Shown here: piece by piece, positions 1 through 64,000 of the stretch
Position numbering within the stretch: position 1 is the first letter of the stretch
How the letters are laid out: each line of letters begins with the position of its first letter
DNA from: Anaerorhabdus furcosa
GTDB lineage: Bacteria > Bacillota_I > Bacilli_A > Erysipelotrichales > Erysipelotrichaceae
Length of the DNA: 64,000 nt
NCBI RefSeq assembly: GCF_900167375.1
Contig: NZ_FUWY01000002.1
Coordinates: forward strand, 62,001-126,000
Direction: 5' to 3'
Position numbers and translations under genes: made by a program
Notes under the pieces: generated by a model
The model's database searches: none
What the model saw: the letters and a program-made list of their open reading frames with translations, nothing else
What the model was told of the DNA's origin: nothing

Positions 1-150
1 TCTCCTAATATCAACATTGAGGGTATGACAGATGATGAATTACTCAATAAGCTTAAACAAGGATTGAATGATGTTAAGAATGGTAATGTAGAAGATGCCC
101 AAATAGCATTTGATAAATTTAAAAGAAAAGTAAAGCGTGAAAAAATATAA
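1..150 (+). CDS. Antitoxin of a RelB/ParD-like type II pair (C-terminal end only)
   Basis: The frame is open from base 1 and ends at the TAA at 148-150, giving 49 residues of a truncated protein that is acidic and then ends in a basic tail (FKRKVKREKI). It overlaps the next gene by 14 bases in another frame. A short upstream partner overlapping a ParE/RelE toxin is the normal layout for the antitoxin, which would bind DNA with its missing N-terminus and neutralise the toxin with this C-terminus. The family assignment rests on context, not on a recognised fold. Confidence 0.6.
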   Translation, partial: SPNINIEGMTDDELLNKLKQGLNDVKNGNVEDAQIAFDKFKRKVKREKI

Positions 151-454
151 AATTAAAATAACAGAAAATGCTCTTATAGATATGGGAGAAATCTATAACT
201 ACATTGCTCTTGATTTGTTGGTACCTGAAATAGCGATTAAACAGTATTCTAGAATAACAGATAAAATTATGAGTCTAGTTACATTACCAGAACGATTTGA
301 GATAATTCAAATGGAAGGACTTAATCAATTAAGAAGAATGAAAATTGATAACTACTTTGTATTTTATTTAATTCAAGATGACGATGTTATTGTAACTAAT
401 GTGTTATATAGTACGATTGAATTTAACCAATATTTTGATGTGAGTAAAACTTAA
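137..454 (+). CDS. RelE/ParE-family toxin
   Basis: This 105-residue protein starts with GTG at 137, inside the end of the upstream gene, so the two are translationally coupled. The pattern fits the ParE/RelE fold: an N-terminal strand (YKIKITENA), an amphipathic helix containing YIALDL, an R-R-M-K strand near residues 66-69, a central N-Y-F-V-F-Y strand, and a C-terminal V-L-Y strand. Family members poison gyrase (ParE) or cleave mRNA on the ribosome (RelE); the sequence does not decide between them. A hairpin terminator follows closely, so the pair is a stand-alone two-gene operon. Confidence 0.8.
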   Translation: MKKYKIKITENALIDMGEIYNYIALDLLVPEIAIKQYSRITDKIMSLVTLPERFEIIQMEGLNQLRRMKIDNYFVFYLIQDDDVIVTNVLYSTIEFNQYFDVSKT

Positions 455-470
455 ATACGAAATAAATAAG

Positions 471-503
471 ACTTTGCCTAGTATCAACTAAGTGCAAAGT
501 TTT
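471..503 (+). terminator. Rho-independent terminator after the toxin gene
   Basis: ACTTTGC at 471-477 pairs with GCAAAGT at 494-500, and T-rich sequence follows. The loop is long (16 bases), so the hairpin is weaker than others in the window. Confidence 0.5.
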
Positions 504-771
504 ATTATTTATACTAATATAATATAAGAAGAAAATCTGATAAGCAGGATTAGGTGTGAAATTTGATTACTAATTTACAATGAGAATCAATTGTGAATGA
601 TGCAATTAATCTGGACTTGAATTTTATTGTACTTTTGATAAAAAGCAACCGATTTATCACAAGTTAGATGACCAAAATTTTGGACAAACCTATAAAAATG
701 ACAATGTAAAAAATATTTGATAGACGAAAAATCATTAAAATGACATGATTTAGTTACTCAAGGAGGATCAT
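504..771 (+). other. Intergenic region with a possible gene remnant
   Basis: This gap holds no convincing gene. One frame is open from about 613 to the TGA near 720 and reads protein-like (FDKKQPIYHKLDD and onwards) but has no start codon and stops upstream. That wording loosely recalls the start of GntR-type regulators, so this may be a decayed gene; the evidence is weak. The end of the region carries the AGGAGG ribosome binding site of the next gene. Confidence 0.3.
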
Positions 772-1179
772 ATGGAGATTGGAAAAAAGTTAAAAGAAGC
801 ACGTGTTAACTCCGGATTAACACAAGAAGATGTTGCGGATAAAGTAAGGGTAACAAGACAAACAATGTCCAATTGGGAAAATGAAAGAAGTTATCCCGAT
901 ATCATCAACATTATTGAACTTAGTAGTCTCTATGGTGTAACTCTCGATGAGCTATTAAAAGGAGATGAAAAGATGATTGAACATCTAGAAGAATCGACAA
1001 ATATTGTTAAAAGTAATAGACAACTTATTTTGGCGATTGTATTGAACATTTTATTAGTAATTACCTTTATTCTATTCAATGGAATCATTGAAACAAATCA
1101 CTCATTTATATTTGTCGCAATGTTTGTTGGAATACTAAGTACAAGTTTTTTATTTTATCAAATTATTAAAAAAATATAG
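772..1179 (+). CDS. XRE-family regulator with C-terminal membrane segments
   Basis: This is a 135-residue protein preceded by AGGAGG at 8-base spacing. Residues 5-60 form a Cro/C1-type helix-turn-helix (GLTQEDVADKVRVTRQTMSNWE). The tail, from about residue 80, contains two hydrophobic stretches likely to span the membrane. Many Bacillota carry such membrane-tailed XRE proteins, and their signals are mostly unknown. The gene is 11 bases from a small membrane protein and probably forms a two-gene operon with it. A second protein of the same design lies at 13260-13610. Confidence 0.8.
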   Translation: MEIGKKLKEARVNSGLTQEDVADKVRVTRQTMSNWENERSYPDIINIIELSSLYGVTLDELLKGDEKMIEHLEESTNIVKSNRQLILAIVLNILLVITFILFNGIIETNHSFIFVAMFVGILSTSFLFYQIIKKI

Positions 1180-1190
1180 GAGGAAAAGTT

Positions 1191-1517
1191 ATGTGGTATA
1201 TCGGAATATTTATATTTGTGATGATGCTGGGTGCAGTCACTTTGGCATATCAAATGTTTAAAATGATTTATTTGGATGCGAAGAGTAGAGATTTGAAACA
1301 TCCAGTATTTTGGGGAATATTTTCAATGGGTGGCAATAATGGTAGTGGTGGATTATTACTTTATTTATTAGGTAGAAATAAATATATCTCAAATATGAGT
1401 GAGACAGATCGGCGAGTTATGGAAAAACGTAAAAAATACGCATTAGTGTCACTATGTTTTATTGTTGTTGGAGCATTAGGTACGATGGCAACGGCTTTAC
1501 TTAATGGTGTATTTTAA
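1191..1517 (+). CDS. Small membrane protein, unknown function
   Basis: This 108-residue protein has a strong ribosome binding site (AGGAGG) and two predicted membrane segments, one at residues 3-25 and one near 84-106. Between them lies a glycine/asparagine-rich loop (SMGGNNGSGG) and a charged stretch. I do not recognise the family. Its tight spacing behind the membrane-tailed XRE regulator suggests that the two act together, possibly at the membrane. Confidence 0.65.
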   Translation: MWYIGIFIFVMMLGAVTLAYQMFKMIYLDAKSRDLKHPVFWGIFSMGGNNGSGGLLLYLLGRNKYISNMSETDRRVMEKRKKYALVSLCFIVVGALGTMATALLNGVF

Positions 1518-1590
1518 AATAATTCAAAAAGAGATGATCAAGTGAATAGATGATTATAAAAATTTAGACTAAGAATACAATTTATGAACT

Positions 1591-1692
1591 CAGGCAGGTT
1601 TTATTGGAATCGATCCTCATGATATTAAGTTGAGCACATGTAATGACAACAGGTCATCTTCAAAAAAGGTAGAAAGATATTTGAAAAAATAG
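1591..1692 (+). pseudogene. Possible remnant of a decayed gene
   Basis: An open stretch of 33 codons with protein-like composition (QAGFIGIDPHDIKLS and onwards) ends at TAG 1690-1692 but has no start codon, and the same frame is stopped just upstream. It may be the tail of a lost gene. The evidence is only composition and frame, so confidence is low. Confidence 0.2.
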
Positions 1693-1707
1693 TTTAAATC
1701 AAACATA

Positions 1708-1745
1708 AAAAATGAGATTTTCTAATAAAAGAAATCTCATTTTTA
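1708..1745. terminator. Terminator, mainly for the DUF2130 gene
   Basis: A 13-base stem pairs AAAAATGAGATTT (1708-1720) with AAATCTCATTTTT (1732-1744), and T/A tracts lie on both sides. It sits six bases beyond the stop of the minus-strand gene at 1751 and can work in both directions. Confidence 0.8.
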
Positions 1746-1750
1746 TTTCA

Positions 1751-3040
1751 TTATTTTTTTAATTCTTCAAACTTACTTTTCATTGTAGGATTCTTCCTAA
1801 CAAGTTTCTTAACTGTTAGATCTTCAGCTTTATCATTTGCGATACGTAAGTTATTTTCAGAAGATAGTAAAGCTTCTTTGGTTTTTTGAAGGTGAGTAAT
1901 TGTTTTGTCTATCTCGTCAATTGCAGTTGTGAACTTACGACTTGCAAGTTCAAAGTTTTTAGCGAAACCTGTTTTAAATGCATTGAGGTCATCTTCAAAA
2001 TTAGTGATATCAATATTTTGTTCTTTCATTAGTGCTACTTCTTGTTTGTATTGTAGTGAATTAAGTGCTGCATTTCTAAGTAATGTAATAAGTGGTATAA
2101 AGAATTGTGGACGGATGACATACATCTTATCATATTCATAGGATACGTCGACGATACCAGTATTGTACAACTCATTGTCTTGCTCTAACATAGAAACAAG
2201 GATTGCGTACTCACATTTCTTTTCGTGTCGATCTTTGTCTAATTCTTTAAAGAAGTGTTCATTCTTTTTCTTGGTTGTTGTTTGGTCTTCTTCATTTTTC
2301 ATTTCAAACATGATTGAAATGATTTCAATACCATGATCATCGTTTTCACGATAGATATAATCTCCTTTACTACCAGACTTGGCATCATTATCTTTTGAGA
2401 AACTTGCATTTCTAAAAGCAGTCATTCGCAGTTTGTTAAATTCAATTTCACAATGTTGCTCAAGTGATTCACCAATCATCTTGGTAGATTGTTTAGCTTT
2501 AAAATCTTTATAGAATGCAATAGTTTCTTCTTTTTGTCGTAGTTCAAGTTCAAATTTTTCCTTGATGGATGACTTCTCTATTTCTGTTTCTTTTTGAAGA
2601 AGTTCTATTTTATGTTGTGACTCTAAAAGTTCTCTTTCTTTTTGTGAAACAGCATGGTTAATTTCAAAGTTTTTATTTTCTTCTAAAGTTTGAAGTTTAC
2701 TGTTGAGTAAGGCTATTTGTTTATCTCTTTCGATGATATCCTCACGCATAGATTTTTCTATGGCTGCAATTGCCAACTTTTCTGACTGATTACTTGCATC
2801 ATTCTTAGCGCGTAATTCAAAAATTACTTGTTCCATTTTTGCGAGTTCTTTTTGCAATTGATTTTGTGATTTTTCTTCAACGAGTGCAATTTCACTGTTG
2901 TATTGTGCTTTTATCTGTTCTAATTTTTCATGAACTTCTTGATTGAATTCACTAGTACGTACTTGATTTAAAATATCTGCATAATTGACTTCATCAATTG
3001 TAAATACGGTGCCACATTGTGGACATTTGATTTCATGCAT
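1751..3040 (-). CDS. DUF2130 family protein (zinc ribbon, coiled coil, nuclease-like domain)
   Basis: The start at 3040 is chosen because AGGAGG lies nine bases upstream; an earlier in-frame start at 3079 has no such site. The 429-residue product begins with a single CPQC zinc-knuckle half (residues 6-9), continues with a long Glu/Lys/Gln-rich coiled coil to about residue 180, and then carries the DUF2130 domain with conserved FEMKNE and [12 protein letters not shown] segments. DUF2130 is considered related to PD-(D/E)XK nucleases; the E-x-K of FEMKN and the upstream D/E residues fit this. Its biological role is unknown. It is transcribed alone, divergent from guaA. Confidence 0.75.
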
Positions 3041-3175
3041 TTTGCTGGTCCTCCTATAACATATGATTGAGTAAATCATATCATAAAATAGGTATAAAGA
3101 TGAAATGAGCTGTAGATTTATGATAAAGAATACATAGAGATAGAAATAACTCTTTAAAACTATAGATAAAAAGTA

Positions 3176-3204
3176 TTTACGAATACTCTCTTATAGTGTA
3201 ATAT
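3176..3204 (+). promoter_or_regulatory. Promoter of guaA
   Basis: TTTACG (3176-3181) and TAATAT (3199-3204) are separated by 17 bases, ending 25 bases before the ATG. The leader is too short to hold a purine riboswitch, and no such element is seen. Confidence 0.55.
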
Positions 3205-3229
3205 TAAGAACAATTCGAGGAGATTTACA

Positions 3230-4771
3230 ATGTCAGATAAAATTATAGTACTTGATTTTGGTAGTCAATATAATCAGCTAATAGCACGTCGTATACGTGA
3301 GTTTGGTGTTTATAGTGAACTACATCCTAATACCTTAACAATCGATGAGATTAAAGCTATGGGAGATGTTAAAGGGATTATCTTTAGTGGTGGTCCAAAT
3401 AGTGTTTATGATGAAGATTCATTTAAGTGTGACCCAGCTATCTTTGAGTCAGGATTACCTATTCTAGGAATTTGTTATGGAATGCAAATGACTCACTATA
3501 TGAATGGTGGAGATGTTAAAGCATGCGAAACAAAGGAGTATGGTAGAGCAACAATTAAGGTATCAAATCAATCCTTATTATTTGATGGTTTACCACTTGA
3601 ACAAACAGTATGGATGTCACATGGTGACCAAGTATCAAAACTTGCACCAGGATTCGTAGTTGATGCTTCAAGTGATACTTGTCCATTTGCTGCAACAAGC
3701 AATGAAGAAAAGAAGATTTATACAGTTCAATATCATCCGGAAGTTAGAAATTCTGATTTTGGTCTGGATATGCTAAAGAACTTTGTGTTTAAAATTTGTC
3801 ATGCAAAAAATGATTGGAGCATGAAGAGTTTTGTAGACATGGAAGTAAGTAAAATTCGTGAACTAGTTCAACATGATAAAGTTTTACTAGCTCTATCTGG
3901 TGGAGTGGATTCATCAGTAGTTGCTGCACTACTACATAAAGCAATTGGTGACAACTTATATTGTATGTTTATTGATCATGGATTACTTCGTAAAGGTGAA
4001 GCCGAAAGTGTAATGCAAATGTTTGGCGAAAACATGAAAATCAATTTAACAAAAGTTGATGCATCAAAACGCTTCTTAGATAAACTAAAAGGTGTAAGTG
4101 ATCCAGAGGCAAAACGCAAAATTATTGGTAATGAATTTATTTATACCTTCGATGAAGAAGTGAAGAAATTAGTTCAAGGTGAAAATATTAAGTGGTTAGC
4201 ACAAGGAACACTCTATACAGATGTTATTGAAAGTGGTACAAAAACTGCACAAACAATAAAATCACACCACAATGTAGGTGGGTTACCTGATGATATGCAA
4301 TTCAAATTAATTGAACCATTGAATACATTGTTTAAAGATGAAGTACGTGCCTTAGGAGTTGAACTCGGTTTACCAGAATCAATGGTATGGAGACAACCTT
4401 TCCCAGGACCAGGACTAGGCATTCGAGTGTTGGGAGAAATTACGGAAGAGAAATTAGAAATTGTTAGAGAATCAGATGCAATTCTAAGAGAAGAAATTGC
4501 AAATGCGCATCTTGAAAGAGAAATTTGGCAATATTTTACATGCTTACCAGATATTCGTTCAGTGGGTGTTATGGGTGATCAAAGAACATATGACTACACA
4601 ATTGCGATCCGTGCAGTTACATCAATTGATGGAATGACAGCAGACTGGGCAAAAATACCATATGAAATTCTAGATAAAATTTCTACACGAATCGTAAATG
4701 AAGTAAAGAATGTAAATCGCGTTTGCTATGATATTACTTCTAAACCACCAGCAACTGTTGAGTGGGAATAA
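3230..4771 (+). CDS. guaA: GMP synthase (glutamine-hydrolysing)
   Basis: This enzyme converts XMP to GMP using ATP and glutamine, the last step of guanine nucleotide synthesis. The 513-residue product is full length for the family. The N-terminal class I amidotransferase domain has the catalytic Cys82 (GICYGMQ), His169 and Glu171 (YHPEV). The ATP-pyrophosphatase domain carries the SGGVDSS loop at residues 223-229, and the C-terminal dimerisation domain ends in KPPATVEWE, as usual for bacterial GuaA. It is monocistronic, with its own promoter and terminator. Confidence 0.98.
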
Positions 4772-4788
4772 TTTATTTCTTTATAGAG

Positions 4789-4814
4789 AATCTCGATTTT
4801 TATCGAGATTTTTT
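4789..4814 (+). terminator. Terminator of guaA
   Basis: AATCTCGAT (4789-4797) pairs with ATCGAGATT (4802-4810) around a four-T loop, followed by a T run. Confidence 0.9.
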
Positions 4815-4968
4815 ACGTATTACCACTGAAAAATATTAAAATACAGGATTATAAAAAGAAGTTGCTTATTTAGTTAATGATTTTCAATGAGGATTAGTGA
4901 AATTTATTCTCAGGGTAATTATAAAATAGTATAATTAAACTATAATTCAACATGGGGAGGATATATCA

Positions 4969-5880
4969 GTGATACCTAAATATAACGAAATGTACAATGA
5001 ATTGTTAACAGTTTTGAGTGAGGGAAGTGATTTCAAATTTAAAGATTTAGTTGAGAAAATCTCGGATGATTTACAGCTTACTGAAGATGAAAGAAATGAA
5101 CTAATGGGAAATAAAAAATCATCAGTAATCTATTATCGCTTAGCTTGGACGAAAACATATCTAGTAAAAGCAGGTTTAGTTGAGTCAGTAAAAAGAGGAG
5201 TGTACAAAATAACAAAAGAAGGAAAAAGAGTAATCAATTTGGATAAGAAGATTGATAACCAATTTCTGATGAATTATCCAAGTTTTGTTGATTTTTTTCG
5301 CCCTGCTAATTTAGGCGATTTATCTAATATAGAAAAAATTGAAGAAATCAACAATACAAATACTCCTGATGAGAGTATAGAAAGTGCAATTCGGATTATT
5401 AACGCAAGGTTAAGTAGTGAGCTACTAGAAATAATATTTTCGAAAAATCCTCGGTTTTTTGAAAGTCTAGTCTTGGATTTATTAGATAAGATGGGATATG
5501 CATTTAATAAAGAATCTATTAAAAGTACATCATACACAAATGATGAAGGGATAGATGGAATAATTGAAGAAGATAGATTTGGCTTTAATAGTATTTATAC
5601 ACAAGCCAAGAGGTGGACTGGTGTTGTAGGAAGACCAGAAATACAAAAATTTCTTGGTGCAGTTGCTGGACAAGGTGGTACAAAAGGTTTATTTATTACA
5701 ACCTCTAGATTTAGTGAGGATGCAATTGCATTTGCTGAAAAGCAATTACAAGTTAAGCTGGTTTTAGTGGATGGTGAAAAATTAACAGAATTGATGATTA
5801 AGTATGGATTAGGTGTTAGTGTTATTAAAACGTACGAATTAAAGCAAATAGATAATGATTATTTTGAAGAAGAAATATAG
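4969..5880 (+). CDS. mrr: Mrr-type restriction endonuclease
   Basis: The protein starts with GTG 4969, eight bases after GGGGAGG, and is 303 residues long, typical of Mrr. Residues 1-90 match the Mrr N-terminal winged-helix domain, and residues 155-285 the Mrr catalytic domain. The PD-(D/E)XK-like core is visible as G-x-D-G (residues 189-192) followed by a strand containing Q-A-K. Mrr enzymes cut modified foreign DNA and act without a cognate methylase; none is seen here. The gene stands alone apart from the small zinc-ribbon frame just behind it, so it is probably an isolated defence gene. Confidence 0.88.
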   Translation: MIPKYNEMYNELLTVLSEGSDFKFKDLVEKISDDLQLTEDERNELMGNKKSSVIYYRLAWTKTYLVKAGLVESVKRGVYKITKEGKRVINLDKKIDNQFLMNYPSFVDFFRPANLGDLSNIEKIEEINNTNTPDESIESAIRIINARLSSELLEIIFSKNPRFFESLVLDLLDKMGYAFNKESIKSTSYTNDEGIDGIIEEDRFGFNSIYTQAKRWTGVVGRPEIQKFLGAVAGQGGTKGLFITTSRFSEDAIAFAEKQLQVKLVLVDGEKLTELMIKYGLGVSVIKTYELKQIDNDYFEEEI

Positions 5881-5892
5881 AAATTAAAATAT

Positions 5893-5994
5893 ATGGTGGA
5901 ACAAAAAGCAAAGTATAGTTGCTCTAAATGTGGCGGTATAATATCTATGCATGATAAAGAATGTAGTGAATGCAAAGAACCAATGGTGGAGTAG
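5893..5994 (+). CDS. 33-residue zinc-ribbon mini-protein
   Basis: A short frame opens 12 bases after the mrr stop and ends one base before the most likely start of the next gene. It encodes two CxxC pairs (CSKC and CSEC) 16 residues apart by first cysteine, a rubredoxin-like or zinc-ribbon spacing. The four cysteines in so short a frame argue that it is real. No strong ribosome binding site is seen. It could also be the remnant of a larger zinc-ribbon protein. Confidence 0.45.
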   Translation: MVEQKAKYSCSKCGGIISMHDKECSECKEPMVE

Positions 5995-5995
5995 A

Positions 5996-6877
5996 ATGAG
6001 AAAAGGATTAAATTTTAGAACAATGGAGTATCAAAATGAGTATTATGAAACTTATGATGAATCCCTAAAACTGATAAACTCTAACATAGTGGAAGTGTAT
6101 GTTCCAACTACTTTTGGCGATAGTCATGTGATCTGCAGTGGAAATAAAGAAAACCCACCTTTAGTATTACTCCATGCAGCAAGTTGTGGGTCACCAATTT
6201 GGTATAAGAACCTTCCATTTTTGAGTCAATATTTCAGTGTGTATGCAATTGATTTGATAGGAGAATCATCAAAAAGTATTCTTACAAAGAAAATGGCAAC
6301 AGCATATGATAATGCAACATGGTTGGATGAAACATTAAATGGTCTTGGGTTGAATAAGGTTCACCTTTGTGGGCTTTCAATTGGAGGATGGAATGCTGCT
6401 AATTATGCAGGTTATTTTCCTCAAAAAGTTGAGAAGTTGATTTTGCTTAGTCCAGTTCAAACATTTGCGAAAATGCATATCTCCTTTTTTATGAAGATTA
6501 TGAAAATGGGATTTCATCCAACTAGAGAAAATGTTGAAAAATATATTGGATGGGGAAATGAAAAGGAAGAGCCATTACCGGATAGTATAATTAAACAATT
6601 TACGATTTCGGTGATGAACATGAATGCAAACGCGAGTTTTCCTAAGTGGCTTAAGAAAGAACATCTACTCAATATCAATATGCCTGTGTTGGTTTTACTT
6701 GGAGAAAATGAATTTGCATTTTCAATCACACAAGCAACAAAGCGTGCGAAAAGTTCAATCTCAAATTTAAAACTAGAAATTATAGAAGAAGCATCTCATT
6801 TGTTACCAGTCAGCAAACCGGATTACATTAATCATAAAATACTAGAATTTATACAAAAAGAAGGCGAATTGAGATAA
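5996..6877 (+). CDS. Alpha/beta hydrolase
   Basis: A 293-residue hydrolase. The oxyanion region is LLHAASCGS, the nucleophile elbow is GLSIGG (Ser in the centre), and the C-terminal part shows LGENE (acid region) and ASHLLP (His). The start at ATG 5996 is preferred because it sits four bases after GGTGGAG and avoids overlap with the zinc-ribbon frame; an in-frame ATG at 5951 would add 15 residues. The substrate cannot be told from sequence. A terminator follows directly. Confidence 0.85.
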   Translation: MRKGLNFRTMEYQNEYYETYDESLKLINSNIVEVYVPTTFGDSHVICSGNKENPPLVLLHAASCGSPIWYKNLPFLSQYFSVYAIDLIGESSKSILTKKMATAYDNATWLDETLNGLGLNKVHLCGLSIGGWNAANYAGYFPQKVEKLILLSPVQTFAKMHISFFMKIMKMGFHPTRENVEKYIGWGNEKEEPLPDSIIKQFTISVMNMNANASFPKWLKKEHLLNINMPVLVLLGENEFAFSITQATKRAKSSISNLKLEIIEEASHLLPVSKPDYINHKILEFIQKEGELR

Positions 6878-6884
6878 GATTCTT

Positions 6885-6914
6885 GACCTTTCTCTTATTG
6901 AGATAGGTCTTTTT
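6885..6914 (+). terminator. Terminator after the alpha/beta hydrolase
   Basis: GACCTTTCTC (6885-6894) and GAGATAGGTC (6900-6909) pair with a single mismatch, followed by five T. Confidence 0.85.
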
Positions 6915-7051
6915 CTTGTGATTTAGAAATGCTAGAATAAAAATATAAATAAATATCACTTGAAACAACATAAATAATCTATATTTGCAATTACTTTGTC
7001 ACAACTTATAAAAAATCAGTCTAATTTATAGAAAGGAAGAATGGTAAGATT

Positions 7052-7915
7052 ATGGAAAGAGACAAACTAGATGAGACAATATCACAGGCTTTAATGGGTG
7101 ATAGTGGGGCACTAGAAAAGGTTTTGTTGGAAGTACAGGATTTAATATTTAATTTATCCTTAAGGATGTTAGGAAGTGTTGCGGATGCTGAGGATGCTAC
7201 TCAGGATATTTTAATACGCATTGTGACACATTTATCCTCATTTCAAGGAAAATCAGCATTTAAAACTTGGGTGTATCGTATCGCTACAAATTACTTAATT
7301 GATTACAAAAAGAGTATGTTTTCTGAGCATCCGTTAGATTTTGATTTTTATTCCAATGATATTAAATTAGGTTATGTTGATGATGTAGAAGAAATTATGT
7401 TGGGTGTAAGCAGGGAACAATTAGCCGATGAATTAAAATTGTCTTGCACCAATGTTTTGTTGCAATGTTTGGATCCTCAAACACGATGTATTTTTATTCT
7501 AGGAACAATGTTTAAAATAGATAGTAAAATTGCTGGAGAAATCCTAGGTATCTCTCCTGATAATTATCGTCAAAAGTTATCAAGAGCTAGAAAGAAAGTA
7601 GGCGATTTTCTCGCAACGCACTGTGGCTTAACTGAAACAGGTTTTTGTTGTTGCAAAAAAAGAGTTGAATACGCAATACAACAACATCGATTAAATCCTG
7701 AAAATCTAGAGTTTCAGAAATTGAAAGTTTTAAACAATGATTTACTATTTGAATACAAAGATGCTATGGAGAAAATAGATGATCAAACATTGATCTTTGA
7801 AGAGTTACCAAATTATAAAGCACCTGTTGAATGCAAAACATTTATAAATAATTTGTTGCAATCAGAGAATATGAAGAAAATAATGAATTTTAAAAGTGGA
7901 GAGACATATGATTAA
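7052..7915 (+). CDS. Sigma-70 family (ECF-like) RNA polymerase sigma factor with Cys-rich extension
   Basis: The 287-residue protein has region 2 at residues 25-90 (including DAEDATQDILIRI and the F-K-T-W-V-Y-R-I-A-T promoter-melting segment) and region 4 at about 130-190 (KIAGEILGISPDNYRQKLSRARKK). After region 4 comes a segment with clustered cysteines (C-G-L, then F-C-C-C-K-K-R-V) seen in a subgroup of ECF-like sigma factors, then a tail of about 80 residues. That is 90-100 residues longer than a minimal ECF factor. No anti-sigma gene is adjacent. The gene overlaps the downstream DUF2461 gene by eight bases. Confidence 0.85.
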   Translation: MERDKLDETISQALMGDSGALEKVLLEVQDLIFNLSLRMLGSVADAEDATQDILIRIVTHLSSFQGKSAFKTWVYRIATNYLIDYKKSMFSEHPLDFDFYSNDIKLGYVDDVEEIMLGVSREQLADELKLSCTNVLLQCLDPQTRCIFILGTMFKIDSKIAGEILGISPDNYRQKLSRARKKVGDFLATHCGLTETGFCCCKKRVEYAIQQHRLNPENLEFQKLKVLNNDLLFEYKDAMEKIDDQTLIFEELPNYKAPVECKTFINNLLQSENMKKIMNFKSGETYD

Positions 7916-8594
7916 TACAAAGTTAATACTGGATTATCTTAAAGAATTAAAAAGAAATAATAACAAAGAATGGTATGCAGCACATAAAGAAGAACGTAAA
8001 AGAGCAGAAGAAGAGTTTGAAAAATTAATACAAGAGTTAATTATGAGGATTGGAAAATTTGATAAGAGTATTCTACATAATAATCCAAAAGATTTAACAT
8101 TTAAACTTGTAAGAGACACTCGTTTTAGTCATGATAAATCGCCATACAATCCTACATTTAGAGCTCATATTTCATCGAAGGGAAAACTTCCTATACCTGT
8201 TGGTTATTTTATATCGATAAGTCCTGATCATATGAGTTTTTTGGGTGGTGGACTGTTTGCGGATATGTTTAGTGATGCAACAGAAATGATTAGAAATTAT
8301 CTTGTTCTTCATCCTAAGAAATTTTTGCAAATAATTAATGACAAAGAATTTATGAACTATTTTTCTGTTTTAGGTACTAAGTTAAAAAATGTTCCAAAAG
8401 GATATGATCCGGATAGTGATGTTGCAGAGTTTTTAAAATATAAAAGTTTCTATCTAGAATCATATATTCAGGATAGTGAAATTCTTAATGCAGAGTGCTT
8501 TATTGATGATGCAGTTAAAAAATTTGAAGCTATGGTTCCATTTAATACGTATTTAAATAAAGCACTAAAAGAGTTTCAAATGCCTTTGAGATAG
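7908..8594 (+). CDS. DUF2461 family protein
   Basis: The start at ATG 7908 is chosen because GGAG lies just upstream and the frame overlaps the sigma factor stop (ATGATTAA), a normal coupling arrangement. The 228-residue product has the family hallmarks: NNNKEWYAAHKEE near the start, the F-K-L-V-R-D-T-R-F-S-H-D-K-S-P-Y-N core, and a G-x-Y-F-x-I block. The function is unknown; members occur widely in bacteria and fungi. Coupling with a sigma factor suggests co-regulation but does not reveal an activity. Confidence 0.85.
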   Translation: MINTKLILDYLKELKRNNNKEWYAAHKEERKRAEEEFEKLIQELIMRIGKFDKSILHNNPKDLTFKLVRDTRFSHDKSPYNPTFRAHISSKGKLPIPVGYFISISPDHMSFLGGGLFADMFSDATEMIRNYLVLHPKKFLQIINDKEFMNYFSVLGTKLKNVPKGYDPDSDVAEFLKYKSFYLESYIQDSEILNAECFIDDAVKKFEAMVPFNTYLNKALKEFQMPLR

Positions 8595-8643
8595 GTATTA
8601 AATTTGTAGATAAAGGTTAAAACTATCCTTTTCTTAACAAATA

Positions 8644-8712
8644 TGATATACTATGCAATGTACATACAGTAACAAATAGCGAGAGAGCGATACTTAAATG
8701 TATCGCTTTTTA
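8644..8712 (+). promoter_or_regulatory. Promoter and terminator-like hairpin in the leader of the DEAD-box gene
   Basis: An extended -10 (TGATATACT, 8644-8652) is followed about 35 bases later by AGCGATAC (8686-8693) pairing with GTATCGCT (8700-8707) and then five T. The hairpin lies upstream of the gene's ATG at 8736. It could end readthrough from the DUF2461 gene, but if the promoter is real it lies inside the helicase leader and would act as an attenuator. Confidence 0.5.
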
Positions 8713-8735
8713 TTCGCTTGTTGAAAAGGAAAAAT

Positions 8736-10142
8736 ATGAAATTTAACACATTAAGCATCAATGAATCAATTTTAAAAGCAGTAGAAGAAAAGGGTTATTC
8801 TGAACCAACGCCCATTCAAGAAAAAGCAATACCACATGCCTTGTTAGGTAAAGATATCTTAGGTTGTGCACAAACGGGTACAGGAAAGACTGCAGCATTT
8901 TTAATTCCAACGATTCAAAAATTAAAGAAACATGACCCAAGTAAGATAAGAAGTTTAATCTTAACGCCAACAAGAGAACTAGCAATACAGATAGAAGAAA
9001 ACTTTCTTGAGTATGCTAAGTATACAAATATAAAAAGTGCAATCATCTTCGGTGGTGTTCCACAAAAACCACAAGAAAAAGCAATTCGTCAAGGAGTTGA
9101 CATTGTTGTTGCTACCCCTGGTCGTTTGCTAGATTTAATGAAACAAAAAATCATTCGCATCAATGAAATTGAAGTGTTTATCTTAGATGAAGCAGACCGT
9201 ATGTTAGATATGGGATTTTTATTTGATGTAAAACGAATTATTGCTGCTATACCACAAAAGAAACAAACACTTTTCTTTAGTGCAACAATGCCAAAGGAAA
9301 TAAAAGAACTAACACAAACATTACTACATGATCCTGTAGTAATTGAGGTTACCCCACCATCATCTACCGTAGATATTATCAAACAATCTCTTTATTATGT
9401 TGATAAAGCAAATAAAAAGAATTTACTCTTAAATCTATTGAAGAAAGAAAAAGTAGAAAGTGCGTTGGTATTTACACGTACTAAAAACAATGCAAATCGT
9501 TTAGGTAAGTTTTTAGAAGCTGCGCATGTTAAAGTAGGTATTCTTCATGGAAATAAATCACAAAGCGCACGTCAGATTGCCTTGTCAAAATTTAAGAATG
9601 GCGAAATTAAAGTTTTAGTAGCAACAGATATTGCGGCAAGGGGAATAGATATCAATGAGTTAAGTCATGTATTTAACTATGATATTCCTACTGACACAGA
9701 AGCTTATGTTCACCGTATAGGAAGAACTGGTAGGGCAGGAAATGATGGAACATCAATTTCATTTGCAGATATAGATGAACTTGATTTAGTGAAAAATATA
9801 CAAAAACTAATTCGTCAAAATATACCAGTAATCAAAGAGCATGATTATCCAATGATGGTTATGGAACCAACACCAAAGAAGAAATCAAGAAGTTCTTCTC
9901 CAAAAACTAGAAGTACAAAACCAGCGAATACAAAATCATCAAGTTCAAAAGTGACTAGCAATAAAACTAACAAGGATGAAAGAGTTAGTAAGAATAACAA
10001 GAGTAAAAGTACAGGTGATAAAAAATCTGAGTACAAACCTTATCAAAAAAAGAAGTCGAATAAGACAGCAGAAAAAAATTATGCAAGTAAACCGAAGGCG
10101 AATCAACAAAGAAAACCGAAGCAAGCAACTCGGGGAAGATAA
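8736..10142 (+). CDS. DEAD-box ATP-dependent RNA helicase
   Basis: The start at ATG 8736 follows AAAGGA; earlier TTG codons in frame are unlikely. The 468-residue protein has the full motif set: Q motif with PTPIQ, Walker A AQTGTGKT, PTRELA, TPGR, DEAD, SAT, ARGID and HRIGRTGR. From about residue 370 the tail is rich in Lys, Ser and Thr with no fold, typical of CshA/RhlE-type helicases that bind RNA non-specifically. Such enzymes act in ribosome assembly, mRNA decay and cold adaptation. ywbE follows after 17 bases in the same operon. Confidence 0.95.
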   Translation: MKFNTLSINESILKAVEEKGYSEPTPIQEKAIPHALLGKDILGCAQTGTGKTAAFLIPTIQKLKKHDPSKIRSLILTPTRELAIQIEENFLEYAKYTNIKSAIIFGGVPQKPQEKAIRQGVDIVVATPGRLLDLMKQKIIRINEIEVFILDEADRMLDMGFLFDVKRIIAAIPQKKQTLFFSATMPKEIKELTQTLLHDPVVIEVTPPSSTVDIIKQSLYYVDKANKKNLLLNLLKKEKVESALVFTRTKNNANRLGKFLEAAHVKVGILHGNKSQSARQIALSKFKNGEIKVLVATDIAARGIDINELSHVFNYDIPTDTEAYVHRIGRTGRAGNDGTSISFADIDELDLVKNIQKLIRQNIPVIKEHDYPMMVMEPTPKKKSRSSSPKTRSTKPANTKSSSSKVTSNKTNKDERVSKNNKSKSTGDKKSEYKPYQKKKSNKTAEKNYASKPKANQQRKPKQATRGR

Positions 10143-10159
10143 GTTAGGAGAAACTATTT

Positions 10160-10354
10160 ATGGCTATAACCAACCGCAATCAAATCCAACTTGGTGCTTC
10201 TGTACAAGTTGTACAAAAACAAGATCAAGCAACAGGTAAGTTAACAAAAGGAATTGTTACCCGTATATTGACCAATTCACCAAATCATCCGCGAGGTATT
10301 AAAGTTATGCTTGAGGGTGGAATTGTGGGAAGAGTCATGCAAGAGGAATCATAA
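10160..10354 (+). CDS. ywbE: YwbE family protein (DUF2196)
   Basis: A 64-residue protein matching the YwbE family across its length: an N-terminal R-x-x-I-x-x-G block, the central TGKLTKGIVTRILTNSP segment, and the HPRGIKVMLEGGIVGRV C-terminus. The family resembles a small KOW/SH3-like fold; its function is unknown. Its pairing with an RNA helicase gene hints at an RNA-related role, which is inference. Confidence 0.9.
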   Translation: MAITNRNQIQLGASVQVVQKQDQATGKLTKGIVTRILTNSPNHPRGIKVMLEGGIVGRVMQEES

Positions 10355-10371
10355 TTGATAAATATAAAATA

Positions 10372-10403
10372 AATCCAGTATAGATTTTGCTGGATTTTTT
10401 TTT
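10372..10403 (+). terminator. Terminator of the helicase-ywbE operon
   Basis: AATCCAG (10372-10378) pairs with CTGGATT (10390-10396), followed by a long T run. Confidence 0.85.
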
Positions 10404-10502
10404 GAATGATGTATTGCGAGTAGTAACCGAAGTCTATGAAGCGTATTGAGAATATAGAATGATCTAATAACAAATTTAAATGAAGATGATTTTCTTATGA
10501 AG

Positions 10503-10532
10503 TTAGCATAATTTGCTTGTTCATGCTATAAT
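10503..10532 (+). promoter_or_regulatory. Promoter of the ABC-F gene
   Basis: TTAGCA (10503-10508) and TATAAT (10527-10532), with TG one base before the -10 hexamer (extended -10) and 18-base spacing. It ends 28 bases before the ATG. Confidence 0.65.
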
Positions 10533-10560
10533 TCCAATATTGCGTTTGGAGGTAAAAATT

Positions 10561-12156
10561 ATGATAGGTACAAACAATATTAGTGTTCGTTTTGGACAAA
10601 GAACACTTTACAAGGAAGTAAATATAAAATTTACAAATGGGAACTGTTATGGACTTATAGGTGCTAATGGTGCAGGAAAAAGTACATTTTTAAGAGTTCT
10701 AAGTGGAGAATTACAACCAGATACTGGTGAAGTATACATGGGAAGTAGAGAAACACTTTTTACATTGAAGCAAGATCATTTTGCTTTTGAAGATGAAAAA
10801 GTAATGAATGTTGTCTTACGTGGGAATGAAAGATTACATCATATCATGGAAGAAAAAGAAGCATTGTATGCTAAAACAGATTTTACTGATGAAGATGGTG
10901 AGCGTGCCGGGCATCTTGAAGCTGAGTTTGCAGAGCTTGATGGATGGAATGCTGAAAGCCAAGTAGCTATATTACTTAATGGTCTAGGAATAGATAGCGA
11001 TTATCATGAAAAATTCATGAAAGAATTAACTGGAAGTGAAAAAGTAAAAGTATTACTGGCACAAGCATTATTTTCTGGTGCTGATACATTACTTCTAGAT
11101 GAACCTACCAATGGGTTAGACATTAAAGCAATTTCTTGGTTAGAACATTTCTTAATTAACTATGAAAATACAGTTATCGTTGTTTCACATGACCGACACT
11201 TCTTAAATAAAGTATGTACACATATTGCGGATGTTGATTTTGGTGAAATTAGAATTTATTCAGGGAATTATGATTTCTGGTATGAATCAAGTCAATTGAT
11301 GGCGAAACAATTAAAAGATGTAAATCGTAAAAAAGAAGATAAAATCAAAGAATTAGAAGAATTCATTGCACGATTCTCTGCAAATGCATCAAAGTCAAAA
11401 CAAGCAACTTCTCGTAAGAAGATTTTAGATAAAATAGTATTGGATGATTTAAAACCATCAACACGTCGCTATCCATTCATTGATTTTAAACCAGCAAGAG
11501 AATCTGGAAAACAAATATTAAATGTTGAAGGATTATCAAAGACAATTGAAGGTGAAACAATATTAAATAATGTGAGTTTCTCTTTACTACAAGATGATAA
11601 AGTAGCTTTAGTTGGAAATCCTGTTGCGTGTACTACGTTATTAAAAATCATTAACGGTGATATGGATGGAGATAGTGGTGAGTTTAGTTTTGGACAAACG
11701 ATTACACCTTCCTATGTCCCAATGGATAATTCTAAATATTTCGAAACAGATGATGATATTTGTACTTGGTTATCTCGTTATACAGATAACGATGATATGT
11801 CATTTATAAGAGGGTTCCTAGGAAGAATGTTGTTTACTGGGGAAGAAGCATTGAAACAAGTAAAAGTATTATCGGGTGGAGAAAAGGCACGTTGTATGTT
11901 AAGTAAAGCGATGCTTGAATCACCTAACTTAGTTATGCTAGATGATCCAACAAATCATCTTGATTTAGAAGCAATCACATCCTTGAATGATGGTCTTATA
12001 AATACAAAAGCTGAATTGCTGTTTACTTCACATGACCACCAGTTCTTACAAACAATCGCGAATCGAATCCTAGTGATTCGTGAAGATGGTACGATGCAAG
12101 ATTATCGTTGTACATATGATGAGTATTTAGAAAAAGAATTAGGAATTGAAGAGTAA
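10561..12156 (+). CDS. ABC-F family ATPase (YkpA/YbiT-like)
   Basis: The start at 10561 is preceded by GGAGG. The 531-residue protein has two ABC cassettes and no membrane domain, so it belongs to the ABC-F group of ribosome-associated ATPases. Cassette 1 has Walker A GANGAGKST and Walker B LLLDEPTNGLD, with a weakened signature (LTGSE). The linker contains SANASKSKQATSRKK, typical of YkpA-type members. In cassette 2 the Walker A position is degenerate (GNPVACTT, no P-loop Lys), the signature is intact (LSGGEKARCMLS), and the catalytic Glu after Walker B is Asp (LDDPTNHLD). The most likely role is translation regulation. Confidence 0.92.
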   Translation: MIGTNNISVRFGQRTLYKEVNIKFTNGNCYGLIGANGAGKSTFLRVLSGELQPDTGEVYMGSRETLFTLKQDHFAFEDEKVMNVVLRGNERLHHIMEEKEALYAKTDFTDEDGERAGHLEAEFAELDGWNAESQVAILLNGLGIDSDYHEKFMKELTGSEKVKVLLAQALFSGADTLLLDEPTNGLDIKAISWLEHFLINYENTVIVVSHDRHFLNKVCTHIADVDFGEIRIYSGNYDFWYESSQLMAKQLKDVNRKKEDKIKELEEFIARFSANASKSKQATSRKKILDKIVLDDLKPSTRRYPFIDFKPARESGKQILNVEGLSKTIEGETILNNVSFSLLQDDKVALVGNPVACTTLLKIINGDMDGDSGEFSFGQTITPSYVPMDNSKYFETDDDICTWLSRYTDNDDMSFIRGFLGRMLFTGEEALKQVKVLSGGEKARCMLSKAMLESPNLVMLDDPTNHLDLEAITSLNDGLINTKAELLFTSHDHQFLQTIANRILVIREDGTMQDYRCTYDEYLEKELGIEE

Positions 12157-12194
12157 ATTAAGAATTAATCTATTATTGATTCTAAACATAATAA

Positions 12195-12226
12195 AACCGA
12201 TTATCATTTTGATAATCGGTTCTTTT
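12195..12226. terminator. Bidirectional terminator between convergent genes
   Basis: A perfect 12-base stem, AACCGATTATCA (12195-12206) with TGATAATCGGTT (12210-12221), has T-rich sequence on both exits. It serves the ABC-F gene and the minus-strand DHH gene. Confidence 0.92.
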
Positions 12227-13142
12227 ATTTGTTTAATTGTTTAATTTCTTCGAGTAATTCAGGAAGTTTAGTACTCATTTCTTCGTCACTGAATTGGCAT
12301 GTACCAACAACTTTATGGCCACCACCACCATATTTGAGCATTAATTTTCCAACATCAACAGTGCATGTTTTATTTAAAACACTATAACCAACTGCAGCAC
12401 TACAACCTAATCCACCTTTACCATTGACGATCCAAACAGAAAGATTTGCATCTGGATATAGACTATAAATTAGGAAACGGTTTCCTGCATAAATTGGGTT
12501 AAGACCTCTTAAGTCAGAAATAATCGTATTGCCTTCAATAAGAGTATGAGCTTTTACCATTTCGATAAACTTATCATTTTGTTGCCAATACAATTCCACT
12601 CTTTCTTGAACATCTTCAAGAGAAAGGATTTCCTCAATTGTATGATTAGCGCAATAAGTTATCATATCTTCCATAAGCGCATAATTACTAATTCTAAAAT
12701 CTCTAAATCTACCAAGTCCGGTTCTTGGATCCATAATAAATCCTAAGAGTACCCAATCTTTTGGGTGTAAAATTTCTTCAATTGTTAAATTTGCACTATC
12801 AACTTTATCTACTGCTTCTAATAAAGCTTCAAAATTAGGAAATGCTTCAGCACCACCATAGTAATCATAAATAACATGCGCACAACTTGGGCATAATCTA
12901 CTTTCACCAATGTATTTACTTTTGTAAGCATTTCTTTCTGTCTCACTCGAATGATGATCAAACCATAGTCCGCAACCCTCTACATAAGGAACATTTGCTA
13001 AACAATCATCTTGTCCAATTTCTACAATACCATCTTGTAAATCTTTTGGATGGACAAATTTAAAGTTGTCTATAATTCCTTTATATTTCAGTAGAACGGC
13101 ACAAGCTAAACCATCAAAGTCTGATCTTGTTATCAGTCTCAT
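12225..13142 (-). CDS. DHH-family phosphoesterase
   Basis: A 305-residue protein. The DHH domain shows SDFDG at residues 7-11 and the DHH triad at 62-64; the DHHA1 domain near the C-terminus has the GGGGHKVVGTC substrate loop. The family splits phosphoester bonds with Mn ions (oligoribonuclease, cyclic dinucleotide phosphodiesterase, exopolyphosphatase-like members). A CPSC pair near residue 89 is unusual in NrnA-type proteins. The substrate is not evident. It is transcribed alone. Confidence 0.85.
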   Translation of the reverse strand: MRLITRSDFDGLACAVLLKYKGIIDNFKFVHPKDLQDGIVEIGQDDCLANVPYVEGCGLWFDHHSSETERNAYKSKYIGESRLCPSCAHVIYDYYGGAEAFPNFEALLEAVDKVDSANLTIEEILHPKDWVLLGFIMDPRTGLGRFRDFRISNYALMEDMITYCANHTIEEILSLEDVQERVELYWQQNDKFIEMVKAHTLIEGNTIISDLRGLNPIYAGNRFLIYSLYPDANLSVWIVNGKGGLGCSAAVGYSVLNKTCTVDVGKLMLKYGGGGHKVVGTCQFSDEEMSTKLPELLEEIKQLNK

Positions 13143-13205
13143 GTTTGTACCTCCATCTATAAATACAGTATACCACTATGGTACCAAAATGATACTTCAT
13201 AAATT

Positions 13206-13234
13206 TAAAATCAAGCAATAGTTTATGCTTGATT
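13206..13234 (-). terminator. Terminator of the second XRE gene
   Basis: Read on the minus strand, AATCAAGCA and its complement pair around a short loop and are followed by a T-rich stretch. It lies 26 bases after the stop at 13260. Confidence 0.6.
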
Positions 13235-13259
13235 CAGTGTCTATAAATAACAATTTTCT

Positions 13260-13610
13260 TTAGTTCATGCCATAAAATGTTGAACCAATAAAAGCAATCA
13301 CAATCGTGATAACGAATCCAACGATGATAATAATTCCAAAGAATCTTAAAGTATCAATAATAATACCAGCAAGTTTCTCGGTATTACTTACCTTTTCAAC
13401 AACTATATTTTGGATATCATTATCAGCTAAATCATCTAAACTAACTTTAAATAGAATAGATAATTGCTTAGCGTAATTCAAATCAGGTGAAGTTTCATCT
13501 AATTCCCATTTAGAGATAGTTTGGCGAGTAACATTTAATTTTTCTGCTACATCTTCTTGGGATAGATTGTTCTTTTTTCTTAATTCATATAGTTTTGTTC
13601 CAATACTCAT
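13260..13610 (-). CDS. XRE-family regulator with C-terminal membrane segment
   Basis: The start at 13610 is chosen because AAAGGAG lies eight bases upstream. The 116-residue protein has an N-terminal Cro/C1-type helix-turn-helix (LSQEDVAEKLNVTRQTISKWE) and one C-terminal membrane span of about 22 residues rich in Ile and Val. It resembles the regulator at 772-1179 but has no adjacent partner gene. The ligand or signal is unknown. Confidence 0.8.
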   Translation of the reverse strand: MSIGTKLYELRKKNNLSQEDVAEKLNVTRQTISKWELDETSPDLNYAKQLSILFKVSLDDLADNDIQNIVVEKVSNTEKLAGIIIDTLRFFGIIIIVGFVITIVIAFIGSTFYGMN

Positions 13611-13707
13611 AAATTTTACTCCTTTCACTAGAAATTGTATTTAATTCAGTAAAACCACTCTACCAATTCCCGGTGGAAAGTACGCAATTTTTCTTAACAT
13701 GCTCTGT

Positions 13708-15018
13708 TTACTGGCATATTAAGAAAGAATATTTTGGTAAAACTATTTCCTGGGTAAGATTTATTTCGTTTTTTGTGATTAGATTTGTTAAATTTGGTGG
13801 TAATGATAGTTGGTTGGTATTAAGGGTAACATCATGTTCATCAATATTAATAAATACATAAACCGACTTATTTTCATAAGTTCGTTTGTAAACTAAATGC
13901 TTGTTCATAATAAGAAGTGTTTTGAAATCTCCCCAAGCGAGAACATCTGTATTTATGCGAATTTGTATTAATTTGCTTATTGTTGTGGTTAAGTCATTCC
14001 ATTGTGGAGAGTCAATAAATGGCCGCAAATTATCATCACTTCCTTTTTGTTTCAGTCCTTCAATTCCCCATTCAGATCCATAGTAGATACAAGGAATTCC
14101 AGGCATTGTGCAAAGAATAGCATAAGCAAGTGGTAAGTGTTCTTTAGTTTTAAGATTACTTGCAAGTCGTGATACATCATGATTATCGACAAAGCTAAGT
14201 AGATTAAGTCCTTTGTATAATGCATAAGGATCATTTGAGAATTGACGGTTTAAAGAATGAGCAATTTCGAATAGATTCATATCATTTAGACTTGAGTAAA
14301 TTCCTTTAAAACATTCATAGTTAGTACAACTATCTAACATCTCAGGATTTACTATTCTTCTATATTCACCAGAGATAATTTCACCAACTAAAAAGAAATC
14401 CGATTTTTGCTTGTAAACGAAGTGATGTAGCCTTTTTATGAAATCTGGATCTAAACAATATGCCACATCCAAACGCAATCCATCAATATCAAATTCATTA
14501 ATCCATTTAGCAACACTTTCTAATAAATAGTGAATGACTTCTTCATTTTTTAGATTTAATTTTACAAGTCCAAAATGGCCCTCCCATCCCTCATAGTAGA
14601 AACCATCATCATAATTAGAATTTCCATCGAAATGAATATAAAACCAGTCTTTGTAAATAGAATTTTGTTTATTTTTAATTACATCTTGAAATGCCCAAAA
14701 TCCTCGACCAACATGGTTAAAAACACCATCGAGAACAATACGAATATTGTTTTTCTTTAATTCATTGCATACCTTTGCAAAATCTTCACTAGTTCCTAGT
14801 CGACAATCAATCTGTTGATAATCACGAGTATTATAGCCATGAGAGTCTGACTCAAAGACAGGTGTAAAATATACAGCATTTACATTTAACTTAATTAAAT
14901 GTGGAATCCAAGCATTAAAGCTTGTAATTCTTGATTGTGTGAACCCATCATTAATTTTAGGTGCACCACAAAAACCGAGTGAATAAACTTGGTAAAACAC
15001 ACATTCATCAAACCACAT
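13708..15018 (-). CDS. GH13 alpha-amylase family enzyme
   Basis: A 436-residue cytoplasmic enzyme (no signal peptide) with the GH13 barrel. Conserved region I is DGVFNH (97-102), region II is G-L-R-L-D-V-A with nucleophile Asp184, region III is V-G-E-I with acid/base Glu213, and region IV is FVDNHD with Asp281. It lacks the N-terminal CBM34 domain of neopullulanases and is shorter than most cyclomaltodextrinases, which it otherwise resembles. It probably hydrolyses maltodextrins inside the cell. The start follows AAAGGAG. It stands alone. Confidence 0.9.
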   Translation of the reverse strand: MWFDECVFYQVYSLGFCGAPKINDGFTQSRITSFNAWIPHLIKLNVNAVYFTPVFESDSHGYNTRDYQQIDCRLGTSEDFAKVCNELKKNNIRIVLDGVFNHVGRGFWAFQDVIKNKQNSIYKDWFYIHFDGNSNYDDGFYYEGWEGHFGLVKLNLKNEEVIHYLLESVAKWINEFDIDGLRLDVAYCLDPDFIKRLHHFVYKQKSDFFLVGEIISGEYRRIVNPEMLDSCTNYECFKGIYSSLNDMNLFEIAHSLNRQFSNDPYALYKGLNLLSFVDNHDVSRLASNLKTKEHLPLAYAILCTMPGIPCIYYGSEWGIEGLKQKGSDDNLRPFIDSPQWNDLTTTISKLIQIRINTDVLAWGDFKTLLIMNKHLVYKRTYENKSVYVFINIDEHDVTLNTNQLSLPPNLTNLITKNEINLTQEIVLPKYSFLICQ

Positions 15019-15168
15019 AGAAATCTCCTTTATTATTTGTATTTAACTTTGTTATGTAAATTATAATAGATTAAAGTGATTAAGTGAATAATAGATGTTA
15101 AGCATTGAGGTTAAATACTTGAATTAGAATAATCATAGTGTACAATCTAAGGTATGGAGGAAATGAAA

Positions 15169-15537
15169 ATGAAGTTTAAAATGATTCATGAAAATTACAA
15201 CGTAAAAGATTTAGAGAAATCACTATCTTTTTATAATGAGGCATTAGGATTAATTGAAAAAAGAAGAAAGGTTGCGGGTGATGGATCTTATATTATTGTT
15301 TACTTAGGTGATAGTCAAAGTGACTTTGAACTTGAATTAACATGGCTAAAAGATTTTGATCGCCCTTATGATTTAGGGGATTGCGAATTCCATTTAGCAT
15401 TCCAAACTGATAACTATGAAGAAGCATTTAAGAAGCATAAAGAAATGGGTTGTGTATGTTTCGAAAATCCATCAATGGGTATTTACTTTATCGAAGATCC
15501 AGATGGCTATTGGTTAGAAGTAGTACCAACTCGATAA
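15169..15537 (+). CDS. Glyoxalase I-like protein (VOC superfamily)
   Basis: The start at 15169 lies eight bases after GGAGG; two earlier in-frame ATGs overlap or crowd that site. The 122-residue product has two beta-alpha-beta-beta-beta modules with metal ligands visible as His (H-E-N-Y near residue 5), Glu (E-L-E-L), His (E-F-H-L-A-F) and Glu (W-L-E-V-V). This is the lactoylglutathione lyase pattern and implies methylglyoxal detoxification with a thiol cofactor. The next gene begins one base after its stop. Confidence 0.85.
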   Translation: MKFKMIHENYNVKDLEKSLSFYNEALGLIEKRRKVAGDGSYIIVYLGDSQSDFELELTWLKDFDRPYDLGDCEFHLAFQTDNYEEAFKKHKEMGCVCFENPSMGIYFIEDPDGYWLEVVPTR

Positions 15538-15538
15538 T

Positions 15539-16210
15539 ATGAAAATCACATATATTGGTCATAGTGGTTTTCTAGTTGAATTAGAAGACAACTATCTTTT
15601 GTTTGATTACTTTGAAGGAATTATCCCTAATCTTGATCAAAGCAAAGAATTGATTGTCTTTGCAAGTCATAATCACCATGATCACTACAACCCAAAAATT
15701 TGGAAATTGAATCATCCAAATGAAAAAACAAGATACATTTTATCTTCGGATATTCCACTTGTGGATAATAAAATGAAAAATGTTTATGAAATGAATCCAA
15801 ATGAAATGCTTCAACTTGAAAACATAGTTATAAGAACCTTCAAATCAACCGATGAAGGAGTAGCGTTTCTTGTAGAAATTAACCACAAAATCATTTATCA
15901 TGCGGGTGACTTAAATTTATGGAAATGGGAAGAAGAAAGTGATGCTTACAATAAAAAGATGGAAGCTCAGTATCTAAAAGAAATAGATTTGATTTCTCCA
16001 TATGGTATTGATATCGCTTTTTTACCATTAGATCCAAGACAAGAAATTTATACTGAAGGTGGTATTGAAGCGTTTGTGGATAAAGTAAAAGTGAATCAAA
16101 TATTCCCAATGCATTTTTGGAAAGATTACAGCGTAATTCAAAAATACAATCAAACGCATAGTATCAAAGTAAATGAAATTACTTATGAGGGACAAGAATT
16201 CAATATCTAA
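15539..16210 (+). CDS. MBL-fold metal-dependent hydrolase
   Basis: A 223-residue protein of the UlaG-like metallo-beta-lactamase fold group. The metal motif is S-H-N-H-H-D-H-Y (HxHxDH variant), followed by H-A-G-D-L (His and Asp ligands) and F-P-M-H-F-W near the end. It is encoded one base behind the glyoxalase-like gene, so both may act on the same toxic metabolite. A typical glyoxalase II (hydroxyacylglutathione hydrolase) has a different C-terminal domain, so this is not claimed. Confidence 0.82.
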   Translation: MKITYIGHSGFLVELEDNYLLFDYFEGIIPNLDQSKELIVFASHNHHDHYNPKIWKLNHPNEKTRYILSSDIPLVDNKMKNVYEMNPNEMLQLENIVIRTFKSTDEGVAFLVEINHKIIYHAGDLNLWKWEEESDAYNKKMEAQYLKEIDLISPYGIDIAFLPLDPRQEIYTEGGIEAFVDKVKVNQIFPMHFWKDYSVIQKYNQTHSIKVNEITYEGQEFNI

Positions 16211-16213
16211 AAG

Positions 16214-16236
16214 AGAATCGAAAGATTCTTTTTTTT
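16214..16236 (+). terminator. Terminator after the MBL hydrolase
   Basis: AGAATC-GAAA-GATTCT (16214-16229) with a stable GAAA loop and a T run to 16236. It overlaps the region just upstream of the ars promoter. Confidence 0.85.
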
Positions 16237-16243
16237 GTTCATA

Positions 16244-16293
16244 TTGACACTTATCGATATGATGATATAATCTATATATCGGTAACTATCGAT
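16244..16293 (+). promoter_or_regulatory. ars operon promoter with likely ArsR operator
   Basis: TTGACA (16244-16249) and TATAAT (16266-16271), 16 bases apart, form a near-consensus promoter. The motif TATCGAT occurs between the hexamers (16252-16258) and again at 16287-16293, with a related ATATCGGT in between. Repeated ATCGAT-like half sites over the promoter are typical of ArsR/SmtB operators, so ArsR probably represses its own operon here. Confidence 0.7.
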
Positions 16294-16304
16294 TTGAGGT
16301 AATT

Positions 16305-16604
16305 ATGAAATACAATGAAATCGCAGTACTATTCAAAGCTCTATGTGATGAGAATAGAGTAAAAATTATGGAATTATTAAAAAATGGCGAGAAATGTGCC
16401 TGTATTCTTTTAGAAGAATTGCAAATAAGTCAGTCAACACTATCGCATCATATGAAAATTCTAAGTGAAAGTGAAATTGTAATTGCTCGAAAAGACGGAA
16501 AGTGGACTCATTATTCGATTAATGAGCACAAGATAAATGAGGCAAATGCATACCTAATGACCTATTTGACAACAAAAAAGGATAAGGATTGCTCATGCAA
16601 ATAA
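16305..16604 (+). CDS. arsR: ArsR-family metalloregulator
   Basis: A 99-residue winged-helix repressor. Metal site: Cys31-Ala-Cys33 lies in the sensing helix, at the same place as the CVC of classic As(III)-sensing ArsR. The recognition helix is SQSTLSHHMKIL. The C-terminus adds a second C-x-C (Cys96, Cys98), which could supply further ligands. It heads an operon with a permease, a thioredoxin-like protein and arsenate reductase, and overlaps the permease gene by ten bases. Confidence 0.9.
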   Translation: MKYNEIAVLFKALCDENRVKIMELLKNGEKCACILLEELQISQSTLSHHMKILSESEIVIARKDGKWTHYSINEHKINEANAYLMTYLTTKKDKDCSCK

Positions 16605-17608
16605 TAGAAAATATTTTATTGTTTATCCAAAATCAAGTATTGGGTATGAGGTGGTTGAATGATTCTATTGGCTATGTTTTAGAGTTAATTGGAATTGATA
16701 TAACGACAAGAATAGGTGGAAGTATCCAATTCTTTGTTTATGATGTAATTAAAATCTTATTATTACTCTCTATCTTAATTTTTATTATTTCTTATATACA
16801 AAGTTATTTCTCGCCAGAGAGAACAAAACGAATTCTCGGAAAGTATAAAGGAATATTCGCCAATACATTAGGAGCTCTTTTGGGAACAGTGACCCCATTT
16901 TGTTCCTGCTCATCAATACCACTATTTATAGGATTTACAAATGCAGGACTACCCTTGGGTGTTACATTTAGCTTTTTAATTAGTTCTCCATTAGTTGATT
17001 TAGGTGCGTTCATTTTATTGGTAAGTATTTTCGGATTTGAAATTGCATTGATTTATGTTGTGGTAGGATTAATACTTGCAATCGTAGGGGGTACTTTAAT
17101 TGATAAGTTAAAGTTAGATAACTATGTTGAAGATTATGTTCATCAAATTACTTCAATAAATATAGAAGAACCTAATTTATCTAAAAAAGATCGCATAGAA
17201 TATGCAAAGGAACAAACATTTCAAACTGTTAGGAAAGTTCTTGTTTATGTCTTAATTGGTGTAGGAATAGGTGCACTTATTCATAATTGGATACCTCAAG
17301 AATTCATTCAACGTATTTTAGGAAGTGAAAATCCATTCTCAGTTATCATTGCTACGCTTGTAGGCTTGCCCATGTATGCTGATATATTTGGTACGATTCC
17401 AATCGCAGAAGCATTATTTGTAAAAGGTGTTGGCGTAGGTACGATTTTATCATTCATGATGGCTGTTACAGCGTTATCACTTCCATCAATAATTATGTTA
17501 AGAAAAGCTGTGAAACCAAAGTTACTAATTATTTTTGTGGGTATTGTTACAGTTGGAATCATTATCATTGGTTATTTATTTAATGCATTGCAGTTCATGT
17601 TCATTTAG
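16595..17608 (+). CDS. arsP: ArsP-type permease (DUF318 family)
   Basis: A 337-residue membrane protein with eight or more hydrophobic segments. The family signature TPFCSCSS (Cys103, Cys105) lies in a membrane helix and is repeated in topology by the second half. ArsP proteins export trivalent organoarsenicals or related soft metals. The start at 16595 overlaps arsR and is preceded by AAGGATAAGG. Operon context supports arsenic export. Confidence 0.88.
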   Translation: MQIIENILLFIQNQVLGMRWLNDSIGYVLELIGIDITTRIGGSIQFFVYDVIKILLLLSILIFIISYIQSYFSPERTKRILGKYKGIFANTLGALLGTVTPFCSCSSIPLFIGFTNAGLPLGVTFSFLISSPLVDLGAFILLVSIFGFEIALIYVVVGLILAIVGGTLIDKLKLDNYVEDYVHQITSINIEEPNLSKKDRIEYAKEQTFQTVRKVLVYVLIGVGIGALIHNWIPQEFIQRILGSENPFSVIIATLVGLPMYADIFGTIPIAEALFVKGVGVGTILSFMMAVTALSLPSIIMLRKAVKPKLLIIFVGIVTVGIIIIGYLFNALQFMFI

Positions 17609-17618
17609 GAGGAAGAAA

Positions 17619-17936
17619 ATGAAATTATTTAATTTAGGAAAAAAAGAAGAATGTAGTTGTCAAAACAGAAATGAAAATCCAAACGCAAGAATTCTTGTCT
17701 TGGGAGCATGTTGTAAAAAAAGCCAAGATTCTTACGCAAATGTTTGCCAAGCAGTTAAGGAATTAAATTTAAATGAAGAAGTTTCTAATATAGGAGATAA
17801 TGGAATGATTGCGAGTTTTGGAGTAATGCAAACTCCTGCATTAGTAATTGATAAAAAAGTAGTAACTTATGGAAAACTTATTACTTGTGAGGATGCAAAG
17901 AAATTTATATTAGATTCGGGTATGGTAAATGGATAA
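17619..17936 (+). CDS. Thioredoxin-like small redox protein with adjacent cysteines
   Basis: The start at ATG 17619 follows AGGAGG. The 105-residue protein has the thioredoxin fold of the small 'redox-active disulfide protein 2' type: strand ILVLGA, helix, and the cis-Pro block M-Q-T-P (Thr71-Pro72). At the active site the usual GCxxC is replaced by Cys31-Cys32-Lys-Lys-Ser. Two more cysteines (Cys12, Cys14) lie in a lysine/asparagine-rich N-terminus. It overlaps arsC by eight bases, so it may reduce ArsC or carry arsenite. Confidence 0.8.
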   Translation: MKLFNLGKKEECSCQNRNENPNARILVLGACCKKSQDSYANVCQAVKELNLNEEVSNIGDNGMIASFGVMQTPALVIDKKVVTYGKLITCEDAKKFILDSGMVNG

Positions 17937-18336
17937 ATTGAAAATTGCTTTTGTGTGTGTTCATAATTCATGTCGAAGTCAAATCGCAGAAGCACTTGCG
18001 AAGAAATATATAGCAAACCAATATGATATTTATTCTGCTGGAACTGAGGTTAAACCCAGTATAAATCAAGATGCCGTAAGACTGATGAAAGATTTGTACT
18101 CAATCGATATGGAAAAGGAACAGTATTCAAAACTTATTGATGAAATACCACCTGTAGATATTGTGATCACAATGGGCTGTAATGTGAATTGCCCATATCT
18201 TCCTTGTTCATACAGAGAAGATTGGGGTCTAGATGATCCTACAGGAAAAGATGATGAAGAATTTAAACGCATAATTTTACTTATTGACAAATATGTCAAG
18301 GAATTAGGGAATCGTCATTTTGAAGTCCTAAAATAA
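17929..18336 (+). CDS. arsC: Arsenate reductase, low-molecular-weight phosphatase type
   Basis: A 135-residue ArsC of the thioredoxin-coupled class. The phosphatase loop is C-x5-R at Cys10-Arg16, with Cys15 inside it. The redox shuttle cysteines are Cys84 and Cys88 or Cys93 (MGCNVNCPYLPC), and Asp102/103 of the DDPTG motif supplies the general acid. It reduces arsenate to arsenite for export by the operon's permease. Thioredoxin-like protein and reductase are translationally coupled. Confidence 0.93.
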   Translation: MDKLKIAFVCVHNSCRSQIAEALAKKYIANQYDIYSAGTEVKPSINQDAVRLMKDLYSIDMEKEQYSKLIDEIPPVDIVITMGCNVNCPYLPCSYREDWGLDDPTGKDDEEFKRIILLIDKYVKELGNRHFEVLK

Positions 18337-18430
18337 GTTGAAACTGTTGTAAAATTCCTTAAGTGATCCTGGATGTCTAGCACTAAATTACTGGATATCG
18401 TATGATAGTGGTAACTGAAGGAGGTATAGA

Positions 18431-18877
18431 ATGAATAGAAGTTATGTTATGTTTAAGCCGGATTGTATTGAAAGAGATTTATCTGATGAACTAGTTAAGA
18501 CAATAGAAGAAAATGGGTTCATTATTGAGAAGAGTAAAGAAGTCCTTGTTGATGAAGATAGAATTCTTCAACATTATGCTGAAGTAATAGAAAGATTAAA
18601 CTCTGAATCATTTAAGCAATCAATTTTAAACGCATTTGTAGGTAAAAAAGTTATTGCAATGCAAATCACAAATAATACGGGTGATTGTATTGCTAAGTTT
18701 AGAGAATTATTAGGACCTACAGATCCTGCTAAAGCTGCGCCTACAACAATACGCGGTAAATATGGGAATGATTCAATGGAGAAATCCAAAGCAGAAGGAA
18801 GAATGTTAAATAATTTAGTACATGCTTCTGACAGCGAAGAAAATGCTGAAAAAGAGTTAATGCTGTGGTTTAATTAA
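18431..18877 (+). CDS. ndk: Nucleoside diphosphate kinase
   Basis: A 148-residue kinase that balances nucleoside triphosphates. It has the K-P-D motif near residue 9, the L-G-P-T-D-P and T-I-R-G-K-Y segments of the nucleotide site, and the active histidine in N-L-V-H-A-S-D-S. Usual family length is 135-150. Good ribosome binding site (GGAGG). It is monocistronic and followed by a terminator. Confidence 0.95.
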   Translation: MNRSYVMFKPDCIERDLSDELVKTIEENGFIIEKSKEVLVDEDRILQHYAEVIERLNSESFKQSILNAFVGKKVIAMQITNNTGDCIAKFRELLGPTDPAKAAPTTIRGKYGNDSMEKSKAEGRMLNNLVHASDSEENAEKELMLWFN

Positions 18878-18906
18878 TTTAGAAATTACAAGTAGAAATG
18901 CAAATA

Positions 18907-18940
18907 AAAGAAAGTTACCATGTGTAAACTTTCTTTTTTT
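18907..18940 (+). terminator. Terminator of ndk
   Basis: AAAGAAAGTT (18907-18916) pairs with AACTTTCTTT (18927-18936), followed by T residues. Confidence 0.85.
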
Positions 18941-19034
18941 ACATATTTTATTCTCCTGATCTGAGTGAAATTCTATTGTTTAAATGATGAATCTATAAAA
19001 ATAATTAATAATTGTTAGATTTAATTACTCAAAA

Positions 19035-20078
19035 TTAAATATCTATTTTTACGATGTGGTAATCACGCCAGTATTTAGTGCAAAATTCATAAGCGGTAAC
19101 AGTATCAATTTTAGGGTAAGAACTAATTACTAGGTATTTATTGGAATATGTTTTTCCTGTTATGTTAAAGAAAAATTTCTTTAACAGGCTGAATTCTTTA
19201 AAGAAATCGTGTGGGTTTTTTAGGAGGATAAACACCGAGTTTCCTCCAACGAATGCTGATGCTTGCTGTTTATAAATGATATCTTCAATTGCTGACCAGG
19301 GGATAGGAGTATTTGTTTTACTTGTTATTGAATTGATAAGAATACCAGTGGAATCGATGGATAAGAAAATAGGTTTCTTTGTAATACGTATGATTGTTTC
19401 AAATATTGCAATCATGATTGAAAAAGAGATAAGAAACAAAATAACAAATCGAATGTATTTGCCTTCAAAGAAAGTATAGTAACTTAAAAATATAACAGCA
19501 AGAAGCGCGAGGATGAGTAATATTGATAATCTAATATCAAAGGTGAGGTTATAGGGAATTACGTATTTTGGAAATCTTGCATTGTTGGTAGTGAATCTAT
19601 TGTTACCTAAGAGATTATCTTTGCATGTAGAAATCATTTTCAATAGTACTTCTTTTTGTATAGGTGGATTGTTTTTAAGAGGATCAAGAATAGCGAAACT
19701 ATTATCATAATCCTTATTATCGTAATAGAGGCAAGCTTTGTAATATAGACAAAGATTAATTAGGGATTGATTGGATTGTGATTGAATGAACTGATCATAT
19801 CTAAAGATTTTAACATTTAATGATTCCGAGCTTTGGAATATACTAATTAACTCCTCTTTCTTTTTATTAAATTTTTGAGTTTTATAAAAATGCCTTGAAA
19901 CAAGTAAAATAATGAAAAATATACCCATCAAGGTTAAGGCAATATCACCTGTTATTGGAAAGTGAAGAACTCGTCTTAAGAAAATAAGAAAAAATAAAAA
20001 TAAAGTTAAGCAAAGAATATAAAGTAGAATCTTAAACAAAAATAACAGAATGGATTTGATTATATGTTTTATAGTCAT
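19035..20078 (-). CDS. Membrane protein of unknown function
   Basis: A 347-residue protein with a strong ribosome binding site (AAGGAG). Two membrane spans at residues 10-32 and 42-60 are followed by a soluble part with helical, TPR-like spacing (about 85-165), then two more spans at about 190-230 and a C-terminal soluble domain of about 110 residues whose strand pattern could be a PH-like fold. I do not recognise the family. It is a single gene, convergent with ndk and divergent from the leader RNA described next. Confidence 0.6.
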   Translation of the reverse strand: MTIKHIIKSILLFLFKILLYILCLTLFLFFLIFLRRVLHFPITGDIALTLMGIFFIILLVSRHFYKTQKFNKKKEELISIFQSSESLNVKIFRYDQFIQSQSNQSLINLCLYYKACLYYDNKDYDNSFAILDPLKNNPPIQKEVLLKMISTCKDNLLGNNRFTTNNARFPKYVIPYNLTFDIRLSILLILALLAVIFLSYYTFFEGKYIRFVILFLISFSIMIAIFETIIRITKKPIFLSIDSTGILINSITSKTNTPIPWSAIEDIIYKQQASAFVGGNSVFILLKNPHDFFKEFSLLKKFFFNITGKTYSNKYLVISSYPKIDTVTAYEFCTKYWRDYHIVKIDI

Positions 20079-20162
20079 ACAAACTCCTTATGTAAGTAAT
20101 AGATTCATTTTAACATGATTTAGTACCAAAATTGAATAAGGGAAATTTTGTGTAAAAAATTG

Positions 20163-20190
20163 TTGTAATCTACTAGAGGTATGATATACT
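20163..20190 (+). promoter_or_regulatory. Promoter of the structured leader and lipoprotein gene
   Basis: TTGTAA (20163-20168) and TATACT (20185-20190) with 16-base spacing. Transcription would start near 20197, about 350 bases before the coding start at 20549. Confidence 0.5.
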
Positions 20191-20196
20191 TTTTTT

Positions 20197-20400
20197 CGTG
20201 ATTGAATAAAGGAGGGGCGATTGAGTCATTCACATCCTAATTTTTAAATGGAGTAATCCATTTTTGAAGACGAGAGTCTTTGACAATTGACCGAAGTTTT
20301 GAAAAACAAATAGGCTACGGACAGCTGGGTCAAATGCCGAATTAGCGACAAGTGTTCTTGTTGGGAGTTTAAGAAACTCATTTATAAGTTTAAGTGCTTG
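20197..20400 (+). ncRNA. Multi-hairpin leader RNA, class not recognised
   Basis: Within 134 bases there are at least five hairpins: AAATGGA-GTAA-TCCATTT (20246-20263), AAGAC-GAGA-GTCTT (20267-20280), TTGACC with GGTCAA enclosing a smaller GTTT/AAAC hairpin (20287-20333), CGACAAG-TGTT-CTTGTTG (20346-20363), and GAGTTT-AAG-AAACTC (20365-20379). The first two have GNRA tetraloops. GCTA at 20314-20317, inside the long-range stem, can pair with TAGC at 20343-20346 outside it, so a pseudoknot is possible. This looks like a riboswitch or stable sRNA. It does not match the riboswitch consensus patterns I know (lysine, SAM, cobalamin, c-di-AMP, c-di-GMP, glycine, T-box, M-box). Confidence 0.5.
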
Positions 20401-20548
20401 TAAAAACAATAAGAGTAGTAAAAGTAATTATTTACTATATAGACTCAAGAAACCTAAGAAGTATAAATAAAACAGAAATGATAATAAATAAAACCAATAG
20501 GATAACTACAAGTACAATAACTTTGTTTATTTTATGAGGAGAAAGTAA

Positions 20549-21361
20549 ATGAAAAAAATTATTGTATGTTTATTAGCGTTAGCTTTATTAGTGGGTTGTA
20601 GTACTACACCGAAAGAAGAAGTTGTAGCAACACCTACACCAGAAGCGAAAGTAGTTTCAGGAAATTATACTGATGAAATGAAAATTCCATATGCAGTAGA
20701 TTTAGAAGAATATGGAGCAGACTCAGTAGAAAGAGATGGGGATCATTCAGGATCACCATATTTTAATCAACTTGATTTTTATAATATGGAATCAACAGAT
20801 ACATTGACAATTTTACCTAAGTTTAAAACAATGCAACAAACCTCTGAGTGGAGTTGTGGTGTTGTATCCGCATTGATGGTATTGGAATACTATGGTGCCC
20901 TTGGTGATTATAATGAAGAGTCACTAGCAAAATTCCGTACAAATGGTTTAGATTATGCAGCAACATCACTTGAATCAATGATTAAGATTTTTGAAGGTGT
21001 GGGTGGATTTGAAATTAATTCAACATATGACTATACAGAAGAAAACTTTGAGGATATTAGTCTAGAATTCATTCAAGAGAATATTAAGAATAACATTCCA
21101 ATGATGGTAGCTTGGAATGATTGGGGTGGACACTGGCAAGTTATTATCGGATATGATGACATGGGTACAGAAACACAACAAGATGATGTGATCATTGTTG
21201 CAGATTCTTATGATACAACTGATCATAATCAAGATGGTTATGGTATTTACCCAGCAGAGCGTTTCTTTTATAACTGGACAATGTATGATTTCTTCACTGA
21301 AAATTATGGAATCAACGAAAGAGATCGTTTATTTATAACAGTTACACCTATTTCTGAGTAA
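20549..21361 (+). CDS. C39-like peptidase-domain lipoprotein
   Basis: A 270-residue protein. The signal peptide ends in the lipobox LVGC (Cys17), followed by a Thr/Pro/Glu-rich linker, so it is anchored outside the cell. The C39-like papain-fold domain covers residues 90-265: catalytic Cys in Q-T-S-E-W-S-C-G, His in W-G-G-H-W-Q-V. It may process peptides at the surface or bind peptidoglycan. It is the only gene behind the long structured leader, so that RNA probably controls it. Confidence 0.85.
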   Translation: MKKIIVCLLALALLVGCSTTPKEEVVATPTPEAKVVSGNYTDEMKIPYAVDLEEYGADSVERDGDHSGSPYFNQLDFYNMESTDTLTILPKFKTMQQTSEWSCGVVSALMVLEYYGALGDYNEESLAKFRTNGLDYAATSLESMIKIFEGVGGFEINSTYDYTEENFEDISLEFIQENIKNNIPMMVAWNDWGGHWQVIIGYDDMGTETQQDDVIIVADSYDTTDHNQDGYGIYPAERFFYNWTMYDFFTENYGINERDRLFITVTPISE

Positions 21362-21397
21362 TCAAGTTAGATTTTATTAGGCTCCTTATAGTATAAG

Positions 21398-21406
21398 TGC
21401 TACAAT
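21398..21406 (+). promoter_or_regulatory. Extended -10 promoter of the SRPBCC gene
   Basis: TGCTACAAT, with no clear -35 hexamer. The same nine bases recur 484 bases later before the ArsP_2-like gene. Confidence 0.4.
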
Positions 21407-21426
21407 ATCTAAAAGGGGAGTTGGAT

Positions 21427-21840
21427 ATGGAAAAGGAAAAAGTTATTACGAAGCATTTGAATATCGATGCAAATAAAGCATGGGATGTAATAAAGAAGCC
21501 TGCGTTTTTAGCGATACATGGTGATGTGAAGACAACTATTGTTTCAGACTTGGAATGGATAGAACATACAGGAGAAGCTGTAGATAATCGTTGTGTTGCT
21601 AAAATTGATGAGGCTACAAAAACAGTTTCGATTCAAAGTGAAAGTTCAAAATATAAATCAGAACATGATGCATTTAAAATCAGTTTAAAAGAAGTTGATG
21701 GTGGATGTGATGTAACAATTGATTTTGAATTATTTACAGGGGCGATTGCAAATATCCTTGTGATGAAAGTTGCGGGTGATAAAATCGTTGAAAGTAGTAT
21801 TGATAAATTATTTCACCATATAGAAAAGAAATGTAAGTAG
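21427..21840 (+). CDS. SRPBCC-fold protein
   Basis: The start at ATG 21427 follows AGGGGAG; an in-frame start 30 bases upstream would overlap the promoter. The 137-residue protein has the SRPBCC/START-like pattern: an N-terminal strand and A-W-D-V-I helix, a run of beta strands, and a long C-terminal amphipathic helix (SIDKLFHHIEKK). Such proteins bind hydrophobic ligands. No ligand can be named. Confidence 0.7.
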   Translation: MEKEKVITKHLNIDANKAWDVIKKPAFLAIHGDVKTTIVSDLEWIEHTGEAVDNRCVAKIDEATKTVSIQSESSKYKSEHDAFKISLKEVDGGCDVTIDFELFTGAIANILVMKVAGDKIVESSIDKLFHHIEKKCK

Positions 21841-21847
21841 TTTAATG

Positions 21848-21887
21848 AAATGATTTCAATTCATCTGAAATGAAATCATTTTTATTT
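21848..21887 (+). terminator. Terminator after the SRPBCC gene
   Basis: AAATGATTTCA (21848-21858) pairs with TGAAATCATTT (21871-21881), followed by T-rich sequence. Confidence 0.8.
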
Positions 21888-21915
21888 TGTGCTACAATTC
21901 AAGCGAGGTAAAAAA

Positions 21916-22731
21916 ATGGAACTTATATTAGATGCAATAATTGATACTTTAAAAATAATGCCTTTTTTATTTGTAACGTATTTGGTTATTGAATGGATAG
22001 AACATAAAGCAAGTGACAAGATAGCGATTGGTATTCAAAAGTCTGCCAAATTTGGTCCACTACTGGGAAGTGCAGCAGGGCTGCTACCACAGTGTGGATT
22101 TTCATCAATTGCTTCTACATTGTATGTCACACGTGTTTTAACTCTAGGGACATTGGTATCAATTTATTTAGCAACTTCAGATGAAATGTTACCAATCATG
22201 ATATCAAATAGTGCACCTTTTGATTTAATATTGAAAGTATTAGGTATTAAATTTGTTGTTGGTATGGTTGTGGGTTATATCATTGATTTTGTGAGTAGAA
22301 AGACGAAAAAAGAAGAAATGCACATTGATGCATTTTGTGAAGAAGAGGATTGTAACTGTGATGAAGATGGAATACTTGTTTCAGCACTAAAACATACTCT
22401 TAAGATTAGTTTCTATATTTTAATTGTTACCTACTTATTGAATGTTGTTATTGCTAGTGTTCATTTAGAGCAATTATTAGTTGTTTCTCCTACTTTAACG
22501 GTATTTATATCTGCAATTATAGGATTGATTCCAAATTGTGCAGCATCCATTGTATTGACTGAACTGTATTTAGAAGGAGTTCTTAGCTTTGGGGCAATGA
22601 TGGCAGGGTTATTAACTAATGCTGGGGTAGGTTTGTTGGTGTTGTTTAGAATTAATAAAAACATGAAAGAAAATATGAAGATTATTGCGATCTTATTATT
22701 TGTTGGGATTGTAGTCGGTCTTTTGATTTAA
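21916..22731 (+). CDS. ArsP_2-type putative heavy-metal exporter
   Basis: A 271-residue membrane protein with about eight spans arranged as two halves. Each half carries a metal-type motif: P-Q-C-G-F-S in the first and P-N-C-A-A-S in the second. The central loop is acidic and Cys/His-containing (H-I-D-A-F-C-E-E-E-D-C-N-C). The family is described as putative manganese or arsenic transporters; the substrate is unproven. It is transcribed alone from an extended -10 (TGCTACAAT, 21890-21898). Confidence 0.78.
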   Translation: MELILDAIIDTLKIMPFLFVTYLVIEWIEHKASDKIAIGIQKSAKFGPLLGSAAGLLPQCGFSSIASTLYVTRVLTLGTLVSIYLATSDEMLPIMISNSAPFDLILKVLGIKFVVGMVVGYIIDFVSRKTKKEEMHIDAFCEEEDCNCDEDGILVSALKHTLKISFYILIVTYLLNVVIASVHLEQLLVVSPTLTVFISAIIGLIPNCAASIVLTELYLEGVLSFGAMMAGLLTNAGVGLLVLFRINKNMKENMKIIAILLFVGIVVGLLI

Positions 22732-22750
22732 TTAAAAAATGAAATAAATA

Positions 22751-22796
22751 AAAAATCATCAATTTAAAGAATATATTTCTTAAATGATGATTTTTT
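22751..22796. terminator. Bidirectional terminator between convergent genes
   Basis: AAAAATCATCA pairs with TGATGATTTTTT across an A/T-rich interior that can itself pair. T tracts lie on both exits. Confidence 0.85.
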
Positions 22797-22814
22797 ATGT
22801 TTGATAGATATAAA

Positions 22815-24408
<1,594 letters not shown>

Positions 24409-24426
24409 GAAAAGGCAGGGAGAGAA

Positions 24427-24801
24427 ATGAAAGAAATAGTAAATACTAAAAATGCTCCAGAAGCAATTGGACCATATGCACAAGCAATAAAGGTAGATGG
24501 ATTCTTATATACTTCTGGTCAATTACCAATTCATCCTCAAAGTGGAGTGATTGAAGCTAAGACAATACAAGAACAAGCAACACAAGTAATGGAAAATTTA
24601 AACAGTATACTAAAGGAAAGTGGGTTCACTTTAGATGATGTAATCAAAACAACGTGTTTTCTATCTACACTTGATGATTTTGCAGCATTTAATGAAGTAT
24701 ATGGTAACTACTTTACCAAAACACCTGCAAGATCATGTTTTGCGGTATTAGGAATACCAAAAGGTGCATTGTGTGAAGTTGAAATAATTGCTCATAAATA
24801 A
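24427..24801 (+). CDS. ridA: RidA family enamine/imine deaminase
   Basis: A 124-residue RidA/YjgF protein. The substrate site shows the C-terminal P-A-R-S-C-F Arg and the G-A-L-C-E-V-E Glu, plus the S-G-Q-L-P and T-T-C-F-L segments. RidA hydrolyses reactive imines made by PLP enzymes. An aminotransferase gene lies two genes downstream in the same operon, so RidA probably clears its by-products. It starts after GGGAG. Confidence 0.93.
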   Translation: MKEIVNTKNAPEAIGPYAQAIKVDGFLYTSGQLPIHPQSGVIEAKTIQEQATQVMENLNSILKESGFTLDDVIKTTCFLSTLDDFAAFNEVYGNYFTKTPARSCFAVLGIPKGALCEVEIIAHK

Positions 24802-24814
24802 GGGGGATAAAATT

Positions 24815-26191
24815 ATGAAACATGAACAATTAGTAAATGATATTTTAAATCAAGTTGGTGGGGTTAAAAATATCGCAAGTGCAACACATTGTTTAACAAG
24901 ACTAAGATTAACATTGAGAGACAAATCAGTTGTTGATGAAGAGAAAATCAAAAAAATTGATGGTGTCATGGGAATTGTTAACAATGGATCTCAGACTCAA
25001 ATTGTTATTGGACCAGAGGTATCTAATGTTTATAGAGAATTTATTGAAATCACAGGTTTAACAGAGGAAGATGCTGTTGATGAAAACCTAGATGATGTAA
25101 AATCTGATTTGAAAAATAAAAAAGGAAATCTATTAACGAAATTCTTTGAAACAATCGCTGGTATATTCAATCCGATTGTACCTGCTTTAGCTGGTGCTGG
25201 TCTTGTTAAGGCAATCTTAACAATTGCCGTTGTATGTGGACTAGATAATAGTGGAAATACATATTTTGTAATTAATACAATTGCAAGTGGTATCTTTACA
25301 TTCTTACCATTCTTACTAGCTGTATCAGCAGCAAAACAATTTAAAATGAATCAATTTGTTGCATTAACAATCTGTGCAGCAATGATGTCATCTAGTTGGG
25401 CTGGACTTATTGCTGAGGGAACGACATCATTTTCATTCTTGATGATTCCATTTACTGTAGTTAATTATGCTTCTTCAGTATTACCAATGGTGTTTGCAAT
25501 TTGGTTTGCATCATATGTTGAAAAACTAGTAGATAAAATTATTCCAGGTGCATTAAAAATTATTTTAGTTCCATGTTTAACAATGCTTATTGCAACACCA
25601 ATTGCCCTAATCACAATTGGACCAGTTGCAACATGGGTTGGATTACAACTTGCAAATGTTGTTACAATTATATTTGATAAAGGTGGCGTTTTTGCAGGTA
25701 TCATTTATGGTGGTATTTATTCTTCAATGGTTGTTCTTGGAATTCATCATGGTATGGTTCCAGTTTTAGTACAAGGAATTACTGCTCAAGGATTTAACTA
25801 TATTTCTCCTACAAGTGGTTCTGCTAATATGGCACAAGCAGGAGCTGCATTTGGTGTATGGTTAAAATCAAAGAATCCAAAAACAAAAACTATTGCTGCA
25901 TCTGCAACAATTGCAGCAGTTACAGGAGTTACAGAGCCAGCAATTTATGGTATTAACTTTAAATTCAAGAAACCATTCTTAGCCGCTGCAATTGGTGGAG
26001 CATGTGGTGGAGGATTTGCATCATTCTTCATGCTAAAAGCATTTGCAATGGGTGGTCCATCATTCCTTAACTTTGCAATGTTTATTGGTGATAATCCATC
26101 GAATGTTTGGTTGGTTATGGCTGCATTCGCAATTGCGTTCATCGTAGCTGCCATCTTAACAGTTGTATTTGGATTTGATGAAAACATGTAA
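24815..26191 (+). CDS. PTS transporter, fused EIIB-EIIC (glucose/beta-glucoside superfamily)
   Basis: The start at ATG 24815 follows GGGGGA. The 458-residue protein has an N-terminal EIIB domain with phosphorylated Cys26 (T-H-C-L-T-R-L-R) and a C-terminal EIIC domain of about ten membrane spans with the V-T-E-P-A-I-Y-G signature. It lacks EIIA, which is supplied by a separate gene in this operon. Close relatives carry sucrose, beta-glucosides or N-acetylmuramate; the substrate here cannot be fixed. Confidence 0.9.
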   Translation: MKHEQLVNDILNQVGGVKNIASATHCLTRLRLTLRDKSVVDEEKIKKIDGVMGIVNNGSQTQIVIGPEVSNVYREFIEITGLTEEDAVDENLDDVKSDLKNKKGNLLTKFFETIAGIFNPIVPALAGAGLVKAILTIAVVCGLDNSGNTYFVINTIASGIFTFLPFLLAVSAAKQFKMNQFVALTICAAMMSSSWAGLIAEGTTSFSFLMIPFTVVNYASSVLPMVFAIWFASYVEKLVDKIIPGALKIILVPCLTMLIATPIALITIGPVATWVGLQLANVVTIIFDKGGVFAGIIYGGIYSSMVVLGIHHGMVPVLVQGITAQGFNYISPTSGSANMAQAGAAFGVWLKSKNPKTKTIAASATIAAVTGVTEPAIYGINFKFKKPFLAAAIGGACGGGFASFFMLKAFAMGGPSFLNFAMFIGDNPSNVWLVMAAFAIAFIVAAILTVVFGFDENM

Positions 26192-26216
26192 TTTATATTA
26201 AAATAGAATTAATAAT

Positions 26217-26245
26217 TGGGTTGCCATTAGCAACCCATCTTTTGA
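26217..26245 (+). terminator. Weak intra-operon hairpin
   Basis: TGGGTTGC (26217-26224) pairs with GCAACCCA (26230-26237), followed by TCTTTT. The T tract is short, so it probably reduces rather than ends transcription, or protects an mRNA end, between EIIBC and the aminotransferase. Confidence 0.55.
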
Positions 26246-26255
26246 TGAGGTGAAT

Positions 26256-27458
26256 ATGAAAGAAAAAATGATAAATGCATTTAAAAATGCTGAAGGTGGT
26301 TTGTTTTCTTCTGTAGAAAAAGCAGATGTTGGAAATTCGTATCAAGAAATGGAAAAGCAGGGAGTAGCACTAATGGGCTGGGCAGATCCGTTCATGCCAG
26401 ATTATTCAATGCCAAAGCATGTTGAAGAAGCACTCATTCATGCAATAAAAACACCGATTGCTCCGCATTATACTGCACCAATTGGTAATCAAAAATTAAA
26501 AGAAAAAATTGCAGAGAAGTTATTAAAATGCAATAATTTAAAAGTTGATCCGTTAAGAAATATCTTGATTACACCAGGATCTGATTCAGGGTTATATTTC
26601 TCGATTTTACCTTTTATTGAAGATGGAGATGAAGTTATCATCCCTTCACCAAGTTATCCTAATAATTACTTGAATATAGAAATCATGGGTGGAAAAGTAG
26701 TACCGTTAGCATTAAAGGTTGAAAATGATTATCAATTTATCGAAAAAGATTTTGAAACGCTAATTACCCCGAAAACAAAAATGATAATTATCACTCATCC
26801 AAATAATCCAACAACTACCGTATTTAATAGAAAATCATTAGATATTCTTTCTAGAATTGTTATCAAGTATGATTTAATATTAGTATGTGACCAAGCATTT
26901 GAAGATTTCTGTTATGAAAATGAATTTGTTACACCTGCTAGCTTACCAGGGATGTTTGAAAGAACAATCACCGTATTCTCTTTTTCAAAAGGAATGGGTC
27001 TAAGTGGTTTAAGAGTAGGCTATCTAGTTTGCTCAGATAAAATTATGGATTCAATGTTTGCAAATGCAGTATCAGTACTAGGAGCTACGAATACAGTTTG
27101 CCAAGAAGCTATGATTGTTGCTTTAGAAGATCCTTCGTTTATGAAGGAATTTGAAGATGCATTTGATTATAGAAGAAAAAAAGCATATGAAATATTAAAT
27201 TCAATACCCAATGTATCAATGAAAATGCCAGAATCAGGATTTTTGTGTTGGGTAGATGTGTCAAAGTTAGGAAAATCTTCAGACATTGTAGATTACCTTG
27301 TCAAAGAAGCCAAGGTTTCAGTTAATGATGGAAAGAACTATGGGCTTGGTGGAGAGGGTCATTTAAGAATTGTATTGGGTGTTTACAAAGACAATGATAA
27401 AGTGGTTGCTGCACTTCGAAGAATCAAAGATGCATTAATAAAAATACAGGAGAAATAA
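26256..27458 (+). CDS. PLP-dependent aminotransferase (class I/II)
   Basis: The start at ATG 26256 is preceded by GATGAGG. The 400-residue protein is a fold-type I aminotransferase. PLP-binding Lys245 lies in S-F-S-K-G; other markers are N-P-N-N-P (HPNNPTTT), C-D-Q-A-F and the substrate-carboxylate Arg of H-L-R-I-V-L. It resembles aspartate/alanine-type enzymes. Its place between EIIBC and EIIA of one PTS is unusual and suggests that the imported sugar or its aglycone carries an amino group. Confidence 0.9.
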   Translation: MKEKMINAFKNAEGGLFSSVEKADVGNSYQEMEKQGVALMGWADPFMPDYSMPKHVEEALIHAIKTPIAPHYTAPIGNQKLKEKIAEKLLKCNNLKVDPLRNILITPGSDSGLYFSILPFIEDGDEVIIPSPSYPNNYLNIEIMGGKVVPLALKVENDYQFIEKDFETLITPKTKMIIITHPNNPTTTVFNRKSLDILSRIVIKYDLILVCDQAFEDFCYENEFVTPASLPGMFERTITVFSFSKGMGLSGLRVGYLVCSDKIMDSMFANAVSVLGATNTVCQEAMIVALEDPSFMKEFEDAFDYRRKKAYEILNSIPNVSMKMPESGFLCWVDVSKLGKSSDIVDYLVKEAKVSVNDGKNYGLGGEGHLRIVLGVYKDNDKVVAALRRIKDALIKIQEK

Positions 27459-27459
27459 G

Positions 27460-27945
27460 ATGTTTAATTTTATGAAGAAAGACAATTGTGAAATTGTTGC
27501 ACCAAGTGATGGGAACGTTGTTCAACTTGAAAGTATTGATGATCCAATGTTTTCTCAAAAAATGTTGGGAGATGGGTTCGCAATAAAACTTAAGTCAGAT
27601 TATGTTGTTTCCCCAGTAACTGGAGAAGTAATTGTAGTGTTTCCAACAAATCATGCAATTGGTATCCGTACTCAAGATGGTATTGAAGTATTAATTCACA
27701 TTGGATTTGATACAGTTAATGAAAAAGGTAATGGATTTGAATCCTATGTCACAGTAGGAACTAAAGTGAAAAAAGGTTCAACATTAGTAAAAGTTGATCG
27801 AGCTTATTTTGAATCAAGGGGTTATGATTTAACGACACCTTGTATTATTACCAATATGGATAAAATACAAAGTCTAGATATAAATTTTGATATTGATGCA
27901 GTTTGTGGTAAAACAGTAATAGGAAAGTATACTTTAAAAGTATAG
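27460..27945 (+). CDS. PTS EIIA component, glucose type
   Basis: A 161-residue EIIA of the Crr fold. The phosphorylated histidine is His80 in L-I-H-I-G-F-D-T-V, and the second conserved histidine is His65 in N-H-A-I-G. It passes phosphate from HPr to the EIIB domain encoded upstream. Its start follows AGGAG, one base after the aminotransferase stop, so they are coupled. Confidence 0.92.
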   Translation: MFNFMKKDNCEIVAPSDGNVVQLESIDDPMFSQKMLGDGFAIKLKSDYVVSPVTGEVIVVFPTNHAIGIRTQDGIEVLIHIGFDTVNEKGNGFESYVTVGTKVKKGSTLVKVDRAYFESRGYDLTTPCIITNMDKIQSLDINFDIDAVCGKTVIGKYTLKV

Positions 27946-27961
27946 ATATGAGGGAATTGAA

Positions 27962-28630
27962 ATGGCTAAACAAGCAGTTGAATTGACAATTATCGATAGA
28001 GAAATTCTAAACTCATATTCCAATATGATTAATGGATTAGCATGTTATTTAGGGTGTGGCTATGAAATTGTATTACATAGTCTAGAAAACTATGAGCATT
28101 CAGTAATTAATATTATTAATGGAGAACATACTGGAAGAAGTGTTGGAGCACCAATTACCGATTTAGCATTGGATATGCTTGATAAAATTGCTGTTTGTGA
28201 GGAAGATTATATAACTTATTTCAGTACTAATAAAAAAGGGGAACCTCTTAAATCAACAACGATTGCAATAAGAGGGGAACAAAATCGCATCATCGGACTT
28301 GTTTGTATGAATTTGTATTTAAATACACCAATGATTGATATTATTGATACGCTAATTCCTCAAGGCCAATTGGTTCGTCAACAAACATCTAAAGAGAATT
28401 TCGTTGATAACTCAAATGAATTAATTGAATCAACACTTGAAAGTATAAAAGAAAAAGTTTATGCGGATTCAACAATTGCTGTTTCCAATAAAAATAAGGT
28501 TATTGTTTATACATTAGATGATTATGGTATTTTTAATATAAAAGATGCAGTTATAAAAGTTGCTGAATTACTTGATATATCGAAGAATACTGTCTATATG
28601 CATATAAGAAATAAAAAAGAATCTAACTAA
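27962..28630 (+). CDS. YheO/DauR-like transcription regulator
   Basis: A 222-residue protein. Residues 10-130 match the YheO-like PAS domain (G-L-A-C-Y-L-G-x-x-x-E-I-V-L-H-S, then N-x-x-x-G-R-S-V-G-A-P). Residues 160-220 form a C-terminal helix-turn-helix (IKDAVIKVAELLDISKNTVYMHIR). DauR of this family represses D-arginine catabolism. As the last gene of the operon it is the best local candidate to bind the operators at 24279-24408 and sense an amino compound. Confidence 0.85.
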   Translation: MAKQAVELTIIDREILNSYSNMINGLACYLGCGYEIVLHSLENYEHSVINIINGEHTGRSVGAPITDLALDMLDKIAVCEEDYITYFSTNKKGEPLKSTTIAIRGEQNRIIGLVCMNLYLNTPMIDIIDTLIPQGQLVRQQTSKENFVDNSNELIESTLESIKEKVYADSTIAVSNKNKVIVYTLDDYGIFNIKDAVIKVAELLDISKNTVYMHIRNKKESN

Positions 28631-28655
28631 TTTCAAATACGTAGTAAACCAAGAG

Positions 28656-28679
28656 ACATGCGAAATGCATGTTTTTTTT
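28656..28679 (+). terminator. Terminator of the ridA-PTS operon
   Basis: ACATGC-GAAAT-GCATGT (28656-28672) followed by seven T. Confidence 0.88.
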
Positions 28680-28685
28680 CTTTAG

Positions 28686-28745
28686 TTGACAATTTATTGT
28701 AGAAGTGTAAAATAGTTCATATGCGAATAGTTCAAAATAGAACTA
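28686..28745 (+). promoter_or_regulatory. Promoter and MarR operator of the efflux operon
   Basis: TTGACA (28686-28691) and TAAAAT (28708-28713) are 16 bases apart. An inverted repeat TAGTTC-N6-GAACTA (28728-28745) lies just after the start site, and another TAGTTC half site overlaps the end of the -10 (28713-28718). The MarR protein encoded next is the likely ligand. Confidence 0.7.
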
Positions 28746-28758
28746 ATTTGGAGGGAGT

Positions 28759-29196
28759 ATGGATAGCAACTTATTATTAGTAGATCGATATTTTTTGAAG
28801 TTTTATGAAAGTTTTTGTAAAGATGTTTGTAAGAAACATCAGCTAGTACAAATGGAACTTGATATTTTAGCGTTTCTTGCTAATCATCCAGAGCATGATA
28901 CAGCGAGTGATATTGTAGAGATTCGTATGTTTACTAAATCAAATGTATCTGGAATGGTGGAACAACTAATTCAAAAAGGTTTAATTGAAAGAAAAGAAGA
29001 CAAAGATGATCGAAGAAAAATTCATCTAATAATCAAAGCAAAAGCAACTCCAATTATAAAAGATATCAAGAAAATGCAACGACAATTTTCTGAGAATCTA
29101 ATGAGTGGGTTCACAAAAGAAGAAGAAGAATTATTTGGGGAATTTATATCGAGAATGATAAATAACATTATGAGTGGAATAGGGAGAGTCAGATAA
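28759..29196 (+). CDS. MarR-family regulator
   Basis: A 145-residue winged-helix protein. The recognition region is TKSNVSGMVEQLIQKGLIERKEDKDDRRKIHLII, a textbook MarR winged helix. It heads an operon of one MATE and two ABC exporters, so it is presumably a drug- or metabolite-responsive repressor of that operon through the inverted repeat just upstream. Confidence 0.9.
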   Translation: MDSNLLLVDRYFLKFYESFCKDVCKKHQLVQMELDILAFLANHPEHDTASDIVEIRMFTKSNVSGMVEQLIQKGLIERKEDKDDRRKIHLIIKAKATPIIKDIKKMQRQFSENLMSGFTKEEEELFGEFISRMINNIMSGIGRVR

Positions 29197-29197
29197 A

Positions 29198-30595
29198 ATG
29201 GAGAACAGTGAATTTTTAGGGAAGGAACCCGTTGGCAAATTACTATTTAAATTAGCATTACCAGCAATAACAGCTCAACTAATCAACATGCTATACAATA
29301 TTGTGGATCGAATTTATATTGGACATATTGCAGATATAGGTAGTTTAGCACTAACTGGTGTTGGTGTATGTATGCCAATTATCATGTTAATCTCAGCATT
29401 TGCAGCTTTAGTGAGTATGGGAGGAGCGCCACGGGCATCTATTTTTATGGGTCGTCACGATCATAAAACTGCGCAAAAAATCATGTCAAATTGCTTCACG
29501 ATGTTGATTATTATCGCGGTGATTATTACAGGTACCTTATTTTTCTTTCAAGAAGATTTGTTGTTGATGTTTGGTGCAAGTAGTAACACAATTCAATATG
29601 CTATGGAGTACATGAGTATTTACACTCTTGGCACAATATTTGTACAAATTGCACTAGGAATGAATGCGTTTATTACAGCACAAGGGTTTGCAAAAACAAG
29701 TATGCTTACTGTATTAATTGGTGCAATAACCAATATTATATTAGACCCAATTTTAATTTTTGGCTTTAATATGGGAGTAGAGGGAGCAGCACTAGCGACA
29801 ATTATATCGCAAGCAATTTCAGCTTTATGGGTTGTGTGGTTCTTAATGGGTAAGAAGACAATATTAAAAATAAATATAAAAGATATGAAACTTCAACCAT
29901 CACTTGTATTACCATGTATTGCATTGGGAATGTCTCCATTTATTATGCAATCAACAGAAAGTATTATTGCGGTATGTTTCAATTCATCATTGTTGACATA
30001 TGGAGGTGATATTGCAGTTGGAGCTATGACAATTCTAACAAGTGTTATGCAATTCTCGATGCTACCTCTTCAAGGGATATCACAAGGTGCTCAACCAATT
30101 ACAAGTTATAACTATGGAGCAAAGAATAAGCAGCGTGTAAAAGAAGTATTTAAAAAATTATTATTTGCTAGTTTTATTTATTCAGCAATTTTATGGGTAG
30201 CAATCATGGTTGCCCCACAGTTATTTGCAGGTATGTTTACACCGGATCAACAATTAATTGATTTCACAAAAACAGCTATGCGTATTTATATGGCGGTTTC
30301 AGTTATCTTCTCAGTTCAAATTTCATGTCAAATGACTTTGATTGCAATAGGAAATGTAAAGGCTTCAGTATTTATTGCCATCCTAAGGAAGATACTATTA
30401 CTTATTCCACTAATTTATATATTGCCTAATATCTTTCTCCAAAATCAAACAATGGCGGTATATTTTGCGGAACCAGTTGCTGATATCATTGCGGTAACAT
30501 GTACTATTATAATTTTTGTAACACAGTTTAAGAAAGCATTAAGAGAATTAGGGGAAGAAGAGGAAGTATTACCAGAACTTGAAAAATCGTTTTAA
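29198..30595 (+). CDS. MATE family efflux transporter
   Basis: A 465-residue transporter with 12 membrane segments in two six-helix halves. Conserved features include N-M-L-Y-N-I-V-D-R-I-Y-I-G in helix 1 and P-L-Q-G-I-S-Q-G-A-Q-P in the second half. MATE pumps export drugs or metabolites with H+ or Na+. It starts one base after the MarR stop. Confidence 0.93.
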   Translation: MENSEFLGKEPVGKLLFKLALPAITAQLINMLYNIVDRIYIGHIADIGSLALTGVGVCMPIIMLISAFAALVSMGGAPRASIFMGRHDHKTAQKIMSNCFTMLIIIAVIITGTLFFFQEDLLLMFGASSNTIQYAMEYMSIYTLGTIFVQIALGMNAFITAQGFAKTSMLTVLIGAITNIILDPILIFGFNMGVEGAALATIISQAISALWVVWFLMGKKTILKINIKDMKLQPSLVLPCIALGMSPFIMQSTESIIAVCFNSSLLTYGGDIAVGAMTILTSVMQFSMLPLQGISQGAQPITSYNYGAKNKQRVKEVFKKLLFASFIYSAILWVAIMVAPQLFAGMFTPDQQLIDFTKTAMRIYMAVSVIFSVQISCQMTLIAIGNVKASVFIAILRKILLLIPLIYILPNIFLQNQTMAVYFAEPVADIIAVTCTIIIFVTQFKKALRELGEEEEVLPELEKSF

Positions 30596-30646
30596 TAGTA
30601 AAATATAGGGGAGTTGACTACAATAAATTTAGAAGGAGACTCACAT

Positions 30647-32377
30647 ATGACCAAAGTATTTAAAGAATTAGGGCATTTTAAAATTGGGATAATCTTCATT
30701 GTAATTACAGTTATTGGTAATGTAATTGCAAGTCTAGCTTTACCTAATTATTTATCAACAATCATTAATGAATCAATACCGAATAAGGATGTTCTTGGAA
30801 TTATTTCTATCGGTGGGACAATGCTAATTTTTGTATTGATTGGTGCAGTATGTAACATTGCAACGGGATATTTTTCTTCTAAAGTTTCTATGGGTCTAGG
30901 TAAAAATATGCGAAGCAATGTGTTTAGAAAAATTCAATATTTTTCTCAAACAGAATTTGATCAATTTTCAACATCTTCACTAATAACAAGAACGAACAAT
31001 GATATTATTCAAGTACAAAACTTTATTAATATGTTGTTACGTGTTAGCCTAATGGCACCATTTATGTTTGTTGGTGGTATTATCATGGCATTAAGCAAGA
31101 GTGCAACTATGTCAATGATTCTATTAATTTCAATGCCGGTGATGATTGTTGTTGTTTTACTTATTGGTAAATTTGCAACACCACTATCAAAGAAGATGCA
31201 AGAAAAAATTGATAAGATAAACTTAGTAACACGTGAAAAATTAACAGGAATTCGAGTTGCTAGAGCATTTGGTACAGAAGATTATGAAACAGAGAGATTC
31301 AAAGAAGTGAATGCAGATTTCATGAAGAATTCAATTAAAATGAATACCCTTATGGGGGCTATGACACCTGTTCTTTCTTTAGTTCTTTATGCAACAACAG
31401 TTGCGTTGCTGGCTTTTGGTGGTTATCAAATCGTCACAACCATTAATGGAATTATGATTGGTGATGTGATTGCGGTAATTCAATATGTGATGCAAATCAT
31501 GATGTCAGTTATGTTGCTATCTATGATTTTTGTAATGTATCCAAGAGCTGCAGTATCAGCCGCTAGAATCAATGAAGTAATGGATACAGTAGAAGCAATT
31601 CAAGAACCTGCAATCCCTGCTTCTATTCCACAAGAAAAAGGTGTATTAGAGTTCAAAGACGTTGTCTTCGGATTTGAAGGTGCTGATCATCCTGTCATTA
31701 AAAATATTAGTTTTACATCCAATCCAGGAGAAATTACTGCAATTATTGGAAGTACGGGATGTGGTAAATCAGTTTTGATTAATTTAATTCCAAGATTCTA
31801 TGATGTACTCAGTGGAGAGATTTTATTAGATGGAATTAATATTAAGAATTATAAAATAGAAGATTTAAGAAAGAAAATAGGATATGTTCCACAAAAGGCA
31901 TTTTTATTTAAAGGAACAATATCAGATAATATTCAATTTGGAGATGAAAATGCATCTGAAGATCGCATAGAAGAAGCAATTCGTATAGCACAATCTTATG
32001 ACTTTGTTACTGCAAAGGAAGGTGGATTTGAAGCGCCAATAGCACAAGGTGGTTCGAATGTTTCAGGCGGTCAAAAACAAAGACTAGCTATCGCGCGTGC
32101 AATTGTTAGAAAACCGGAAGTCTATATCTTTGATGATAGTTTTTCTGCTCTGGATTTTAAAACAGACGCTGCACTACGCAGTGCATTAATGAAAGAAGCA
32201 AAAGAGGCTACAGTAATTTTAGTAGCACAACGTGTTAGTACAATCATGCATGCCAATCGTATTTTAGTTATGGAAAATGGTCAATGTGTAGGTATGGGTA
32301 AGCATGAAGACCTTCTTAAAACATGTGATGTATACAAAGAAATTGTGTACTCTCAATTAAGTAAGGAGGAAGCATAA
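30647..32377 (+). CDS. ABC exporter half-transporter (degenerate ATP site subunit)
   Basis: The start at ATG 30647 follows AAGGAG; an upstream TTG start is unlikely. The 576-residue protein has six N-terminal membrane spans, then an ATPase with Walker A GSTGCGKS, signature VSGGQKQ and Walker B ending F-D-D-S, where Asp replaces the catalytic Glu. This asymmetry is typical of the non-catalytic-site subunit in heterodimeric exporters such as TM287/288, LmrCD and BmrCD. The partner is the next gene. Confidence 0.92.
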   Translation: MTKVFKELGHFKIGIIFIVITVIGNVIASLALPNYLSTIINESIPNKDVLGIISIGGTMLIFVLIGAVCNIATGYFSSKVSMGLGKNMRSNVFRKIQYFSQTEFDQFSTSSLITRTNNDIIQVQNFINMLLRVSLMAPFMFVGGIIMALSKSATMSMILLISMPVMIVVVLLIGKFATPLSKKMQEKIDKINLVTREKLTGIRVARAFGTEDYETERFKEVNADFMKNSIKMNTLMGAMTPVLSLVLYATTVALLAFGGYQIVTTINGIMIGDVIAVIQYVMQIMMSVMLLSMIFVMYPRAAVSAARINEVMDTVEAIQEPAIPASIPQEKGVLEFKDVVFGFEGADHPVIKNISFTSNPGEITAIIGSTGCGKSVLINLIPRFYDVLSGEILLDGINIKNYKIEDLRKKIGYVPQKAFLFKGTISDNIQFGDENASEDRIEEAIRIAQSYDFVTAKEGGFEAPIAQGGSNVSGGQKQRLAIARAIVRKPEVYIFDDSFSALDFKTDAALRSALMKEAKEATVILVAQRVSTIMHANRILVMENGQCVGMGKHEDLLKTCDVYKEIVYSQLSKEEA

Positions 32378-32378
32378 G

Positions 32379-34160
32379 ATGAAAAAAAGTAAAACATTAG
32401 ATTTCAAAGTTATTTTCGGACGTTTGTTTGCGTTCATGAAACCATATCGCAAAGGATTAATTGTTTCAATCATATTCATTGTTTTAGCATCAATGTTTAA
32501 CAGTTTTGCACCATTTATTTTAGGTAAAGCAACCGATGCAATGATACATTTAGTAGTAGGTGGAGAACCCTCTAGTGTAGGAATAAAAAACTTTATTACA
32601 ATTTTAATTGTATTGAGTATCTGTTATGCATTGTACTCAGTGTTTAAATATTTTAGTACACACATTATGGTTAGAGTATCACAAAAAACAATCTATGATA
32701 TTCGTAATAGAGTAGATGATAAACTAAAGAAGTTACCTCTTAATTATTTTGATACAAATACGTATGGTGATATTTTAAGTAGAATTACAAATGATGTGGA
32801 TACAATTTCAAATAGTCTTCAACAAAGTCTAGATCAAATTGTTACCTCTGTAACATCATTAATATTTATTTTGATTATGATGCTTGCGATTAGCCCTGTT
32901 TTAACATTAATCGGTGTTATTACAGTGCCAATGGCTTTGGTGATATCAATGAAGATAGCACAAAAAGCACAACGTTTCTTTAAAGAACAACAAGACACAC
33001 TTGGTGATATAAATGGTTATGTTGAAGAAATGTATACAGGACATAATGTAATTAGTGCATTCAGTAAGGAAGAAGATGTGATTCAAGATTTTGAAGTTAC
33101 TAATCATGAATTGTATCAAAGCGGATGGAAGTCACAATTTTTGTCGAGTACACTAATGCCAATTACCCAAGCAATGACAAACTTAGGTTATGTTGGTGTT
33201 GCGGTTGTCAGTGGAATTTTAGTTATTTCTGGTAAGATGACAGTAGGTATGATTCAATCATTTATTCAATACTTACGTCAATTTTCTCAACCGATTAATC
33301 AAACTGTTCAAATATCAAATGTCTTGCAATCAACAGCTGCAGCTGCAGCACGTATATTTGAATTCTTAGATGAGAAAGAAGAAATAGCTGAAGCAAATCC
33401 AAGTGAGTTCCCTGAAGTTGTGGATGGAACAGTTGACTTTGAACATGTGAAATTTGGTTACTTACCATATCAAACACTTATGCATGATGTGTCATTGCAT
33501 GTAGAGCCAGGAAGTAAGGTAGCGATTGTTGGCCCTACAGGAGCAGGTAAAACAACATTAATCAATTTATTACTTCGATTCTATGATATAAATGATGGAT
33601 CAATCAGAATGAATGGTGTTGATGTTCGAAAGATGAAACGAGCAGAATTAAGAGAAATCTTTGGTATGGTACTTCAAGATACATGGTTGTTTACAGGAAC
33701 AATTAGAGAAAACATTCGCTATGGCAAACTAAATGCGACAGATGAAGAAGTTATAAATGCTGCAAAAGCAGCCCATGCTGATGAGTTCATTCGTATGTTA
33801 CCAGGTGGTTATGATATGGTGCTTCAAGAAGGAGCGACCAATATTGCACAAGGTGAAAGACAACTACTAACAATAGCTCGTGCTATCTTGTCAGATGCAC
33901 CAATCATGATATTAGATGAGGCGACATCAAGTATTGATACACGAACTGAAGTGTTGATACAAGATGCAATGGCAACACTAATGAAGGGTAGAACTTCATT
34001 TGTTATTGCCCACCGATTATCTACAATTCGTGATGCTGATATGATTATCTATATGCAAAGTGGTGATATCAAAGAAACTGGAACTCATGAAAGTTTACTA
34101 GCTGCCAACGGTTTGTATGCTAAACTTTATAATAGTCAATTTGCAGAGAATAATGGATAA
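32379..34160 (+). CDS. ABC exporter half-transporter (partner subunit)
   Basis: A 593-residue protein with six membrane spans and an ATPase with Walker A GPTGAGKT, Walker B ending L-D-E-A-T with the catalytic Glu kept, and a weakened signature (I-A-Q-G-E-R-Q rather than LSGGQ). It completes the upstream half-transporter: each pairs one intact with one altered element, giving one full and one degenerate ATP site. Its start follows AGGAGG one base after the upstream stop. The substrate is unknown, but MarR control suggests drugs or host compounds. Confidence 0.92.
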   Translation: MKKSKTLDFKVIFGRLFAFMKPYRKGLIVSIIFIVLASMFNSFAPFILGKATDAMIHLVVGGEPSSVGIKNFITILIVLSICYALYSVFKYFSTHIMVRVSQKTIYDIRNRVDDKLKKLPLNYFDTNTYGDILSRITNDVDTISNSLQQSLDQIVTSVTSLIFILIMMLAISPVLTLIGVITVPMALVISMKIAQKAQRFFKEQQDTLGDINGYVEEMYTGHNVISAFSKEEDVIQDFEVTNHELYQSGWKSQFLSSTLMPITQAMTNLGYVGVAVVSGILVISGKMTVGMIQSFIQYLRQFSQPINQTVQISNVLQSTAAAAARIFEFLDEKEEIAEANPSEFPEVVDGTVDFEHVKFGYLPYQTLMHDVSLHVEPGSKVAIVGPTGAGKTTLINLLLRFYDINDGSIRMNGVDVRKMKRAELREIFGMVLQDTWLFTGTIRENIRYGKLNATDEEVINAAKAAHADEFIRMLPGGYDMVLQEGATNIAQGERQLLTIARAILSDAPIMILDEATSSIDTRTEVLIQDAMATLMKGRTSFVIAHRLSTIRDADMIIYMQSGDIKETGTHESLLAANGLYAKLYNSQFAENNG

Positions 34161-34163
34161 AGT

Positions 34164-34191
34164 AAAGGTGATTCAATTTGAATCACCTTTT
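34164..34191. terminator. Bidirectional terminator overlapping the end of the GNAT gene
   Basis: AAAGGTGATTCAA (34164-34176) and its complement (34178-34190) form a near-perfect stem. The last codons and stop of the minus-strand gene lie inside it. Confidence 0.85.
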
Positions 34192-34733
34192 GTTTCGCTT
34201 GGATTAATTTTATAGTAATAAACTACATCATGAAATCTTTCATGGTAAAACACTTCATCTCTGCATATACCTTCTTTCATAAAACCAAGTTTTTCCATAA
34301 CACGAATGGAAGCAAGATTATCAATTAGTGCACTTAAACTTATTTTGTGGAAATTACACTCATTAAAGAGATATGTACAGATGTGTTGCATTACTTCGCT
34401 GATGTATCCTTGATTCCAATAAGGCTCACCAATAGCATAACCTAATTCGATAGAGCGAGCTGATTCATCACGTGTTTGTTCAATGATGAACCCGATTGCT
34501 TCTGAATTAACTTCAATCACCCAAATTAATATTCCATCCTTAGATCGTTGAATCAAAGAATCAATGGAATAGTCTTCAATATGCTCAAAGTAAGGAGCTA
34601 GAAAGTATTGTAATACATTTTTATTGTGGTTAATGTATCGAAATAAATCGTGGATATCATCTTCCTTTATAGGTCTACAAATGCAACGAGGGGTGGATAG
34701 TATTTTGCAACCGTGGTCGAGTAAAAGTTTCAT
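34173..34733 (-). CDS. GNAT family N-acetyltransferase
   Basis: The start at 34733 is chosen because GGGAG lies eight bases upstream; a longer frame would begin at 34766. The 186-residue protein is of the RimJ/RimL type: R-P-I-K-E-D-D near residue 20, I-E-L-G-Y-A-I-G then W-N-Q-G-Y-I-S-E-V for the acetyl-CoA loop, and S-I-R-V-M-E-K-L-G-F-M-K-E-G at the C-terminal end. The acceptor is not known. Confidence 0.87.
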   Translation of the reverse strand: MKLLLDHGCKILSTPRCICRPIKEDDIHDLFRYINHNKNVLQYFLAPYFEHIEDYSIDSLIQRSKDGILIWVIEVNSEAIGFIIEQTRDESARSIELGYAIGEPYWNQGYISEVMQHICTYLFNECNFHKISLSALIDNLASIRVMEKLGFMKEGICRDEVFYHERFHDVVYYYKINPSETKGDSN

Positions 34734-34827
34734 ATGATATTCTCCCAATATGCTAAATCCTACCACGGTGCATTATCACATGTAAAGTGTTAGAAATATG
34801 ATACACTAAACTTAAGGAGGAATGTAT

Positions 34828-35787
34828 ATGATTACTGGTTATGTAGGAACATACACTTCAGATTTAAGTGAAGGAATATACAAAATAGGATTGGATGAAA
34901 ATAATGGGCATTTAGAAGAGCCAATTCTATTTAAAAAAATAAAGAATTCAAAGTATTTGGTATTTGTAAATGATCTTTTGTATAGCTTGTATGACGATGA
35001 AAATGGTTCAGGAGTTATGGTTATTGGTAAGGATGGAATTACACTTGCATCTTTGATTTTTGAAAAAGTGACATCGGCTCATATTGCTGTAAAAGGAAAT
35101 ACAATTTATACCGCAAATTATCATGAAGGAACGATATCAAAATTACATTATGAAAATGAGAAACTCACATTTATTAAAAAATATACAGTACAAAGAAAGG
35201 CGGGATGTCATCAAGTCATTTTCTTTAAAGATATGATTTTGGTTCCTTGTTTATTCATGGACAAAGTATTCATCTTTGATGAGGATTTAAATCTTATCAA
35301 TGAGATTATGTTGCCAAAGGGATCAGGACCAAGGCATGGTGTTATCTCTACGGATGATACGCGACTTTATATTTTAACTGAACTAAGTAATGAATTATTT
35401 ACTTTTGATTATGCAAACAATCATTTCCATCAAGTTCAACAATTATCAATATTGCCTAATTATGAAACACATAAAGAAGGAAGTGCTGCTTTGAGGATAA
35501 GTAGAAATGGAAGAAAATTATATGCTTCAACAAGAGGTGTAGATTTGATTACTGTTATTGATATTGGTGCAGAAATACCGAAGATTATTCAATATGAATC
35601 AGCTGGAGGAAATCATCCAAGAGATATCTTAGATGTAGCAAATGATCGATATCTATTGGTGTTAAATCGTTTTAGTAATGAGTTGTTATCGTATCGATTG
35701 AATGAAGGTAGAATAGGTGTAGTAAGTTCGAAAGTAAAATTACCAGAAGGTGTATCAATAGCGATGGAGGGTGATTTGAATGACTAA
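34828..35787 (+). CDS. pgl: 6-phosphogluconolactonase (lactonase, beta-propeller type)
   Basis: The start at ATG 34828 is eight bases after AGGAGG; an earlier ATG at 34822 is too close to that site. The 319-residue protein has the repeated blade pattern and the family markers Y-V-G-T-Y-T near the start, H-x-x-x-F, and G-x-G-P-R-H-G-V. It would hydrolyse 6-phosphogluconolactone, the product of zwf, which is encoded in the same operon. Confidence 0.9.
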   Translation: MITGYVGTYTSDLSEGIYKIGLDENNGHLEEPILFKKIKNSKYLVFVNDLLYSLYDDENGSGVMVIGKDGITLASLIFEKVTSAHIAVKGNTIYTANYHEGTISKLHYENEKLTFIKKYTVQRKAGCHQVIFFKDMILVPCLFMDKVFIFDEDLNLINEIMLPKGSGPRHGVISTDDTRLYILTELSNELFTFDYANNHFHQVQQLSILPNYETHKEGSAALRISRNGRKLYASTRGVDLITVIDIGAEIPKIIQYESAGGNHPRDILDVANDRYLLVLNRFSNELLSYRLNEGRIGVVSSKVKLPEGVSIAMEGDLND

Positions 35788-37180
35788 AAATCAAATTGGC
35801 GTACTTGGATTAAGTACGATGGGTAAAAATATATCAATTAACTTTATGAATCGTGGATTTAAAGTGGCTGGGTTTAATCGTACCTATCATGTAACGGAAG
35901 AAATGATGGAAGAAGGATATGAGAATTTTCAAGGATTTGAAAATTTAAATGACTTTATAGATTCATTAGAAAAGCCAAGAAAAGTATTACTGATGATTAA
36001 AGCAGGTGAGGCAATTGATGAAACTTGTGTACAACTCATGGGGATGCTTGAGGAAGGCGATATTGTAATGGATGGTGGTAATTCTTATTTTAAAGATACG
36101 ATACGTCGTCATGGATATATGAAAGATAAGAAGATTAACTATTTGGGTATTGGTATTTCAGGTGGTGAAAAAGGTGCAAGAAATGGACCGAGTATTATGC
36201 CAGGAGGCAATCGAGAAGTAGTTGAAGAAGTATTGCCATTTTTAAATGCGATAGCAGCAAAGAAAGATGGAGAACCTTGTTGTACATACATTGGCCCAAA
36301 CGGTGCAGGACACTATGTTAAAATGGTTCATAATGGCATTGAATATGCAGATATGCAACTACTAGCGGAAAGTTATTTGTTGCTTAAAAAAGTAGGCCAT
36401 TTTACTAATTCAGAAATGGCACTTGTTTTTGAGTCTTGGAATCAAACAGCTCTTAAAAGTTATTTGGTAGAAATTACAGCAAAGATACTTCGAGAAAAAG
36501 ATGAAATTACAGGACTTGAGTTACTTGATTTTATTGTGGATCGAGCTAGTCAAAAAGGAACAGGAAAATGGACTAGTATGGAAACACTTGAACAAGATCA
36601 AAATACTTCATTAATTGGGGCTGCAGTCTTAGCACGAGTAACATCGAACTTTACTGAATTAAAAGAAGCTTATGGAAGTTTGTTTGATGAACCAATGACA
36701 AAGGAAGTAAATCCATATGTATTTCAAGAGGAAGTAAGAAAAGCATATTATTTAGGAAAAATTGTTGCCTATGCACAAGGTTTTGCGCTAATGAAAGATG
36801 CATCCAAACGATATGATTGGAATTTAGATTTAGGAAAAATTGCATCCATTTTTAGAGCAGGATGTATTATTCAAGCAGATTTATTACAAGTGATTATGAA
36901 AAGTTATGAAGATAATCAAGATTTAGAGAACTTGTTGTTGGATGAAGAAATAATTAAAATAGTGAGACGTAATATTCAATCACTAAGAGTTGTTTCCTCT
37001 TTAGCAATTCGAGGAGGTGTACCATCCCCTGTACTTACAAGCGCAATGACGTATCTTGATCAATTAAGAAGTAGAAGTGTTGGTGCAAATTTGATACAAG
37101 CCCAAAGAGATTTCTTTGGTGCTCATACATTTGAACGCATCGACCAAGAAGGAATTAATCATCATGAATGGGAAAAATAG
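35780..37180 (+). CDS. gnd: 6-phosphogluconate dehydrogenase, decarboxylating
   Basis: A 466-residue enzyme of usual length. The N-terminal Rossmann fold has G-L-S-T-M-G-K-N; catalytic region D-G-G-N-S-Y-F-K-D-T, G-I-G-I-S-G-G-E-K-G-A, and H-Y-V-K-M-V-H-N-G-I-E-Y with the catalytic Lys. It converts 6-phosphogluconate to ribulose 5-phosphate with NADP. It overlaps the lactonase gene by eight bases and zwf by 17. Confidence 0.95.
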   Translation: MTKNQIGVLGLSTMGKNISINFMNRGFKVAGFNRTYHVTEEMMEEGYENFQGFENLNDFIDSLEKPRKVLLMIKAGEAIDETCVQLMGMLEEGDIVMDGGNSYFKDTIRRHGYMKDKKINYLGIGISGGEKGARNGPSIMPGGNREVVEEVLPFLNAIAAKKDGEPCCTYIGPNGAGHYVKMVHNGIEYADMQLLAESYLLLKKVGHFTNSEMALVFESWNQTALKSYLVEITAKILREKDEITGLELLDFIVDRASQKGTGKWTSMETLEQDQNTSLIGAAVLARVTSNFTELKEAYGSLFDEPMTKEVNPYVFQEEVRKAYYLGKIVAYAQGFALMKDASKRYDWNLDLGKIASIFRAGCIIQADLLQVIMKSYEDNQDLENLLLDEEIIKIVRRNIQSLRVVSSLAIRGGVPSPVLTSAMTYLDQLRSRSVGANLIQAQRDFFGAHTFERIDQEGINHHEWEK

Positions 37181-38576
37181 TGGCATTGTTATTTTTGGTG
37201 GTACAGGAGATTTAGCATATAGAAAACTAATGCCAGCACTGTACAACTTATTTGGTACAAGTAAATTAGGAAATGACAAGATTATTGCGATAGGTAGAAG
37301 AGAATACACACAAGAGGAATATCATCATATTATTCATGAATGGATTAAACAATATTCAAGAATTAAATATGATGAGAAAACATTTTTGGAATTTTCAAAT
37401 AAAGTCTTCTATTATAAAATGAATTTCACTGAATTAGATGAGTATGAAGCATTAGCGAAATACTTTAAACAAAAAGAGATTACAAACCCCATTTTCTATT
37501 ACGCAGTAGCACCAGAATATTTTGAGGTAATTACAGATGGTGTTATGAGCATTCAAGAGTGTTGTCATGGAAGGATAATTATTGAAAAACCATTTGGTGA
37601 TTCACTTGAACAAGCAAATCAACTTAGTGAAAAACTTGAGAAGAGTTTTGGTAAAGAAAACATTTATCGAATTGATCATTATTTAGGAAAAGAAATGATT
37701 AGAAACATTGAAACGATTCGTTTTGATAATCCAATTTTCGCAAACAATTGGAATTATGAAGGAATAGAAAATGTGCAGATTCAAGCGTTAGAAGAAGTTG
37801 GTGTTGAAACGCGTGGTAATTATTATGATCATGCAGGTGCATTAAAAGATATGGTTCAAAATCATTTAATGCAAATATTAACGCTTGTTGCAATGGAGAA
37901 ACCAACTGCTGATATATCCATAAGTGATCGGCAAGTTGAGGTGTTAAAATCACTTCGATCAGTTGGTAGCTTGGTTATTGAAGACTCACTTGTGTTAGGT
38001 CAATATGAAGGATATAAGAATGAATTAAATGTAGCTTCGGATTCAAATACTGAAACTTATGCTGCGCTAAAATTATTCATTGATAATCGTCGTTGGAAAG
38101 AAGTTCCATTCTACATTAAAACAGGTAAAAAAACGGGTAGTAGAGAAATGAATGTTATTATAACATTTAAAAAAGTTAATCCAGATGTACAAGCAAATGT
38201 ACTAACGATTAAAATTCAACCCTTAGAAGGTATTAGTTTGAAGTTTAATATGAAAGAACCTGGTGATAGTGAGAAAGTTATACAAACTGAAATGGACTTT
38301 TGTCAAAGCTGTATCGCAAGAAATCGAATTAATACACCAGAAGCCTATGAAAGATTGTTGCTTCAATGTATGCAAGGTGATCAATCGTGGTTTTCAGAAT
38401 GGGGTCAAATTTATCTTAGCTGGAAATACATTGATGAGCTAAAAGAAGAATACAAAAAACAAGAACTACCTATATATGAATATGAACAAAATAGTACAGG
38501 TCCAAGAGAAGTTGATCAAATCTTGAATGATGAATCTCATGTTTGGGCGCAATCACAACTCATATGTAAAATGTAA
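37164..38576 (+). CDS. zwf: Glucose-6-phosphate 1-dehydrogenase
   Basis: The start at ATG 37164 lies inside the end of gnd after AAGGAA. The 470-residue product has the N-terminal dinucleotide loop G-G-T-G-D-L-A-Y-R-K and the active-site block R-I-D-H-Y-L-G-K-E. It feeds the pathway of pgl and gnd. The order lactonase, gnd, zwf is reversed relative to the reaction order. A terminator follows. Confidence 0.95.
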   Translation: MNGKNSGIVIFGGTGDLAYRKLMPALYNLFGTSKLGNDKIIAIGRREYTQEEYHHIIHEWIKQYSRIKYDEKTFLEFSNKVFYYKMNFTELDEYEALAKYFKQKEITNPIFYYAVAPEYFEVITDGVMSIQECCHGRIIIEKPFGDSLEQANQLSEKLEKSFGKENIYRIDHYLGKEMIRNIETIRFDNPIFANNWNYEGIENVQIQALEEVGVETRGNYYDHAGALKDMVQNHLMQILTLVAMEKPTADISISDRQVEVLKSLRSVGSLVIEDSLVLGQYEGYKNELNVASDSNTETYAALKLFIDNRRWKEVPFYIKTGKKTGSREMNVIITFKKVNPDVQANVLTIKIQPLEGISLKFNMKEPGDSEKVIQTEMDFCQSCIARNRINTPEAYERLLLQCMQGDQSWFSEWGQIYLSWKYIDELKEEYKKQELPIYEYEQNSTGPREVDQILNDESHVWAQSQLICKM

Positions 38577-38600
38577 AAAAGCATCTAGGATGCTTTTTTA
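38576..38600. terminator. Bidirectional terminator between zwf and pepD
   Basis: AAAAAGCATC-TAG-GATGCTTTTT, with T tracts in both directions. It starts at the last base of the zwf stop. Confidence 0.9.
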
Positions 38601-38604
38601 TTTT

Positions 38605-40035
38605 TTATAAATTTTCTAAATATTTACATAAGAATGTATATGTTCTATCAAATGAGGCTAAATCTAACTTTTCATCTGGAGTGTGCACATCGTAGATATT
38701 TGGTCCAATTGCAACAATATCAAGATCAGGACATTTTTCTTTGAAGATACCACATTCTAAACCGCCATGGACAGCATACATTTGAATATCTTTACCATTG
38801 TGAACTTCTTTGTATACTTTGGCCATAGTGTCTCTCATTGGACTATTGTCCATATAATCCCAAGCAGGATACCAGTTTTCAGTGATAGCGTTATACCCAA
38901 ATACCTTTGCGAGTGTTTGAATTTCATCTGCCAAATCTTGAACATATGAATCCAAGGCACCACGAACTGATAATCCAAATTCAAAAGTAGTTTCAGTTAA
39001 ATCAACAATACCTAGATTTTCAGATGAGGTAGTAAGACCTTGTAAGTGATCTGATTTATGTCTTAATCCTGTTGGAACAAGATATAAATAATCAATGATT
39101 GATTGACTAGTTTCTGCATCTACAATCGATTCAATGGTTGTAGTTTCAAGTGTAATGGTTAGACCACTATCTGTAAATTCTAATTCTTTTTTAATTTCAG
39201 TTATACATTGGTTGACGATTTCTTGGCACTTTGCATCATTGTCCATAATGAATGTTGCATCGGCTTCACGAGGAATAGCGTTGATTTTTAAACCACCTTT
39301 TAATGTGGATAATTGGATAGGGCTCTCTTTTGATAAGACATGTAGTATACGTGCGATAATCTTGTTTGAATTTCCGCGCTCCTTGTTAATTTCGGCACCT
39401 GAATGACCACCAAGCAAACCACGAACTTTTAAACTATAGCCATTTTTATTTTCTTTGGTGTGGGTGATTGGATGAGATATTGTAATATCCATTCCTCCAG
39501 CACTGCCAGTGATGGAAGAATCCTCTTCTTCACCATCAATGTTAATTAATTTTTTTGCGTTAATCAAATTCATGTCAACATTGAAAGCACCTTCCATTGT
39601 TGCCTCTTCATTTACTGTAAATAATCCGATAAGTGGTGGATGCTTTAAATTACTATCTAAAAGGACAGAAACTATATACGCAACTCCTGCACCATCATCA
39701 GCACCAAGAGTAGTTCCTTTTGCTTTAAGGAAACCATCTTCGACTACTAAATCCAATGGATCTTTAGAAAAATCATGATGGCTATCACCATTTTTTTCAT
39801 TTACCATGTCGATATGTGCTTGTAAGATAACTGCATCATGATTTTCATAACCTATACTCGCATCTTTAAAAATAATGACGTTGTTTACATTATCTTGAAT
39901 TACTTTTAAATTGTTTTCTTTTGCAATACTTACTAGATAATCACTAATTTGTTTTTCTTCACCAGATCCATGAGGTATCTTTGTTATTTCTTCAAAGATT
40001 TTTTGATAACTTTTTGTAGCGTCTAGAATAGCCAT
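38605..40035 (-). CDS. pepD: Aminoacyl-histidine dipeptidase (M20)
   Basis: A 476-residue cytoplasmic metallopeptidase of the PepD (M20C) type. Zinc ligands and catalytic residues are visible in Q-A-H-I-D-M, L-G-A-D-D-G-A-G, N-E-E-A-T-M-E-G-A, and the C-terminal H-G-G-L-E-C-G-I-F and D-V-H-T-P-D-E. It cleaves Xaa-His and other dipeptides. The start follows AGGAGG; a 47-residue peptide gene lies just upstream on the same strand. Confidence 0.95.
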   Translation of the reverse strand: MAILDATKSYQKIFEEITKIPHGSGEEKQISDYLVSIAKENNLKVIQDNVNNVIIFKDASIGYENHDAVILQAHIDMVNEKNGDSHHDFSKDPLDLVVEDGFLKAKGTTLGADDGAGVAYIVSVLLDSNLKHPPLIGLFTVNEEATMEGAFNVDMNLINAKKLINIDGEEEDSSITGSAGGMDITISHPITHTKENKNGYSLKVRGLLGGHSGAEINKERGNSNKIIARILHVLSKESPIQLSTLKGGLKINAIPREADATFIMDNDAKCQEIVNQCITEIKKELEFTDSGLTITLETTTIESIVDAETSQSIIDYLYLVPTGLRHKSDHLQGLTTSSENLGIVDLTETTFEFGLSVRGALDSYVQDLADEIQTLAKVFGYNAITENWYPAWDYMDNSPMRDTMAKVYKEVHNGKDIQMYAVHGGLECGIFKEKCPDLDIVAIGPNIYDVHTPDEKLDLASFDRTYTFLCKYLENL

Positions 40036-40053
40036 TTTGTCCTCCTATGTATT

Positions 40054-40197
40054 CTATTTATTATTGTTTGCTAGAATAGCGAGTTTTGCTTTATTGTATT
40101 TTCCTCTTTGAACTAAAAATAAAATTGGAAATACAATAGAGGATGTTGCTAGTATTACTAAACATCCCATAACAACTGATTGAAATACGATATCCAT
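40054..40197 (-). CDS. 47-residue single-span membrane peptide
   Basis: A short frame with start ATG 40197 and an AGAAGG site upstream encodes a hydrophobic core of about 25 residues followed by a basic tail (R-G-K-Y-N-K-A-K). The composition fits a small inner-membrane protein. The TAG at 40054 is 18 bases before the pepD start, so it may be co-transcribed with it. No family is recognised. Confidence 0.55.
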   Translation of the reverse strand: MDIVFQSVVMGCLVILATSSIVFPILFLVQRGKYNKAKLAILANNNK

Positions 40198-40242
40198 AGT
40201 AAACCTTCTTTCTATAATAATTATAGATTATTTCAAAGTGTC

Positions 40243-40271
40243 TTACAATTAATTAAACCAAGGGGTATAAT
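40243..40271 (+). promoter_or_regulatory. Promoter of the chromate transporter genes
   Basis: TTACAA (40243-40248) and TATAAT (40266-40271), 17 bases apart, ending 25 bases before the ATG. Confidence 0.65.
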
Positions 40272-40296
40272 GATTTAGTAAAAATGGGGGAATAAA

Positions 40297-40848
40297 ATGA
40301 AAATATATGTAGATTTATTTTGCACATGGTTTAAAATCGGACTCTTTACATTTGGTGGTGGTTATGCAATGTTACCATTAATTGAAAAAGAAATTATAGA
40401 AAAACATCATTGGGCAACACAAGATGAAGTATTAGATTATTATGCAATAGGGCAATGTACACCAGGTATTATTGCAGTTAATACTGCTACATTTATCGGG
40501 TATTATCAAAAAGGAATATTAGGTGGAATAGTAGCTACTTTAGGTGTTGTATCACCTTCAATTGTAATTATTACAATTATTGCTACTTTACTTCCAACAT
40601 TCCAAGATTTACCAGTAGTAAAACATGCATTAAGTGGAATTAGTATTGGTGTTTGTATTTTAATGGTTACATCAATTCTCAAACTTTGGAAAGGTAGTGT
40701 AAAAGATAAAGTAGGTATTTTTATTTTTTGCTTATCACTTACTATTGCCTTTATATTTAGAACCGCAACTGTTTGGGTAATTATTCTTGCAGGGGTATGT
40801 GGTTTAATTTTTTCGAATATTAAAAAACTTGAGGAGGTAGATGAATAA
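40297..40848 (+). CDS. chrA: Chromate transporter, subunit 1 (CHR family)
   Basis: A 183-residue membrane protein equal to one half of a long-form ChrA. The N-terminus has the family marker F-K-I-G-L-F-T-F-G-G-G-Y-A-M, followed by G-Q-C-T-P-G and about six spans. It forms a pair with the next gene (one-base overlap), the short-chain form of CHR transporters. Reported substrates are chromate or sulfate-like anions. Confidence 0.9.
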   Translation: MKIYVDLFCTWFKIGLFTFGGGYAMLPLIEKEIIEKHHWATQDEVLDYYAIGQCTPGIIAVNTATFIGYYQKGILGGIVATLGVVSPSIVIITIIATLLPTFQDLPVVKHALSGISIGVCILMVTSILKLWKGSVKDKVGIFIFCLSLTIAFIFRTATVWVIILAGVCGLIFSNIKKLEEVDE

Positions 40849-41399
40849 TGTTACTTCTTCAATTGATTATAGAATTCTTTAAAACAGGATTATTTGCAAT
40901 AGGTGGTGGATTAGCAACGATTCCATTCCTTTATGAAATGTCTTACAAATATGGCTGGTTTTCTATAGAAACATTAACAACGATGATTGCAATATCAGAA
41001 TCAACACCAGGAGCTATGGGTGTGAATATGGCAACTTATGTAGGAACTCATTTAGTGGGTATCGTTGGTGGAATCATTACAACTTTAAGTTTGGTTGCGC
41101 CTAGTATTATTGTGATTTGTATCATTGCAAAAATGCTTACGAAGTTTAAAGAAAGCAAAATTGTACAGGGATTATTTTATGGATTAAGACCTGCAGTCGT
41201 TGCGTTGATTGTTGTTGCATGTTCCAGTATATTCATTACTACTTTCTTCAAAGATGGATTTACCTTATCTTTTGCGGGAATAGAGTGGATTCATGTAGGT
41301 GTATTTGTGGTGTTATATGCTCTTTACCAATGGAAAAAGCCACATCCGATACTCGTGATTGTGGCTACAGGGATTCTTGGTGTATTATTTCAATTGTAA
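40848..41399 (+). CDS. Chromate transporter, subunit 2 (CHR family)
   Basis: A 183-residue partner of the upstream protein, with the matching F-K-T-G-L-F-A-I-G-G-G-L-A-T N-terminal motif and E-S-T-P-G-A-M. It starts on the last base of the upstream stop codon. Its own stop abuts the convergent CarD gene with no spacing. Confidence 0.9.
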   Translation: MLLLQLIIEFFKTGLFAIGGGLATIPFLYEMSYKYGWFSIETLTTMIAISESTPGAMGVNMATYVGTHLVGIVGGIITTLSLVAPSIIVICIIAKMLTKFKESKIVQGLFYGLRPAVVALIVVACSSIFITTFFKDGFTLSFAGIEWIHVGVFVVLYALYQWKKPHPILVIVATGILGVLFQL

Positions 41400-41894
41400 T
41401 TAATGATCAATACCTAATTGGTTAATAAGGTAAGCACGTGCTTCATCAATACTTTTATCTAGAACTACAGCTAATTGGCTATATAAAATACGTTCAGCTT
41501 CGTGGAAATATGAATCATCAACGGAGCTGATTTTTTTATTGTTATCAATACGATCTTTATTTTTTAAATAAGTTGTTTTAATGATACAAACAAGATCTTC
41601 AGCTTTATAAGATTTAAGCAAAATTTCATATTCCTTTTTAATCATTGGATCTTTTGAATCACATAAAGGAATTGATGGAATAGCTGCAAACAATTCATCA
41701 ACTTCTTTTATAGTAAGAAGATCTCTTACATTACCTGCTTTGTTTGATGCAGGGACTTGGATTTTGGTTTGGCAACCACCACTAAAGATAGGTACTAAGA
41801 TATAGTAAGGTTCCTTACTGAGTGAGTTTTTCTTAATCTCATTTACGGTACATACTTCATGTTTATAAAGCACTTTCTCTCCAACTTTATACAT
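41400..41894 (-). CDS. CarD-family transcription regulator
   Basis: A 164-residue protein. Residues 1-60 form the CarD/TRCF RNA-polymerase-interacting domain (VGEKVLYKHEVCTVNEI, then Y-Y-I-L-V-P-I); the helical C-terminus would bind promoter DNA. CarD proteins stabilise open complexes at selected promoters. It is 164 residues long, standard for the family. It has its own promoter and a hairpin at the very 5' end of its mRNA. Confidence 0.88.
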   Translation of the reverse strand: MYKVGEKVLYKHEVCTVNEIKKNSLSKEPYYILVPIFSGGCQTKIQVPASNKAGNVRDLLTIKEVDELFAAIPSIPLCDSKDPMIKKEYEILLKSYKAEDLVCIIKTTYLKNKDRIDNNKKISSVDDSYFHEAERILYSQLAVVLDKSIDEARAYLINQLGIDH

Positions 41895-41900
41895 AATAAC

Positions 41901-41981
41901 CCTCCTTGTAAATAGAACGAGTAGCTAAATAACTGGACTTACGCCTGAATTAGCTACTCGGTTTATATTCTTATTATAGCA
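41901..41981 (-). promoter_or_regulatory. CarD leader: extended -10 promoter and 11-bp hairpin
   Basis: On the minus strand, TGCTATAAT (41973-41981) predicts a start near 41966. Six bases later, CGAGTAGCTAA and its perfect complement (41950-41960 and 41918-41928) form an 11-bp stem around a 21-base loop, which itself can fold (GGC-GTAA-GTCC). AGGAGG follows at 41901-41906. The stem is too stable to be chance and lacks a T tract, so it is not a terminator. Confidence 0.6.
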
Positions 41982-42025
41982 CAAATTAAGGTTAAATGCA
42001 TGCGGGAGGGTTATGGGTGTCTAAA

Positions 42026-43519
42026 CTAAAGAGATTTTGATTTATAAACTGATATTCCATTTAGGTATGTTTCGACAACTTTGGTACTTTCAATTGTTAT
42101 GTTTAAATCGAGTAAATCTTGATTTAGAATGACAAAATTTGCCTTTTTTCCTATAGTGAGTGAGCCTTGATCAAGTAATCCAACAATGTTTGCTGCATTG
42201 ATTGTATAGCAATCAATTGCTTCTTGAATAGATATTTTTTCTTGAACTCCAGTTTCGATATCATTATAGCTCTTTCTATTGCAACTAGATGCAATTCCTA
42301 TGAATGGATTATATGCATCAGACCAAGAAGTAGCAGGTGCATCACTAGAAAAAGCAAGTGGAATTTGATGATTTAATATTGATTTATATGGATAACAATA
42401 AGCTTTGAATTCATCACCTAAGTTTTTTAGATAACTTTCTATCTCTGCATACATAAAGATAGGTTGAGAAACAATAGCAACATGGTTCTTCGATGTAAGT
42501 TCTAATAATTCTTTGTTTGTGATTGTATAATGTTCTAAACGTACAGAAGGAATATCCAACCAATCATCATTTTTGTGCTTTAAAATCGTTCGAATTGCTT
42601 CATCTCCCATAGCATGTGCAATAAGTTGAAGATGATTTTTTCTTGCCAAATCATATGCGTTTTTTATGTCACTATCATTTATGGTACATAATCCGACATT
42701 TTGGCTATTTTTATAAGGAATACTACACCAAGCTGTTTGGCCACTAATACTTCCATCAGCAAGTATTTTAATCCCTTGTAATTTTATGTGGGGTTGTGTT
42801 GGCTTGGGCAGGTGATCAAGCTGTTTTATTGATTGATAGTCATAAGAAAATAATATAGTTTGTTTAACTGCGCCGTTAAATGAATCATAAATTTGAAGAG
42901 ATTCAGGTGTACCTAGCATTTCGGAGATTGTCGTAATTCCTTTTGATATGCAATCTTCACTAAGTTTCTTCAAATTGATTTGAATTTCTTCAATAGAAAG
43001 ACTTGGAATCTTCTTGAATGCTTCAAATTTATCAGTTTCTTTTAATATGCCATCATGATGAGTTGGATCAAATCCTAAGACTTGCAATGCTTTTGTGTTG
43101 CACATACAAATGTGATTGCATGTTCTTTCAATGACTACAGGTTTTGTTGTACATGCGCGATCTAGATCATCTTTACTACAAAGTCGATGTTCTTTTATTT
43201 TTCCTTCGTCAAATCCCCAACCAAGAATCCAATCATTAGAAGTTCTTCTTTTTATTTCGGCTAGACAATCTTCGATAGAATAAATAAGCGGGGGTAAGCA
43301 TGCGAATTTATTGAGATTCTCGGCAATCCAAAGTGGATGCATATGGATATCAAAAAACGAGGGACAAACAAATTTTCCTTTAGCATCAATAAGTTGATCG
43401 CCTTCTAAATTGTTTTTTGATATCGCAATGATTTTATCGTGTTCAAAAGACATGCTTTTGGCTATTGGCATGTCTTTGTTAGCGGTATATATTTTTGCGT
43501 TAATTATTGTTGTTTTCAT
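42026..43519 (-). CDS. Amidohydrolase family protein (YtcJ-like)
   Basis: A 497-residue metal-dependent hydrolase. The D-I-H-M-H metal motif, the central L-A-D-G-S-I-S-G, the H-A-M-G-D-E and R-L-E-H-Y histidine motifs, and S-S-D-A-P-A near the C-terminus match the amidohydrolase-3 subgroup. The protein is cytosolic. The substrate is unknown. Its stop and the preceding gene are separated by 35 bases. Confidence 0.88.
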   Translation of the reverse strand: MKTTIINAKIYTANKDMPIAKSMSFEHDKIIAISKNNLEGDQLIDAKGKFVCPSFFDIHMHPLWIAENLNKFACLPPLIYSIEDCLAEIKRRTSNDWILGWGFDEGKIKEHRLCSKDDLDRACTTKPVVIERTCNHICMCNTKALQVLGFDPTHHDGILKETDKFEAFKKIPSLSIEEIQINLKKLSEDCISKGITTISEMLGTPESLQIYDSFNGAVKQTILFSYDYQSIKQLDHLPKPTQPHIKLQGIKILADGSISGQTAWCSIPYKNSQNVGLCTINDSDIKNAYDLARKNHLQLIAHAMGDEAIRTILKHKNDDWLDIPSVRLEHYTITNKELLELTSKNHVAIVSQPIFMYAEIESYLKNLGDEFKAYCYPYKSILNHQIPLAFSSDAPATSWSDAYNPFIGIASSCNRKSYNDIETGVQEKISIQEAIDCYTINAANIVGLLDQGSLTIGKKANFVILNQDLLDLNITIESTKVVETYLNGISVYKSKSL

Positions 43520-43554
43520 AACTTTATTTTACGCTTTTATTTTTAAAATGGAAC

Positions 43555-44052
43555 TTATTCAATGCAATTTAAGATTGTTTTTTCTAGGTTGATTAAGTCA
43601 TTTGCGTCAGGATGAGATAGTGCTCGATCAAAGTTATCAATGAGATTTTTTGCTTTTTCTGGATCGTTGGCAAACATTGTACTGTATCGTTCGCGGACAA
43701 TCATTGGCATTTTACCTTGGCAAATAAAAGATCCAAGAACAGAACATGAAGGATTTATATTTTTTTGAATCCTCTCACTTAAATCTAAAAAATATTGTTC
43801 ACTTTCACCAAACCCACAAGTCCCAAATAGGAAAATCTTTTTGTCTTCGATATCTTTAAGAAATAGTTGGATTTCTTCTGAACATGTTCCTTTGTCGATC
43901 CATGTACCAATGAATAGAAGATCTGCATCTTTTGCGATGACATTGGGTTTGCCATAATAGATGCAATCATCTTGAGGTAAAATTTCTTTAAGATGGTTTG
44001 CTAATTGTTCGGTATTTCCAGTTTTACTTGAATAAATGATAGAATATTTCAT
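43555..44052 (-). CDS. bilS: Flavodoxin-like protein, possible BilS partner of the OYE reductase
   Basis: A 165-residue flavodoxin-fold protein with the FMN phosphate loop S-S-K-T-G-N-T (residues 8-14), F-I-G-T-W-I-D-K-G and F-G-T-C-G-F. It lacks the long insert of long-chain flavodoxins. It lies three bases behind the OYE-type reductase and could pass electrons to it. In the described gut bilirubin reductase operons, the flavodoxin-like protein is called BilS; this name here is by analogy. Confidence 0.75.
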   Translation of the reverse strand: MKYSIIYSSKTGNTEQLANHLKEILPQDDCIYYGKPNVIAKDADLLFIGTWIDKGTCSEEIQLFLKDIEDKKIFLFGTCGFGESEQYFLDLSERIQKNINPSCSVLGSFICQGKMPMIVRERYSTMFANDPEKAKNLIDNFDRALSHPDANDLINLEKTILNCIE

Positions 44053-44055
44053 TTT

Positions 44056-45018
44056 CTAATTCTCCTTTTCATAAATGCAGTGAACACCTTTGTGCTCCTG
44101 CATGCCACCTAAGCATTTTTTATTACAGCGAACACAAGTATGAATTTGATCAGCTTGATTGTTAATGACTTTGTTCACCCAGTTTGGATCTGCGATTAAT
44201 TGTCTGCTCATTGCAGCAAGTTCAAAGCGATCCTCACTTATGCTCTTCTCGATGAATTCAGGATGTACTAAGCCACCAACGGCAGCACAAGGTAATTTGG
44301 TATATTTGCGGACTTCATCAACATAAGGTAGAAAACATCCTTCTTGATTGAAATATGGATGATTATAGGGTGGAATACAATCACTTAATTCACTATGATT
44401 TGCAAGTGCTATATGAAAACTTGTAACACCTGCCTTCTCTAATAGTGGTACAAAGGTAGAACACTCTTCAAGCAGTACGCCAGCATTGCCGTAATGAGGA
44501 TTTTCTTGTCTAATAGCTAGTTTATAATCGATTGGAACTGTTGGTACTGCTTCATGAACTGCCTCGATTGATTCAATGGCGAATCTTGCTCGATTTTCAA
44601 TGCTTCCACCATATTCATCAGTTCTTTGATTAAAAACTGTGGATGAGAAACTACCACACATGCGATCACCATGAATTTGAATCATATCAAATCCTGCTTT
44701 TACTGCTAGTTTTGCGGCATCGCCGAATGAGGAAGTAATTTCTTTTACTTTTGAAGTGGGAAGTTCATTAATTAATACCTTTACTTGATCATTTAATAAC
44801 TTTCTTAAATCATTTGGTGTAATTTTCTTTGTCAGTATTCCAGGAATATATTTAATCATTCCTTTAAAATTACTATCTGATTTATGTAACTGAGCACTAA
44901 GTAAGCAATTCTCTTTGTGTACTAGGTCAGCTAATTCTTTGTAATAGTTAAATCCTGCTTTTTGATGAAGTGATAAGTGGCCTTTTTTAGATACAGGAAC
45001 ATCTCCGATAATAATCAT
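44056..45018 (-). CDS. bilR: OYE-family reductase resembling bilirubin reductase BilR (5' end disrupted)
   Basis: From the first standard start (ATG 45018) the product is 320 residues, an OYE/TIM-barrel reductase with a [4Fe-4S]-type cluster near the C-terminus (Cys295, Cys298, Cys302, Cys314) but no NAD/FAD domain. In place of the usual H-G-A-H active-site loop it has I-H-G-D-R-M-C-G, where Asp118-Arg119 match the Asp-Arg pair reported for BilR. The same frame continues upstream with clear OYE sequence (T-L-K-N-R-I-I-F-A-P-T-T-L-G) that carries the FMN strand but has no ATG, GTG or TTG. A one-base shift in a C4 run at 45136-45139 would link it to ATG 45145. Confidence 0.7.
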   Translation of the reverse strand: MIIIGDVPVSKKGHLSLHQKAGFNYYKELADLVHKENCLLSAQLHKSDSNFKGMIKYIPGILTKKITPNDLRKLLNDQVKVLINELPTSKVKEITSSFGDAAKLAVKAGFDMIQIHGDRMCGSFSSTVFNQRTDEYGGSIENRARFAIESIEAVHEAVPTVPIDYKLAIRQENPHYGNAGVLLEECSTFVPLLEKAGVTSFHIALANHSELSDCIPPYNHPYFNQEGCFLPYVDEVRKYTKLPCAAVGGLVHPEFIEKSISEDRFELAAMSRQLIADPNWVNKVINNQADQIHTCVRCNKKCLGGMQEHKGVHCIYEKEN

Positions 45019-45103
45019 TGCACTTCCACCTCGAGCAATTTCTTGTATTTTTTTAAAGTACTCTTCTTTTTTTAGACCTAGCGTTGTTGGTGCAAATATA
45101 ATT

Positions 45104-45574
45104 CTATTTTTTAATGTTACATTTCCTATGGTTAAGGGGTTGCATATTTGGTTGTACGTAATGGTCGCCTTCTTTCAATAATGAATCCAATGTTTGCAAA
45201 AAATCTTGTTTTTCTTTTTTTGAAAAATCCTTTAAGATGTGATTATCCCATGCGGAAAATAGATTATGTCCTATCTTAAAAGCTTCTTCACCTTGTTTGG
45301 TTAACTTGAGTATATGGGCTCTGCGATCATCAGGGTTAACATCTTGTAAAACAAAGCCACTATTTTCAAGTTTAGTTAATGTCCGATTCGTATGACCTGC
45401 ATCCATGTGTAACCGTTCACTCAATTCTGAAGGTGAACAGTTTGGGTGTTTACCGATATAAAGAATAAAAAAGAATAGTCCTTGAGTTAATCCCAATTTC
45501 TGTAGTTCAGAACTGCAATATTCTTTGAAATCTTTTCTTAATACGGTTACATAATAAGCTAACGTCTTTTCCAT
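45104..45574 (-). CDS. bilQ: MarR-family regulator, possible BilQ
   Basis: The start at 45574 is chosen for its GGAGAAG site; the longer upstream frame has none. The 156-residue protein has a MarR winged helix (AGHTNRTLTKLENSGFVLQDVNPDDRRAHILKLT). The C-terminal 12-15 residues are encoded in the region that overlaps the start of the reductase in another frame. The operon order MarR, OYE, flavodoxin equals that of bilQRS. A perfect inverted repeat overlaps its promoter. Confidence 0.82.
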   Translation of the reverse strand: MEKTLAYYVTVLRKDFKEYCSSELQKLGLTQGLFFFILYIGKHPNCSPSELSERLHMDAGHTNRTLTKLENSGFVLQDVNPDDRRAHILKLTKQGEEAFKIGHNLFSAWDNHILKDFSKKEKQDFLQTLDSLLKEGDHYVQPNMQPLNHRKCNIKK

Positions 45575-45586
45575 ATTTCTTCTCCT

Positions 45587-45631
45587 ATACTTGACTAAAT
45601 CAAGTATATTCCTAGTTTTATATTTTGTCAA
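45587..45631 (-). promoter_or_regulatory. Promoter and MarR operator of the bilQRS-like operon
   Basis: On the minus strand, TTGACA (45626-45631) and TATACT (45603-45608) are 17 bases apart, close to consensus. The perfect repeat ATACTTGA-N5-TCAAGTAT (45587-45607) overlaps the -10 box and start point, a position that blocks polymerase when bound. Autorepression by the MarR protein is likely. Confidence 0.8.
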
Positions 45632-45723
45632 AATTTCATTATACAAAAAAATGTAGAATCGATTTTCAAAGATTGTATAGTAAGAGTGTAAATGGTATCA
45701 TTAAGGAGGAAAAAGGTGATATT

Positions 45724-46998
45724 ATGACAGATTTTAGTAAGTATTACACAATTTTAAATGAAGAATTAGTGCTAGCTACTGGTTGTACAGAACCAATTGC
45801 TTTAGCTTATGTAAGTGCTATTGCAAGAAAATATTTAGGCAAAGATCCAAAAAAGATTATTGCGTATTGCAGTGCTAATGTTGTTAAAAATGTAAAGAGT
45901 GTAACAATACCCAATACAAACAATAGTAGAGGAATCATTACTGCAGTCAATGCAGGATGGATTGCGGGGGATGGAGATAAAGAGTTAGAAGTTATCTCGA
46001 TTGTAAGTGATGATCAAAAGGTACGAATACAGGAAGCATCAAATACAAACCTTGTTGAAGTTGTGTGCTTAAAAGATGAGCCTAATCTGAGCATTCATAT
46101 CCATATGGAATGTGATGATGACTATGTGGATGTATATTTGATGCATACTCATACAAACATTACTAAGATTATAAAGAATGATGAGATTATTTTTGAAAAA
46201 CCTTGTGATTTAGAAAACTTTAATTCAGCATTGACAGATCGTACATGTTTGAATTTAAAAGATATTGTTGAATTTGCTGCTACATGTGATTTATCAAGAA
46301 TTCAAGATTTGATTATTAAACAAATCAAGAACAACATGTTGATTGCGAATGAAGGAATTGCTCAAGGCTATGGTGCATGTGTGGGTAAAACAATTATTGA
46401 GAACATTCCTGGGAAATATTCATCTTGTATTGGTATGGCTGCAGCAGCGAGTGATGCAAGAATGAGTGGGTGTCAACTTCCAGTTATGACTAATTCGGGT
46501 AGTGGTAATCAAGGGATTACGACCTCTGTTCCGGTTATTGTGTATGCTCGTGAACAAAAATATTCAGATGAAGAATTATATCGTGCTTTAGTTGTATCGA
46601 ATTTAGTTACAATTCATTTAAAAACAGGAATTGGTCGTCTTTCTGCATATTGTGGTGTAGTTTGTGCAGCGGTTGCTAGTTTTGCAGGGATAGCCTATTT
46701 GAATCATGATAATTTTGGTGTAATTGAAAACCTTGTAACCAATGGTTTAGCTACAGCTAGTGGAATTATATGTGATGGTGCAAAAGAATCATGTGCAAGT
46801 AAAATATCAACTGCACTTTTCTCTGCAATGTTAGGATATGAAATGGCTAAGAATTTGCGTGTATTTGAAGAGTCATGTGGAATTGTTCAAGATTGTGTTG
46901 AGCATACAATTCAAGTTGTTGGAACTTTAGGACAAGAAGGTATGAAGCAAACAGACAACTTAATTTTAGATATTATGACAAAAAGCAAAGAAAATTAG
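45724..46998 (+). CDS. cyuA: L-cysteine desulfidase / serine dehydratase alpha-like protein (CyuA family)
   Basis: The start at ATG 45724 follows AAGGAGG and AAGGTG. The 424-residue protein has the CyuA (UPF0597) markers G-C-T-E-P at Cys21, M-A-A-A-A-S-D-A-R-M-S-G, and S-G-S-G-N-Q-G-I-T. Family members bind a [4Fe-4S] cluster and split cysteine to pyruvate, ammonia and sulfide. It is monocistronic, followed by a terminator. Confidence 0.9.
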   Translation: MTDFSKYYTILNEELVLATGCTEPIALAYVSAIARKYLGKDPKKIIAYCSANVVKNVKSVTIPNTNNSRGIITAVNAGWIAGDGDKELEVISIVSDDQKVRIQEASNTNLVEVVCLKDEPNLSIHIHMECDDDYVDVYLMHTHTNITKIIKNDEIIFEKPCDLENFNSALTDRTCLNLKDIVEFAATCDLSRIQDLIIKQIKNNMLIANEGIAQGYGACVGKTIIENIPGKYSSCIGMAAAASDARMSGCQLPVMTNSGSGNQGITTSVPVIVYAREQKYSDEELYRALVVSNLVTIHLKTGIGRLSAYCGVVCAAVASFAGIAYLNHDNFGVIENLVTNGLATASGIICDGAKESCASKISTALFSAMLGYEMAKNLRVFEESCGIVQDCVEHTIQVVGTLGQEGMKQTDNLILDIMTKSKEN

Positions 46999-47020
46999 TC
47001 TATCCGAAACTTAATAAAAT

Positions 47021-47046
47021 AAAAAAATCCGATGAGGATTTTTTTC
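47021..47046. terminator. Bidirectional terminator
   Basis: AAAAATCC and GGATTTTT around a GATGA loop, with A and T tracts on both sides. It abuts the stop of the minus-strand ACT-domain gene. Confidence 0.85.
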
Positions 47047-47480
47047 TATTCAAGAGATATTAATTTTGACTTCTTTACACCCTTAACATCCGCAAGTGAC
47101 TTTACTAAATTATCGATTTGCGTTGTGATATTAGAAATATCAATAAGAAGGGATAAAGAAGCAACATCATTTAATGGAATTGATTGGTTGATTGACAAGA
47201 TACTGCAAGCATTGTCGCTGATTGTCTTTAGAACTTCAGATAAAACACCTTGTTGATGACTTAATAAAAGATGCAGTTCAGCTTTTCTTCCAAACATATT
47301 GTTACTTAAATTAAAGACATGATCTTTATACTTATAATAAGTACTTCGTGAAATACCCATTTTTTTGCATGCTTCTCTAATGCCAATCGAAGGATTAGCT
47401 TCTACAAACATTCTAATCTCTAGAACTTTCTCAAAATAGTCAGGTAATACTTTTGAATTTACAATTAAATATTTTTCCAT
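47046..47480 (-). CDS. ACT-domain regulator (PheB-like)
   Basis: The start at 47480 lies one base after the thrB stop and is preceded by GAGG. The 144-residue protein has a short helix-turn-helix (GIREACKKMGISRSTYYKYKD) followed by an ACT domain (residues 75-140). PheB-type proteins of this design sit with threonine genes in several Bacillota and may sense an amino acid. It closes the thrC-thrB operon and probably regulates the pathway. Confidence 0.85.
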   Translation of the reverse strand: MEKYLIVNSKVLPDYFEKVLEIRMFVEANPSIGIREACKKMGISRSTYYKYKDHVFNLSNNMFGRKAELHLLLSHQQGVLSEVLKTISDNACSILSINQSIPLNDVASLSLLIDISNITTQIDNLVKSLADVKGVKKSKLISLE

Positions 47481-47481
47481 G

Positions 47482-48357
47482 TTAGACCTCGATTCTTGTA
47501 CCATTCATATTGATAAACATTTCCATAATCTTCCAATGATGTGCGCATGTTACAAGTTCAATGTTAATGTCATCAATTGGAATTTCATTTGTAAATATTG
47601 CAAGGCATGTTGGACCAGCTCCACTAATTGTAAATCCAATACCGCCGTGCTTATAAACAATATGTTTTAGAATATCATAATCTTCTATTAAAGTCTTGCG
47701 ATAAGGGACATGAATTGTATCATTGATACCTTCATGAATTAATGCTTCATTTCCAGTTCTTAAACCTTCTAGCAATAATAAGGTATTTTGTATATTAGAG
47801 ATTGCATCTATTCTTGATATTTCTGGTTTTAAGATTTCACGTGCAGTTGCTGTTTCGAGTTCGAAATCAGGAATAAGAACTAAGAAATGTAATTTTGTAG
47901 AGATTGGATATGATACAGTGAAAAGATGATTATCATTGAATTTGGATGCAACTAATCCGCCAAATAAACAAGGTATAACATTATCTGGATGTCCTTCGAT
48001 GGTTGTTGCAAATTTTGCGATTTCTTCTTTTGTAAAAGGATGATTTAAAACCTCGTTCGCAATAACGCAACCTGCAATAATACAAGATGAGCTTGAACCT
48101 AATCCTCTCGAAATAGGAATTTCACACTGTGCATGCAAGTGAATAGGAATGGGATCTTGGCTTAAAAGTGCAAATATAGTTTTATAACTTTTGATGACTA
48201 AGTTATGATCCATGTCATATTCTGAGCTAAAACCAGTGCATTGGAAATCGGATTCAATCGAATAGGTAAATGTATTGGATAAATCAAAACACAGCCCAAG
48301 GACATCAAATCCAGGTCCTAAATTAGCACTTGTGGCTGGAACTACAACTCGAGGCAT
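47482..48357 (-). CDS. thrB: Homoserine kinase
   Basis: A 291-residue GHMP kinase. The ATP loop is P-I-S-R-G-L-G-S-S-S-S (residues 80-90 region), with V-P-A-T-S-A-N-L-G-P-G-F-D near the N-terminus and I-S-G-A-G-P-T near the C-terminus. It phosphorylates homoserine for threonine synthase, encoded immediately upstream with three bases between stop and start. Confidence 0.95.
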   Translation of the reverse strand: MPRVVVPATSANLGPGFDVLGLCFDLSNTFTYSIESDFQCTGFSSEYDMDHNLVIKSYKTIFALLSQDPIPIHLHAQCEIPISRGLGSSSSCIIAGCVIANEVLNHPFTKEEIAKFATTIEGHPDNVIPCLFGGLVASKFNDNHLFTVSYPISTKLHFLVLIPDFELETATAREILKPEISRIDAISNIQNTLLLLEGLRTGNEALIHEGINDTIHVPYRKTLIEDYDILKHIVYKHGGIGFTISGAGPTCLAIFTNEIPIDDINIELVTCAHHWKIMEMFINMNGTRIEV

Positions 48358-48360
48358 ATG

Positions 48361-49845
48361 CTATTCCATCCTTTCTATTATTTTTTCTTTTAATTCATCT
48401 TGCTTCATGATCTTGGGTAGTAATATCTTATCATTTAACAAATTTTCTATGTTTGAAGGGATTTTTTCCATTCCATTTTGTTTTAAAAGCAAAATGGCTT
48501 CATTTTCATTTGAACACTTAATTCCAAGAATAGATTCAACAACATCAACTGGGAATTTATAACAAGAAGCAGTACTCAATATAACTGTTGGTGTTTCATC
48601 GTTGAATTCTTCTTTGTATTGATGGTAACTATTTAGTGCAACAGCAGTGTGAGGGTCAATGATATGATTTGATTGGTTGAACCATTTTTGGATAGTTTTT
48701 CTTGTTTGCATATCATCACAAGCGTATGCTTTGAACAATGAACTTAATTCATCAAACTCTAATGTATTTAGTGAATAATTTCCATTTTCAGATAATTGAT
48801 TCATCAATTCCAAAACGCGTGATGTGTTATGGTGGGTACATTCATATAGATAGCGCTCCACATTGCTACTTACTAGTATATCCATTGAAGGGGATATCGT
48901 TTTATGAAACTCACGATTTCTATTGTATGTACCAGTACGAATAAATTCTGTAAGTACATCATTTTTATTGGATGCACAAATAAGTTGATGAATGGGTAAT
49001 CCTAAGCATTTAGCATAATAACCTGCAAGTATATTCCCAAAATTTCCAGTTGGAACAACAAAGTTTACTTCATCATTCAATTTAATTTTATTTTCTTTTA
49101 CTAATTGAATATAAGCATAGAAATAGTAAACAACTTGTGGACATAAACGTCCGATATTAATGCTATTTGCACTTGTAAGTTGAATATGTTTTTCGTGGCA
49201 CAATTGGTTGAATTCAATATCATTGAACACTTCTTTGACCATTCGTTGGCAATCATCGAAATTACCTTTTACAGCGTAGACATAGGTATTGTTACCATTT
49301 GTTGAAAGCATTTGTTTTTCTTGAATATTTGATACGAGCTGATTTGGATAGAGACAAATAACTTTTATGCCATCAATATTCTTAAATCCTTCCAACGCTG
49401 CTTTTCCTGTATCACCAGATGTAGCGGTTAATATGTAGAAATCATCAATTATTTGATGTTTTCGTTTAGCCACTTTCATCAAGAAAGGTAATAGTTGAAG
49501 TGCAACATCTTTAAATGCTGAAGTTGGACCATGGTAAAGTTCTAGAAGATGGATATCATCCAATGAGTTTAGTTTAACGACATCTTCTGTATCGAAAGTA
49601 TTGGTATAAGCACTATGAATACATTGTTTAATTTCTTCAATTTCAAAATCATCCGCAAAGCATTTAAGGATGGTTGAAGCCATTTCTTGATATGATTGCG
49701 AAAGTAAATGATCAAGACTAATTTTGTAATGATGAATGTCTTTGGGTACGAATAAACCGCCACTTTCACTTATGCCAAGAAGGACAGCGTTTGAAAATGT
49801 TGAACTTACTTCGTTATTTCGAGTGCTTGTATAATTACCAGTCAT
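48361..49845 (-). CDS. thrC: Threonine synthase
   Basis: The start at 49845 is preceded by AAGGAGT; a longer frame has no such site. The 494-residue protein is of the long, fold-type II PLP class, with the PLP-binding Lys in H-G-P-T-S-A-F-K-D and a T-A-T-S-G-D-T-G-K phosphate-binding loop. It makes threonine from phosphohomoserine. It heads the thrC-thrB-ACT operon. Confidence 0.95.
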   Translation of the reverse strand: MTGNYTSTRNNEVSSTFSNAVLLGISESGGLFVPKDIHHYKISLDHLLSQSYQEMASTILKCFADDFEIEEIKQCIHSAYTNTFDTEDVVKLNSLDDIHLLELYHGPTSAFKDVALQLLPFLMKVAKRKHQIIDDFYILTATSGDTGKAALEGFKNIDGIKVICLYPNQLVSNIQEKQMLSTNGNNTYVYAVKGNFDDCQRMVKEVFNDIEFNQLCHEKHIQLTSANSINIGRLCPQVVYYFYAYIQLVKENKIKLNDEVNFVVPTGNFGNILAGYYAKCLGLPIHQLICASNKNDVLTEFIRTGTYNRNREFHKTISPSMDILVSSNVERYLYECTHHNTSRVLELMNQLSENGNYSLNTLEFDELSSLFKAYACDDMQTRKTIQKWFNQSNHIIDPHTAVALNSYHQYKEEFNDETPTVILSTASCYKFPVDVVESILGIKCSNENEAILLLKQNGMEKIPSNIENLLNDKILLPKIMKQDELKEKIIERME

Positions 49846-49856
49846 ATTTTTACTCC

Positions 49857-49904
49857 TTGTTTTGTTTATAGACTTATGATACAATGTCCACCATAGAAAT
49901 ACAA
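49857..49904. promoter_or_regulatory. Overlapping divergent promoters of thrC and hom
   Basis: Plus strand: TTGTTT (49857-49862) and TACAAT (49880-49885), 17 bases apart, for hom. Minus strand: TTGTAT (49899-49904) and TATCAT (49876-49881), 17 bases apart, for thrC. The two -10 boxes overlap, so the two halves of the pathway compete for polymerase. No T-box or riboswitch fits in the 80-base gap. Confidence 0.6.
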
Positions 49905-49925
49905 GTGTATTCGTAAGAGGAACAT

Positions 49926-51080
49926 ATGATGATTAAAGTAGGAATTCTTGGATATGGTACCGTGGGTAAGGGTGTTGTGCATTTGATTGAAGAAAGATGC
50001 AGTGATATTGAGATAAAACACATTTTAGTGCGAAGTAAAGAAGAGTGTCTTGATGATCATTTTACTGTTGATTTTGATGTGTTGTTAGAAGACATTGATG
50101 TATTGATGGAAATGATTGTGGGAGATAGCCCAACATATGAAACAATTGTTAGAGCGCTTAGTAAAGGTATTCATGTTATTACTTCCAATAAGGTAACAGT
50201 AGCTGCTCATTTACAAGAATATATAGATTTAGCAACTAAAAATCACGTTCAATTTCGCTTTGAAGCTAGTGTTGGAGGCGGTATACCTTGGATTGAATCT
50301 TGTATCAAGGCTAAACGTGTTGACCAAATTCATTCGATAAAAGGGATATTAAATGGAACCACAAATTATATCTTAGATAGAATGGCTAAGGAAAAGATTG
50401 ATTTTGATGTTTGTTTGCAAGAAGCAAAACGATTAGGATATGCAGAAGCAGATCCATCGGCTGATATTGATGGTTTTGATGTTCAACGTAAAATTATGAT
50501 TTCATCATCACTTGCTTATGAAAGTATTATTCCATTTGAAGAATATGATTGCATAAGTCTAAGAAAGATAAAATTAGTTGATTTAGAATTCTTTTCGAAA
50601 AAGGGATATACAATAAAATACATAGGTTTTTCAAAAACGAAAGGCAACCAAATGTATGGAAGTGTTGAACCCGTATTAATAAGAAATGATAGTTTGTTTG
50701 CAAGTGTTGATAAAAACAATAATATGATTGAACTGTATGGTGATAGTATTGGCTACCTTCAATTTGTCGGTCAAGGAGCAGGACAATTACCAACTGCAAA
50801 CGCAATGATTCAAGATCTTTTGGATATAGTTGAACATAAAGTAAACAAAATTGAATTTGATAAGAAACTTAATATGGATAAAACGATGTGCAAGTTTACT
50901 TATGTGTTTTGTGCAAATCAATATCAATTTGATGATGAAATAATTAAAAATAAAATAGAAGTTGATGGAAGAAGAATCGCAACATCCAAACCAATAACAC
51001 CTGAAGAAAGAAATGAATATTTGAACTGTATTATGCAGTTGGATAAGACATGTGTTTGTTTAAGAAAAGAGGAAGATTAA
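49926..51080 (+). CDS. hom: Homoserine dehydrogenase
   Basis: A 384-residue enzyme with the N-terminal Rossmann loop G-Y-G-T-V-G-K-G, catalytic region E-A-S-V-G-G-G-I-P and N-G-T-T-N-Y-I-L. It lacks the C-terminal ACT domain present in many Bacillota forms (about 430 residues), so feedback control must come from elsewhere. It reduces aspartate semialdehyde to homoserine. The start could also be three bases later. Its stop touches the next ATG. Confidence 0.95.
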   Translation: MMIKVGILGYGTVGKGVVHLIEERCSDIEIKHILVRSKEECLDDHFTVDFDVLLEDIDVLMEMIVGDSPTYETIVRALSKGIHVITSNKVTVAAHLQEYIDLATKNHVQFRFEASVGGGIPWIESCIKAKRVDQIHSIKGILNGTTNYILDRMAKEKIDFDVCLQEAKRLGYAEADPSADIDGFDVQRKIMISSSLAYESIIPFEEYDCISLRKIKLVDLEFFSKKGYTIKYIGFSKTKGNQMYGSVEPVLIRNDSLFASVDKNNNMIELYGDSIGYLQFVGQGAGQLPTANAMIQDLLDIVEHKVNKIEFDKKLNMDKTMCKFTYVFCANQYQFDDEIIKNKIEVDGRRIATSKPITPEERNEYLNCIMQLDKTCVCLRKEED

Positions 51081-52388
51081 ATGATTGTATCTAAATTTGG
51101 TGGTTCATCAGTAGCCTCAAGTGAACAATTTCATAAAGTAAAATCAATAATCAATCAAAATCCAGAGCGAAAGATTGTCGTAACAAGTGCTTCTGGCAAA
51201 AGATATAAAGGGGATAATAAGATAACTGATCTTCTTTATTTAATCCATGCTCATCTTCAATATTCAGTTTCATTTAAAGATTTATTTAATTCTATATGCA
51301 ATCGATTCTTAAAAATTCAAGAAGAGTTAAATTTAAAAACAAATATTCTTGTGGATTTAGAAGAGTTAGAATTAGAACTTACAAAGCGTTGTCCAATCGA
51401 TTATTTGGTATCAAGAGGAGAATATCTTACAGGAATCCTTCTCTCTGATTTCTTGGGATATAAATTCGTAGATGCAAAAGATATACTTCTATTTAACTAT
51501 GATGGAACAATTGATTTTGAGAAAACTGAAATGTTGGTAAAGGAAGCGGTTGAACAATATGGTCAAATTGTAGTTCCTGGATTCTATGGAGCTTATCCTG
51601 ACGGAACAATCCATGTAATGAAAAGAGGCGGATCTGATATTACGGGTAGTATCTTAGCGAGAGTAATAAATGCTTCTGTGTATGAAAATTGGACAGATGT
51701 ATCAGGGATTTTAATGGCTGATCCAGCGATCATTTCGCACCCAAAACAAATTGAAAAAATTACGTATAGTGAGCTAAGAGAATTATCTTATATGGGAGCT
51801 AATGTATTGCATGAAGATGCAATCTACCCTGTAAAAGATTTGAATATACCAATTCTAATTCTTAATACAAATGAACCTACATTTAAAGGTACAATGATTT
51901 GTGAAACAATACCTCATGATGATTCAAAAAATATCATTACAGGAATTGCAGGTAAAAAAGATTTTACTGTTATTACTTTGTATCGACATAATGCTTCCAA
52001 TGAAGTGGGATTACTTCGTAAAGCACTTGAGGTGTTTGAAAAATATCGTATCAATGTTGAACATGTACCAAGTGGTATTGATAACTTTTCGATTGTTGTA
52101 TCAAGTAAAATGATTGAAAGAGTTCTATATGATGTGGTTAGTGAATTGAAACAAGTTACTGAATCAGAAAACATTAAAGTAACAAATAATTTATCTCTAC
52201 TTGCAATTGTAGGTAGAAACATGGCGAAACATATTGGTGTATCAGGACAATTGTTTAAAACATTAGGTGAGCATGAAATTAATATTCGCATGATTGCACA
52301 AGGTAGTGATGAGATTAATATTATTGTTGGTGTTGAAAATGAAGATTTTGAAAAAGCGATTCGCGTTTTATATGACACATTTGCATAA
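51081..52388 (+). CDS. lysC: Aspartate kinase
   Basis: A 435-residue kinase with the amino-acid kinase core (V-S-K-F-G-G-S-S-V near the start, K-R-G-G-S-D-I-T-G in the middle) and two ACT domains from about residue 290. Feedback by lysine or threonine is expected, but the ligand cannot be named. It opens the pathway whose later steps are its neighbours. Confidence 0.94.
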   Translation: MIVSKFGGSSVASSEQFHKVKSIINQNPERKIVVTSASGKRYKGDNKITDLLYLIHAHLQYSVSFKDLFNSICNRFLKIQEELNLKTNILVDLEELELELTKRCPIDYLVSRGEYLTGILLSDFLGYKFVDAKDILLFNYDGTIDFEKTEMLVKEAVEQYGQIVVPGFYGAYPDGTIHVMKRGGSDITGSILARVINASVYENWTDVSGILMADPAIISHPKQIEKITYSELRELSYMGANVLHEDAIYPVKDLNIPILILNTNEPTFKGTMICETIPHDDSKNIITGIAGKKDFTVITLYRHNASNEVGLLRKALEVFEKYRINVEHVPSGIDNFSIVVSSKMIERVLYDVVSELKQVTESENIKVTNNLSLLAIVGRNMAKHIGVSGQLFKTLGEHEINIRMIAQGSDEINIIVGVENEDFEKAIRVLYDTFA

Positions 52389-52399
52389 GGGGTGAATAA

Positions 52400-53389
52400 A
52401 TGAAAATAGGAATATTAGGATGTACTGGTGCAGTTGGTCAACAAATGATGAGAGTACTGGAAGAGAGAAAGTTAGATATCGAAGAACTTCGATTATTTGC
52501 AAGTGAAAGAAGTGTTGGAAAAACATTTGAATTCAATGGGAAAATAATTGAAGTTGAAAATATGACCAATAAAAATTTTGATGGCTTGGATTATGTTTTG
52601 GGAGCATTGGAAGCAGATTTATCAAAAGAGATCGCTCAAGTAGTGGTGGATGCTGGAGCAGTCTATATTGACAACAGCAGTGCATTTAGAATGAATGAGA
52701 ACGTGCCACTTGTTGTGCCTGAAGTTAATCCAGAAGATTGTTTTAAGCATTCAGGAATTATTGCAAATCCAAATTGTTCAACAATTATTTCGATGGTTGC
52801 GATGAACGGTATTAATAAATGTTCTAAAATTGAAAAGATTATCGCTTCAACTTATCAAGCTGTATCTGGAGCAGGAGTCAAAGGAATGCAAGAACTTAAT
52901 GCACAGATTCGAGCCTTAGCTCAAGGGCAAGTGGTATTGCCAGAAGTTTTTACAAAACAAATTGCATATAACTGTATTCCCCAAATTGGTAGTTATGATA
53001 AAAATGGTTATACGAGCGAAGAAATGAAAATGCAAAATGAAGGAAGAAAAATACTTCATAATGATAAGTTGTTAGTCAACTGTACATGTGTGCGTGTTCC
53101 AGTTATTCGATCTCATTCGATTTCAATTACATGCATAACTGAAGAAAAAGTAGAACTTGAACAAATAAAAAAATCTCTTCAAGAAACAAAGGGAATTGTT
53201 TTAGAAAATGAACCAACACCACTTGAAGTAAGTAATCAAGATTTAGTATATGTAGGAAGACTTAGAAATGATTTAGTTTTTGAAAATGGAATATCACTTT
53301 GGTGTGTTGGTGATCAAATTCGAAAAGGTGCTGCAACCAATGCAATACAAATTATTGAAGTTTTGGAAAGCGGAATACAAACTGATTAA
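52400..53389 (+). CDS. asd: Aspartate-semialdehyde dehydrogenase
   Basis: A 329-residue enzyme with the NADP loop G-C-T-G-A-V-G-Q, catalytic Cys in N-P-N-C-S-T, and V-P-V-I-R-S-H near the C-terminal part. It reduces aspartyl phosphate, linking aspartate kinase and homoserine dehydrogenase. It is the last gene of the plus-strand arm. Confidence 0.96.
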   Translation: MKIGILGCTGAVGQQMMRVLEERKLDIEELRLFASERSVGKTFEFNGKIIEVENMTNKNFDGLDYVLGALEADLSKEIAQVVVDAGAVYIDNSSAFRMNENVPLVVPEVNPEDCFKHSGIIANPNCSTIISMVAMNGINKCSKIEKIIASTYQAVSGAGVKGMQELNAQIRALAQGQVVLPEVFTKQIAYNCIPQIGSYDKNGYTSEEMKMQNEGRKILHNDKLLVNCTCVRVPVIRSHSISITCITEEKVELEQIKKSLQETKGIVLENEPTPLEVSNQDLVYVGRLRNDLVFENGISLWCVGDQIRKGAATNAIQIIEVLESGIQTD

Positions 53390-53398
53390 GACATAAAA

Positions 53399-53452
53399 TA
53401 AAAGTAGATGAATTAGAAATTTAATGATTAGTTCTAATAGCATCTACTTTTT
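53399..53452. terminator. Terminator between asd and the DUF4396 gene
   Basis: AAAGTAGATG (53401-53410) pairs with CATCTACTTT (53441-53450) over a partly paired interior. T-rich sequence lies on the plus exit. Confidence 0.8.
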
Positions 53453-53462
53453 ATATTGAATA

Positions 53463-54374
53463 TTACATTCCAGATTTGATACCTTTTTTCACTAAATACC
53501 AATTCATTGGATAAGCAGTAATAAAACCACAAAGCATAGCGATTTGCATCATAAACCAAAACTCAGGAGTTGTTACTGGTAATTTTCCAAAAAGAACAAA
53601 TGTACAAATTGCCATCCAACCATACATACCAACTTGCCAAGAAGTTAATGAAAAGAAATCAATCTTAAGTGCTTGAATCCATACTTTGAACCCTTTTTCT
53701 TTTCTCATCGGTGCAATTGCTGCATATTGAAATGTAGCCCCGATTAATAAAGCGATAATAAAATCCAATACCCATTCACCAAAAATAAGATGATTGAATA
53801 AAGTAAATGGTATTAATAAGAAAATCCAAGGTCCAATTAAATCAGCTAAGCTACATCCTGCTCCACAATGCAAAGTATCGACAATGATTCCTTGCCAATA
53901 GGATGAATATTTTTCTTTGTGCATGTTTGTTTTCATCTTTGCAGCGTCCATGTGCATATCAGGCATATCCATTTTCATGCTTGAAGAATCCATGTGCATA
54001 TCAGGCATATCCATTTTCATGCTTGAAGAATCCATGTTCATATTAGGCATATCCATTTTCATGCTTGAAGAATCCATGTTCATATTAGGCATATCCATTT
54101 TCATGTTTGAAGAGTCCATATTCATATCAGGCATATCCATTTTCATACTTGAAGAGTCCATATTCATATCGGGCATATTCATTTTCATTTTGCGATGCTT
54201 TCCTAAGGTGAAGTAAGCCCACACACAAAGTGGCCCTGCCCAGAGTGCATTGATAGGCCATACAAAATTCATTACTTTCATTTCTTGAGGATGAAGTAGA
54301 ATGTCGATTGTAATTAAGATTGCACAAAAGATACCTAATAAAATAAAAAACATTGATAAATAAGTAAAGTTCAT
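53463..54374 (-). CDS. DUF4396 membrane protein with Met/Asp-rich repeat insertion
   Basis: The start at 54374 follows GGAGG. The 303-residue protein begins with two membrane spans, then has six copies of a 14-residue unit (consensus M-D-M-P-D-M-N-M-D-S-S-S-M-K) at about residues 63-146, then the DUF4396 domain with a conserved H-C-G-A-G-C-S-L-A-D and three or four membrane spans. DUF4396 proteins are usually about 200 residues without such repeats. Methionine/aspartate/histidine-rich repeats suggest a copper- or silver-binding segment. Confidence 0.8.
   Translation of the reverse strand: MNFTYLSMFFILLGIFCAILITIDILLHPQEMKVMNFVWPINALWAGPLCVWAYFTLGKHRKMKMNMPDMNMDSSSMKMDMPDMNMDSSNMKMDMPNMNMDSSSMKMDMPNMNMDSSSMKMDMPDMHMDSSSMKMDMPDMHMDAAKMKTNMHKEKYSSYWQGIIVDTLHCGAGCSLADLIGPWIFLLIPFTLFNHLIFGEWVLDFIIALLIGATFQYAAIAPMRKEKGFKVWIQALKIDFFSLTSWQVGMYGWMAICTFVLFGKLPVTTPEFWFMMQIAMLCGFITAYPMNWYLVKKGIKSGM
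53947..54198 (-). repeat. Six tandem 42-bp repeats within the DUF4396 gene
   Basis: The 42-base unit is repeated six times in frame, encoding the Met/Asp-rich 14-mers. The copies nearest the 3' end of the gene (53947-54030) are almost identical, while the 5' copies (towards 54198) differ by synonymous and Asn/His/Asp changes. This gradient suggests recent expansion at one end. Confidence 0.88.
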
Positions 54375-54522
54375 AAGTTCCTCCAAAACTAAGAAGTTAT
54401 CATGAACAAAAGTAATATAAGGTTAATTTGGATGCTCATGATAGGTCTAAATTTATTATAAAATACAAAGTTGAATAAGTGATAAATTACGATTTATAGA
54501 AAAAGAAAAGGGATATGCTCCC

Positions 54523-55005
54523 TTAATTTAATGAATTTTGAACGAATGACAACAAGTCTTCATTGTTAACTGGACTTTCGGCTGTTAATGAATAATTAAT
54601 ATTCTTATATTCCCAAGTAACGACTTTTTTATCGGATTCTGTAGTGTTAATGTTTACTTCGATATTGTTTTCAATGAAAAACTGTTCATATTTCTTAACT
54701 GTTTCATAGTTACCATGTAACATTGAACTTACGGATTTACTCGCACGATAAGTATAGAAGACATCGTTTAATAGAAAATCAATTTGAGCTACTTTTTTAT
54801 TGATAATATAGTAGGTTATATTTGTAGCACCAATGGGAGCACTAATAACAATGTCTAAGTCATCTTTAAAAGCATCTGATGATTCCACAGACTCATAAGG
54901 GTTGGCAACGGACAATTGATTATAGTTGAACTCATCTTTTTGTTTGCATCCACTTAAACCAATAAAAAGTAAGAAAGATAAAATAAATAGGATAATAGTT
55001 TTCAT
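54523..55005 (-). CDS. Lipoprotein of unknown function
   Basis: A 160-residue protein with a signal peptide ending in the lipobox L-S-G-C (Cys20), then a mixed alpha/beta domain of about 130 residues. No family recognised. It is divergent from the branched-chain amino acid transport operon. Confidence 0.7.
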   Translation of the reverse strand: MKTIILFILSFLLFIGLSGCKQKDEFNYNQLSVANPYESVESSDAFKDDLDIVISAPIGATNITYYIINKKVAQIDFLLNDVFYTYRASKSVSSMLHGNYETVKKYEQFFIENNIEVNINTTESDKKVVTWEYKNINYSLTAESPVNNEDLLSFVQNSLN

Positions 55006-55095
55006 GATATCACCTTAATATTACTATAGCTCATTTATAAATTAGTTCAAGAATAAAGCCTTTTAAAAGGATATTTTCAATAAAAATGTAAATAA

Positions 55096-55168
55096 ATGAA
55101 AAAGTTTTCATAAAAAAAGAAAAAAATTTCATAAATGTGTTGAAAATGTGAAATATATTTCATATAAT
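55096..55168 (+). promoter_or_regulatory. Promoter and operator-like palindromes of the liv operon
   Basis: TTGAAA (55140-55145) and TATAAT (55163-55168) are 17 bases apart. The spacer holds a perfect palindrome TGAAATATATTTCA (55149-55162); a second, ATGAAAAAGTTTTCAT, lies at 55096-55111. Both fit TGAAA-N4-TTTCA, the same core as the three operators at 24279-24408. A repressor bound in the spacer would block the promoter. Confidence 0.65.
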
Positions 55169-55212
55169 AAGTTCATCTCATTTAGGGATAGAGAAAGATC
55201 GAGGGAAAAGTT

Positions 55213-56370
55213 ATGAATTTTAAAAAACTAGTTAAAAGCGGTCTTGTTCTTGGATTAGCAGCTTCAATGGTTGCGTGTTCCTCTGAACCAGGCCAAACTG
55301 CAGGTAATGCAGGTGGAGGAACTGATACTGATGCAATTATCATTGGTGCAATCGGTCCTTACGAAGGTGACACTTCTGTTTATGGAATCGCTGTTAAAAA
55401 CGGAATAGATCTAGCAATTACTGAATTTAATGAGGCTGGGAATTCACTGCTGGGCAAGACTGTTAAGCTAGTGGCTTATGATTCTAAAGGTGATAACACC
55501 GAAGCAACAAATGCTTATAATAAATTAGTAGATAGTGATAAAGCAACTGCTATTGTTGGTGCTGTATTAAGTGGTGAATCTACTGCGATTGGTACTGCAT
55601 CTCAAGGTGTAGGAACTCCAATCTTATCTCCATCTGCAACTGCATTAGCATTTACAGAAACTGGACCAAACGTATTTAGAGGATGTTTCACAGATCCATA
55701 TCAAGCTAAAATGATGGGTGAATTTGCTTTTGATACATTAGGTGCAAAAACTGCAGCTGTTATCTATGATACAGGTGCTGATTATTCAGAAGGATTAATG
55801 GAAAACTTTAAAACTGCTTTTGAAGGCAAAGGTGGTCAAGTTGTTGATGTTGAAGGATATTCAACAGGAGATACAGATTTCAATACTCAATTAACTAAAA
55901 TTAAAGAATCAAATGTAGATGTTCTTTACATTCCTAATTATTATAAAGATATCGCATTAATTACTAAACAAGCTAGAGCATTAGGAATTGAAGCTCAATT
56001 CATCGGTGGTGATGGTTGGGATGGCGTATTAAGTGTTAGCGATGATCCAACTGTTTTAGAAGGTTCAGTATTTGTTAATCACTATTCACCAGATGATCCA
56101 GAAATTATTGCATGGGCTGAAGCTTACAAAGCTAAATATGGTGTAGATGCTACTGCATTCGCATACTTAGGTTATGATTGTGCAAAATTAATGCTTCAAG
56201 CAATTGAAGAAGCTGGTTCAACTGATCCACAAGCAATCGTTGATGCTTTAAATAATATTTCATTTGATGGAGTATTAGGACACTTAGAATTTGATGACAA
56301 TGGGGATCCAATCAAAGATTTAGCATTCATTACAATTAAAGATGGTAAATACACTTCTTATCAAAAATAG
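55213..56370 (+). CDS. livJ: Branched-chain amino acid ABC transporter, substrate-binding lipoprotein
   Basis: A 385-residue protein. Its signal peptide ends in a lipobox (V-A-C, Cys22). The rest is a type I periplasmic-binding fold of the Leu/Ile/Val-binding group: I-I-G-A-I-G-P-Y-E-G-D, then G-A-V-L-S-G-E-S-T and P-I-L-S-P-S-A-T. It captures branched-chain or related amino acids for the permease encoded next. Confidence 0.94.
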   Translation: MNFKKLVKSGLVLGLAASMVACSSEPGQTAGNAGGGTDTDAIIIGAIGPYEGDTSVYGIAVKNGIDLAITEFNEAGNSLLGKTVKLVAYDSKGDNTEATNAYNKLVDSDKATAIVGAVLSGESTAIGTASQGVGTPILSPSATALAFTETGPNVFRGCFTDPYQAKMMGEFAFDTLGAKTAAVIYDTGADYSEGLMENFKTAFEGKGGQVVDVEGYSTGDTDFNTQLTKIKESNVDVLYIPNYYKDIALITKQARALGIEAQFIGGDGWDGVLSVSDDPTVLEGSVFVNHYSPDDPEIIAWAEAYKAKYGVDATAFAYLGYDCAKLMLQAIEEAGSTDPQAIVDALNNISFDGVLGHLEFDDNGDPIKDLAFITIKDGKYTSYQK

Positions 56371-56389
56371 TGTTTAAAGAATAAGAATG

Positions 56390-56416
56390 GAGAACCGGAA
56401 GGTTCTCTTTTCTTTT
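56390..56416 (+). terminator. Intra-operon partial terminator
   Basis: GAGAACC-GGAA-GGTTCTC followed by TTTTCTTTT, between livJ and livH. Such sites let most transcripts stop after the binding protein, which is needed in excess. Confidence 0.8.
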
Positions 56417-56438
56417 CAATTATAGGGGAGGTACAAAA

Positions 56439-57323
56439 ATGAATATTTCTCAATTTTTTCTACAGTTAATCAATGGATTAAATATCGGAAGTATCTATGC
56501 GTTAGTAGCGCTAGGATATACCATGGTTTATGGGATTGCGAAATTGATTAACTTTGCACATGGCGAAATTATAATGGTTGGATCTTACACAGTTTTTGTG
56601 TGTACAACCTTGATGGGAATGCCAATTTGGTTATCAATTCCAGTTTCAATAATTGTCTGTGCAGGTTTAGGTATTTGTATTGAAAAGGTTGCCTACAAAC
56701 CTTTGCGTAATGCTTCACGTATCTATTTGTTAATTACTGCAATTGGGATATCATTCTTTTTGCAAAGTCTTTTCCAATTGATTTTTACATCCAATCCAAA
56801 ATCATTTCCTACAATCATTCAACTTCCGCCATTAACATTAGGTAGTTTTTCAATTAGTGCAAATTACTACTTAACTTTTGTTGTGTCCGTTATTTTGATG
56901 ATTGTTTTAGATCGATTTGTAAAATTAACTAAGACTGGTCGCGCTATGCGTGCTGTTAGTGAAGACCAAGGCGCTGCTCAGTTAATGGGTATCAATATCA
57001 ATAAAACAATATCCATCACCTTCGCAATTGGGTCGGCGTTAGCGGCAGTTGCGGGCATTTTATATAGTTCATCTTATCCACTTATTAATCCATTTATGGG
57101 TTCTACTTTAGGTATTAAAGCTTTCATTGCTGCTGTTGTTGGTGGTATTGGAATTATACCTGGGGCTGTTTTAGGTGGTTTTATTTTGGGTATTATTGAA
57201 AGCTTAACAAAAGCATACATTTCATCTCAAATGACAGATGCGATTGTATTTTTAGTTCTTATTGTTGTTCTTGTATTTAAACCTGCGGGTCTATTAGGCA
57301 AAAACCGCAAAGAGAAAGTGTAG
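56439..57323 (+). CDS. livH: Branched-chain amino acid ABC transporter permease 1
   Basis: A 294-residue permease with about eight spans. The family markers A-L-V-A-L-G-Y-T-M-V-Y-G and F-A-H-G-E are seen, along with the E-D-Q-G-A-A-Q-L-M-G-I coupling loop that contacts the ATPases. Start after GGGGAGG. Confidence 0.94.
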   Translation: MNISQFFLQLINGLNIGSIYALVALGYTMVYGIAKLINFAHGEIIMVGSYTVFVCTTLMGMPIWLSIPVSIIVCAGLGICIEKVAYKPLRNASRIYLLITAIGISFFLQSLFQLIFTSNPKSFPTIIQLPPLTLGSFSISANYYLTFVVSVILMIVLDRFVKLTKTGRAMRAVSEDQGAAQLMGININKTISITFAIGSALAAVAGILYSSSYPLINPFMGSTLGIKAFIAAVVGGIGIIPGAVLGGFILGIIESLTKAYISSQMTDAIVFLVLIVVLVFKPAGLLGKNRKEKV

Positions 57324-57332
57324 GAGGATAAT

Positions 57333-58304
57333 ATGAAAAAACTAAAAGAAAATAAGAAATTATTAATCCTAGCTACACTTCTAGGAATCATTGGTGTATT
57401 TGCAATTATTACAGTGTTAACTCAACAAGGAATTATTAATCGTTACTATTCAGGTATTTTATTATCAACATGTATTAATATTATTTTAGTAGTTAGTTTA
57501 AATCTAACAACAGGATTTTTAGGACAATTAACACTAGGTCATGCGGGATTTATGGCAGTAGGTGCATATGCTTCGGCATATTGTACAAAAGTTGTATTTG
57601 CTTCATTGCCTGCAATCGTTAGTTTCCCATTAGCACTTCTTGTTGGTGGTTTATTGGCATTAGTCTTTGGGGTGATTATTGGTGTACCAACACTTCGATT
57701 ACGTGGGGATTATTTAGCAATTATCACATTGGCATTTGGTGAAGTAATACGTACTATTTTATTAAACTTGTCATTTGTTGGTGGTGCAAAAGGGTACTCA
57801 GGAATTCCACGTTATTCAAACTTTATGTGGGCATATTTTCTAGCAGTAGCAACAGTTATTATCATTGTCATGCTTATCAAGTCGCGACATGGTCGTGCAA
57901 TCATCTCGGTAAGGGAAGATGAGATTGCAGCTGAAGCTAGTGGTATCAATACATCGTATTATAAGATTTTAGCATTTATCTTTGCAGCATTCTTTGCAGG
58001 TGTAGCAGGTGGATTATATGCACACTATATGGGTATTATTGAACCAAAAGCATTCACTTTTAATAAATCAATAGAAATTCTTGTTATGGTTGTACTAGGT
58101 GGTATGGGTAATATCAAGGGTGCAATTGTATCGGCAATTGTCTTGACAATACTTCCAGAATTATTAAGAAGTGTATCTAGCTATAGAACAATGATTTATG
58201 CACTTGTATTAATTATTATGATGTTAGCGAAAAATTCACCAGCATTTAAGGAGATAATCCGAAAAATTAAGAATAAAATCATAAAGAAGGAGGCACAGGA
58301 ATGA
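57333..58304 (+). CDS. livM: Branched-chain amino acid ABC transporter permease 2
   Basis: A 323-residue permease, slightly shorter than E. coli LivM. Markers: N-L-T-T-G-F-L-G-Q-L-T-L-G-H-A-G-F and R-E-D-E-I-A-A-E-A-S-G-I in the coupling loop. It overlaps livG by four bases. Confidence 0.94.
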   Translation: MKKLKENKKLLILATLLGIIGVFAIITVLTQQGIINRYYSGILLSTCINIILVVSLNLTTGFLGQLTLGHAGFMAVGAYASAYCTKVVFASLPAIVSFPLALLVGGLLALVFGVIIGVPTLRLRGDYLAIITLAFGEVIRTILLNLSFVGGAKGYSGIPRYSNFMWAYFLAVATVIIIVMLIKSRHGRAIISVREDEIAAEASGINTSYYKILAFIFAAFFAGVAGGLYAHYMGIIEPKAFTFNKSIEILVMVVLGGMGNIKGAIVSAIVLTILPELLRSVSSYRTMIYALVLIIMMLAKNSPAFKEIIRKIKNKIIKKEAQE

Positions 58305-59062
58305 GTACAGTACTTGAAGTTAAAGATTTAGGAATTAACTTTGGTGGATTGCGTGCCGTAGATGATTTCAATCTTGAAATTGAAGAGAATCAATTGTATG
58401 GTTTAATTGGACCTAATGGTGCAGGGAAGACAACGATTTTCAACTTGTTGACAGGTGTTTATGTACCAACGGATGGTGTGATTAAATTAAATGGTGTTAA
58501 ATTAAATCGAAAAGTACCAAGTGCAATTGCAAAACTTGGAATTGCTCGTACATTTCAAAATATTCGTTTATTTAGTGATTTATCAGTTATTGAAAATGTA
58601 AAAATTGGAATGCATAATCAAGTTCGTTATTCCTTGTTTCAAGGAATATTGAGAACACCAGCGTTTCATCATGATGAAGACTTCATCGAAAAAGAATCAA
58701 TGAAATTATTAGAAGTGTTCAAACTTCATTCTTATGCACATATTAAAGCTTCTAATTTACCATATGGTAAACAACGTGAGTTAGAGATTGCTAGAGCACT
58801 TGCAACTAATCCAAAACTATTACTTCTAGATGAACCTGCTGCTGGAATGAATCCACAAGAAACAAAAGAACTTATGGAAACTATTAAACATGTACGTGAT
58901 CAATTTAAGATCTCAATCTTATTAATTGAACATGATATGAAATTGGTTATGGGAATCTGTGAAAAGATTACAGTATTGAATTATGGAACTGTATTAGCTA
59001 GTGGAACACCTAGTGAAATTCAAAATAATAAACAAGTAATTAAGGCTTATTTAGGTGAATAA
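58301..59062 (+). CDS. livG: Branched-chain amino acid ABC transporter ATPase 1
   Basis: A 253-residue ATPase with Walker A GPNGAGKTT, Walker B ending L-D-E-P-A-A-G-M-N-P, and a signature variant L-P-Y-G-K-Q-R (LSGGQ-equivalent), as usual for LivG. Confidence 0.94.
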   Translation: MSTVLEVKDLGINFGGLRAVDDFNLEIEENQLYGLIGPNGAGKTTIFNLLTGVYVPTDGVIKLNGVKLNRKVPSAIAKLGIARTFQNIRLFSDLSVIENVKIGMHNQVRYSLFQGILRTPAFHHDEDFIEKESMKLLEVFKLHSYAHIKASNLPYGKQRELEIARALATNPKLLLLDEPAAGMNPQETKELMETIKHVRDQFKISILLIEHDMKLVMGICEKITVLNYGTVLASGTPSEIQNNKQVIKAYLGE

Positions 59063-59063
59063 T

Positions 59064-59768
59064 ATGTTGAAAATAGAAAATTTGAATGTTCGATATGGTG
59101 TTATCGAAGCGATAAAAGATGTTTCATTTGAAATAAAACAAGGGGAGATTGTGGCATTAATTGGTGCCAATGGTGCAGGAAAAACAACAATTTTACATGC
59201 AATCTCTGGTTTGTTGAAACCAGCAGGTGGTAAAATATTATTAGAAGATAAGGATATTACAAAAACTGGTGCAGATAAGATTGTAATGATGGGTTTAGCC
59301 CAAGTCCCTGAAAGACGTCGTGTATTTGCAGAACAAACAGTAGAAGAAAATTTAGAATTAGGTGCCTTCACACGTAAAGATAAAGAGGGTATAGCAAAAG
59401 ATTTAGAGATGATTTATACTCGTTTTCCTCGTTTAAAAGAGCGTAGAAAACAATTAGCGGGTACATTATCTGGTGGAGAGCAACAAATGTTGGCAATGGG
59501 TAGAGCGCTTATGGCAAAACCTAAAATCCTTTTATTGGATGAACCAAGTATGGGATTAGCCCCACTTCTGGTAAAAGAGATATTTTCAATCATTGAAGAT
59601 ATAAATAATCAAGGAACTACTGTTCTTTTAGTAGAACAAAATGCTAAAATGGCATTAGGAATAGCAGATCGTGCTTATGTACTTGAAACTGGTGAAATCG
59701 TTTTAACAGGAACTGGTGAAGAGTTAGCAAGCAGTGATGCGATTAAAAAAGCATATCTAGGAGGATAA
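59064..59768 (+). CDS. livF: Branched-chain amino acid ABC transporter ATPase 2
   Basis: The start at ATG 59064 is two bases after the livG stop; an in-frame GTG at 59055 overlaps it. The 234-residue ATPase has Walker A GANGAGKTT, signature LSGGEQQ and Walker B ending L-D-E-P-S-M-G-L-A-P. Confidence 0.94.
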   Translation: MLKIENLNVRYGVIEAIKDVSFEIKQGEIVALIGANGAGKTTILHAISGLLKPAGGKILLEDKDITKTGADKIVMMGLAQVPERRRVFAEQTVEENLELGAFTRKDKEGIAKDLEMIYTRFPRLKERRKQLAGTLSGGEQQMLAMGRALMAKPKILLLDEPSMGLAPLLVKEIFSIIEDINNQGTTVLLVEQNAKMALGIADRAYVLETGEIVLTGTGEELASSDAIKKAYLGG

Positions 59769-59772
59769 ACGC

Positions 59773-60423
59773 ATGTATGTAAAAGATAGGATGACTCATA
59801 ATCCATATTGCATTACAGTTGATACTGCAATTAGTAAAGCATTGGATATTATGGCTCAAAATGATTTCCATCGTATTCCTGTAGTTGCAGAAGGAAAACT
59901 TGTTGGGTTAATTACAGAAGGAACAATAACTGCAAATACACCAAGCCAAGCAACAAGTCTTTCTATTTATGAATTGAATTACTTACTCTCAAAGACAACA
60001 GTAAAGGATGTCATGATAAAAGATGTTCAAACAATTAATCCAGATGCTTTGTTAGAAGAAGCAGCTGTAAAAATGAGAAAAAATGATATTGGTTGTTTAC
60101 CTGTTGTAAAAGGTGATGAGATTGTAGGTATTATTACTCAAAATGATATTTTTGATGCTTTTGTAGATTTACTAGGCTATTATACTGGCGGAGCTCGTTA
60201 CGTATTGGAGATTGCTGAAGATCATCCAGGGATATTATCTAACATTACAGAATTATTCTTTGGTCAAAATGCAAATATTACAAATTTAGCTGTATATAGA
60301 AAACCTGAACACATTGATGTGGTAATACGTGCAAATAATGTTGATCATCATGTGATGGGTAAAATATTAAATGATGCTGGCTATAAAGTGGTTTCAACGA
60401 TTGAATCAAACGAAAATGACTAA
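59773..60423 (+). CDS. CBS-pair and ACT domain protein (AcuB-like)
   Basis: A 216-residue protein with two CBS domains (residues 5-60 and 75-130) and a C-terminal ACT domain (140-210). The layout equals AcuB. CBS pairs sense adenine nucleotides, ACT domains amino acids. Its place four bases behind livF in one operon with a branched-chain amino acid transporter suggests that it senses the imported amino acid and energy state; the output is unknown. Confidence 0.88.
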   Translation: MYVKDRMTHNPYCITVDTAISKALDIMAQNDFHRIPVVAEGKLVGLITEGTITANTPSQATSLSIYELNYLLSKTTVKDVMIKDVQTINPDALLEEAAVKMRKNDIGCLPVVKGDEIVGIITQNDIFDAFVDLLGYYTGGARYVLEIAEDHPGILSNITELFFGQNANITNLAVYRKPEHIDVVIRANNVDHHVMGKILNDAGYKVVSTIESNEND

Positions 60424-60428
60424 AATAT

Positions 60429-60456
60429 AAAGAGGGAATGGAAATTTCCTCTTTTA
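60429..60456 (+). terminator. Terminator of the liv operon
   Basis: AAAGAGG (60429-60435) pairs with CCTCTTT (60448-60454), with T residues next to the stem. Confidence 0.75.
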
Positions 60457-60486
60457 ATTGGTATAATTTAGCACGGAGGACTGTAT

Positions 60487-61173
60487 ATGAACTGGATGTT
60501 ATTTTTAATTTTATGTGCCATCTCATTGGGGAGTTATTTTTTATACTTTATTTTATTCCGTAATCAAATTGTTAAATTAACAGGATTACTTTATCAAGAC
60601 AATAATCCGGATGGATTCTTAGCGGAATTAAATAGTGTAATGAGTAAACTATTTTTTCCAAAGAAGATGCATGCTATGATGAAGATTGATGCTTATCTAA
60701 TGAAAGGTGATATCGAAAAGACAAAAGAATTATTTAATGATATTAATTCTTACAAAATTCGTCCAGGTGATGAATTTTACGTTAGACAAAAAGAAGTAGC
60801 TTTTTACATTGAATTAAATGATGAAGAAAGAGCAACTCAAGCATATCAACGTATGCGTGAACTTTATGATTCGTTTAAAAATAAATCAAGTTATGAAGCA
60901 GTCATGAAAGAAACTGAATATACATATGAAATCAATCTTAAGCATAGTGGAAAGTATTTAAATGAAATGCTTGATCTTGCGAAAAGCTCAGGTACTGATT
61001 TTACATCAGGTATTTATTACTATCGTGCAGCGAAGTGCTATTATTTCAAAAATGAAAGTCGTTTGTGTAAAGAAACACTTCTTAAAGCACAAGAGAAGCT
61101 TAAGGGTACATTCTATGAACAATTAATTAAGGATATCTTAGAGAAAGATATGAAATTAATACTGACAAAATAA
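60487..61173 (+). CDS. Membrane-anchored helical protein, unknown function
   Basis: A 228-residue protein with one N-terminal membrane span (residues 4-24), then an all-helical soluble domain with TPR-like spacing of aromatic and Ala residues (for example Y-Y-Y-R-A-A-K-C-Y-Y). No family recognised. A terminator overlaps the stop codon. Confidence 0.65.
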   Translation: MNWMLFLILCAISLGSYFLYFILFRNQIVKLTGLLYQDNNPDGFLAELNSVMSKLFFPKKMHAMMKIDAYLMKGDIEKTKELFNDINSYKIRPGDEFYVRQKEVAFYIELNDEERATQAYQRMRELYDSFKNKSSYEAVMKETEYTYEINLKHSGKYLNEMLDLAKSSGTDFTSGIYYYRAAKCYYFKNESRLCKETLLKAQEKLKGTFYEQLIKDILEKDMKLILTK

Positions 61174-61193
61174 AAGGCAGAAGTGCCTTTTTA
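61172..61193 (+). terminator. Terminator overlapping the stop of the helical protein
   Basis: AAAAGGCA-GAAG-TGCCTTTT with following T residues; the stem begins inside the stop codon TAA (61171-61173). Confidence 0.85.
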
Positions 61194-61245
61194 TTGTATT
61201 GAAAGAATTGTATATAAATAACTGGAATAGAAAGTGAGTGGTATC

Positions 61246-61674
61246 ATGGAAGATTTACTATTTTATGGAATTGATTTATTAGTTATTGTGATTATGTTTG
61301 GATTATTGAAAAACTCAAAGCCAGTAATAGTTAGAACAGATGCAGGATCTAGTAAATACATTACACTCATTTTGTGTGCTATTTCATTGTTTTTGATAAT
61401 AAGGGAGAAATCATTTTTCTATTTCATTCAAGGTTCAGTGGTCTTTATCGTTGGATTGTGTTATTTAAGGGTAAAAAGTGGATTTTCCAATGAAGGCATT
61501 GTGATTATGGGAAAACTTTATAAAAGACAAAATATAAGTGAGTTATTAATTGAAAATCAAAATAATGTTTTTCGAGTATCATTTAAATATGGTAGAAAAC
61601 CACACTATCTATATGTAAATTCAGGGGATATTAAAATAATAGAAACAGCAGTTAAAGAGTTTAATCATAAATAG
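61246..61674 (+). CDS. Small membrane protein, unknown function
   Basis: A 142-residue protein with membrane spans at about residues 4-20, 38-52 and 55-72, then a beta-rich C-terminal domain resembling a small PH-like or DUF fold. A GTG at 61234 is an alternative start. No family recognised. Confidence 0.6.
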   Translation: MEDLLFYGIDLLVIVIMFGLLKNSKPVIVRTDAGSSKYITLILCAISLFLIIREKSFFYFIQGSVVFIVGLCYLRVKSGFSNEGIVIMGKLYKRQNISELLIENQNNVFRVSFKYGRKPHYLYVNSGDIKIIETAVKEFNHK

Positions 61675-61706
61675 AAAATAACTATCATTTCTATGATAGT
61701 TATTTT
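61675..61706. terminator. Bidirectional terminator overlapping a stop codon
   Basis: AAAATAACTATCAT and its complement form a 14-bp stem; the stop of the minus-strand gene at 61700 lies inside it. Confidence 0.85.
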
Positions 61707-62995
61707 ATTTGATAAATCGTTCTTTCGGTTACTAAACTTTTTTCACGAGCCAATTCTTGATTTAGAAAACTTATATAACTTCCAGGGGTTACAATCCCAC
61801 TAGTTTTAATTAAGTCTAGCTCAGGAGTACGAATCAAATAATCCGCAAGTAATACACAATTGGTACTAAAAACAAAATAAGTTTTGAATTTTCCTGGTGT
61901 AAATTTATACATAGAAGCTTTACAGTTTTTGTAGACACGTGATGCATAATCAATATCTTGTGTTGGATCAACATGATTCTCGATATCGATTTGGGCTTTT
62001 GGTTTCCATTCAACAGTTCTATCAAGGAGTGCATCTAAACGTTTTTGTATAATTTCTTTCTGTGTGTCAGTTAATTTTATTTTATAACCGATTATTGTTT
62101 TTCCATCATGTTCTATTGCATTTTGAATAAATGAATTTCGATCAGAAATAATGAGTACACCATCACCTAAAGTACCAAACAATTCTCTGTTTTCTGGGTC
62201 GTGACAGCCATATGAATAAATTTTATCTTGCAAAGCGATATCAACATGGCCAAGTGATTCAGGTCCAGACTCTTTTAGGTAGATAAACACTTCTAAATCG
62301 GAAAGAGAATCATCATATGGATTTGTATCGAGTAACATTTTATTTTGTTTAACCATTTCTTTGATACTGAAGAAAAAATGTTGGGGTATTAGTGCAGCCA
62401 AAAGAACAGGTGCAGAAATTGTTAAATGTCTTCTTACTTTATTTTTTGTATTATCAGGCAATACATCTTTAATTGATTGGGAAGTTGAAATTAAGCCATA
62501 GAATATAAAATAGAGTCCTGCAAACAATGAAAGAATCCAAAGTTTATTTCTAGGAGAAAGAATCAAAGTTAGTGCAAAGATTAAATCAATTAAACTTTTA
62601 ATAAATACCCATGAAGCACCTCTTAAAGAATCTCTTCGGTAGACAATAAAATTGATAAAACCAATGATTGCGTTAATTAAAATCCACCAACCAATGACAA
62701 AGTGAACAAATCTAAAGAAGTTAATAGGAAATACAAAAATAAAAATTGCGAATCCAAAACTTGATAACATGGGAAAATAATCAATGATTGATTTAGTTTT
62801 TCTTCCTTTTATGAAATCCCAAAGTTGAGATAAACCCAAAAGTGTTAGTCCAATAACAGTAAGAACATAGAGTGCTATCCAAATGGACTCATAATTAATA
62901 AAAAATAAAATACCGATGCTTAAAAAGAATAGACTCACTATTATATTTTGTATTAATGGTATGACTTTGCTTTTATTCTTCATAAACCCTCGCAT
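61700..62995 (-). CDS. DUF308 (HdeD-like) membrane protein fused to a papain-like domain
   Basis: A 431-residue protein. Residues 10-180 hold six membrane spans of the HdeD/DUF308 type; residues 235-430 are soluble with G-H-V-D-I-A-L and F-S-T-N-C-V-L-L-A-D motifs, an order (His before Cys) seen in permuted papain-like enzymes. The protease reading is inference from those two motifs. Two ATGs (62995, 62983) are possible starts; the second has a GAGGG near it. Confidence 0.6.
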   Translation of the reverse strand: MRGFMKNKSKVIPLIQNIIVSLFFLSIGILFFINYESIWIALYVLTVIGLTLLGLSQLWDFIKGRKTKSIIDYFPMLSSFGFAIFIFVFPINFFRFVHFVIGWWILINAIIGFINFIVYRRDSLRGASWVFIKSLIDLIFALTLILSPRNKLWILSLFAGLYFIFYGLISTSQSIKDVLPDNTKNKVRRHLTISAPVLLAALIPQHFFFSIKEMVKQNKMLLDTNPYDDSLSDLEVFIYLKESGPESLGHVDIALQDKIYSYGCHDPENRELFGTLGDGVLIISDRNSFIQNAIEHDGKTIIGYKIKLTDTQKEIIQKRLDALLDRTVEWKPKAQIDIENHVDPTQDIDYASRVYKNCKASMYKFTPGKFKTYFVFSTNCVLLADYLIRTPELDLIKTSGIVTPGSYISFLNQELAREKSLVTERTIYQIK

Positions 62996-63076
62996 AATAA
63001 GTATTTTAATTCATTTATCCATAGAAATAAAGTAGTGCAAGTGATAAAATATAGAAAAGAACAGGAGATAGTGAAA

Positions 63077-63424
63077 ATGGCTGAAGTAAAACCGATCATA
63101 ACAATTGATGATATCGAAAAATTAGATGTACGTGTAGGTACAATTTTAAATGTAGAGGATGTTCCTCGTTCAACACGTATGGTAAAACTTACAGTAGATT
63201 TTGGTGAATTTACACGTAATATTCTTGTTGGGTTTAAACAAGAAAGAGAAGATCCAACAGAAGTTATTGGTAAACAAGCAGTATTTATTGTAAATCTAGG
63301 ACCTAAGAAAATTAGTGGTGAAGTATCAGAAGGAATGATTTTCGATATTGGATATCAAGATGGAATTAAACCAGTATTGGCAATTCCAGAATTCCCAGTT
63401 CCAAACGGATCAAGACTTGGGTAA
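63077..63424 (+). CDS. tRNA-binding OB-fold protein (CsaA/EMAP type)
   Basis: The start at ATG 63077 follows AGGAG; a longer frame has no such site. The 115-residue protein is a lone tRNA-binding domain: D-V-R-V-G-T-I-L, then the N-L-G-P-K-K-I-S-G-E-V-S-E-G-M block that binds RNA or proteins. Such free-standing domains are called CsaA or Arc1p-like; the ligand is unproven. Confidence 0.88.
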   Translation: MAEVKPIITIDDIEKLDVRVGTILNVEDVPRSTRMVKLTVDFGEFTRNILVGFKQEREDPTEVIGKQAVFIVNLGPKKISGEVSEGMIFDIGYQDGIKPVLAIPEFPVPNGSRLG

Positions 63425-63427
63425 AAT

Positions 63428-63459
63428 AAATGAATGAAGCGTTTAGGCTTCATTCATTT
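63428..63459. terminator. Bidirectional terminator overlapping the end of the AlaX-like gene
   Basis: AAATGAATGAAGC (63428-63440) pairs with its complement (63447-63459). The last codons and stop of the minus-strand gene lie inside the stem. Confidence 0.88.
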
Positions 63460-64000
63460 TATTTATAAGCGATTTGCAGTGATTAACTAAATCACTTGAA
63501 TAGATACCTCCACCTTGTGAGATGACTGGGTTACCACCACCTTTTAATTCGTAAGTTTGAGCAATACTTTTAAATATTTCATTTGCTTGGATATCTATTG
63601 ATTTATTTTTTGCCACAACAACATGACATTTTTCATCTATTTTTAAAACGAAGATAATTCCTTTATCATAGTGATTTGTGATTGTTGAACAAAGTTGTTG
63701 GAATGATTTGATATCCATTGAGTTAAATTCTTCAAACAAATAAGTATTGGGAGTAGCACATAAATCTTTTGCAAGAAAATCAAAATATTTCTGTTTGTAA
63801 TCATTTAAGGATGAAGTTAAATCTTTTTTCTCTTGGAATAGCTTTTGAATACTTTCATTGATTTCTAACTGAGCTATTGCTAATGATTTACTAGCTTCAT
63901 GGAATACATCATAATGTTTTTGAATATAATCGAATAATTGTGATCCAGCAACAAAACTTATTTTAAATCCACGTGTTGTTTTTTCATAACCTAGAAATTT
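63443..64000 (-). CDS. AlaX-like / DHHA1-domain protein (5' part beyond the window)
   Basis: The frame is open from base 64000 to the TAA at 63443-63445, giving at least 185 residues of a longer protein. The C-terminus has the DHHA1 pattern G-G-G-N-P-V-I-S-Q-G-G-G seen at the end of alanyl-tRNA synthetase and AlaX editing enzymes, preceded by a coiled-coil segment. A stand-alone alanyl-tRNA editing protein is the best reading; a full AlaRS cannot be excluded without the N-terminus. Confidence 0.8.
   Translation of the reverse strand, partial: KFLGYEKTTRGFKISFVAGSQLFDYIQKHYDVFHEASKSLAIAQLEINESIQKLFQEKKDLTSSLNDYKQKYFDFLAKDLCATPNTYLFEEFNSMDIKSFQQLCSTITNHYDKGIIFVLKIDEKCHVVVAKNKSIDIQANEIFKSIAQTYELKGGGNPVISQGGGIYSSDLVNHCKSLINKMNEA

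Follow-up and report, generated by a model that had tools for sequence, protein, structure and literature searches.

The leader RNA in front of a C39-like lipoprotein gene in the window (the whole 64-kb stretch of DNA analysed) is a full-length member of an RNA family of which Rfam holds only the first part. We give a probability of roughly two in three to the reading that this family forms a riboswitch class for polyamines, probably for spermidine, that has no relation to the SAM-I-derived one and senses the candidate ligand directly; this is judged from sequence. Positions 20275-20447 would then form the sensing domain in a leader RNA spread across Firmicutes, with spermidine or a close relative as its most likely, directly bound ligand. 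What computation established is the family itself with its covarying structure, the genes it is associated with, the terminators and the locus-specific complementarity; that a polyamine is the ligand, that it is bound directly and that it turns the genes off we infer. That the family regulates in cis and that this regulation is tied to polyamines we regard as close to certain. We lean slightly towards the wider proposal of a second, structurally unrelated natural polyamine riboswitch class, common across Firmicutes and hidden in a 54-nt Rfam "sRNA" entry. Such a class would switch synthesis and uptake genes by termination; in gut bacteria of the window's order that rely on polyamine import it would control secreted hydrolases of the lipoprotein kind (C39, M28) through a route without a terminator, and these hydrolases would amount to an unrecognised scavenging system for polyamines.

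Identification and extent of the RNA family

The leader (20197-20548, 350 bases) lies between a divergent ORF (19035-20078, minus strand) and the lipoprotein gene (20549-21361); the lipoprotein gene, the promoter and the features of the leader are on the plus strand. Its predicted fold (-73, vs -58.4 with sd 4.2 for dinucleotide shuffles; z -3.5) beat 100 of 100 shuffles; the structured leader described by an earlier sequence-only reading is real. That reading had left the RNA without a type, and had suggested a covariance search against Rfam and a search of homologues for compensating changes. The Rfam search assigns 20288-20340 to RF02440 (SpF59_sRNA, ldcC RNA) with 41.1 bits against a gathering score of 37.2. 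RF02440 has 54 positions and the Rfam type "Gene; sRNA", and this was both the sole Rfam match in the 64-kb window and the sole RF02440 match found in the genome. No match to raiA or to any other Rfam family was obtained in the window and the relatives scanned. SAM-I, which we take to be RF00162, had no match at gathering scores in the window or the relatives scanned, and its fold had none on the RNA itself up to E 5 and E 1.

Of 145 genomes from the window's taxonomic family, 19 had an RF02440 match, as did, with stricter filters, 4 of 392 genomes of a phylum sample. A degenerate pattern derived from the RF02440 core gave at least 119 stretches in GTDB contigs, 9 of them chance-like and 110 retained. 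The pattern stretches came from Paenibacillus, Bacillus, Blautia, Flavonifractor, Gemmiger, Acidaminococcus, Phascolarctobacterium and Holdemania, from many Oscillospiraceae and Lachnospiraceae bins, and from one spirochaete bin. By eye, the 110 retained stretches have a long, highly conserved sequence in common, and among those scanned the Rfam models cover only its first 54 nt.

An alignment of 57 relatives without the window (A3) was used to build a covariance model of 208 positions (R1). R1 matched the window, which was absent from the training set, once, at 20275-20447, over positions 1-208 of 208 (78.9 bits, E 1.3e-24); this full-length family member is the candidate polyamine aptamer. 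Outside the training set, 37 of 53 sources were matched by R1; matches were obtained for 17/17 RF02440 loci tested, 11/11 further pattern loci tested and 0/12 chance pattern loci. In a phylum sample of 295 genomes searched with R1, again with lossy filters, 4 had a match. The family RNA is about 170-230 nt long and includes an expression platform as well as a 3′ domain that is conserved. With RF02440 above its gathering score and a full-length family defined, the RNA is no longer of an unassigned type. Two kinds of member argue against a firm placing of the sensing part. Locus L175 (1480-1760), located before a gene resembling carboxynorspermidine synthase, keeps the 3′ domain and has no 5′ (RF02440) domain, from which the two halves may be separable modules, and the speD-linked L009, L010, L011 and L014 keep the RF02440 domain and the terminator with a differing 3′ part that has no P10 element.

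Secondary structure and covariation

In A3 (n=57), 94.1% of the cells form their proposed pair, compared to 88.7% after shuffling and 31-44% with slid partners. Pairs changed on both sides numbered 23, vs 12.2 in shuffles, and the covariation score was 0.195 vs 0.097, with 0 of 500 shuffles as high. Double changes occur in P1 (first pair), P2, P4, P6, P8 and P10, while P5 and P7 are nearly invariant, showing wobbles plus one double change. Ten lipoprotein-type leaders including the window showed 15 pairs changed on both sides vs 7.8 in shuffles, in an alignment that was fitted to the model and so leans towards it; P2 is not kept in this group (37.5% of the few cells). Homologues with compensating changes were thus found in both the canonical and the lipoprotein sets.

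P1 (20288-20332) joins 20288-20292 to 20328-20332, and its first pair is UA in 25, GC in 21 and CG in 7 of the 57 relatives; the lipoprotein group adds one change from CG to UA. P1 is crossed by a putative pseudoknot between CGG (20318-20320) and CCG (20337-20339). This pairing is present in 57/57 relatives of A3, an invariance that makes it uninformative on covariation, and it becomes UGG/CCA in two close relatives, L012 and L013. The sequence-only reading had instead offered GCTA (20314-20317) with TAGC (20343-20346) as a possible pseudoknot. Its positions are right and it points to the right neighbourhood, but the pairing is unconserved, since lipoprotein-type relatives keep TAGC and have GCCA or GCAA in the place of its proposed partner. 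Judged by these alignments, CGG/CCG would be the likelier pseudoknot. A wider pairing, GCCA/TGGC, was tried and rejected as well: in the canonical set its 3′ side follows hairpin P4 in its variation.

P4 (20346-20352 with 20357-20363) was drawn from the sequence; in the canonical set 6/6 pairs of its helix changed on both sides, and some of its bases in the window also belong to P5. P5, seen in the sequence and the alignments, is a long-range stem of TTGTTG (20358-20363) and CAATAA (20407-20412) around P6 and P7, so that the earlier description of a long-range stem enclosing another structure was right in kind. P6 (20365-20379) is a GAGTTT/AAACTC hairpin; among the lipoprotein-type leaders, 4/5 of its pairs show double changes. 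P7 (20383-20402), a TATAAG/CTTGTA stem supported by alignments and duplex energies, has the switching strand as its 3′ arm. In P10 (20413-20446), identified from alignments, GAGT/ACTC and AGTA/TACT surround a conserved internal loop; it is paired in 10/10 of the lipoprotein group, with one pair being UA in 6 and CG in 4.

Downstream of the family RNA, a second module (20453-20501) consists of a CCTA...TAGG stem around two ATAAATAAAAC strands, paired A-rich strands of this kind being present in 8 leaders. In the window, L012, L013, L146, L042, L103, L123 and L156 the family RNA is followed by a pair of ATAAATAAAAC-type strands with a spacing of about 21-31 nt, often around a small hairpin and within a short outer stem of changing sequence. 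The module is present in termination-type as well as lipoprotein-type leaders.

Genes downstream of the family

Pfam domains were assigned to the first downstream gene of 81 loci (80 with a callable first gene, plus the window). In 76 of them this gene encodes an OKR decarboxylase, a SAM decarboxylase, a PotA-type ATPase or a saccharopine-dehydrogenase-family protein (OKR_DC_1 24, AdoMet_dc 20, ABC_tran 22 with TOBE_2 in 17, saccharopine dehydrogenase domain 10). M28 was assigned in 1 locus and C39_2 in 1. In comparison, the upstream genes of the 81 loci fell into 97 scattered families, the commonest in 5 loci, and no polyamine families were among the 25 listed, single weak matches being possible. 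We consider the ABC ATPases to be PotA because genes like PotB, PotC and PotD follow in many loci (by eye), and because the partial ATPase gene of L111 had polyamine-transport models as its best NCBIfam matches, below their cut-offs. NCBIfam cut-offs were exceeded by the SAM decarboxylase of L087 and the carboxynorspermidine decarboxylase of L002, and the best match of L084 was carboxynorspermidine synthase, below cut-off. M28 proteins are encoded downstream in L004, L006 and L106 and a Peptidase_C26 protein in L020, with lipoprotein-like starts by eye. Relatives of the latter presumably split gamma-glutamyl bonds, and its best NCBIfam match, below cut-off, is in line with such cleavage. In L107 (1554-1952) the RNA stands before a P-II-like gene, after which comes one for an ABC ATPase; this hints at a P-II-linked polyamine transporter.

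SP0916 of Streptococcus pneumoniae, which we take to be a lysine decarboxylase, fits the Rfam alias "ldcC RNA", and the alias shows that someone had already noticed the ldcC link. PMC3395615 places F59, an 82-nt RNA on the plus strand, between SP0915 and SP0916 and in line with SP0916, and for lung Tn-seq it gives a value of 0.05 under the alias SN20. F59 is listed there and in PMC4387999 as an sRNA with a lung phenotype, and a 2025 paper still has it as candidate sRNA M7 (PMC12323649). Those listings and the Rfam type both favour a trans-acting small RNA, and the sequence-only reading had also allowed for a separate sRNA. Against this, the family RNA keeps a constant position and orientation, upstream of and in line with polyamine genes, F59 itself included, and it pairs in cis with a terminator specific to its own locus; terminated leaders would show up as small RNAs anyway. 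A trans-acting function is thus very improbable, and we favour a cis-acting leader, which would recast F59/SN20 as the probable cis leader of SP0916.

Terminators and the proposed switch

Outside the terminator-less lipoprotein type, 99 of 111 members had an intrinsic terminator within 100-520 nt, vs 51 of 283 random stretches. Allowing loops of up to 25 nt raised the number to 106 of 111, with 5 of 111 still without one. The P7 3′ arm with its flanks was paired with the 5′ arm of its own terminator at a mean of -11.0 kcal/mol over 75 loci, compared to -4.3 kcal/mol with 128 control terminators. When terminators were swapped among loci (300 permutations), the mean was -8.57 (sd 0.26) and the lowest value -9.22. 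Since pairing with its own terminator beats pairing with swapped ones, the P7 strand and the terminator co-vary locus by locus; for example, ACCT occurs with AGGT in L020 and L047, and ACTTG with CAAGT in others.

The modelled layout is that of a transcription-attenuating riboswitch, in which aptamer and platform pairings are predicted to be mutually exclusive. In most members the ligand would hold the 3′ strand (ACUUGU) in P7, allowing the terminator to form and turning the genes for polyamine synthesis or uptake off. Without ligand, the ACUUGU strand would pair with the 5′ arm of the terminator and the genes would be read. An off switch appears to be the natural direction, because the RNA precedes synthesis and uptake genes.

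The lipoprotein-type leaders

The gene downstream of the window RNA (20549-21361) encodes a papain-fold, C39-like lipoprotein (PF13529, Peptidase_C39_2, 1.3e-8) with a lipobox. It has no NCBIfam match, and a sequence search of the PDB gave no credible relative. In 15/15 lipoprotein homologues Cys17, which follows the signal peptide, is invariant, as are Q97, C103, H195 and D219; catalytic roles are assumed from papain-like families. Homologues were found in 24 of 315 genomes of the order. Among 16 lipoprotein leaders, R1 scored 10 at at least 42 bits and 5 weakly (17-25 bits, three of them partial), with no match in L156; six were scored as RF02440 twins. The leaders of two more distant homologues that were tested, L161 and L162, were unmatched by R1.

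No intrinsic terminator was found in the window leader, as the sequence-only reading had stated, and nine lipoprotein-type members gave 0 terminators with short loops and one match with loops of up to 25 nt. Instead, the window's switching strand (GUGCUUGUA) has a possible partner in UACAAGUAC, which lies 34-42 nt upstream of the start codon. The resulting alternative helix (20394-20515; GTGCTTGTA at 20394-20402 with TACAAGTAC at 20507-20515, 9 bp) is exclusive with P7 and has -12.2 kcal/mol, with 0 of 200 shuffled tails as good. In 10 of 14 lipoprotein leaders the best partner of the switching strand is a site with CAAG, located 33-47 nt upstream of the start codon; the pairing is weak in L151, and another site is chosen in L153, L157 and L158. 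Shuffled tails were equally good in 0-3 of 200 cases for seven of ten leaders, and in 8, 15 and 20 of 200 for L154, L149 and L150.

The lack of a terminator makes control at translation, suggested earlier, plausible. The ribosome-binding site of the lipoprotein gene is GAGGAG (20536-20541), and the sequence and the window model contain a possible start-site-masking stem (20513-20566; TACAATAA at 20513-20520 with TTATTGTA at 20559-20566), which is inconsistent in relatives. In the window model the ribosome site is open in both states and the AUG is paired in both. Clear masking of the ribosome site in lipoprotein leaders was unsupported, as constrained folds of 10 leaders showed no consistent accessibility shift between states. 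Control at the start of translation is no more than our best guess for the window, at about even odds.

A decayed or retargeted copy, in which the shape is kept and polyamine sensing is lost, would account for the low R1 score of the window (78.9 bits vs 141-171 for L002, L021 and L114, which are also outside the training set), for the absent terminator, for the bases shared by P4 and P5 and for a target that is no classical polyamine gene. The covariation in the lipoprotein group, with P10 paired throughout, and the switching helix kept in the window argue against decay, which we regard as unlikely. On the preferred reading, the window RNA would still sense polyamines.

The gene content of the host genome (95.7% complete) is in line with a need for import. 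At the cut-offs used, OKR decarboxylase, SpeD, NspC and SpeE were not detected, and a search run without a positive control did not find a relative of carboxynorspermidine synthase. From these sequences the bacterium seems unable to make polyamines itself. It does encode a PotD (52% identity), within a cluster that, read by eye, resembles potABCD and follows an HTH-cupin regulator gene. R1 finds nothing at this cluster (L173), and the regulator gene directly before it (L173, 1088-1627) may represent a protein-based polyamine control. The single detected family RNA of the genome precedes a secreted hydrolase-like lipoprotein, which is predicted to be used, probably, to scavenge polyamines or their precursors for a genome that apparently does not make them. 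Secreted hydrolases of gut bacteria would thereby be tied to polyamine supply. Genes of a metal or arsenic group lie on either side of the locus: an ArsR-like regulator, a metal permease and an arsenate-reductase-like gene at 16305-18336 (by eye), and ArsP_2 (PF11449) at 21916-22731.

The 5′ part of the leader

A probable promoter (20163-20190; TTGTAA, 16 nt, TATACT, with TG before the second hexamer; 9/12 consensus matches) precedes the leader. The promoter that the sequence-only reading had assumed thus has a counterpart, but such matches are no commoner in the region than expected by chance. By eye, lipoprotein-type relatives carry a TATAAT-like box at a similar distance before an AAGGAGG element. 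Exactly two GNRA loops on stems of at least 3 bp occur in the leader, as had been noted: GTAA at 20253-20256 (7-bp stem; hairpin 20246-20263), seen in the window, and GAGA at 20272-20275 (8-bp stem; hairpin 20264-20283), just before P1. By eye, several lipoprotein-type relatives have a hairpin of differing sequence in the place of the latter, and the hairpin signal just before P1 is modest on average (mean z -1.39, n=129 members).

Near the predicted mRNA 5′ end lies a ribosome-binding-site-like AAAGGAGGGG (20208-20217), supported by the sequence and by relatives, and followed by a short TTG ORF (20221-20247, MSHSHPNF) whose peptide is not conserved. Lipoprotein-type mRNAs, including the window at 20197-20247, seem to start with GTGATTG, followed by a strong AAGGAGGG, then TTGAG and sometimes a two-codon ORF (MS, MR). 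The strong 5′ AAGGAGGG element resembles the 5′ mRNA-stabilising Shine-Dalgarno sequences of Bacillus.

This element, often with a short TTG or ATG ORF, would also suit a polyamine-regulon attenuator that involves no direct ligand binding and is read by ribosomes on a leader peptide, or by an RNA-binding protein, and protein-read attenuators likewise have conserved structure, a terminator and a regulon. A conserved leader peptide is ruled out, because the peptides encoded by the short ORFs vary from leader to leader in both length and sequence. GGAGG or GGGGG is present in 13/13 terminator-less lipoprotein-type leaders examined, whereas in the same region GGAGG occurs in 12 of 122 other members and is missing from 110. 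By general knowledge, 170-230 nt of dense invariant nucleotides exceeds the usual protein sites. An attenuator of either kind is hence improbable, and direct sensing by the RNA remains the reading we prefer.

Comparison with known systems

Within the open-access literature covered, no description of the family as a polyamine riboswitch was found; the available portions of PMC11477304, PMC2965389, PMC10319736, PMC7990898, PMC5872165, PMC11109978 and PMC10043782 contain no such account. RF02440/F59 of S. pneumoniae (srn235, SN20, Spd_sr49) is like the 5′ domain of the window RNA, which scores above its gathering score, but it is filed as an sRNA of 54 positions, in contrast to the family RNA with its conserved 3′ domain and expression platform. 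The potE motif of Veillonella and the odc1 motif of alphaproteobacteria are, like our family, leader RNAs beside polyamine genes. In PMC8632094 the former is Veillonella-only with poor covariation and the latter is a uORF-containing hairpin with a pseudoknot, and by these descriptions both are set apart from our family. A potABCD leader of Haemophilus and Pasteurella is mentioned in a figure legend of PMC2965389.

Polyamine riboswitches have long been doubted, and in the open-access literature covered the one validated class is a rare SAM-I variant that binds spermidine (Salvail et al. 2023, PMC10853860). The alignment of that class has 13 representatives in that paper, and the class resembles our family in its polyamine genes (ldcC, speE, speB) and in its terminator-based off switch with an antiterminator. 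It differs from our family in having the four-stem SAM-I fold, whereas our family has another sequence and architecture, with no SAM-I match in the window or the relatives scanned. The authors of that paper state that further polyamine riboswitch classes await discovery. The family described here is a large, well-aligned candidate for such a class, ready for existing assays.

Follow-up and report, generated by a model that had tools for sequence, protein, structure and literature searches.

A predicted bilQRS operon with a short-form bilirubin reductase and a non-canonical bilR start in Anaerorhabdus furcosa

Main finding

The minus strand of Anaerorhabdus furcosa between positions 45574 and 43555 of the 64-kb window (the whole stretch of DNA analysed here) carries a predicted bilQ-bilR-bilS operon of the BilR-short type, and the probability that both the identity of the locus and its reaction are correctly assigned is put at about 0.88. 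Sequence analysis recovers the three gene families in bilQ-bilR-bilS order and a reductase with the catalytic motif, all four cysteines and an OYE-type predicted fold. The locus is an added member of a published family and not a new system (PMC10769871). The bilQRS loci that Hall et al. (2024, PMC10769871) described from C. symbiosum and C. difficile have the same three families, with an HGDR motif in a short BilR, a separate BilS flavodoxin and a MarR-type BilQ; the window locus differs from them in its non-canonical bilR start and in its different, Erysipelotrichaceae-type bacterial family. Tentatively, and at somewhat less than even odds, bilR may have lost its ATG and now be translated from an ATT codon, which would throttle bile-pigment reduction in addition to transcriptional control by BilQ at a palindrome shared by the bil operons of gut Bacillota.

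Genes of the operon

A first-pass annotation of this DNA had proposed a bilQRS-like locus with a MarR-type gene, an OYE-fold reductase and a flavodoxin gene in that order. All three are present as described on a single strand, and each product scores above its curated NCBIfam cut-off, with bilR lying between the genes for the BilQ and BilS equivalogs. The first gene, bilQ (45104..45574, minus strand), runs from an ATG at 45574 to a stop ending at 45104 and encodes a MarR-family regulator of 156 aa (NF045593, 184.2 bits, cut-off 125; Pfam MarR). The second, bilR (44056..45162, minus strand), has a reading frame whose stop ends at 44056 and comprises 368 codons when counted from the candidate ATT (NF045592, 537.7 bits, cut-off 425). 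The third, bilS (43555..44052, minus strand), encodes a flavodoxin-family protein of 165 aa (NF045594, 210.5 bits, cut-off 155; Pfam Flavodoxin_3).

An Amidohydro_3 gene (42026-43519, minus strand) follows bilS on the same strand at a distance of 35 nt, and no terminator-like site was found between the two. It was rejected as a part of the system, as no homologue occurs at any other bil locus examined.

Family, active site and predicted fold of BilR

BilR belongs to the short subtype, in which Oxidored_FMN is the sole domain match, C-terminal flavodoxin and NADP-binding domains are absent, and bilS is a separate, adjacent gene; the absence of an NAD/FAD domain had been noticed at first pass. 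The competing OYE models (BaiCD, mycofactocin OYE and NamA) gave scores far under their cut-offs for this protein, and an ordinary OYE identity was ruled out by the family scores, the motif and the tree. Identity is 61-66% to the closest relatives, about 59% to the C. symbiosum protein and 49% to that of C. difficile.

The IHGDRMCG segment of the first-pass annotation was recovered, with HGDR at 44673-44662 (minus strand). The Asp-Arg pair had been placed at about residue 160, but with the N-terminus restored it lies at residues 166-167, giving H164, G165, D166 and R167 when numbered from the ATT. Mutation of D166-R167 in the R. gnavus BilR sharply reduced activity (Hall et al., 2024, PMC10769871), and the pair found here corresponds exactly to the residues tested by mutation, which supports the BilR identity. 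In an alignment of the window protein with 23 relatives, H164, G165 and D166 are invariant and R167 is at least 90% conserved. Also invariant across these 24 sequences are the four cysteines of a C-x2-C-x3-C-x11-C cluster near the end of the protein, likewise noticed at first pass (CVRCNKKCLGGMQEHKGVHC, 44136-44077, minus strand; residues 343, 346, 350 and 362), which are probable 4Fe-4S ligands.

A maximum-likelihood tree of 82 rows, whose bootstrap is not fully settled, places the window BilR within the short-form rows, between C. difficile and C. symbiosum, species with proven bilirubin reducers; the tree supports the clade and not the exact position inside it. C. symbiosum and the window protein share a 99/95 group with C. 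difficile, which is its first branch, while the long-form BilR (100/99) and the OYE outgroups (100/100) are separate from the short-BilR rows. The tree proposed as a check at first pass came out in favour of the annotation, with the reductase inside the short-BilR clade, outside the OYE outgroups and with its Asp-Arg pair kept. The BilR part of the tree also contains three short BilR-like proteins without HGDR, from an uncultured Oscillospiraceae member (L076), Flintibacter muris (L078) and an uncultured Peptococcaceae member (L082), the last of which has HGDH at this position.

The AlphaFold model of BilR is confident (pLDDT 90.8, pTM 0.91) and predicts an OYE-type barrel, in which H164 ends a strand and the Asp-Arg pair sits in the loop that follows directly. 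The best PDB sequence match, 2,4-dienoyl-CoA reductase (1ps9), has the OYE barrel (Z 38.7 against the model) and the cysteine cluster in common with BilR, and the cluster cysteines of the two proteins align; it differs in its low identity (about 23-25%), the absence of HGDR and its extra C-terminal domains. The long or insertion forms of BilR that occur with BilV in Ruminococcus gnavus and Faecalibacillus intestinalis (PMC13252198) share the HGDR active site and the barrel, whereas the window BilR has no C-terminal domains and its genome no BilV.

Start of bilR

In relatives, bilR starts with ATG, sometimes GTG, 15 to 17 codons before a conserved KNR segment, and the usual start context is ATG-TAC or ATG-TAT. 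At this conserved start the window gene reads ACG TAC (ACG at 45159-45157, minus strand), directly preceded by ATT (45162-45160), and the stretch separating the upstream TGA from the methionine codon at 45018 (Met46) contains no ATG, GTG or TTG. Roseburia inulinivorans has ATT ATG TAC at the same position, pointing to one T to C substitution in the window gene. Judged from the sequence, the ATT directly before the ACG is the closest plausible initiator; it has AAGG upstream and falls where two relatives (L049 and L011) start with ATG or GTG. Translation of bilR probably begins at this ATT, with lower enzyme output as the expected result, a proposal much less certain than the identity of the locus.

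An apparent ATT start is also seen elsewhere in the genome, where infC (L100, about position 1478) appears to begin with ATT ACT AAA after GGAGG, although in-frame ATG and GTG codons lie just upstream (the ATG a few codons away). The ATT of infC is the familiar non-AUG start of IF3, and its apparent use here makes AUU initiation plausible in this organism. In a second bilR, that of Faecalibacterium gallinarum JCM 17207 (L044), the conserved start likewise lacks ATG, GTG and TTG, and an ATT lies at good spacing after AAGGAG.

Because the conserved ATG is ACG here, bilR may be either weakly translated or silenced. Recent silencing by the ATG to ACG change, in an otherwise true bilQRS operon, would mean that the organism does not reduce bilirubin; this deserves serious consideration, though we find it rather doubtful. 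It draws on the loss of a start codon that nearly all relatives have and on the lack of ATG, GTG or TTG before Met46, from which initiation would remove the first strands and a helix of the barrel. However, the rest of the frame is intact and retains all invariant residues, the ATT and its AAGG stand where L049 and L011 start, and expression from AUU or AUA in S. aureus, measured in poor medium, is about 10% of that from AUG (PMC13009471).

The ACG may instead be a sequencing or assembly error, in which case the true start would be ATG and the locus wholly ordinary. A single T-to-C difference would restore the family's ATG-TAC at exactly the expected codon, the Roseburia inulinivorans sequence has precisely this form, and the 273 genomes of the family offer no other member of the genus for comparison. 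Nevertheless, substitution errors are uncommon in an assembly of this kind (11 contigs, 95.7% complete), and Faecalibacterium gallinarum independently has no canonical bilR start. An error is considered rather unlikely.

Three further possibilities were set aside. The start at Met 45018 in the standard list of open reading frames was rejected because it would deprive the protein of its conserved N-terminus, in which L-K-N and F-A-P are invariant. A BilQ-BilR fusion through frameshifting or slippage at the A6 run in the gene overlap is improbable, given the +1 offset of the frames and the short run, and the bilR genes of relatives have independent ATG starts, which argues against fusion. The long overlap itself is no defect, since the same overlap is present in L063. 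Non-canonical starts of this type can lead gene callers to truncate or drop bilR, biasing predicted-protein surveys of bilirubin reduction.

Promoter and candidate BilQ operator

Of the promoter-like sites in the region, TTGACA-17-TATACT (45631-45603, minus strand) is the best, matching the consensus at 11 of 12 positions. As read at first pass, it is overlapped by a perfect inverted repeat, here located at its -10 box, TATACTTGA-N5-TCAAGTATA (45586-45608), with arms of 9 bp around a 5-bp spacer. The pattern is conserved upstream of bil operons: of 44 loci, 28 have CTTGA-N5-TCAAG ahead of bilQ (47 sites in all) and 41 the looser TTGA-N5-TCAA, counts that include close relatives and so do not represent independent events. 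The flanks of these loci, 354 kb together, contain CTTGA-N5-TCAAG only once. The sites are found in Lachnospiraceae, Oscillospiraceae and Butyricicoccaceae as well as in the family to which the window belongs. At many bil loci two copies are found about 28 bp apart, and the palindrome is also present at 6 of 19 loci without an adjacent bilQ.

These patterns make the -10 palindrome a very probable operator for BilQ, which would probably repress the operon by binding there and release the DNA on sensing a bile pigment or a related signal. Strong evidence from the genome suggests that such control would be mainly local: ACTTGA-N5-TCAAGT has a single exact copy, and a search for other BilQ targets in the same genome found one-mismatch copies no commoner than a control pattern. 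No description of the DNA target or signal of BilQ was found in the open-access papers searched, among which the protein appears only in PMC10769871. The shared palindrome thus offers a concrete, testable candidate operator for BilQ.

Genome context and expected product

The window genome (2.41 Mb) carries one BilR. In the family set, 273 genomes of Erysipelotrichaceae that include Solobacterium and Dielma, BilR scores above the cut-off in 29 genomes, many of them with long forms. No second OYE-family enzyme over the PF00724 cut-off was found in the window genome, which is 95.7% complete, and this indicates that BilV is absent. The locus matches the pattern of BilR-short without BilV in a preprint in which bilV was carried by 0.4% of bilR-short species and cells with BilR alone formed divinyl-urobilinogen (PMC13252198). 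On that basis, bilirubin reduction by this organism, which we infer from its genes, would leave the vinyl groups unreduced, and the expected product is divinyl-urobilinogen and not full urobilinogen. An Erysipelotrichaceae-type genus would thereby be added to those with a short BilR but no BilV, and should give divinyl-urobilinoids only.

A BilR-clade ene-reductase acting on another linear tetrapyrrole or an unrelated enoate and not on bilirubin is very improbable: the identity is predicted from sequence with only the above similarity to the C. difficile and C. symbiosum proteins, and BilR also accepts biliverdin (PMC13252198), but HGDR is retained, the equivalog score is well above its cut-off, bilQ and bilS are present, and the protein is nested among species with proven reducers.

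Other observations in the window

Two regions of the window (16589-18336 and 21889-22731) contain an ArsP_1 permease gene followed by thioredoxin-like and ArsC-like small frames, which were assigned by reading alone, and an ArsP_2 exporter gene 3.5 kb away; a role of these genes in arsenic or organoarsenical resistance is possible. Further, a DUF4396 membrane protein gene (53463-54386, minus strand) contains a 42-bp repeat at 53947-54188 (5.8 copies, 95% matches), the product of which is Met/Asp-rich, MDMPDMNMDSSSMK-like, and resembles metal-binding repeats.
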